64,000 bases of DNA from Druceiella hillmani (taxonomy: Eukaryota > Arthropoda > Insecta > Lepidoptera > Hepialidae): NCBI GenBank assembly GCA_039881145.1, contig JAYKKI010000023.1:9978001-10042000 (forward strand). The letters are read 5' to 3'. A program made the translations under genes and the position numbers. Shown piece by piece: positions 1 through 64,000 of this stretch. Every line of letters begins with the position of its first letter. Within the stretch, counting starts at the first letter, position 1. The notes under the pieces were generated by a model. The model searched no databases, was not told where the DNA came from, and worked only from the letters and a program-made list of their open reading frames with translations.

Positions 1-253
1 TTGTGATAAAGATGTGTTGTAAACTATCACTCATCAGACACGCAACAACGATAAACAAATATACTTGAAAATATTGTCACTAACTATTGCCCTGCGAGAT
101 AGTGATTGCATGATATGTAGTAGTTGCGAATGCGAGAATGCTTGTGGGGGTGTCTGTGGTTTTAGCTGTGCCCAGTTGCTCAATGACCTTGTGCCTATAT
201 CGTAGCTTTAAAAGAATACCTAGTCTCATTTATTAATTAAAGAAACGAGTCAC

Positions 254-590
254 ACTTACAAGACTTCATTCAAATTTTAAACTCTTGAAATTGAAAAGTG
301 AAACACAGTGCACAACATTACTTTTATAGTTAGAAAGTGTTCTCATTTTTAAAACATCCCACTTTATAACCCACTGAGTTTGTTTTTTTTATTCATCTAT
401 GTTTTCATTGTGCATTTAAATAAACATGGTTGTACCAAACCATAAAGTTGAACAGTAGTTTCAAAGTATAAATAGTCAAAATAAAACTAGAGCTCTCTAC
501 CTATAAGTGCCGTCATCCAGATCGTAGTTTCAAAGTATAAATAGTCATTTTAAACTCAATGGTTTCAAGATTTTGGTGGCCAAAATTAAA
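254..590 (+). repeat. Mariner 5'-end fragment, second copy
   Basis: This stretch matches 4826-5070 over most of its length: shared blocks include actcttgaaa, ttagaaagtgttctcatttt, cccactttataacccactga and the caatggttt just inside the transposase start. It therefore derives from the same mariner family as the copy near 5 kb, but the coding part is missing. It is interrupted by a 42-base piece of the nearby TRIM exon (482-523) and a short duplication of its own flank. Confidence 0.7.
482..523. repeat. Duplicate of TRIM exon 4 end and splice donor
   Basis: Bases 482-523 are identical to 669-710. The copied piece covers the last 23 coding bases of TRIM exon 4 plus the donor and about 19 intron bases. 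On the gene strand it lies in the following intron, so the transcript carries two identical 5' splice sites about 187 bases apart. Confidence 0.85.
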
Positions 591-687
591 ATAATTAGCA
601 TGAACTATACACAATAACTATACCAATTTACTTTACTGTTACAAAAGGAATATTACTAGTTACAAAAGTAAAACTAGAGCTCTCTAC

Positions 688-23767
<23,080 letters not shown>

Positions 23768-23795
23768 GCTCGCCACTCCTACGCCCAGTCTCGAC
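23768..23795 (-). other. TRIM 5' leader segment in the start-codon exon
   Basis: This 28-base, GC-rich stretch sits between a plausible acceptor and the TRIM ATG. If joined to the putative first exon it completes a short upstream ORF (ATG at 25293-25291, stop TAG at 23781-23779) that ends 11 bases before the main ATG. Confidence 0.4.
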
Positions 23796-25274
23796 CTGCC
23801 CAAACATAATTCCCCTTTATAAAAACAAACCTATATAAACATTACCAGTAGGAGGTGTAATAAAATGTTAACTACGAAGTTGTGTGCAGTGAGAATGAGA
23901 ATGGCTCTCCTATTTCTAACATCCATTGAAAGGTAAATTGAATATAGAATTGTAAGCCCATAATGTAGAACAATCACCAAATCATTTGCAAGTCTTGCAA
24001 GGCACCAATATTTAAATACGCTAATACATTTGTATTACCATTTCAAGAAGGCTTATACGTCCAAGTAAGTTACTTGGAGTTTTTTTTAATTTGAATTTGT
24101 TTAACAAAGAATATACAGTCCTTTTATCAAAATCTTCTTTGAATCAATTAAGTGGAATATTTAATTCACATACCATTTACAATTACATTAGTTTCAATAT
24201 TATTATAACATCTAACCCCCAACTGAAACCCCCCTCCCAACCCCCATGAAATCATCAGCAAATTTTATGTATTATCTACAAATATAATTGGCCAATTTAG
24301 AATGAAACAAATACTTCATATGATGGTTACTACTTCAACAATGTATAAAAGTTTTAAACATGTAATTGCAAACCATTTAATGATATGTAGATTAATTATT
24401 TGAAATTTTGTTAAATAATACTTGGTTTTATTGGAAATAAATTAGTTGGTAAAAATTTAAAAATATGCGTAAAATCAATACCAAAATGATTTTGCATTAT
24501 TTATTATACATTTTTTATCGTTAAGCATCTATAATTTAGCGTTTTCGATATCCAAGAAATATTAAACAAAGTCAAGAATTCAAACCTTTTGCTATGTTTT
24601 AATAATCAATAATTACTTTGACCGCAATTGTTGACTACTCTAAGAAAGAGAACAATGACACAAATTTTAAAAATCAATATTTTCATCCTAAGCTTGAATG
24701 AACTAAAATTAATCTTTACATCTTATACTTACAAAAACGAGCAGCAGTACATGGAAATGCAGATGAAAAAAAATTACTCTATATTTAGATTTATGTTGCA
24801 TGAACGTGTTATTATAAACACAATATTTATAAATCACGCATTTGACATAATTATGAAAACTTATCTAAGACTAAACTCGCCGTTGCCTTTTTAACAGGTT
24901 TTATTTACATATTAAATATTCTTGAGTTTTATCATTTTAAATGTTTAATATACTTTTAACATTTCGACATTGATTCAATTAACTCGCGTAAACAAAATGT
25001 AAAGTCACTTTTAGGAATTTTATACATTTTATATACATAAAATGAAAACACAATTCTTTCGTAATCAATCAATATCAAACCGTAAAAACAAACGTTCACA
25101 CGGAACACAAAGGAAATTGAACTTTACACATAGAACTATATTTTACTATACACACGAGAGGACTTAGCATTATATTACTAGGACAAAATTCGAATAATTC
25201 ATCACAGTTATATGATACGTGCGCTATAAATCCACTGTATCAATTTGAACACGAATTGGTCTCGATAACCTTAC
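23796..25274 (-). other. Putative TRIM 5' intron
   Basis: AT-rich, no recognisable coding sequence. It is an intron only if the proposed non-coding first exon is right. Confidence 0.35.
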
Positions 25275-25318
25275 CAAAACACACAGTTGTCATTTTTACT
25301 CGGAAAGTGACCGACTGA
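25275..25318 (-). promoter_or_regulatory. Putative TRIM initiator and non-coding first exon
   Basis: On the minus strand a TCAGTC initiator (25318-25313) opens a roughly 42-base segment that ends in TTTTG followed by a gtaagg donor (after 25275). The best partner is the gggcag acceptor at 23797-23796, which would put 28 bases of leader (23795-23768) before the start codon. A GC-rich patch at 25365-25385 lies just upstream. No TATA box is seen. This is inference from splice-site and initiator patterns only. Confidence 0.4.
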
Positions 25319-27202
25319 ACATTACCAGTTGTTTACCAAACGATTCCGTATTCCGTAAATGTTCGTAGCGCCGCGGCGCGCTATTCGAATTGCGTGTTAT
25401 TTCTCGAGTGCACCAGGAAGTTGTAAAAATAAAGATCGTATCAAAGTAATATATCTTTGACGATGCTTGGATTAATAACGTCATTATGTGCGCAATAGTT
25501 CAATTGAGTAATTTATATTATATTTTAATGAATAATTTATCCAAAGTTACGATGTCCGAATGTTTTGTTTGTGTGCACTCACATCAAAAGGTTATTAGTA
25601 AATACTGACTGGAACGCGCAAAATATCTTTATGACTAGTCATAATAATTTTTACAATCTTTGAAAAGGTGATCCTAACACTCTTATATATAACTTCCTTT
25701 TAACTTGGTTTAATGTTGATCAGTCCGGGATGTTGAAACTGTCTTTTGGCTAATTAAATACATATCTTATTTCCTATGTGACAATAAAATATATTATGTA
25801 TTTATAATTCTAGCTGAGAATAAAGCACATATTAGAGATTTTATTATTAATTTACCCGAATATCGCACTTGCAGTTATAATTTATAAACTATCTTTTAAA
25901 ACTTTATTTTATTCAAATCATTCTTTGTAGAAAAAGTATAATTATTGGGCCATGAATTTCAACAACTTTTTCGTTTTTTGAGGCTTACAACGGGACAAGA
26001 AATTTATCATATAAATATTTTATAACATCTATTTGAAAAACTCTTATTATAGAAATAGTCTAAAAATGATAGAATAATATTCCTTATAATACTGTTATTG
26101 AAGCATGTCCTCATTACAACCTAAATGTATGCAGTTATATCGCAGCATTAATGAACACACATGCATTGCAACCATGATGATAATAGCGGATAATGTACCT
26201 ACGTCCAGTTCACGTCGAGGTCATCCTTTCGGTTATGGTTATCTATATACTGTAAATGTATATACCTATTCCATTAAAATTTTACTAACGTGCGCGCCAA
26301 ACACTATTACTGATATAATGTTTATATAGGCACATAAAGGGAGAGAATGTTCACGTAAATATGTGACATGATTATTAAAACAATACGCGACTACTAAATT
26401 TGGTTCTTCCTTAATAAAATTATTTTTTACTGAAACCTACATGTTTTGTTAATGAGGTATTAACTGTTATTTACTGCTACCGTTTAGTGATTAATATTTT
26501 AATTGTATTTGAGAGATTGAAATACCAAACCAATTTTTAGTCAAATCTTTATGTTTACTGCAGTTACATTTTTTAACTGAATCTCGATTTTGTTTGAGAA
26601 CAAAATCCATAAAATTTTCTTTGGTTCATAAAAATTTTAAGAAAGAGTATTGCGCCCATCCTTTCTAATTTTAACGATTTTTTTTATATGAATATGGCTT
26701 TCGTCGACAAAAATATGCATTCAATGGGTGTGTTCTCTAATATTTTCAAACACCTACCATTATTGCTCTGTACTGATATTCTTTTCCTCCCATCTCTTCA
26801 GGATATCAGTGATGTAGGACGTAATTTTAAACGTTACTATTCCGCCGAATAAGCTATCGTTTATATTGGTCGCAGGCATTATTATCAATAACTTTTATTA
26901 CATGTGCTGTAAGTTAATCCATTTAAAACTCTTTTATTTGTACTATGTAAATGTTTGTGATACATTGATAAAAGTACTATTCCAAGTAGGTACTTTATAG
27001 AATTATGGTAAAATTTCCAGACATGACCTATAAAATAATTACAATTGATTTGACCACCCATTTCTTTTTTTAATCTAAGAGCAAATGGGACCCTCCTGTA
27101 ATCTTGCGTCCATCTATAATTTTCACGGTATCCTTTAAATAATGTAGTCTAATGTGAATGAATTTTAATCATAGGTTTGAACAGTCATTAAAAAAGAGTG
27201 TA

Positions 27203-27305
27203 TGTAATACAGGAAGGCACTTTTTCTTGAAATAAAAAATACGAATTTAAGTGAACAGGTTTAAATCATACGTTTTATTTCAAGAAAAATGACTTCCTGT
27301 AATGC
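27203..27305. repeat. Small inverted-repeat element (about 100 bp)
   Basis: The left arm starts acaggaaggcactttttctt and the right arm ends with its near-complement (aagaaaaatgacttcctgt). The arms are about 29 bp with a few mismatches around a 40-base centre. It resembles a very short MITE or foldback. Confidence 0.65.
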
Positions 27306-28207
27306 ATAGTAGTATATGAATAGAATACTTCCAGGAAAGATTTTCTTCGTCTGAAAGATTTTCTCTTCTATTGGCAAATTTTCTGTCGCCTCGGTTTACT
27401 GTATATCCAACGCTCTTTTGTACTGCGTGCTTATTTCATACTATATAATCCTTAAAACTTCTACATACAAAAAACTTCTACATATATACGAAAATATTTT
27501 TCCGTCTATCGTCAATGGATCTACAGCAATTTGGATAGAGTTGTGTGTCTAGCAGTCCACGCCAAATATTTGTCTTTCTCCCTTTTTGGAACTTGAAGAA
27601 TATTTTTACTAATTGCTTTCAAATTAAACCACTTTCCTATTCCCAAAATTTGTGTTAGGTTTGTCAGTACAAAGTTTAGTCGCTTTATCTCTAAAGTTGT
27701 GCTTTTCAAGAATGTTTATTAAAGAATCGTATAAACCTAATATCAGCAATTTAGCCAGGTAAAATAAGACCTAACATTTTAATATTAAATAGAGTTGTAG
27801 GATGAAAGTATCTCATTAGCATCAAAATATTGTTTAGTTTAAGCATCCCTAAATATACAAATTAATGGTACCTCATTAAGTTCTGTCCTGAAATTATCTG
27901 AAGGGTACGACGCTATCATATAATTTGCAATTGTTCACACTTTGTTTGCCGACAGCAAAATTTCTTTTCGATAACTTTTAGACTCATTAAAAAGTGCATT
28001 AAATCTACCGAGAATTGTACATTTGACATGTCATATGGAAAATCTATAATTCTTCGGTTTTTGCCACTTCTTCTTTGTCACCGTATTTTTCTGTGCATAG
28101 GAAGACGTCAAATGAGCCACACCTCATAACTACGCGCGCAACTTGTATGAATGTGCTTTGTTGCTACTTGAGGTAAGAAAATGTAATTTTTCGCAATATT
28201 GTAAAGA

Positions 28208-28228
28208 ATGCGGTCTTACAGACCGCAT
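28208..28228. repeat. Perfect 9-bp GC-rich hairpin
   Basis: atgcggtct and agaccgcat are separated by three bases. The direct repeat gcgggac follows at about 28240 and 28267. It may be part of a decayed transposon end. Confidence 0.5.
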
Positions 28229-29461
28229 TAGATATTTTGCGGGACCATTTTATTAAATATTACCACGCGGGACAATAATTACCATTATAGAACTGTCCCA
28301 CAGAATTTGAGGCAGTTGGTCACCTTGAATGGCCACAAAACTATGTTTTTAGATGCTTCAATTAGATTTATTTTACGTTACAGATAATATAGTATAATCG
28401 ATCTGTGATTTCCTTGACAATTTTTTTTCAAAGCTCCTTTAAAACATCTATTTCGTTTTGCATTCGAACAGTTCAATTTAGTGTTACTGTCTTCTCTGCA
28501 GAAACAGACAAAAATTATTTTTCATATCTAGACAAAAATTATTTTTCAAATTTTCCTTGGTCTATTTCATCTGCCACTATAAAATTGGCTGTATATTATA
28601 GTACACTTGTTATTGTTACTGAATATTGTACTATATTTGTCATTGTTCAGTTTGAGCCATAAATCTCTCAATCTCTTGGCAAATAACTAATAACTGCTCT
28701 TAAAAAGCAGAACAAAGAAATCTGTTATACAGTGTTGATATTTAAAATTAAATATTTTCCAGATATTCTTAAAAATTAAATTTTATAAGTTGTGTTATAA
28801 AAATTTATAACACGAAAGGTGACTTGAAAATAAATCATTAAATATATTAAATTTACAAATTAACTTTGTTACACTTTCTAAATAATGGGGTAACAAAAAT
28901 ACTCCTTTTATTCGGGAGTAATCTTGTTGATTCTTAAAAAAATTAATTTTTAGCATTCCTTGTCTAAAGAGTCATGACGACACCATGTGTCCATCTGCCT
29001 GTCAATGAGGGTTCTAATTTTTAAATATCCTTAGTCCAAAACTAGAAATAGTTTTCGAAATGACTTAAAATTTTATTTCCCTCCTGTAAATGTAATGGCT
29101 GGCTGAGAAATTTTTTTTGGTGCCCAGACTTGTAGGGTGAAGGCAGCAACAGTGGATCATTTTTTTTTCAGTGACCTATACTCTATTTGTGAGTGTTGGG
29201 AAAATGGACTAGTGCATAGTTTAACTAATGTATTTTCATTATTTTATTTGATTTTGTTCAAGAAAGCAATAAATTTGTAGACATAAGACTTAAAAAAATG
29301 TTTTGAGCCACTGTGTACTGGGGGTAGGATACAGTGAATCGATAGGTACACAGTGAATGATCAATAATTTACCCCAAATGAAATACAGTTTTTTGATTTT
29401 TAAGTCTTTAATTATTAACTTAAGTTCAATGTTAACTTTAGTTGATAAATATATGAAAAAT

Positions 29462-29932
29462 AATGACTCAGTCTTAAAGTTATTCAATAATAATCAACAG
29501 CAGTAATTATCTTGTCGTTAATATAATAATTTAAAGAAAACGCTTTTTCAGTCGTAAAAAATATAAAATAATAAAACCTCTCTGCAGCATGAATGTAACA
29601 GTACTCACAAATTACAAAACAAATTATATTACTCTTTTTTTAATGATAGATTAAACAAATGACCCCTTTAGTCTTAAAATTAATCAAGGGGTAAGTAACT
29701 TCCAGAAAACGTTATTTTTTAAAGATAAAAATAATAAATATAACTTGAATTTATAGGCCTAATATAAAACATAAGAATAGACTCAAATTCAGTCTCAAAA
29801 ATTACAAAACAATAATTTGGCTCTTTGTAACTGATTGATTAAACATAATGACTCTTTTAGTCTTCAAATTAAATAACATAATGACTCTTTTAGTCTAAAA
29901 ATTAAAAAAACACAATGACTCTTTCAGTCTTA
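29462..29932. repeat. Five copies of an aatgactc...agtct motif
   Basis: Copies at 29462, 29658, 29846, 29879 and 29914 share aatgactcttttagtctt with small changes. The core GACTC...AGTC is an inverted repeat. They are all subterminal in the pogo-like element and outside its transposase. Confidence 0.7.
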
Positions 29933-30317
29933 AATCAACAGGTAAGTTAAAAAAAAGTAAATTTTAATTCTAAAATTTATAAATCAGATCATTGGCTCTC
30001 TTCTTATCATTATTTAAGTATTAATTGTAAATTTAAACTAACTAAAAACGAACTCCAAAAAAGTATAAGGAACGTGAAAAAATCTTTTTGTCGAATATTG
30101 AGCAACAATAAATCTTTAGCGAAATAGAAAAATTATTGCTGTCTGGACGTATTTCCAGTTACATTAGGTTTAGGCAATATCAATTTGATGTCATTTTCCT
30201 TAAGATATGAGAGATCTGGCTCGTGGCATGTGAAATTTGTTTACAGATTTGCGACATAAAAAACTAATGTATTTTGCTGTTACATCTTTCTAGCACTTTA
30301 CCAACGTAGTATATTTT

Positions 30318-32417
30318 TTATTTCTTTGTAGCAAACTCAACTAGAACGTTTTCATCTTCCTGCGGTATATGATTTAATGGTTTTTTTACGTAATTTTCTG
30401 TAATAATAATAAGATCATTTTCGATTTCTTCATCAAACCAATCGTCATCCTCATCAGATTCTTCAGAATGACTTTGAAGAACTTCTTTATTATTTTCTTC
30501 TTCTTTTCGTTTCCTAGACAAATTTTTATACATTTTGATTTCCAATTTTTCCGGGGTATCAGTTGCGATTAAACTTCTTCGTAATTTTCTTGGTTTTCGA
30601 TTGGATTTTCTAGGTCCTGCCTTAATTGGTTCTCTGAATTGAAATGGAGATATAAATGTGGTTGATTTTTCATTAACAACGGAGGAAGCCGATACTGCAG
30701 ATACTAGAGGATTTCTATTGGTATTCAACTCCCTCAATGGTAGCAATACTATGTCAATTGAAGTGTTCAACTCTAAAGTTAGAGATATTGAACCAAAATT
30801 TTCAACTTGAGCCGCAAATGAAGGATGGTGTAGTCTCAGAAATTGACTATAGTTGTGTATTGAAAATGTCATTTGAGTCTTGTAGGATTGATGGGGAATC
30901 GTGTCTGTAATATGTAACAAGGTTTTCTGAACATAGTCGCATACCAACTGAAGCTTCTTCTGCTAAGTTTGGAACAGATTGAATTTCTTCTTCGAATATG
31001 ATTGTAATATCAGAGTCATTTGAACATCGGAAGTTAACTAATCTGTTAGTAGTCACAGATTGAGTTGTATCTCTTGTAGAGGGATCTGGTATATTTAAAT
31101 CGATACAGTCTTGGGCAAGTGCGACTAGAATCACTGTAGATCTTTCTTCACGTGTTATACAATCAGGACATGATCGGTCAATAACTGATGATGGCAAGAA
31201 ATCATCATCGTCGAATATATTTCTATCGAATGGGAAGATACTACATGCTTTAAATGCCTTTGCCATATTAACTGGAGTCATGACCTTGTAAAAAGCAGTG
31301 CCAACAAGTTCACCAACGTCATAAATTGTGACTGGTTTTCCAGGATTTCTCACCATCCAAGAATCTATTACAGTATAATAGAATGTCTTGAAAGCCCATA
31401 TTTTCCTATGTCTAGTGGCTGTAATTTGCCAGAAGTGTGTGAATGAAGAGTAAGTACATGAACACCTGCTGCTTCTACCTTATCCAAGGTTTCTAAGGAC
31501 AAATGAGGATCATGATTATCCATGATTAGTAAACTTAGATTTTCTAGTGTTGTATTAGTATGCTTGATCAAATGTTTCATTACTTCTGGAAAAATTTGAC
31601 TATTCATCCACCCTGTCGGGGATGCAAGTCCTAGAGTGCCAGGTGGTGGTGTGTTATTTATCATAAAATCATTGAAATTTTTTTTTCTCGGAAATACCAT
31701 CACTGGTGGTAATGCTACTGCACCCGCACTAATAATACAGCAGATAGTGACTAATGTTCCTCTTTCACCACACGTTACTTTGCTTATATTATTTATATAT
31801 TACGATCTTTTGGTGCGATAACTTTTTGCGGTTTTTGAATCATTGTTGTGTTTCATCAAGATTGTATATTCTTGTTCCTTCAGCAAATACGGAGTTTCTT
31901 TTCATACAATTTTCCAAGTTATCATAAAATCTATCTACATATGTACGATTGAATGCCGTTGCTCTCGTAAGACTGCATGCCTCAGGTTTTCTTAAAGTAA
32001 GTTCTGGATTTCTCTTCCTAAAACTCAATAGCCAATCTTTGCCTGCCATTTGCTTTTCTTTCCATGAAGCTGGCATTTTCAATTCATAGATAAGTGCCAT
32101 TTTGATATGCTATTCTTCTACATTCCTTTGAATTTAATCCATAAAATAATAACGCACAGTATTTTATAATACTCTTTCAAAGCTTTTTCTTCTTCTGCTG
32201 TAAACATTTTATTAATGCTGTAGTTTGGCGTCAGATGAGCTTCACTGACATTTAAATCTTTAGTTTTAAGATGATTGCGCCTCAGAATGGTGAATGGAAT
32301 GTTCAAAACGTCGGACACTTTTCTCACACTTATTCCGTTTTTAATATTTTTTAAGGCTTATCTCATATCTTCAGCTGTATGATGCCCGATTTTTCGGGGC
32401 TTTGCCAGACGAGACAT
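30318..32417 (-). pseudogene. Pogo/Tigger-like transposase remnant
   Basis: Read from 32417 leftward: MSRLAKPRKIGHHTAEDMR, an in-frame stop, then a pipsqueak-type HTH (SVRKVSDVLNIPFTILRR). Next comes a CENP-B-like HTH (KDWLLSFRKRNPELTLRKPE, near 32000) leading to NLDETQQ (first DDE Asp). After a shift come a DDE_1 core (LGLASPTGWMNSQIFPEVM, LLIMDNHDPHLS with the second Asp) and LQPLDIG, then a low-homology acidic C-terminal tail (209 codons from 30947). Several stops and frameshifts make it non-functional. The family (Tc5/pogo superfamily, jerky-like) is clear; the subfamily is not. Confidence 0.85.
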
Positions 32418-33891
32418 CCTGAAGAAAATTAACAAAAATTGTCATTTTATAAAACATTCGGAATTAATCAGTATAGTATTAGTATAGTTGGTATGAATAT
32501 AGTTCATGGTATCTCATGAGCCACTGTATTCTAAACTGCCATTTTGAATTTACATAATTCCATGTACATTACTATTGGAAGAATGGAGTTTCACTATACG
32601 CTAAAACTATCTCAATTGAACTTATTTTTTATCACAAATATCAATTTATAGATGTAACGAAAGTATAGTATAGATAGTTATCTAAAAAATAAAGAAAAAG
32701 AAAAAAAAAGAAAGTATAGAGATAGATAGTTATCTCTAATCATTTTTAACCAACGGCCACTGCGCCACTGTTGCCGCCATGACCCTAGTGTATTATTGAA
32801 AAAGCTCATTGTGTAGAGTGCAAATCTGATTTTTGGTTTTATTTTTCACTGGAAAACAACAATCTGTTGGACATTTTAGACCATTTTGTTACTTGATCTA
32901 TTTTAAAAACATCATTAGGTAGGAAGCTGTTATGCAACTCTAATATTTCTCATATCATGTATTAACATGATAAACAACAGATACCGAAGAGATCTAAATA
33001 TATAACAGTAAAAAAGGTATGAGTAATGAAACCCAAGTATATAGTAAATTTGCAATATTTTTACGCCTATAAAAGATACTACTCAATACATTTCTATGAT
33101 GAAAAATTATATTTTAGTACTTGTAAATAGCTTAATAGAAATTCACCATAACTTTATGTTTATATGTGCCTAATTGCATATAGAACCCTCGTAATACAAA
33201 TTCTATTCGTACTTAACAGATATATTAAATATTTTCGAAATGCCTACATAATCGCACATAAACACCTATTTAGATATGTAAATATTGTTGACACCAGGTG
33301 ATTATGTGTATAAACTTATTTTTGTCACTCGGACAAAGTTCACTTAAGGTAATGGAGTGTGAAAGTTAATTTTTCACTATTTGTCTTTATTTAGTTGAAA
33401 GAAAATTTGTTCAAAACTTTGTTTTGGATATTTAAAAATGGCGCTCAGTATTTTTGAAAAAAATAAATTTAATAAAATATTTCCTATATAAATTATGCAT
33501 ACACAATGAGGTGTGGTAATTTTTTGACTTAATCACTGAACATTAAATATGGAAATTGAACAACTTTTAATGAAATGAGTAAAAAATTGCTTAAAAAGAC
33601 GTTTGTCTTGTAGTAAAAGCTTTTTGAATAATTTTTTTTTAAATAATCATTAAAAGTGTATTCATGTAGGTTTTTAACATTTTTTCATACCACTATGAAA
33701 CATGGTCATCAGTAAAAATAATCAAATTAAGTTAGAACTTTATTTTATTCTAGCAATTGTTCAGAGAGAACGAATTAAAAAAATAAATCAAATACGACGA
33801 AATAAAAAAAAATAGATCCCCTGAAACAATCATTTTAATTATAAAATAATACATCTTATATACGTTCAATTTTATTTAATTTATAATACTC

Positions 33892-33897
33892 TTTATT
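33892..33897 (-). terminator. Rad17 polyadenylation signal overlapping the stop codon
   Basis: AATAAA overlaps the TAA stop. A second AAATAAA lies about 20 bases further on. Either could direct 3' end formation, giving a very short 3' UTR. Confidence 0.5.
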
Positions 33898-33998
33898 TGT
33901 TTTCATTTATAATTAAACAATAAGTCTTATAATCCGATATCAAAGTTTTTCCATTATGAAGTTCATTTTCTTGTAATAGAGGTATGTCTTTTGTCGAT
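33893..33998 (-). CDS. Rad17: Rad17 terminal coding exon 10
   Basis: A cag acceptor after a T-rich tract opens STKDIPLLQENELHNGKTLI and then SDYKTYCLIINENK and TAA (33895-33893). ISDY resembles the acidic I-E-DY/F tail at the end of animal Rad17. The usual human Ser/Gln phosphorylation region and the longer linker are not present. Confidence 0.8.
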
Positions 33999-36900
33999 CT
34001 GAAAAAAAAAGAAAATTAAAAATATATTTAGCATACAAAGTATTTCAAATTTACAATGAAAATGATCAAAAAACCAACTGAATTTCCAATTTCCAAAAAT
34101 ACAGATAAATCTTTCATCAAAGCAGATAAATCTTTCATTGAAACGATATAGTGTTCAGTTTTTTATTAAACATTTCTTAAAAACTGAAATTTTGCACTGA
34201 CATTGTAAATAGATAAGTAACTAAGATTAATTTTTCTTTGTTATTCATTTAAGTTATGATGTCGTGAACTTTTTTAATGATACCTACTTTGCTTGTATGG
34301 TTAATTTGGTTATTGTCATGATTATTATTAGCCACAAGTGAATATACAAATAACTAGTTTTGACCTATGACTGATCGTGTGGAAAAAGAGAAAAATTATG
34401 GTGCGATTTGAAAGTTATCAGTAAGAAAAAGATGACATCATACTTTTTGGATTATCTTTGATTTATCAATTTACTATTTAAATATACATCACACTTATAT
34501 TTACACTCATATCCCTAACGGAGGTTTCTTTTACTACTAAAGAAATAAATTCTATTCTGAGATAAAAAGTATATTCATCTCCATGACAGGCTAGATGTAA
34601 GCAAAATTTCAGGCAGTTGAAATGTGAAAGGGAGATAAACAAATAAGCAAACTCTCGTTCGCATTTATGATATTAGTTATAATGGAATCAAATTAAATAA
34701 AACAATTACAACTGTACTTTAAATTTCCTTGATGAATGAAGATTGGAGATTTAGTAGGAACTTAAACTTTAAGGGTGTAGCCTTTCGAAATATGAATATT
34801 ATAATAATTAAAGATTCTGATATATCTAATAAGAAATTTAAATAATTCAATTTATAAATCTAGTATATACTTAAAATGGTAAGATTTATGACTTGAAAAG
34901 GACTTTTGTTCAAGTCAATTTGTAATTTTTAGACATTACCAGTTGGAGTCATGGTGTTACGTAGCTCCTCTAAATTTCTTAAAAATGGGAAACAAGATTA
35001 TTAACTGTTGAAATTTTCATGTTTTACTAAGTTATCTTTTGGTGATAGGGTGTAGACTTACTAGCGCCGGAAAAAAAAATCTAGATTACATATGTAGATC
35101 AAATTTTCAGTCAAAACAGGAAGATATAAAAGATTTGTTTACAGTCTATAACTGTCAAAACATGACAAAATGCGCCAATTTTTCATAAATGGAAAAAGTT
35201 AATTTATAACATAACTATCTAAATAATACACGTAACAAAAATTATTTTTAATGAACAAGAAATACGTACGGATATAGTTTTTTCAGAAACTTTGGCCCTC
35301 GAACGGGATTCCAAGCAGAAACAGGATTTTTGTTTGATGTCATAAGTCCAGCTACTCCTACGTATAAACTATACTCTTGGCAAACACTATCCTGAAAGAT
35401 GCAAAGAAAATCATTAATTTCATTTAGAGAATGTTTCATAGAGTAAGAGTAAGCGTTCTAGTGTAGACGTTTTTTGTAGCTTGTTACACGAGTGACAAAA
35501 TATTTATTGACACAGTTTGCGAATATAAATGTTTATATAATAAATCAAAATATTACAAGAATGTTCCAAGTCTGTAGAATGTCCGCACGACACATTTGAA
35601 CATGGTCTCCGGATGTGGCTGTGCAGACTGGTCCCTTAGGTCACACTAAGTAGCATCCAATTAATTTGTTGCCCAGCTTTACTGTATATTATGCGTTAAG
35701 CATATTTTTTGCTAACAATTATTGCTACCAAAATTTGGAATCATGTATTTTGATAATTTTAAAACAAATGATTTCCAAGTTTGATAATCACCTTGTTAGT
35801 TAAATATTGACAATGTAATCTTATTTTTATATAATCTTTAATAAATACATATAAATCCTTAGTTATACCATCATACTTTTCTCACCAAGTTTGGACAGAT
35901 AACTATAACAGTGCTGTATTAATCAGAGATGATAATATTTTTTCGTTAAATAGTTTAAAAAAGGAAATGAATAATACATCCCTTCAAAAGTTGAGGAAAT
36001 TGAAGTTCACACCAATGAAAAAATGGCTTAATTATATATTGACATTGTCAATATTTAACTAACAAGGTGATTATCAAGAATTTTAGAAAGTCAAGAATTT
36101 TATTTAGCTTTAAATTTTTTTTACGTTGTGTATATGTGTACTATATAATTTCAAATAGTACAGTTTTAAAAAAACTAAAGAAAGTTTAACCTACCCTCCA
36201 CTCGCTCAAAAAGTAATCAGCGTCGCTTAGTAATACTGCTGATTTCTGGGCATCATCAATGCTAGAAAAATGCGGCAGATAATTTTCTTGCAAAAAACTA
36301 AGAAAAGATGATGGCTGCGTACAAAATTGATCCACAATTGTGTTTGGTGCATGTACAAAAGATAAACAGTCGTTCTCCGTACTCACTGTAAATAGACACA
36401 ATAATTTATTTAATAGTTTTAATGAACAAGGGCAGATCCAGTGGGGTGGGTCATTGGGATCATTGATATTTTTTCCAATCTCATTAAAGAATTTAATAAA
36501 ATAAGTATTTTGTATGATTGCAAATACATATGCGAACGACACGCATATTAAAATTATGTGGTGTTATTATAATTATATGATGCAACAGTTCATTTACTAT
36601 GAATAAATATTGTTCGAACGATTTCAAGTTTTATTTTGCCGCGTCGTGTCGCCCCATTCGTTCGCAGCTACGCTTCCATTCGATGTGTAAGCGACGCTAT
36701 GGTATAATAGTAATAGCTACCTTACCGCGACGCCCGCACCCTGCTGGTCTGTTTAACGATCAACCAATCGGGCTGCAGGCCAACCGTTTCGCTTGTAGTC
36801 GTTAGTCGTATCGCTTGACGCTTGCTTAGCGTGAATGCAAAATTGACGTAAATTAAATAGCTCATAAAAATTTTCTTTTGGGCTTCCACATTTCAACAGA

Positions 36901-39900
36901 CTTAAGTAGAGTTCTTGAAAGTTGTTGCAACTTGACTTGCAGGATATGGCAGGTAATAAATAAAAGTAGTGTTAAAATCTCGTTGTTAATATTATTTTGT
37001 GCTTACGTCAAAGTTATGAGGAAGTTCTTTAGCGTTTACGTTTTACTTTACTAATATACCAATGAAAGTGAAGAGTGTTAATTTATAGAATACAGTATGC
37101 CTTTTAGGGTCTGATTATGACCACAAGACATTAATATTTATTTAATCATTTGAATATACGAAGATTTTGTTTGATGATAGATAGTATATACTAAACACAT
37201 TTGCACATGAATACATCAGTTTACCCAGTTTAGTAAACTGATGTATTCATGTGCAAGTGTGTTTTGCATGTGTTTTGTTTATAGGGGCCCCAGGCCTTTA
37301 CTGCAAATATTGTGTTTTGTTTGCAGTAGCACCTGGAGGTGGAATACAATCAAAAACGACTCATCAAAGAAGAGGCTTTTAATGGCCTTTGGTGATTTGC
37401 TTGATGAAAATGGTATACTACTAATACACCAGCGAAACCAATACCATGAAATAGCTGTCGAAGCAGGAAAAAACTTTTTATGAACTTTTCATATACTTGA
37501 AATTAATATTATTAACCAAATTAGTAATCAAAGAATGACACAAGTTAATGAAAACTGGAAACGCTTGGAAAATTATACTTTTTTGTGGTTATCAAATATA
37601 TCGCTACGTGGCCATCATGACGATGGCAAATTGTTGGATACAGAAGCAGGTAATGACAGCATGGTAGCTCATGAAGGAAATTTTAGAGCCCTTTTAAAAT
37701 TTCGTATAAAATCTGGTGACACACCAGCACCATTTAGATACTTCTAAGTCTAACGCTCCATATATCAGCAAAACTATGCAAATGAGTTGATTGATGTTTG
37801 CAAAGAAATCATTCAGGAAAGTATTTTACAGTATGTGAAGGAAGCTAAATTCTTTTCAATTTTATTCGATGAAATAATGGATATATCATATATCTTGCAG
37901 CTGAGCCTATTATTTAGATATCTTCACAACGGTGTTACAATGGAAGATTTTAAGACTTTCTGTGATATTTATGGTAGGCAACTATGCAAAATGAGTTGAT
38001 TGATGTTTGCAAAGAAATCATTCAGGAAAGTATTTTACAGTATGTGAAGGAAGCTAAATTCTTTTCAATTTTATTCGATGAAATAATGGATATATCATAT
38101 ATCTTGCAGCTGAGCCTATTATTTAGATATCTTCACAACGGTGTTACAATGGAAGATTTTAAGACTTTCTGTGATATTTATGGTAGGCAACTGTGCAAAA
38201 TGAGTTCATTGATGTTTGGAAAGAAATCATTAAGGAAAGTATTTTACAGTATGTGAAGGAAGCTAAATTCTTTTCAATTTTATTCGATGATATAATGGAT
38301 ATGTCATATATCTTGCAGCTGAGCCTATTATTTAGATATCTTCACAACGGTATTACAATGGAAGATTTTAAGACTTTTTGTGATACTTATGATAGGCAAC
38401 TGTGCAAAATGAGTTGATTGATGTTTGCAAAGAAATCATTCAGGAAAGTATTTTACAGTATGTGAAGGAAGCTAAATTCTTTTCAATTTTATTCGATGAA
38501 ATAATGGATATATCATATATCTTGCAGCTGAACCTATTATTTAGATATCTTCACAACGGTGTTACAATGGAAGATTTTAAAACTTTCTGTGATATTTATG
38601 GTAGGCAACTGTGCAAAATGAGTTCATTGATGTTTGCAAAGAAATCATTAAGGAAAGTATTTTACAGTATGTGAAGGAAGCTAAATTCTTTTCAATTTTA
38701 TTCGATGAAATAATGGATATGTCATATATCTTGCAGCTGAGCCTATTATTTAGATATCTTCACAACGGTATTACAATGGAAGATTTTAAGACTTTTTGTG
38801 ATACTTATGATAGGCAACTGTGCAAAATGAGTTGATTGATGTTTGCAAAGAAATCATTCAGGAAAGTATTTTACAGTATGTGAAGGAAGCTAAATTCTTT
38901 TCAGTTTTATTCGATGAAATAATGGATATATAATATATCTTGCCGCTGAGCCTATTATTTAGATATCTTCACAACGGTATTATAACGGAAGATTTTAAGA
39001 TTTTCTATGATACTTATGATAGGCTTAGATGTGTTGAAGTGGATAACAATACAGGCGGTATAGAGCGTCAGTCAGATAGGTGTAGCACTGGTGAAAATCG
39101 TTAAAAATCTCCGTCTCAAATTTAACATCAGTATTGGGACCTACAGCTTTTTGGTTATGGCTTCAGATATAAATGATGTAATACAAAAGTTGTCAAAAAA
39201 AGCTGTACATGCCAAATGTTGGCCATGCAGCAATCTCGTTCTTAATAACAGGTTAGCTATGTCATCCAAATAATTTCTTGCCGTAATACCTCAGCCACGA
39301 TAGTTGTAGCATTTTCCAATGCATCCGCTAAGAGGCGTCAAACTTTTGAAATAGAACTTGGGAGTTACAATGCAAGGTATCTGTGAGGCGTGTTGGGTTG
39401 AGAGGCATGATGGGCATCTACAATTTTAATGAGATAACTTGTTGAAAATTTGTAGCTTTCAGATAGCCTATGTTCTGCTAGAATAGAGGCAGTAACTCCT
39501 TTAACAGCTTTGGGTGCGTGAGACCAATCACGACCCATAGCAGGATAATTACCTCACAAATTCTGTGAGTCAGTGTGCTATCATCATTAGCAATGAAACT
39601 TTGTTTACACATGTCATGTCATGTGAAAAAACATGTGAAAGAGTTTGAAAACCACATTCAAAACATTGGTTGCATATATTCATATTGTAGATTTTCTCAT
39701 TATTGTAGATCAGTGAATTTAAAACGGACAGTAAAACAAGCAGCCCTTGGTATAATCTTACTCATAGCAATTCGGCAGGCAACCTGTTAAGATATCAACT
39801 TAGAGAAGTTTATGAAATAAGTGAAGGAATTTTTAAATTACTATAAAGAATTTAGCTGCGTCGTTGGCTAAAAATTATTAAAAAAATTAGGCTTCGATGT

Positions 39901-42900
39901 TGCTCAACATCACACTCATTTAAACAAACTGACCATATTTTTAAAGCTATATCTCTGATTAAGATTTTAATGATGTATAGATCGATGCTAAAGAAATTGC
40001 AACCTATTAATAATCAATATATATTATAAAAGTAAGTGTACAATGTGCATGTCGCTAAAACTCAGAAACAAATCCCGGTACAATCAAGGAAGTTATATGG
40101 TGTGGTAACCCCCTATCTTCCATCCATGAACAAGGTTCCCATTTTTACCTGAAGGGAGTGCTTAAGGTCTGAAAGTTTGCCCTCTAGAAATTTCTAGAAC
40201 ATTCGAGAGTGTTTGAGAGCATTCCACAACATCCCAGAACGCCCCGAACATTCTGGATTGTTGTGGAATGTTTGGGAATAGTCTGGAATGTTTAGGAACA
40301 TCCCAGATCATTGTGGAACATTTCAGAACACTTTCAAGTGTTGTAGAATGTTCTGGAACATTGCGGGCCATTCGAAGCCTTTTTGTAGGGGTTTATAAAG
40401 CAAAATCCGTTGTGGGTTGGAAGTCAGTTTCTTATCAGTGAAGTACACTGAGTGAATAAAAACAAACAGTGAGTAATCAAAGTGATACAGTGACTGAATA
40501 TAAATTTAAAATAAAGTGCGAAAAGCGTTTAAAGTGTTCTTAGTGTATTTCTTAATAAAAAGTTGATTTGATTTGTATTTTATACAATGTCGAACGAGAA
40601 GAGCACCATGAGAAGCAGAGAAACCGAAGAATAATGAAATGAACAAATTGAAGAATCAAGAATAGCAACACAATCTTATAATAAAAGACTGCGAACGAAA
40701 GCCACCTATGAAAATATCACCCTACAAGAAGCACGGACTAGGACAAGTAAACAGTACAACCTAACAAATGAAGCATTCCACTATAACCCGACAAAAGAAT
40801 ATAATAAATACAAACACGTCGTAATCGGAACAATGGATAACATCTTCCAATTTTGCAATGCAAAAAATTCAGTAGAAAAACACTAGGAATCTGTTGCATA
40901 AATGGAAAAATTCGATTACCATCACTGGAAGAACCTTCACAGGAATTTCTACATTACATGACCGAGGAAACCCCAGAATCAAAACGCTTTCTTCAAAATA
41001 CAAAAGCGTACGATGCCAATGACTTCATTCGGTGTCTCTTCGATCAGCACTAAGAGAGATGAAATCGATTATGTTTTTTCCATCCAAGGACAAATCTATC
41101 ACAAAATGGGATCATTACTACCGCCACCCAAAGAAGACTATAAATTTCTGCAAGTATATTTCATTGGAAATGAAGAAATAGAAATTGATCAATGATGCAC
41201 AAACATCAGTGAATTGAGACCAGAAATAATCCAAGATGTACTGAGGATCTTACACAAATACAATCAACTTATTCACACATTCAAAACAGGATTAGACTGA
41301 ATGATTTCTGATAACTATAAAGTTATAATTCGAGCTAACTAGAGACCACCTGGAGAACACGACTGTCGATTTAATGCATAACAAATAGACGAAGTCGTCA
41401 TCGTAATTGTAGACAATGAAAACACAAGGTGTGATATAATTGTCCAACGAAGAACAGAAGGATTACAACGCATTGCACAGGTACACCGTTCATATGATGC
41501 CCTCCAATACCATTAATATTTCTGCACATAGAGGATGGATATCATTCTAATGTGAAACAAATCCAACCTGAAACAGGCAAAGAAACAAACAAAAAAGTCA
41601 CTTCCAAGGAGTTCTATACTTACCGCTTAATGATCAGACACAAAGAAACATACAATCACATTCTCAACACTTGCCTTTTATTCCAACAATTCTTTATAGA
41701 TATGTATGCAAAAATAGAAGCAGAACGGATGCTTTACATAAGACTGAATCAGAAGAAACTACGCATGGAAGAATACATCCACCTTTGATACGCGATCATA
41801 AATGACGAAAACATTGACGACATCGGAACAATGGTAATCTTACCCTCATCTTACATAGGAAGTCCAAGACACCAAGATACCATACACAAATGCACTCAAA
41901 ATGCCATGACCTACGTAAGAAAATATGGATGACCTGACCTCTTCATAACTCAAAGAACAACTAAGATATGGAAGCCCCCAATGATCGACATGAGATAATA
42001 GCACGAGTTTACCGACAAAAACAAATGAGATTTATTGAAGTCATCACAAAATACCACACCTTTGGGACTATTAGATGCTGGATGTACTCAATCGAATAAC
42101 AAAAACGAGGACTGCCTCACTCACACAATCTCATATGGCTACATGACAGAATTCATCCTGCGGATATGGACATAATCATCCAAGCTGAATTTTTCACGGA
42201 CCATGCAGGCCATTAAACCCTAATTCGTATGTATGAGTGTAATACCTAAAACCATACTTGGACAACACACAAAACAAAGATGATGGCTATCTCAAATACA
42301 GAAGACGATCATCCAAAAAAGGTGGCTTCACAGCAAAAATACTCTGAAAGATCTGGAAAGAGATAATCAATGGATAGTACCAAATAAACCACTCCATTCC
42401 AAAATGTTCCAAGCACACATAAACATAGAATACTGCAATTGTGATGTGTGTGGGTATAAATGTAAGTATGTGAACAACATGGCAGTATTTCAAATAGCCA
42501 AGGACAGTGAACAACAAAACAGAAACGACGAGATCCTTGTATATCAAATGGCAAGATTTTTTTTTTTTTTTTTTTTTTTTTAATATCTGATCGGCCGTAG
42601 GCCATAATCAGATGTGGTCTATTTGTCAGGATTTATTGGAGTTGCTCCAGCGAGTTCCACCAATCACTATTGTCTAGACTCTAAGTCTAGTATTTGCCAT
42701 CTTTTTAGGCGAGTTATGCTTGCAGGATTCAAGAGGTCTCTGGCTAGCTCATTCTTGTGTTCCTTTAGTCTATTTTTATATTTTTTGCTGTGCTCGGTCA
42801 CTTCCTCCTTCACTGTTGACATCTTCAAATGTTCATGGATTTCCATATTTCTTACGAACCAGGGTGAGCTGGATATGGTTCTAAGCGCAATGTTTTGGAA

Positions 42901-45900
42901 TCTTTGAAGGATTTCGATATTTGAGTTACTCGAGGAGCCCCAGAGTTCAATGCCATATGTCCATATAGGCTTTATTATAGATTTATACACAAGTAATTTG
43001 TTGTGTAGTGATAACGGGGATTGTCATCCAATTAACCAGGACAGTCCCTGAAATTGAATGGTGGCCTCCTTCCTCTTCATTTTTATGTGGTTAGCCCAAG
43101 TGAGACGTCGGTCCAGGTGCAGACCAAGATATCTTACACTATTGTCTGTAGGTAGTGGTTTGTTGTCCATGCACACTGGTGGACAGTCTCCCTTACGCAG
43201 AGTAAACGTGATCTGTATCGATTTCGCAACACTTGGTTTGATTCTCCATCTCTGCAGCCATGAGTCTATCTTGTTCAGTTGCACCTGCAGTTTTTGAGAA
43301 GCCTTATCAGGGTCAATGTCACTCGCCAGGCAGGCAGTATCATCGGCATAGGTTGCAGTTATCACCTCCTCAGTACCGGGTAAGTCCGCTGTGAAAATGG
43401 AGTACAGGGTCAGTCCTAGCACTGATCCTTGCGGTACTGAGGCTTTCATTTCATAAAGATTTGAAAGTTCTTCCTCAAATTTGACTTGGAATCTCCGTTG
43501 GTCTAGGTAAGACCTGAGGATCATGTAAAATGAGTTAGGCAAGAAGGTTTTTAGTTTGAATAAGAGCCCCTTGTGCCAGACTCTATCGAAAGCCTGTTGG
43601 ATGTCTAAGAATACTGCAGAGCAATATTCTTTTTTCTCTAGACTTTGTCTGATTTTATGTACAACGCGATGCACCTGCTCCACTGTGGCATGCTTCTCCC
43701 GAAATCCAAATTGGTGATCTGGTATTATATTATTTTCTTCCAATACTGGTTTGAGTCTGCTGAGAAATATTTTCTCGAACACCTTCGATATTACAGGCAA
43801 AAGGCTTATAGGTCTAAACGAGCCTGGTTCAGTAGGTGGCTTTCCTGGTTTTCCAATCATACATATTACTGATACTTTCCACAGTTTTGGGTAATACTGA
43901 ATTCTGAATATTGCATTAAGTATCATTGTCAGTAGAATTATCATCTTTCTTGGCAGATGTTTAAGAATTTCACCAGTTATGAGGTCGAATCCAGGAGCCT
44001 TGTTGTTCTCCAAGTTACGTATGGTCCTAATTATTTCTTGTGGAGTCACCATTTTCAGAGGTAGTGACATCTGCTGGTCGCTATTGATGATTTCATCAAC
44101 TTCCTTCTCAAAGTCGTTCATAGTTGAGTGATTTGGGGTGAAGATTTCACTAAGGTGTTTTGCGAACGTTTCCGCTTTTTCACTTGTATTTCTAGCCCAC
44201 GTCCCATTAGATGTCTTAATAGGTGGAACAAACTTTGTTGGTGTTTTAAAGTTTTTGGTTATTTTCCATAAGGAGTAGTTATCCTTTTTTTGAGCCGACA
44301 ATGAGGAAAGTTGTTGATTGAATGTGTGGTTCTGGTTGTCATTTATGAGTTGTTTAAGTTCTCTAGCAAGTTTGTTATATTCTCTTCGGTCTTGGTCAGA
44401 TTGAGTCTGATGGAGACGTCGTCTTTGTTTCCGTTTATCTTGTAACTTTAGTCGTATTTCTAAAGGTACATTGTTCTTGTAAGGGAGCTTTGTTTCAGTC
44501 GGAGTGGCTCTCCATGCAGCCTCCTGAATAAGATTTGTAGCGTAGAACGTTGCTGAGTCAATATCTTCTGTGGTTTTTAGTTTTATTTTTAGGTTTGCAG
44601 TCTCTTTTAAGTATTCGGAGAATGCATTCCAGTCAGTTTTTCTATTACTTAGTCTTTCTCTTTGTTCTCTATGAATGGCTGTTACACTGAAGGTTGCTAT
44701 AACTGGAGAATGATCAGATATAGCATCAAGAGATGGTTCTATGTCAAAGTACACGTCCGCTAGACCTTTGACCACAAAGAAGTCCAGAAGATCCGGAGTT
44801 CGACATGGGTCTGAGGGCCAGTATGTTGGTTCACCCGAAGCCAGCGTTGTAAGTCTGTTGCTGTCAATACTTTTCTTGAGTTCGCGTCCTCTTGTGGTGA
44901 TTAGTCTGGAGCCCCAACACGTATGTTTGCTGTTCCAGTCCCCACCACTGATAAATCTGTGTCCTAAGGTGTTGAAGTAGCTGTCAAACATGTTTTTTTT
45001 AATATTTTGTCCTGGTGGACAATAGATAGCGCTAATGTTTATAGGGCCCATTTTTTCATGTACAGTGATTGTAGTAGCCTGTATCCAGTTTTCTTTGAGT
45101 TCACCATAAAAATAGTGATTTATATTCTTTTTGATAAAGATCGCAGTCCCACCATGTTATTTTTCGTCAGGGTGATTAGTGGTATAAATGTCATAATTGT
45201 CCAGCTTAACTGTTTTACGGTCATTTAAATGTGTTTCAGATATTAGAGCAATGTCAATTTTATTGGATGTCAGTAATATACCCAGTTCCTGTATATTAGG
45301 TGACAAACCATTTATGTTCCAGGTGGCAATAATGAGTGAAATCATTTTGGAAGCCTGTCGATGAGGCTCGTGATGAGATTCATCATTGTGCTAAATTGTG
45401 AAAGCAGTTGATCGATTCTTTCAGCCTGCTTAATTATAAGTGATTCTAATCTATTTATGTGGTCATTGGATTTCTCCTGTGGTTCTATTTGTGTGAAATT
45501 TGTTCTCTGTGATTTTTCTTCACTATTGTTATTGTATGCTTTAACTTTATCTTTCAGGTTGCCTGCAGTGGACCTTTCCTGTGTTTTAATAGCTTCACTG
45601 TAAGTTTTTTGATGTTCTACCTTGTTGGTAATTGTAGGGGTAGCTTCTAGGTGAGTAGTATTTGTTATGTTCTCCGTATTTCTTTGTTTTTCAGGTGCTG
45701 TCTTCGCAGGCGTCCGTGGGTTTTGGTTGCTGCTTCTTGGTTGAAGGTAAGTGTTCTGTCCTACTTGTTTTCTTGCGTATATTTCTTTATACACGCGGCA
45801 TCCTTTGTAGTTGGCCGGGTGATTCCCTGAACAGAGAGTACATGTCGCCGGAGTATTCTTATCCATCGTGCAACTGGTTGTTATGTGTGGTCCAGCACAC

Positions 45901-48900
45901 TTCACACACCTATAAGGTCGCATACAATTGTTCTTGGTGTGCCCATATTGTTGGCATCTCATACATTGTACAATGGTGTTTTTTCTTTTCGGGTCTTCTA
46001 TATGCACTTTTTGATGGTATATGTATTTAATCTCCTTGACTAGTTTGTTGTTTTCATGCTGGACTACGTTAACAAAGAATTTGTTTAAAGGTTCTTTCAT
46101 TCCAGGTTTACGAGCGGTCACTATCTCTCCTTGCACAGTGTTTCCAGTCAACTCTATTGCTGCTATTATAGCGTCCTTTGGAGTGCTGAAGTGTAGGTTT
46201 TTAATAACAATTCGCATAGTTTTTTGATCTTTGCAGGTGAAAGTATGTCCAATCAATCCTCTGCTTCTAATGTGTTCTATCAGGGCCTTGTATGTGATTA
46301 CAGAATTAGTAGATATGATTAGTTGATTCTTTGACGCGATCCGGTAGGAAAAGTCATTTTTGTTAGCTACTTCTTCCAGGAATTGAGTAAGTTTTCCAAC
46401 ATCTTCAATGCCATACAGCATGATCGGAGGTGGTTTGGTTTCTTTTACAACTTTTTTCTGTGTGGTCTTTTCTGCATCTTCTGTGTTTAACAAGCTGAAG
46501 CTATTTTGTGTTTTTATTGCAGGATTTTGGTCGAGTTCTATTTTATGAGTAGCCTTCTGTTTAATTATTGTTGGCTTCATTTGTGGTTTTTTCACATTAC
46601 TTCGTTTTGCAGCGTTCGTTGCTGTTATCTTTTCGTCAGGCGAGCGGATACGTTTCTGGTTCTGTTTCGGTATTCTTTGCCAGTCTGGCACAGCGGGTTT
46701 GTCAACAGAAGTGTTTTGTTCATGTCGTTGTACCTGCATATCGACATCTTTGGTTGTTTTCCTAGTGACCTCAGTTAAGAATGATGAGCGTGGTCTGTTA
46801 AACAGTCCTGGGTGAAATATCTGTTGAGTTAAGATTCTTGGTCTGTCCTGTGTTGTAGATTCCTCATGTGGCAAAACTGTGCCCCCCCCAGAATTCGTGG
46901 GGCAGCCCGAGCTATGCTCAGGGAGGGATTCTCCGGCATGGCCGGTACCCTCCTGGGGTAGATTCTCTTTAGGTTTGATGCCAAATGGGAAGATACATCA
47001 ACAGTAACGAAGCACCTAAGAACAAAACATTAACAGACTGTGCTACCAAAGGGAACCATTCGCAGAAACATTACTATAGGTCGGCGTCCCTACCTATTAT
47101 ACGTGAAACACAACAAGAAAAATCTTTCGATAAAAACAAGAACTTCCAGTAGAGGATCCTCCAGGAATCATGAAAACTAATGCACTAGGCCGAGTATACA
47201 CCATACATTCGAACAACGCCGAAAATGTTTCGTTCTCCGGATGTTGCTACACGAAATACGGGGACCAACAAGTTTCACAGATCTCAAGACTGTTAACGGT
47301 TATCTATGCCAGACGTGCAGAGAAGCATGCCAACGATTAGGAATACTGGAAAACGACAACCGCTGGGAATTAACACTACAAGAAGTCTTACTAACAGCTT
47401 CAGCTGAACAAATCAGAGACTTATTCACTATAATACTAACAACATGTAACCCATCGAATCCAAAACAACTTTGGGACTCCTTAAGAGAGTATGAGTGATG
47501 ACATACTGTCCCAAATCCGACAAGCTCAACCAGAACTGGCCATCGAATTCAACGACAACATCTTCAATGAAACACTCATTCGTCTAGAAGATAAATGTTT
47601 AACAAGAAAAAACCAGACCTTAGTACAACTTGGGACGCCAGCAACACGACAAGATGCTTTCAATGTGCTAAACTTCGAAATTACAAAGGAAAAAAGCTAC
47701 AAAATCAAAGAACTACTTATTGAATATACTCACAACAAACCACTGCTCGATGACAGTAAAAAAAATTTACAACGTTGTCATGGACCGAAAAAACTATTAT
47801 TTTGGAATTATTTACACGGGCGCGCCTGGCGGCACCGGGAAACCGTTTGTAATAAATCTATTGCTGGCAGAAATATGTGCTAAATAACACATCGCACTTG
47901 CACTGACATCATCCAGCATAACCGCCACATTTATGGTAGGAGGATGAACTGTCCATTCCGCCCTACAACTACCGTTGAATATAGCCGAAGAACAATTCCC
48001 AGTATGTAAAATCTCAAGAGCATCTGTACGGGGTGAACTTTTAAAATAAGTTAAAATTATCTTCTGGGATGAATGCACAAGTCATAGACAGAACATTACA
48101 AGACTTGCGAGGAAACTCTGGTGGGAGCTGTACTCATACTCTTAGGAGACTTTCGACAAACACTTCCAGTTATCCCCAAACCAACACATGATGAAATCAA
48201 TGCATGCTTAAAAAAGACAGATCTCTGGCCTCACACACAAATACTGCGACTAACAAAAAATATGAGAGTTGAAATTGAAATCGAAAGACGAAACAGCAGC
48301 ACATTTTGCTCAAAAACTTTTACAAATAGGCGAAGATATCCTACTGACCAGACGATTGGCCTCAATGAACTCAACAGTGATTTCTGCAACAGTGATTTCT
48401 GAACCAACACAACGACCAAATTTATCCAAACATTGTTCACAACTATACTAATCCGAAATGGCTATTTCAGAGGACAATTTTGGCAACTAAAAATAATATT
48501 GTCGACAATATCAACTTTAATATTCAAAAGAAAATTCCCGGTGAAGATAGAATGTACAAATCGATCGACACGTTGGTAAACATTGAAGAAACTGTCAACT
48601 TCCCTAGAGAATTTTTAAATTCTTTGCAGGTACCAGGAATGCCATTACACTGTCTTCGACTGAAAATTGGATCTTCGATCCTACTACTCATAAATCTAAA
48701 CTCACCAAAACTATGCAATGGAACAAGAATGATCGTCATACAGCTATTGAATAACATCATCGAAGCTGAACTTATGACTGCAATGGATAAAGGACACAGT
48801 ATTTATCCTCAGAATACCACTGATCTCTACTGAACTGCCATTCCAATTTAAAAGACTGCAATTTACAATCAAATTAGCCTATAGTTTTACAATTAACAAA

Positions 48901-51900
48901 GCATAAGGACAAACTTTAAAATATTGCGGCATAAACTTCAAAGAATCCTGCTTTTCTCACAGTCAACTATACATAGCTTGTTCTCGAGTAGGAAATTCGA
49001 AAAATTTGAACATATATACCCTGGATAACAAAATGAAAAATGTTGTTTATAAACAAGAATCATAAATAGTTAGAATATGTTTTCAATAAAAATATTTTAC
49101 TTCTTATATTTTGAAGTTTAATAATCCTATATCAAATCCCTGAGCGAAGCCGGGTACACCAACTAGTATAAAATAAAATAATATATTGACTATGAATGAG
49201 ACGATGAACCAATACATATATCAGACTTTAAAGTTCATTGTTTTATACCCTACATATAATTACATTAATGGATGAATGATTCCAAACACTTTTCTTATTT
49301 TAAACATTTTGAGGTTTTACTGAATAACAAGGAATTAAATTATATTACAATATAGATATATTAAGCGATAAAATTTGCAAGGAACGAGATGTAATTGTTT
49401 TCGAACTTGAATATTTACAAAATTTGATGAAAACCTATATGTCCCCAAAAGGAATTTTAAATTAAAAATCACTTTAAAACTTTATAGTTCTTTTTGTTAA
49501 TAAGAGCTGTCACAAAACATTATTTTTCAAAACATAATGTCAGAAAAAATTATTAAAGATTGAACCTGGCGCAAATCCGACAAAGTAATGATCATAATAG
49601 AATTGTACATATAAAAAGAATTAAATACTTTGCTGAAACTAACTTTGACTGAAAGAATATTTTTAAATTTTCCAAATATGGGTGAAAAGGCAGTCAAAGC
49701 CCTTCTTAATATTAAAATACATGAACTGTGAAATTTTACAAACATTGAGTTTATCTGAAGCAAACGTAAGACGCATAGAAAAAAAATTCAATATGGGTGA
49801 AGGTCTGAGCCCAAAAAGGGAAAATGGGGAATAAACCCAATTCTCATCTCCAGGTCAGAAAACTCTGTCAAGTAAATTTGCGTGGAAAACAGATTTTCTA
49901 CCACAAGAGTAATCAAATCTGAACTGGAAGAAGCTAATTTTATTATATCTGAGCGCACTGTTTGCAGAAAATCGAAGAGTAAATTCTTACAAGTCTCATC
50001 GAACTGTCAGGAAGCCTTAATTGACTGCTGCGATTAAAGCAAAACATCTGAGGTGGGCTAAAAAAGAAAGATGTCGAGTTTTGGAGATCGATAATTAAAT
50101 ATTTCACTTCTAATTAACAATTTATCACTGATTTTTTTATTCTTACAATTTAAATGCTTATTTAGTTTCTTTTACAGATTTCTTTCAGCGATGAAAACAC
50201 GTATGAAATTTTAGGGACTTGAAATTTTAGTCTATACAACTGTGTTGTACATACAACAAAAATTATCATGATTTAATCCATCATCAGTGGCAAGATACAG
50301 CGCCTTTACATAGTGAAAGGCATTATGAGGCAGAACCAGGCATCATGAGTGAACGAAGAAGTCCTAGAGAATTGGTTGGTTCCACAATTAAGAAAATGTT
50401 TCTGAAATGGAGAACCATTCATTTTTATGCAAAAGAGAGCTTATTGTCACACTACACATTGAATCAAAGCATATTTAGATGACCAAAATATCCCACTGTT
50501 GGGCTGACCAAGTAATACTTCCCATATGAACCCGACTGAAAGTGCATGGAAGTTGATGAAGAGGAAAGTGGCTAAAAAAATAACTATGACTAAAGAAAAA
50601 TCTTATTGAAAAGATCATCCACGTAAGGAGTTATAATCTATAAATGCAGGAGATTGTAAAATCATGCATTAATAGCATGTCGCGAAGGATTGAAACATTA
50701 ATAACTGCAAAAGTTGATTAAGCGAAATATCAATACAAAAATACATTTGGAGCATTAAAATGGTTCCTACACTGATAGTTAATGAATATTCATTCAAAAC
50801 TATGTTTTAGTTATAACAACACATACCTAATTACATGTAGCAGACATACAAATTTGATTTATTCTGGTAAAATATCCCAAACCCATATTTTTTACAGCTG
50901 TTAATTAAGATTTTGCATAAAAACTACAGTGCACCTAATAATTTGGCCAGGGGCTGTACACCCTTATCTAAATATCTGCACTATAAAAATTAGAGGCGAG
51001 ATTAGAGCTTGCAGAACTGCTCCGGTTCCTAAAGTTTTGATTCCCGGTGTTGGGCTCAGCTCGGTATCGGTACTCGTTATATTCATTCACAATGAAAAGC
51101 TTAAGACCAGTAAGATTTTTTCCAGATTTTTCGTGCGTATTCAATTATTTACGTAATAATACAATAAATAATAACTTCATTCTCTAATCAAAATAAAGGT
51201 TTATTATTGAAAATATATAGACAATCAGATTATTACTATTTTAATAACTTTTTCTTCACATAGTGTTTAGAACTTTAAATTTTAAACATACATTACAACC
51301 GACATCTTTTGGTCAAGTAATCACTATTCCAAGACAATTTAACAGGGTTCAATAGGTGAGGCTTTTTTTAATTAAGAAAATAACACAATATCACAATTTA
51401 GTTAAGTAATAAGTTTAAGTAGCATTATAATGGCATTAACAATTATTATCAGTCTTCAAAACGATTACAAATCACACCATAACATTAACAATATATTGAA
51501 TATATTTGGCGTTAATTTTGTAGAAATTCATTATACACAATTAAATGAAACTACGTGATGTAGTCTTATTTCTACTTGCTTCAAGTTCTTTACCACAACC
51601 TAGGTTTCGTTGTATTACAACATTTTCAGGTGGGCTATTAGCAAAGATGAAGAATCTTTGGTAATAGTCCACAAAGAAGTAGAATCTTTGCTAATAGCCT
51701 ACCTGAAGATGTAGTAATACAACGAAACCTAGGTTGTGGTAGAGAACTTAAAGAAAGTAGAAATAATACTAATCACATAGTTTCATTTAATTGTGATTAA
51801 CAATATAAAAAAAAACTAAACGAAACTATTTTTCAGAGTTTAAACGGTATAACCATCTTTTATTAGTTTTATCTCTTTTTTCGAGGTAGTATGAATGTAG

Positions 51901-54900
51901 AAAACTAATGATATCTAAGCTTTGGTCAATGAGCTGCGCAAATTATTACAAATGCAGCCTGCCAAAGACAAAATCTGCAGCCTGCCAAAGACAAATCCTT
52001 TCTGGCACGATGCTTGTTGGAGTACTGAGGTATTTTTACACCAGCGATAGATTATGCCTACTGCATCTCGCCAGGGATTTCTCAGGTATTCTGGTACAGG
52101 GAATTCTCGGAAACAAGCCCTAGGTGAGATATATTAAAATGCACAAGGGTAATAAACACCTACGACCGTTTCTAAATTGTGGGGCTCAGTAGTTTTCAAA
52201 TAATCCTACAGTATACGCTTAACAATTTTATTAAACAGATAATAGTGTAATTAAAGGTGACAAGTATTAAACTTTACCTTTAGGGTTCAAAACACGTCCT
52301 ACGCCATGAAGAATATTGACAGAGTTATCTTTTCCCAACGACACAAACTTCTTAGCTTTATTTTTCTTTTTATTACCTTTCTTTACTTTAGCAGTTTTAT
52401 CAATACTTTGTTTACTAGCTTTAATGTGTTTACCTGAAAATTTATAAAAACAATTCTCACATTAACTATTAAAATACTAAACTTAAATTATAATTGGTAC
52501 CAGTATAACATTCTTCCAAATATTTTAATTAGATATTTCAGATCTGAAAGGATCAAAGCCCTATGACTCTTCTTCAGCTTTTTCTGGGCCACTGAGCTCA
52601 AGCTTATTTATATAACTAATATCACCTATAAACAATTTCCTTAGTACCCTGTATGATTTGAAACTGTTAATATATTAACTGGCTAATATTATAGTCGGTG
52701 CAGGACATATAGAACTGAATTTAATTTTGAAAGACCTGCATTATGAAATTCCATTTTTTTCCAGATTCAATGGAATATGTGGACAAAATGTTTATCCTGA
52801 ATTGACATATAGAGTTAACTCAAAAAAAAATTAATAAAATACTTTGCTACATATTAACCAACATTAATAAATAATTAATTGAACTCCTCCTCCAAAGTAT
52901 TTATTCATAAATTTTTTTTAAATTAGCCAAATTAGAGATTAAGAAGCAGTAACTTTTCACTAAAAGTAGACTATTAAAATTCTACAAGTATTCAATTTAT
53001 GAATGATGATTTACGCGACATTTTATTTCAATCATTTCAGATTTTTGATGTCAATAACATTTAGTCTAAAAATCTATACATATGAAAAATTGTAGAATTG
53101 GCACGTCTGTATATTGAAGATATTATTAAATGATTTAGGGGACCATAATAAAAATAACAGTACAAAAATATTGTTTTTGAAATCCTCGCCTGTTTTTTTT
53201 GCAGTTATTTAAAAAAAAGTTTATTTAATGATCATAGATAATGTTATGCGCATTTTAACCTTAAGTTCACTTAATAATATTTTCCATAGGTCCATGTGAA
53301 TAAAGTAGTAATAAATATACCTGAAATATGTGTTTACATTTAAATAATGAAAACAACTTTTATATATATTGTAACCAATGGTAAGAACAAAAAAGTTTGA
53401 TTCCATAATCAGTCACAGAATGGTTTAATATGGATCTTTTGAGGGATTGAACATCCTATTTCGTGACCCACGTATGAATATGTAAACTTCATAAAATGAA
53501 ACATCATGCCAGGACTTAAGAGCAATTTGGCACTCTACTATTAAACCTATTCAAACTCATTGGCAGATGGAGTGAAGATACAGATTTATTATATGTTGTA
53601 ATTGGTGCTAACATACCCTTTAATGATGCAAAGTGAAGATTAAGTATGGCAGATCGTACATCTCCTGCCGAAGTATTAATAACACAATCAATCAATTCAG
53701 CATTGGGAATATTGTATACAGAAGAGTAGTTTTTAGATATAATATTTGACACTCTCGTAAGCGCCAATTTCATGCCACTCGCAGACACAGCATTGAAACT
53801 TAAAGAAAAGAAAATTTGAAAAAATACTTATAATATTACAAATACAGTAACATATGTCGGTAATAAATAACATAGAACTGAGACTGGCAGTTATATATAT
53901 ATACAAGTTAACTTTATATACTACATAGGACAAAAGAATAAAGAGTTGTAGAGAAACAAATAAGAAATGACAATTTAAAGTTTAAGGCCACATCACCAAC
54001 TTGAAATTATTTATTTCATCATCAATGTCAACACTAGATGGCAGGGTAGCTGATCGCCTGCAAAATCATAGACATCGTCCATTATATTGTTGTAGACAGC
54101 TGCTATCCTAATATCATTGTGGATAAAATAATCTCAGTACTTTGCTATTATTTATTTCGATTACTACATACAACATAACATTATGTACCATATGTAAAGA
54201 AATTCTATATAAGGACATGTAATATATCCATCGGTATGTCAAAAGTAGATGCTAGATAAACTGTTTGATACAAAAAGGTTAGAAAAAATTGGTGATTTTT
54301 CCTTTTTAGAAGTCTATGTTTTATGCAATTCTGACATTATTTTTCAGGCATGAAAAACAATCACAAAACCTTTAAGCTGCCTTTTGCGAAATTTAATTTC
54401 AATTACTTTGACTTAATCAAATTGGATCGGTGTTCCAGAAATTTTAGAAGACAGACCTTTGCAATAGTCATGCTACTTCCAATACCTAAAAATCACAGTT
54501 AATTTTTTATTGCAGACTCGACAGAAAAAATACCATAAGAATTTTGTGTATAAATTAAATTTCTTTGTAGTTGATTTGTCCTTAGAAAGTATTAAAATTG
54601 ATTATAAAAGACAATATAATCCACTCTAAACTCTAATTTTAAATTCCACTTTCATTCTTACTTTTCATAGAATCCAGAAGATACTATGTATTTCTTAATT
54701 CCATTTACCTTGGATGCAATGCTTGATGCATTGCATCCTCTCTGGAAGTGAAAAATCATTACAAAAATTTACCAATTCATTTTGTATGTTTTTCTTATAA
54801 AATTTGTCATTCCTTTTAATCATTTATACTTTCTCTTTATTTCTAGTTCATTTAACAATATTTCTCTAAAAGTTATGTTTTTAAAAATCTAAATTTTTGT

Positions 54901-57900
54901 AACCCTAATTTTATAAAAATTTTATATTTAAAAAAAGAAAAAGTGTCATTCATACAGAAAGAACAATTTTAAATAAGAAAAATTATTTTTTCAACCATGG
55001 ATGGATTTTGATTCTAGGAAAATATCGCAATCAACGTAATGTAACATATTTTGATAATACTGTACAAGTTTTGGTTTGCCAACAGCAAGTTCGAATCCAG
55101 GTTATAGCCCAAACATTATACCACGGGTAGAAATAATACAAGGTAAAATCAAATATAAAATCTAAAATAATATGTTTTTTGAAAAATAAATAACTAAAAG
55201 AATCATAAATATTTAATAATCATAATAATCAAAGTCCTTTTTACTTGAAATGCTCACTGTGCCAACATGACTATAAATAATAAAATGAAACGTCGTGAAC
55301 ACTACACAAAGAGACATAACCCAATATTTAGATGCGAGGTCTAACTAATTAATGGGTTGGGTTTACACTCTACAGTGATTTGACATTCATGCTAGCAAGT
55401 ATAGAGAATACATGGTAGCAAGTATAGAGAACAATTTGTTTATTTATGTTAGCAAGTATATATATACATTCATGCTAGCAAGTATAGAGAACAATTTGTT
55501 TATTTGTTTTATTCATTTGTATTTATTTTATTCAGTATATCCAAAAATTAAAAATTCAATTTTAAAGTGTATATTCATATGCATTTGTTTTATTACATTT
55601 CTACTAAAAAAATTTGTCTAAACAACAATTTTTCCACTCCTTTTGTAAGTTTTTACTATTAATTTTATGATTTAAACTTTTTATGGGGGAATATACATAT
55701 CTAAATGAATAAATATCTGTCTAGACGTACCTTTATTTGCTTATATAAATATATATGAACGAAGAGTAGGTTAATTATCATTGTATGGAATACCATAAAT
55801 TTCTGGATCCTTAAATGTGGAGTGAACATGCTCAATTGGAAAAATTTAAATGTAAAAATAAATCAGCCATGTAGGTTGCAAGGACAATGCACAGCTGAAG
55901 GAAGATTTATGGAATCTTCTTTGGTCGTAGAAAGTATCAACATTCCTAAGTTTCCATTATGACTAATGAGATGATGATTCACAACTGGCTAGAACTTCAT
56001 AACCTTTTGCTATTTTAGAAAATTCCAAAAATTTTAAATGTTTACAAAAGTGTGATAATACAGAAGTAAACGAAATTATAGGAATTGTAATAAGTGATTG
56101 ATAGAAAGATGTGTTCTAGATCATGAAATAGATAGAATACTAAGGAGACATTGGATACAGGCCAAATAAAGAAAGACCATTTGCTTCCTGTTTTAGGTAG
56201 ATAAAAATTCATAATCTTTTTTGTAAGATGTCTTTACCCACCTGAAAAGTGCTTTATTAAAGTGTTTATAATCCAAAATGTAATTTTATGAAAAAACGAG
56301 GTAAAAATGGATTTATCTAAGAAATCTTCTTTGTCTTTAATCTCCCAGTATTTCCATTTAATCGAGCCATTAAGTTGATGAATGGCTTGAAGACCTTCAT
56401 AGCCCAGGAGGTGTTGGAGTATCATGTACCAGTTGCCAAGAGTTACAAATGTTTTGAATTTTTTGGGAAAAAGGTAAAGGAAAAAGGTTGTATTTCAATA
56501 TATTTTAACGAGTTGATATGTAATTAAAGATGAATTACATATTTTTATTAGTATAGATTTTTTGTCTAGGGAAGATTATGATAAATTAATTGTGGGCCAT
56601 GAACAAAACGAGTAACGTTTAGATATTGAATGTGATCAGTTATTGCAAAATTATATTGATAGTCATTGACAGAACAATTAGAAAAAATTATGTTAAATTA
56701 TTGTTTGTATTCATACAAAATTTTGCTAACAACTGTGATATTGTCTCCTTACCATTATCTATGCAAAATGTAACACAGCTAAAGTATTTATTTTTGTGTA
56801 CATTAACATATGAACAAAATTTGATAGTTTCTTTTCTCTTAGTTCTTGTTAAAGACAAATTGTGACTAATTTTGTTGTTAAAAATTTACAATTTGTGAGT
56901 TGTTTGTAAATTAGTCTGTGTAGCTTTTTTAAACTGGTTTTTTCCATAGTGTTGTTGTTAGTGATTAGTGTTGTTCTAAGCTTGTTTCTTTTTTTTAACT
57001 TATAACGACTAGTTCTCGAAACTATTATATTCATGACATGCCAGATACATAAAATGATTGAGAAAAATTGTTGTCCATTTCTTCAGACTCCAATTTCTTT
57101 CATCAGATTGATTTAGTCAAAATACGCTCCGTAATACTCATTTCAATGGTGACCCCACGTTAAGAACACCATCTGGAGGACAATCACTGCTCAATGACCA
57201 ATCCACACTACGGTATTGGAAACAGACACACTTATCAAGAAATGCATCATCAAGTATTTCAACCACACCACATCAGCTCACAACAATCACTACAGACGAG
57301 TCCCTATTGAATGAAATTGATAAGCCTTTACTCTATATCTCAAAACCGCAACATAACTTCAACTCTTGTCATAACGTTGCCCAATACTAATCATCACCTT
57401 GCGATTGATTAAATCCCAAACTACCGCTACCAATCACCACCAGAGCCATGAACCCCATCAAATACAGTACACTACTATTCCCAGTAAAGGTTTGGGGCCG
57501 ACACAAGAAAAGGCACAACACCATGCTCATTTACAAAGTCCGAAAAAGTTACACTGGACATAACATTGGTTGCCGTGAAATTCAGCGTTCACGAGATATT
57601 GAACCACCTTTTTATCATAGGCAAAAAGTCTAAATTCACCTTTCTAGTAAACACAAAAAGTCTAAGATGTGAAGGGATATCCATTTTACCATGAAGAAGG
57701 GGTACTTCAATGCAGCTACTATTGTTCCAGCTTCATCTAAATCTATGTCAATGATATAAATGGAGATTTTTGGTCTCCATGGTCGGCAAATCCATCCTAG
57801 GGCCGATTTAATAAAACACCATCAACTTGAAGAACCGATGCCTTATTTCAACCGTTACATGCAATCAATATGCCAATAATTAGAAGCATTAATGTGCAAG

Positions 57901-60900
57901 AATCTTATTATGACATATTGGCGAAATAACCTGGTATCATTTCTCTCACATCGAAGGCAATAATGCCCAAGCATCATGTCGAACATGTCATCGAAACAAC
58001 CAGGCTGCCCTTATATTGCCAAGCAAGACCACTACCACCATCTCGCTACAAGCTGGTCAAAAAGGAATTTGAGAACATGATCCAGCAGAGACTATGCAGT
58101 CCAAGCAAAAGAATGGCGATATATGAGCTTGCAGTGACTACTGAAGGCTTAAGGCCAGCCCAATTGTTACCCGATACAGTGAATCAAGGACTTCACCTAG
58201 CAACCAATAAAACCGTATTCAGCACAATCTAAATTGCATATACCAGCAAATCCCAGTCTCGGAAACTGATATCGCAAAGATTGCTATCATCACCACATTT
58301 GGCCTCTTCACGTTCCCGAAAATGTGTCCAGGTCTCAAGAACGCTGGCCAATGAAAAAATGAGGTGTGGACTCAATTTCATTGACAACCTCTTGTGTATA
58401 ACATCAAAGAGTTAGCCAAACACCGCCCAAACCTTGAAGCACTCAAGTGCCTCAAAAAAAATGCCATCACCATCAACCTCTCCAAGTGCAATTTCGACAA
58501 AGCGGAAATAATTTTTAATTTCTCAGGCATCCCAGGATGGCATCAATCCAAAGATGAAAAGAACAAGATTAACATAGACTTCTCTAAACCCAAAACCATA
58601 AAAATATATTCTTGGTGTGAATACACGGACGCTATAAGCTATCGCTATAAGTGATGCTGCATACATACTTACACAATGCAATCAAATATTCGTTTAGACC
58701 CCAGTATTGTTAAAAGCGTTTGAAGCATTGAAAGCCAGCATAAAAACACAGCCTAATCTGCTCAACTGTTGCACAACGCACCCATCGCTCTATTCACTGA
58801 TGCATGTAACCTTATCAACCGGCACTGTACTCTGCCGCAATACATTGACAAGAAGTGGTAACCGCTCGTCTATTTGTATAAAAGTTGTCATAGCTCCAAC
58901 AGAGTTCAGAGACACCTTCTGTGTATCGCGACACCTGCATAACTGCACTCTGAGCATTGACCTATATTCGTTTGTTAAGATCTCTTGACATGTGAGCATT
59001 GACCTATATTCGTTCATTAAGATCTCTTGACACGTGTATAAAAGTTGTCATAGCTCCAACAGAGTTCAGAGACACCTTCTGTGTAACGCGCTCAAGATAC
59101 CCAAGCTATCCACACCTGCATAACTGCACTCTGAGCATTGACCTATATTCGTTCATTAAGATCTCTTGACATGTGATCATATATTCGTGCGCAACCAAGA
59201 GGCCCTTACAACCAACATATAATGGCCCCCACAAAGTGCTAAAACGAGACAATAAGAACATTCTCAATGCAACTATCAGACAGAAAAGCTATCATCTCAA
59301 TCGACCGCCTGTACCCCCAGCCCACACTCTCCGTGAGGACTATAAAAAGGCATCACCAAACACTCGCAGTCAGTCAATATTTGTTTCCAACAATTTTATC
59401 AAGTTTAGTTAGTTGTTAGTTTTTCAACATAGCTGCTTTGTCAACTGTACCCACAGAAAATTATTTCCTTTTTGAGCTTGCCTCGCTACTAATTTTGAAT
59501 CCTATGTAAATGAGATTTGACACTACATCCAGATCACTGAGCTGCCGTATTCTGAATTTTGCCCAATCAACAATCATCAGTTTTGTTTTGAATCTATTTA
59601 TATTCAAATTGAAGATTATATACATATATATACAAAAACACAGATATATTTTATAAATACCTTCTGTATAAAAACTACTCGGAATCGTTAAAAAAATGAA
59701 CTGCTTAAAAGAAATCGATAAAATTTTTTTTAAGTTGGTGGAACCTTTCTTAATTACCAAACCAAACTTAAGCGCAATGTGTCAACTAGTGTATTTACAG
59801 CAGCTATGTATTTACAGCTATAGGTCGACCTCAAAATTACTCTGCGAAATTTATTATGGATAAACTAGTTGAACAAAGAATTTGCCTTAAATTTTGTGTT
59901 TCAAATTAAATTTCTTGGCCAAATCATTAAAAATGTCAAAAAAACCTACGATGAGTCGACTATGTTGAAAACATAGGCATAGGAGTGATACAAATCCTTC
60001 AAAGAGGGGCATAAAATGGTCGAAGGTTTGCCTCATCCCAGGAGGCCTTCAACATCTTCCACTGACGATAACATCGAAAAAACAATCAGTGTTTGAGAGT
60101 TGAACATTGATAAAATGGCCGTTCATGGAATTTAAACCAATGTTTTATGCATGATCGATTGTATTGAATGAATCGAATGAATGTTTGAAGACATGGAATG
60201 ATAACACACTTGAAGACAACAAACGGAACTCGCAGCGGGAATTAAAAGCCATATCGCTTTCGCCAATGAGAAGTATATTAAAGAGTAGGTCTGGCATTAT
60301 CACAGTTGTATTGCAAACAATGGGGATTACTTTGAAGGTGACAAAATAAATTTTGATGAACAAACTTAAATTTGTGTTTTTTTTAACAAATCTGAGTAGT
60401 TTTTATGCAGAAGGTATATGCATATATACCTTGTTTATGTTTACATATATGTTTATATATATGTTTACATATATTTAAGTATATTTATGTTTTGTACAGC
60501 ACTTACCTTATATGATGAATTGAATGCTTTTCTTTAAGATTATTTGTAAACAGACTCAATGCTGAATTACTCTCATTACTTGCTTCTGAACAAATAAAAA
60601 TCAATGGAGCTTTCCCTCTTTCTTTGTATTGTCTGAAACCACACACAAAAATTAATAAAACTGATGTCACCAATATTATTCCCTCCATAAAAGCAAAGTA
60701 ATTATAATATTGGTATACCAAAAATTTTTGTTAGGAACATTTTACTTACTGTAATGTATTATCAAATTCTGAAGAATTTCGCAGGAATATATTTGGATAA
60801 TCTTCAACCAAAACGACAGCCTTGGTGTCATCAAAGTCAAATAATGATGTAAAATTAGCTGATTTTAGCAAAAAATCTAGAAACTTTTCTGACTGCTTTT

Positions 60901-63166
60901 CTCTGAACAAATATTCACCTGGAAAATATGTGAGGCCTTATGAATTTGTTTCAATTACTGCTTCAGTTAGCATTTAGTTCAATCGCCTTAAAATCTATTT
61001 AGTCTTTTGTTTACAAGATTTTCAATAAATGTTGACTTTTATCTTGGATTTACAATAAATGTTGACTTTTCTCATAGATGAAATTCTAAAACTGTGAAGT
61101 TCAAAAGTTTAATTTATAAGGATGATAATCCCTAGATAAAATTAGAAATTGTAACACCTGTAGGGTTTTGTGGACTATAAGCAGTTAAAAAAGGAGGAAG
61201 ATATGTAATTTAGGAATTATTATTCCTAAGTCACATATTTCACTGCAATCAAATATTGACACTGTGGGTTAAAATTTACAGGTGAAATAATTAAAAAGGG
61301 TTTTTGATTATTACTTAATAACTGCTCTTAGCCACAAATTTCGAGAAATTTTGGCACGCATATTGTCTGTATGGACGACTAACACATTGGCCGATGGGCC
61401 TAGTGATGTTAAGCGGGCTTCACTCATGTGGCCTACTGACATAACAATTGCATGTTTGAATGATTGTTACTTAATTACATTTAAAAACTAAACAATCATG
61501 AAACTTAATATAGATAAAGTTCATGATTAATATGTAAGTTACTTTTCTATCAGAAAAATAGCATAATTCCTGTAAAATGGAACTCAATATTTTCTATTGA
61601 TATTTAAAAATTAAGTAATGATCAAAAACAGTTTCAATACTCATTTAAAAACTAGATATTTTTTAGACAGAATATAAACTCTTATCAATTAGTGTCGAAA
61701 TGTTCAATTAAACTTTACCATATTCATTTGGAACATCAAGGTCTATTGGGGTAGTCCACTCTTTGATTCTAAAACCATTTTCCTTAGTTAAAACGCGCAA
61801 TGTTGCAGTTTTACCAGCACCTACAGGTCCACTAAGCAATAGAATTTCCCCTTTATTCTTAGTACCAAACAAAGTGAGCCACTGACAGACTTCTTGAACT
61901 TTTTTTGTGTGTACTGCCAAGTCTTCAACTCTAAGTGGATCAAAATTTGACATCCAATCTTTAGCATTTACATCGTAGTTATGGCTTACACAAGTATTAT
62001 TTAAAACCTGCAAATTTTTAAAACTTTAGTTCATTTCCAAATTTTTAACAAAACTTTACCAAAATGTAAGGTGTAGTTTGAATTCATTTGTTTCCTGTAT
62101 TGTTATCTAATTTCTCGCTGTATAGAGTTCTTAAAATAAAAATTATATTATGAACTAACTAAATCTCAAGCAACGACCAAACACAAAGAACAACCTTTCA
62201 CCAAAAAAAATCACACAACTAAAACTCAAAACACAAATCCACACATCAAATAAGGTCACTATAGCAACAACAGCCATATTTCTTCATAGGACATCTTTTA
62301 TTTTTTTGCTGCAAACCTACCGATAACACTCAAGCATATGGAAAGAATTCTATTTTTCTTTTTAATCTATAATGATGATCTTCAGTGGTCTGTTTAAAAA
62401 TAAAGCCCATCCTCTCGATCACAAACTGCTTTTGGTGATAATTACATGATTTCAACACATGGCAGCTTAGTATTCGCTCTTTGTCTACCGCAATAAAGAA
62501 GTTTCCTTTTGATACAACTTATATAAGAAAAGTACAGATTATACTGAAAATTCTTTCATATTAATAATTAATGATAAATTTAAGCCATAACCTATTCATA
62601 GTGAGATGAAAAGTCTGGGGAAAACCTAATAACTGGGAGAATTAATAAATAGATAGATAATGGATATAATGCAGGGTAAAAAGTTTTAGCAGATTAAAAA
62701 AAACTGCAAAAGTAACTGTCCAAGTATGCGCTCATTTAGAGATGAGTATGTTAGACGTATATGTATATTTAACAGATTAGATAGATGACAGTGCCCTGTT
62801 ATCCATACTGCCTAAAAATGGTAAAATTGATTTATTTTCAAATTTGCTATTTTTAGACAAATGAAATAATTCGTAAAATTTTTAAATCATTTTAAAAGAT
62901 ATTAATTCATGGATTACATATCTATAAAAAAATTGTAAATATTAACCCCATCAAAGCTGTTGGATGAAGACTGAGAGTGTGAAGGCGAAGTCTTTTCTTG
63001 ATATTTTGGCTTTTTAACATCACTGGGCCCCTCATCGAAATCAAAGCTTGGATTAAACCATTTCTTAGCCTTAAAAAAAATTAAAAATAAGTAGCAATAA
63101 ACAATAAAAATATCAAGTAATTTTCAACGTATTCATAATACTAAAACGTACGTTAACCGATTTCAT
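33893..63166 (-). CDS. Rad17: Checkpoint clamp loader Rad17 (ten coding exons)
   Basis: Ten exons (63166-63152, 63069-62947, 62007-61719, 60918-60750, 60632-60507, 53798-53617, 52433-52278, 36385-36195, 35391-35270, 33998-33893) join in phase and close the frame at 492 residues plus stop. Rad17 replaces Rfc1 in the RFC-like complex that loads the 9-1-1 clamp on damaged DNA in the nucleus and so supports ATR signalling. Visible features: DLAVHTKKVQEV ahead of the AAA+ domain, Walker A GPVGAGKT (about 106-113), Walker B-like VVLVEDYPN (about 177-185), ISFNAVSASG, GDVRSAILNLHF (sensor-2-like, SGDIRSA in relatives), and a late HGVGRVLNPK block. The protein is shorter than the roughly 680-residue human protein, mainly at the N-terminus and in the last quarter. 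Introns hold many transposons. Confidence 0.93.
33999..35269 (-). other. Rad17 intron 9
   Basis: AT-rich intron. Its acceptor is preceded by a strong T tract just above 34001. Nothing else was recognised. Confidence 0.5.
35270..35391 (-). CDS. Rad17: Rad17 coding exon 9
   Basis: The exon encodes DSVCQEYSLYVGVAGLMTSN, then AWNPVRGPKFLKKLYP. The position and the F-P-P-x-W/F-like spacing fit the Rad17 segment where the post-AAA+ helical region ends. The acceptor is tttcag and the donor gtacgt; it ends in phase 2. Confidence 0.88.
35781..36077. repeat. 297-bp element with perfect 36-bp inverted ends
   Basis: The arms at 35781-35816 and 36042-36077 are exact reverse complements, starting ttgataatcaccttgttagt. 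The centre is AT-rich with no ORF. It lies in Rad17 intron 8, just below exon 8. The structure fits a non-autonomous DNA element (MITE) of recent age, since the arms show no divergence. Confidence 0.8.
36195..36385 (-). CDS. Rad17: Rad17 coding exon 8
   Basis: The exon encodes STENDCLSFVHAPNTIVDQF and then SFLSFLQENYLPHFSSIDDA and LLSDADYFLSEWR. This corresponds to the (F)-LHQNYLDFF-(E)IDD ... LS-AD-LS-W block of Rad17. It joins exon 7 across a 15.9-kb, transposon-filled intron. The donor is gtaggt and the end is phase 0. Confidence 0.93.
36630..36830. other. GC-rich patch
   Basis: Much more GC-rich than its surroundings (cgcgacgcccgcaccctgct, aaccgtttcgcttgtagtcg). It lies about 0.6 kb before the hAT-like coding remnant and could be that element's 5' untranslated region or end. 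No ORF of note; the 36599-36805 ORF has no domain. Confidence 0.35.
37201..37256. repeat. Perfect 24-bp palindrome
   Basis: Bases 37201-37224 and 37233-37256 are exact reverse complements around an 8-base loop (ccagttta). It sits just before the hAT-like coding remnant. Confidence 0.85.
37280..39640 (+). pseudogene. hAT-like transposase remnant (DUF4371/ZMYM-type)
   Basis: Broken frames give FRALLKFRIKSGDTPA, SNAPYISKTMQ, NELIDVCKEIIQESILQYV, AKFFSILFDEIMDIS and LLFRYLHNGVTMEDFKTF. This is the order seen in DUF4371 / zinc-finger MYM-type hAT transposases (SGD, APYIS, A-FFSILADE-TD-S, L-RYV). Near 39300-39440 come SAKRRQTFEIELG and a tract resembling the TRWVERH region. Many stops and frameshifts show it is dead. 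Its middle has expanded into six tandem copies. Confidence 0.75.
37777..39030 (+). repeat. Six tandem 209-bp copies of a transposase segment
   Basis: The phrase gttgattgatgtttg (or gttcattgatgtttg) begins at 37786, 37995, 38204, 38413, 38622 and 38831, exactly 209 bases apart. Units 3 and 5 share variants (IKES, MSYIL, HNGI, TYDRQ), while 2 and 4 share others (IQES, ISYIL, HNGV, IYGRQ), suggesting a two-unit (418-bp) higher-order repeat. 209 is not a multiple of three, so each copy ends in a stop (KMS*) at the next junction. Unit 1 lacks one A near 37781. Confidence 0.95.
40182..40429 (+). promoter_or_regulatory. Heat-shock-element array with TATA box and initiator
   Basis: 40182-40209 has alternating GAA (40187), TTC (40192), GAA (40197) and TTC (40202), each 5 bases apart, flanked by near-matches on both sides. 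From 40266 to 40358 GAA recurs every 10 bases (40266, 40276, 40286, 40296, 40316, 40326, 40346, 40356), with TTC-like triplets halfway. This is the nGAAnnTTCn pattern that heat shock factor trimers bind. TATAAAG at 40394-40400 and TCAGTT at 40424-40429 (A at 40426, 32 bases after the first T) form a standard core promoter. The leader that follows is A-rich with repeated agtga/gtgaa phrases, like insect hsp70 leaders. Confidence 0.85.
40587..42544 (+). pseudogene. Helitron Rep/helicase gene, 5' half (broken)
   Basis: The ATG at 40587 (acaATG) opens MSNEKSTMRSRE and soon meets a stop. Shifted frames give Helitron N-terminal phrases: IFQFCNAKKFSRKTLGICC (near 40840), KMGSLLPPPKEDYKFLQVYF (41103-41160), MKQIQPETGKETNKKVTSKE (41552), and near 42095-42150 YSIE-stop-QKRGLPHSHNLIW. 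The last matches the HUH motif region (QKRGLPHAHILLW) of the Rep nuclease with both His kept. YCNCDVCGYKCKYVNNMAVF (42430) corresponds to the IKYICKYVNKG block. Multiple stops and shifts show decay. The LINE interrupts it after YQMA. Confidence 0.85.
42667..45345 (-). pseudogene. LINE ORF2 (APE endonuclease / reverse transcriptase), two stops
   Basis: ATG at 45345 begins MISLIIATWNINGLSPNIQE, the first motif of the APE-like endonuclease; ALISETHL is the next. SGGDWNSKHTCWGS and ISDHSPVIATF are later endonuclease motifs (catalytic D and H). The reverse transcriptase follows, with KAPGFDLITGEILKHLP, FRPISLLPVISKVFEK, FGFREKHATVEQVHR, LDIQQAFDRVWH and the catalytic TATYADDTACLAS. The frame is 893 codons long and carries only two in-frame stops (45156-45154 in the endonuclease, 43023-43021 near the C-terminus). 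The nicking and reverse-transcription domains are complete in outline. No RNase H domain is seen, as usual for this clade. Confidence 0.93.
45342..46874 (-). CDS. LINE ORF1 (gag-like nucleic-acid-binding protein)
   Basis: About 510 codons are open. The C-terminal half carries a gag-like domain (PPPIMLYGIEDVGKLTQFLE) and three consecutive zinc knuckles: CMRCQQYGHTKNNC, CVKCAGPHITTSC and CTLCSGNHPANYKGC. The last is a slightly longer variant typical of Jockey-clade ORF1. A C-terminal helix region (RLESLIIKQAERIDQLLSQF) may oligomerise. Such proteins coat the LINE RNA in the ribonucleoprotein. The frame has no ATG at its left end (it opens at TTG, 46874). The nearest good ATG (46939-46937) is one base out of frame across an 8-G run (46882-46889). 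Stop TGA overlaps the ORF2 ATG. Confidence 0.93.
   Translation of the reverse strand: MPHEESTTQDRPRILTQQIFHPGLFNRPRSSFLTEVTRKTTKDVDMQVQRHEQNTSVDKPAVPDWQRIPKQNQKRIRSPDEKITATNAAKRSNVKKPQMKPTIIKQKATHKIELDQNPAIKTQNSFSLLNTEDAEKTTQKKVVKETKPPPIMLYGIEDVGKLTQFLEEVANKNDFSYRIASKNQLIISTNSVITYKALIEHIRSRGLIGHTFTCKDQKTMRIVIKNLHFSTPKDAIIAAIELTGNTVQGEIVTARKPGMKEPLNKFFVNVVQHENNKLVKEIKYIYHQKVHIEDPKRKNTIVQCMRCQQYGHTKNNCMRPYRCVKCAGPHITTSCTMDKNTPATCTLCSGNHPANYKGCRVYKEIYARKQVGQNTYLQPRSSNQNPRTPAKTAPEKQRNTENITNTTHLEATPTITNKVEHQKTYSEAIKTQERSTAGNLKDKVKAYNNNSEEKSQRTNFTQIEPQEKSNDHINRLESLIIKQAERIDQLLSQFSTMMNLITSLIDRLPK
46994..49065 (+). pseudogene. Helitron Rep/helicase gene, 3' half (Pif1-like helicase, broken)
   Basis: The coding sequence resumes after the LINE: NNAENVSFSGC, then LLHEIRGPTSFTDLKTVNG and REACQRLGILENDNRWELTL (47240). 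The helicase follows: Walker A GAPGGTGKPF near 47820 (Lys kept, Thr changed to Pro), KIIFWDECT (Walker B) near 48060, LILLGDFRQTLPVIPKPTHD (48130), LRLTKNMRVE, LQVPGMPLHCLRLKIGSSIL, LCNGTRMIVIQLLNNIIEAE, and LYIACSRVGNSKNLNIYTLD near 48970, ending in a stop at 49065. Pif1-family helicases unwind the donor strand in rolling-circle transposition. Frame changes near 47880-48070 and 48270 show it is inactive. Confidence 0.9.
49780..50720 (+). pseudogene. Tc1-like transposase remnant
   Basis: Shifted frames give a linker piece (SHRTVRKP near 49995), AIKAKHLRWAKKERC (50032), FSDENTYEI (50186, first DDE Asp) and QDSAPLHSE (50290, weak second-Asp region). Further on are DDQNIPLLG-like and NPTESAWKLM-like stretches near 50475-50560 and EIVKSCINSMSRRIETLI (50650). 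This is the usual order of Tc1-family D,D34-35E transposases. Heavy decay; ends not resolved. Confidence 0.7.
51536..51795. repeat. 260-bp foldback (two ~120-bp inverted arms)
   Basis: The left arm (51536 on: cacaattaaatgaaactacg, ... ccacaacctaggtttcgttg) pairs with the right arm, which ends gtttcatttaattgtg at 51795. Arms are about 90% alike around a centre near 51660. No ORF. It is in the Rad17 intron shortly before exon 7. Confidence 0.9.
52278..52433 (-). CDS. Rad17: Rad17 coding exon 7
   Basis: A Lys-rich linker (KHIKASKQSID...KKGNKKKNKAKK) with nuclear-localisation character is followed by FVSLGKDNSVNILHGVGRVL, which matches the S-FHALGK-L block of Rad17. The donor is gtaaag; it ends in phase 1. 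Confidence 0.92.
53617..53798 (-). CDS. Rad17: Rad17 coding exon 6 (GDVRSA block)
   Basis: The exon encodes SFNAVSASGMKLALTRV, then NAELIDCVINTSAGDVRSA and ILNLHFASLKG. This matches the Rad17 lid region (FNP-AP-M-K-L, SGDIRSAIN-LQF). The acceptor is tttaag and the donor gtatgt; it ends in phase 1. Confidence 0.94.
55385..55505. repeat. Short tandem repeats (gctagcaagtatagagaa)
   Basis: The phrase agcaagtatagagaa occurs at about 55395, 55415 and 55480, with a variant near 55450. Two copies are followed by caatttgtttattt. It is a small degenerate minisatellite. Confidence 0.75.
57960..59410 (+). pseudogene. Gypsy-like LTR retrotransposon pol remnant
   Basis: PKHHVEHVIETTRLPLYCQA and RPLPPSRYKLVKKEFENMIQ (57963) match the start of Ty3/gypsy reverse transcriptase. 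QIPVSETDIAKIAIITTFGL and FTFPKMCPGLKNA (near 58250) follow in a shifted frame. Then come ALKCLKKNAITINLSKCNFD (58440), FEALKASIKTQPNLL (58710, connection region) and, at 59180, RPLQPTYNGPHKVLKR, the chromodomain-proximal C-terminus of integrase (R-PLQPPY-GPY-V). RNase H and most of integrase are absent or scrambled by local duplications. It is dead, and LTRs were not found. Confidence 0.8.
58870..59175. repeat. Tandem duplications inside the gypsy remnant
   Basis: ataaaagttgtcatagctcc with the next 25 bases occurs near 58876 and 59037 (about 161 apart). The phrase gagcattgacctatattcgt plus aagatctcttgaca occurs three times, near 58952, 58993 and 59131. This is a nested pattern from unequal exchange or slippage. 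Confidence 0.9.
59880..60360 (+). pseudogene. Mariner transposase fragment (second family copy)
   Basis: VEQRICLKFCVSN, then SFKEGHKMVEGLPHPRRPST and SSTDDNIEKTISV (60000-60090), match the mariner N-terminus and GRPSTS linker. Near 60300 IANNGDYFEGDK-like codons match the C-terminal end. The middle (catalytic) part is missing, so it is an internally deleted copy. Confidence 0.7.
60507..60632 (-). CDS. Rad17: Rad17 coding exon 5
   Basis: The exon encodes QYKERGKAPLIFICSEASN, matching the (P)LVFI-S-(D/E) sensor-1 strand of the AAA+ fold, followed by a linker ending KEKHSIHHI. The acceptor is tttcag and the donor gtaagt; it ends in phase 2. Confidence 0.9.
60750..60918 (-). CDS. Rad17: Rad17 coding exon 4 (Walker B)
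   Basis: The exon encodes GEYLFREKQSEKFLDFLL... and VVLVEDYPNIFLR, the Rad17 form of the Walker B strand (LVEDLPN in relatives). It lies between a ttccag acceptor and a gtaagt donor and ends in phase 2. Confidence 0.93.
60919..61718 (-). other. Rad17 intron 3
   Basis: AT-rich. A GC-richer stretch at 61340-61445 (cacattggccgatgggcc, gtgatgttaagcgggcttca) resembles an interspersed repeat common in insects, but the class could not be fixed. Nothing else was recognised. Confidence 0.35.
61719..62007 (-). CDS. Rad17: Rad17 coding exon 3 (Walker A)
   Basis: The exon encodes VLNNTCVSHNYDV through DVPNEY, with DLAVHTKKVQEVCQWL followed by ILLLSGPVGAGKTATLRVL (P-loop) and ENGFRIKEWTTP. This is the classic Rad17 order. 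The acceptor is ttgcag (intron ends at 62008) and the donor is gtaaag; it ends in phase 1. Confidence 0.96.
62008..62946 (-). other. Rad17 intron 2
   Basis: AT-rich intron between GPSDV...SFDG and VLNNTC. No gene, repeat array or regulatory motif was recognised. Confidence 0.5.
62947..63069 (-). CDS. Rad17: Rad17 coding exon 2
   Basis: Forty-one codons run from a tttaag acceptor to a gttaat donor, phase 0 at both ends. They encode AKKWFNPSFDFDEGPSDV and a Ser-rich tail. The W-x-(N/D)-P-S-F-D pattern matches the N-terminus of Rad17 proteins. The Ser/Thr-rich tail precedes the AAA+ region. Confidence 0.85.
63152..63166 (-). CDS. Rad17: Rad17 coding exon 1 (15-base start exon)
   Basis: ATG at 63166-63164 is followed by four codons (MKSVN) and a gtacgt donor. 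The exon ends in phase 0, which fits the next exon across an 82-base intron with a pyrimidine-rich acceptor. It is the only close upstream ATG found with a good in-phase donor. A start further upstream is possible. Confidence 0.6.
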
Positions 63167-64000
63167 TATATATATTTAAGAAAAAGACTTTTAATTAAAA
63201 TACTCTTTCAAATTGCTTGGCCGGTAAAAAAACACTGACAGCTGTCAATTTATACCAAACTATTATTATTTTTTACCTAATGGCGATCATAAAATCACTT
63301 AAGACATCTCAAACCTTATAATTAAATTACCTATTATCATTGTGCAGTCAATATTGATAATGAAAATAAATATTTAACTTTTTAAATATTCAAATTATTA
63401 CCTGCTCAGTAGTAAATAATAATGTATGTAATAATAAAATGAAAAGAATAACAATGTATTAATATACTAGTGAATAATGTATTAATGCATTGTTATTCTA
63501 CTCCATTGGCATCCTAATTTTTTAGTTTTCTTTTATAAATATAAAAAATTTGTTCACAGACAATTCTAATTTATCAGAAACTAAAAAAAGGAGTTGTTTA
63601 GATTACAAATTAAAAGAAATAAAATAAAAAATAGTGCTGTAATAGCCTATGAACCGTAAGTCATAAAATTTAATTTATTAAATATAACTTTTTAAACAAC
63701 GTTATCTTAAATATTTCTACACAAATAATAAACATTGTCATAGATACTTCATGTTACATTAGTATTTTTAAAATTGCCGTAAAATTTTAAAGAAAAAATA
63801 TTGTCCGACTCTATCCACAGACACAGTTCTATTCATAAATATAAAAAAAACAGAGGTCTGTCAAGTGTCAACTGGTTACATAAAACCAGGTTATTATTAT
63901 TGAAAAAGAAAATATTTATGTAAATATACCATATGAGTTTGTTTTATAATAACTTTATTTAATAATAATTTTATGTTAATCATAGTTTACAGATAATAAC
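63167..64000 (-). other. Region upstream of Rad17
   Basis: AT-rich sequence in which I see no other gene. A TATAAA-like stretch (near 63250, minus strand) lies only about 18 bases from a TCAGTG, so the spacing does not fit a TATA/initiator pair. A short inverted repeat (CTGGTT/AACCAG) sits near 63875. Confidence 0.3.

Follow-up and report, generated by a model that had tools for sequence, protein, structure and literature searches.

A 194-base array of heat-shock elements (HSEs), at positions 40182–40375 of the window (the 64,000-base stretch of DNA analysed here, to which all window-wide counts refer), is probably the upstream activating region of a heat-shock-type promoter that belongs to the transposable element carrying it. 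As judged from its ends and protein domains, this carrier is a Helitron of the autonomous type, present as a dead copy spanning 40014–49166. The promoter reading is based on this single copy.

The array consists of 19 ten-base units, that is, 38 alternating GAA/TTC slots, which fall into two registers (40187+10k, 6 units, and 40246+10k, 13 units) with one 9-base step between them:

40182..40241, plus strand: HSE block 1, 12 alternating subunits, 10 of them good, including the perfect GAA-TTC-GAA-TTC
40246..40375, plus strand: HSE block 2, 13 ten-base units in a register shifted by one base, GAA being exact in 9 of 13 and TTC in 3 of 13

It contains at least three contiguous alternating nGAAn/nTTCn subunits with the G and the C kept, the pattern by which an HSE array is recognized. 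The perfect four-unit HSE occupies 40187–40204 (GAA at 40187, TTC at 40192, GAA at 40197 and TTC at 40202), and of the 10 positions 40266, 40276 and so on to 40356, 8 carry GAA, the exceptions being 40306 (GAT) and 40336 (AAG); the initial annotation had placed the four-unit HSE and the eight GAA to the base. Across the 19 units, 90 of the 114 core-letter cells match in register (G 17, A 18, A 13, T 16, T 16 and C 10, each out of 19). Seven of the 19 GAA slots are imperfect (3/6 in block 1, 4/13 in block 2), as are 13 of the 19 TTC slots (3/6 and 10/13, respectively), and the C is lost in 8 of the 13 TTC slots of block 2. This C is a contact of heat shock factor (HSF). Since the TTC slots of block 2 are mostly imperfect and often lack it, much of that block is gapped and discontinuous: it reads as a gapped or step-type HSE, over which continuous HSF binding may be weak. 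The C is also demanded by the HSE rules of Tian et al. (2010), in the available part of that paper (PMC2871787). By contrast, the perfect four units of block 1 are likely to form the strong site, because the TTC and GAA slots elsewhere are often imperfect. The GAA–TTC spacer is CA in 10 of 19 units and TG in 6 of 19, i.e. both orientations of the palindrome are present, which favors a symmetric binding site over simple tandem duplication.

That this is a true HSE array, as first claimed, is borne out by shuffling, by the specificity of the spacing and by the uniqueness of the perfect four-unit HSE. Indeed, GAANNTTCNNGAANNTTC occurs exactly once in the 64,000 bases (at 40187–40204), compared with an average of 0.00 over 100 shuffles. 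When 40182–40382 was scored, every one of 400 dinucleotide shuffles fell below the original for runs of 4, 10, 20, 30 and 38 subunits (for example, 47/60 observed versus a shuffle maximum of 31). Six run lengths from 4 to 36 were tried over the 64 kb, and at each of them the array came out highest; when the window was cut into 1-kb tiles, the runner-up 20-subunit score was 32, versus 47/60 in the array. The 5-base spacing is specific, with 0.51 of the letters in one register against 0.29–0.37 at spacings of 3–4 and 6–11. Runs were also delimited by a rule modelled on the one described in the available part of Tian et al. 2010 (PMC2871787), made looser by allowing unlimited single-subunit gaps. 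The longest runs in the window by this looser rule are one of 17 subunits, 12 of them good (40246–40328), and one of 12 subunits, 10 of them good (40182–40239). The third longest (47152–47199; 10 subunits, 7 good, 1 perfect) lies within the coding part of the Helitron and is as long as the longest run that 20 mononucleotide shuffles of the whole window produced. Viral contigs with a match to a six-unit HSE pattern numbered 15, which may be due to chance.

Helitrons begin with TC at their 5' end, terminate with CTRR at their 3' end and insert between A and T. The element carrying the array conforms to this rule at 40014 (A before TC) and at 49166 (CTAG before T), and its other parts follow in the order given here:

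40014..40050, plus strand: Helitron 5' terminus, A followed by TCAATATATATTATAAAAG..., with the TC start
40587..40883, plus strand: start of the Helitron reading frame, with ATG at 40587 and stops at 40632–40637, open thereafter to 40883
41498..42550, plus strand: Rep region in broken frames, with Helitron_like_N pieces, RGLPHSH and YKCKY
42557..46981, minus strand: nested Jockey-like non-LTR retroelement, with a PRE_C2HC gag, endonuclease, RT and a poly-A tail
47181..49062, plus strand: helicase region in broken frames, with PIF1, Pif1_2B and a C-terminal piece
49140..49166, plus strand: Helitron 3' terminus, CTGAGCGAAGCCGGGTACACCAACTAG followed by T

As in autonomous animal Helitrons, a Rep region with HUH and tyrosine motifs (both recognized by eye only) precedes a PIF1-type helicase. 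Helitron_like_N (PF14214) is matched at 41498–41785 (E 4.5e-07, over the curated cut-off) and at 41965–42096 (E 3.6e-05, under it); the HUH motif RGLPHSH lies at 42106–42126 and the tyrosine motif YKCKY within 42284–42550. In the helicase region, Pfam gave PIF1 at 48088–48399 (E 5.2e-13) and Pif1_2B at 48396–48830 (E 1.7e-16), a C-terminal piece being visible by eye at 48907–49062. The only PDB match of the piece 48396–48830 is Helraiser (7lcc; E 5.2e-21). Two other Helitron pieces match Helraiser weakly but colinearly, one of them the tyrosine region (Helraiser 692–732, E 0.15) and the other with E 0.051. The piece 47485–47880 has no PDB match. The initial assignment to the Helitrons is thus confirmed by the ends, by the Helitron_like_N and PIF1 domains and by the helicase piece matching Helraiser.

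The reading frames are not intact: stops, frameshifts and the nested retroelement interrupt them, and the copy is now unable to make an intact transposase. The retroelement, whose gag and EN/RT frames are long and open, interrupts the Rep region and is flanked by a 12-base target duplication (42545–42556 and 46982–46993, 11 of 12 bases alike), which was recognized by eye, as were the ends of the retroelement and its tail; it is younger than the Helitron. PRE_C2HC gag and Jockey-like endonuclease/RT are typical of insects and, with the TCAGTT initiator described below, make an arthropod host probable; in a Caenorhabditis host, such a promoter would be nothing new.

Comparison of the window with itself revealed no second Helitron copy within the 64 kb at E 1e-3, the sole self-match being between the array and its reverse complement (40198–40292). 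The first part of the element (40014–40700) has no match among phages, the pattern of its 3' end has 0 occurrences in viral_contigs, and the helicase piece 48396–48830 gave 5 pattern stretches in viral_contigs and 30 in genome_contigs, none of which was confirmed in either set. No Rfam family was found at gathering score in 39500–49500. The window also contains other repeats and coding remnants. A 209-base unit is repeated in tandem at 37772–39024 (about 6 copies, 94–97% alike) and by eye resembles part of a hAT-type transposase frame. A DDE_1 transposase remnant, pogo/Tigger-like by eye, lies on the minus strand at 31368–31799, with further frames nearby (30318–31479) that have no Pfam match, and a minus-strand RING plus B-box (TRIM-like) frame at 12575–13387 is probably an exon of a host gene.

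The array lies directly upstream of core-promoter motifs and of the Rep/helicase reading frame, as the initial annotation had proposed, and ends 18 bases before the TATA box:

40394..40399, plus strand: TATA box TATAAA, at -32 to -27 relative to A40426
40424..40429, plus strand: initiator-like TCAGTT, with the predicted start at A40426
40426..40586, plus strand: 5' leader of 161 nt, 74% A+T, with no ATG and several AGTGA/AAAGTG words

The positions first assigned to the TATA box and the initiator, at promoter spacing, are exact. Taken alone the pair is weak, because the pattern TATAAA-N20-28-TCAKT recurs in this A+T-rich window (8 times on the plus strand, the pair at 40394 included, and 2 on the minus strand). 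The HSEs stand where Caenorhabditis Helitrons have them, in the Rep-helicase promoter, which is here predicted from sequence only. The leader contains 0 ATG, as did only 12 of 2000 of its dinucleotide shuffles (mean 3.37), and the next ATG, at 40587, opens the frame leading into the Helitron pieces. Note that this start codon rests on an eroded frame, since two adjacent in-frame stops (40632–40637) come close after it and the piece that follows (40638–40883) has no significant Pfam or PDB match. The predicted folding of the leader RNA (40426–40589) is ordinary (z -0.30), and the excess of AGTGA/AAAGTG words in the leader does not amount to a test, because the words were chosen after the leader had been inspected.

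The order of these parts, i.e. HSE array, TATA box, initiator and A-rich, ATG-free leader, is that of an hsp gene. Helitrons are known to capture host sequence, and this one could have taken up a host hsp promoter whole, together with its leader, which would now drive or front its own gene. The initial annotation called the leader hsp70-like and had the family either capture or evolve its promoter. We compared the leader with a single Drosophila Hsp70 leader, which makes the comparison a lead only. The two share 21 6-mers, a number equalled by only 10 of 392 other 161-base stretches of the window (mean 11.0). However, as many were shared by dinucleotide shuffles of the leader itself in 138 of 1000 cases for 6-mers (mean 15.7), 310 of 1000 for 7-mers and 286 of 1000 for 8-mers; since the leader's own shuffles match it, the excess over the window stretches is explained by composition. 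The hsp70-like leader was therefore rejected: against this one sequence, it shows nothing beyond base composition. In addition, the longest HSE in the Drosophila hsp genes surveyed in the available part of PMC2871787 has 11 subunits, versus runs of 12 and 17 here, although these lengths are only loosely comparable because our rule is looser than theirs. Capture of a whole hsp promoter is thus unlikely. As regards the heat-promoter reading put forward in the initial annotation, the Helitron, the HSE array and its upstream placement stand, whereas the hsp capture is not supported, the resemblance of the leader having failed against shuffles.

The array could also be a 10-base minisatellite within the Helitron that resembles HSEs by chance and has no promoter role. 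Base identity at lags of 10, 20 and 30 is indeed 0.58, 0.51 and 0.46, and core positions 3 and 8 (0.64 and 0.53 bits) are no more informative than the spacers; moreover, the available part of PMC11431837 describes a satellite that arose from tandem repeats within a Helitron. Yet core positions 1, 2, 6 and 7 carry 1.23–1.70 bits, versus 0.25–0.79 for the four spacer positions, and the unit is an HSE dimer in both orientations, with a perfect four-unit HSE among the copies. The array also lies just upstream of a TATA box, an initiator and a reading frame, and it was not reported by Tandem Repeats Finder at the default score. Taken together, these observations make a chance minisatellite improbable. 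It is very improbable indeed that the phased 10-base repeats are iterons binding the Helitron's own Rep rather than HSF: helically phased repeats do lie less than 400 bases from the 5' end of this rolling-circle element, but they start 168 bases inside it, adjoin a TATA box and match the HSF consensus, and we know of no iteron array of such a kind in Helitrons.

If the array served to activate the promoter of the Helitron itself, the element may at one time have been turned on by heat stress. In an ancestor of this copy that was still alive, HSF would have formed trimers under heat or another proteotoxic stress, and the trimers would have bound cooperatively along 40182–40375, the perfect four-unit HSE (40187–40204) serving as a high-affinity entry point. 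Bound HSF would then have activated Pol II at the core promoter (TATAAA at 40394, initiator at 40426), giving a Rep/helicase mRNA with a 161-base ATG-free leader, and the supply of transposase would thereby have been tied to stress. HSF binding, a start at 40426 and heat induction are predicted on this basis. The copy is a fossil as regards protein, but its HSEs may have remained able to bind HSF and to affect neighboring DNA.

An HSF-driven Helitron promoter is already known in Caenorhabditis; it is the lineage that is probably new here. A 2019 survey (Garrigues et al., PMC6927752) covered the UCSC genomes in which Helitrons are annotated and, in its available text, reported HSE enrichment in Helitrons for Caenorhabditis alone. 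A case in an arthropod would widen this link, and none was found in the literature among the matches listed (titles and the beginnings of abstracts, a set largely outside subscription papers). In section 9 of the survey, as far as available, the cross-species HSE motif is printed as NGAANNTCCNNGGAN, whereas the standard motif is nGAAnnTTCnnGAAn (PMC6927752). In the 64-kb window, NGAANNTCCNNGGAN has 0 matches (0.14 expected by chance), hence none in the array, while GAANNTTCNNGAA has 4 exact matches in the window, 3 of which fall in the array. A survey applying the printed motif literally would therefore overlook the array. The printed form may be a misprint; if it was used as such, the survey is uninformative outside Caenorhabditis for arrays like 40182–40375.

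We raise, tentatively and as a possibility that we hold to be somewhat doubtful, that stress-coupled Helitrons exist beyond worms: an arthropod lineage would have independently acquired an HSF-driven transposase promoter, or inherited it from an old animal ancestor, and would have scattered dense clusters of HSEs across the genome of its host, to which the survey would be blind if the motif was applied as printed. A clear case in another lineage, with an array, a core promoter and a Rep frame, would mean that control by HSF is a strategy to which Helitrons have resorted repeatedly, and would predict heat-inducible transposition and rewired neighboring genes in that lineage.

The link to Caenorhabditis Helitrons drawn in the initial annotation is correct, and stronger than claimed. 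In the available parts of PMC6927752 and PMC6765114, HSF-1 binds the HSEs of C. elegans Helitron1_CE, and the Rep-helicase mRNA itself is heat-induced in an HSF-1-dependent manner; the promoter region of F33H12.6 contains 14 HSEs, and 85 lie upstream in a relative from C. briggsae. Helitron1_CE and Helitron7_CB, as described there, resemble the present element in being Helitrons whose Rep-helicase gene is preceded by a cluster of HSEs. They differ from it in that the host is here probably an arthropod and the HSEs form a single 194-base array near a TATA box and an initiator. HSF-1 binding and heat induction have been shown for Helitron1_CE, whereas for the present element both are predictions from sequence. 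Drosophila hsp promoters, in the available part of PMC2871787, have arrays of nGAAn/nTTCn, usually no more than 400 bases from the start, and gapped HSEs are common and conserved among them (Tian et al.). The Helitron array shares both features, its runs of 12 and 17 subunits, delimited by a looser rule, standing against 2 to 11 subunits in the hsp genes. The present element resembles Helraiser (PDB 7lcc) in the helicase piece 48396–48830; to our knowledge, Helraiser has no HSE-type promoter. ONSEN of Arabidopsis and DIRS-1 of Dictyostelium are heat-activated retrotransposons whose transcription is under HSF. Like the Helitron as read here, they are mobile elements placed under the control of this factor, but they are retroelements with the HSE in an LTR or terminal repeat and not rolling-circle elements.
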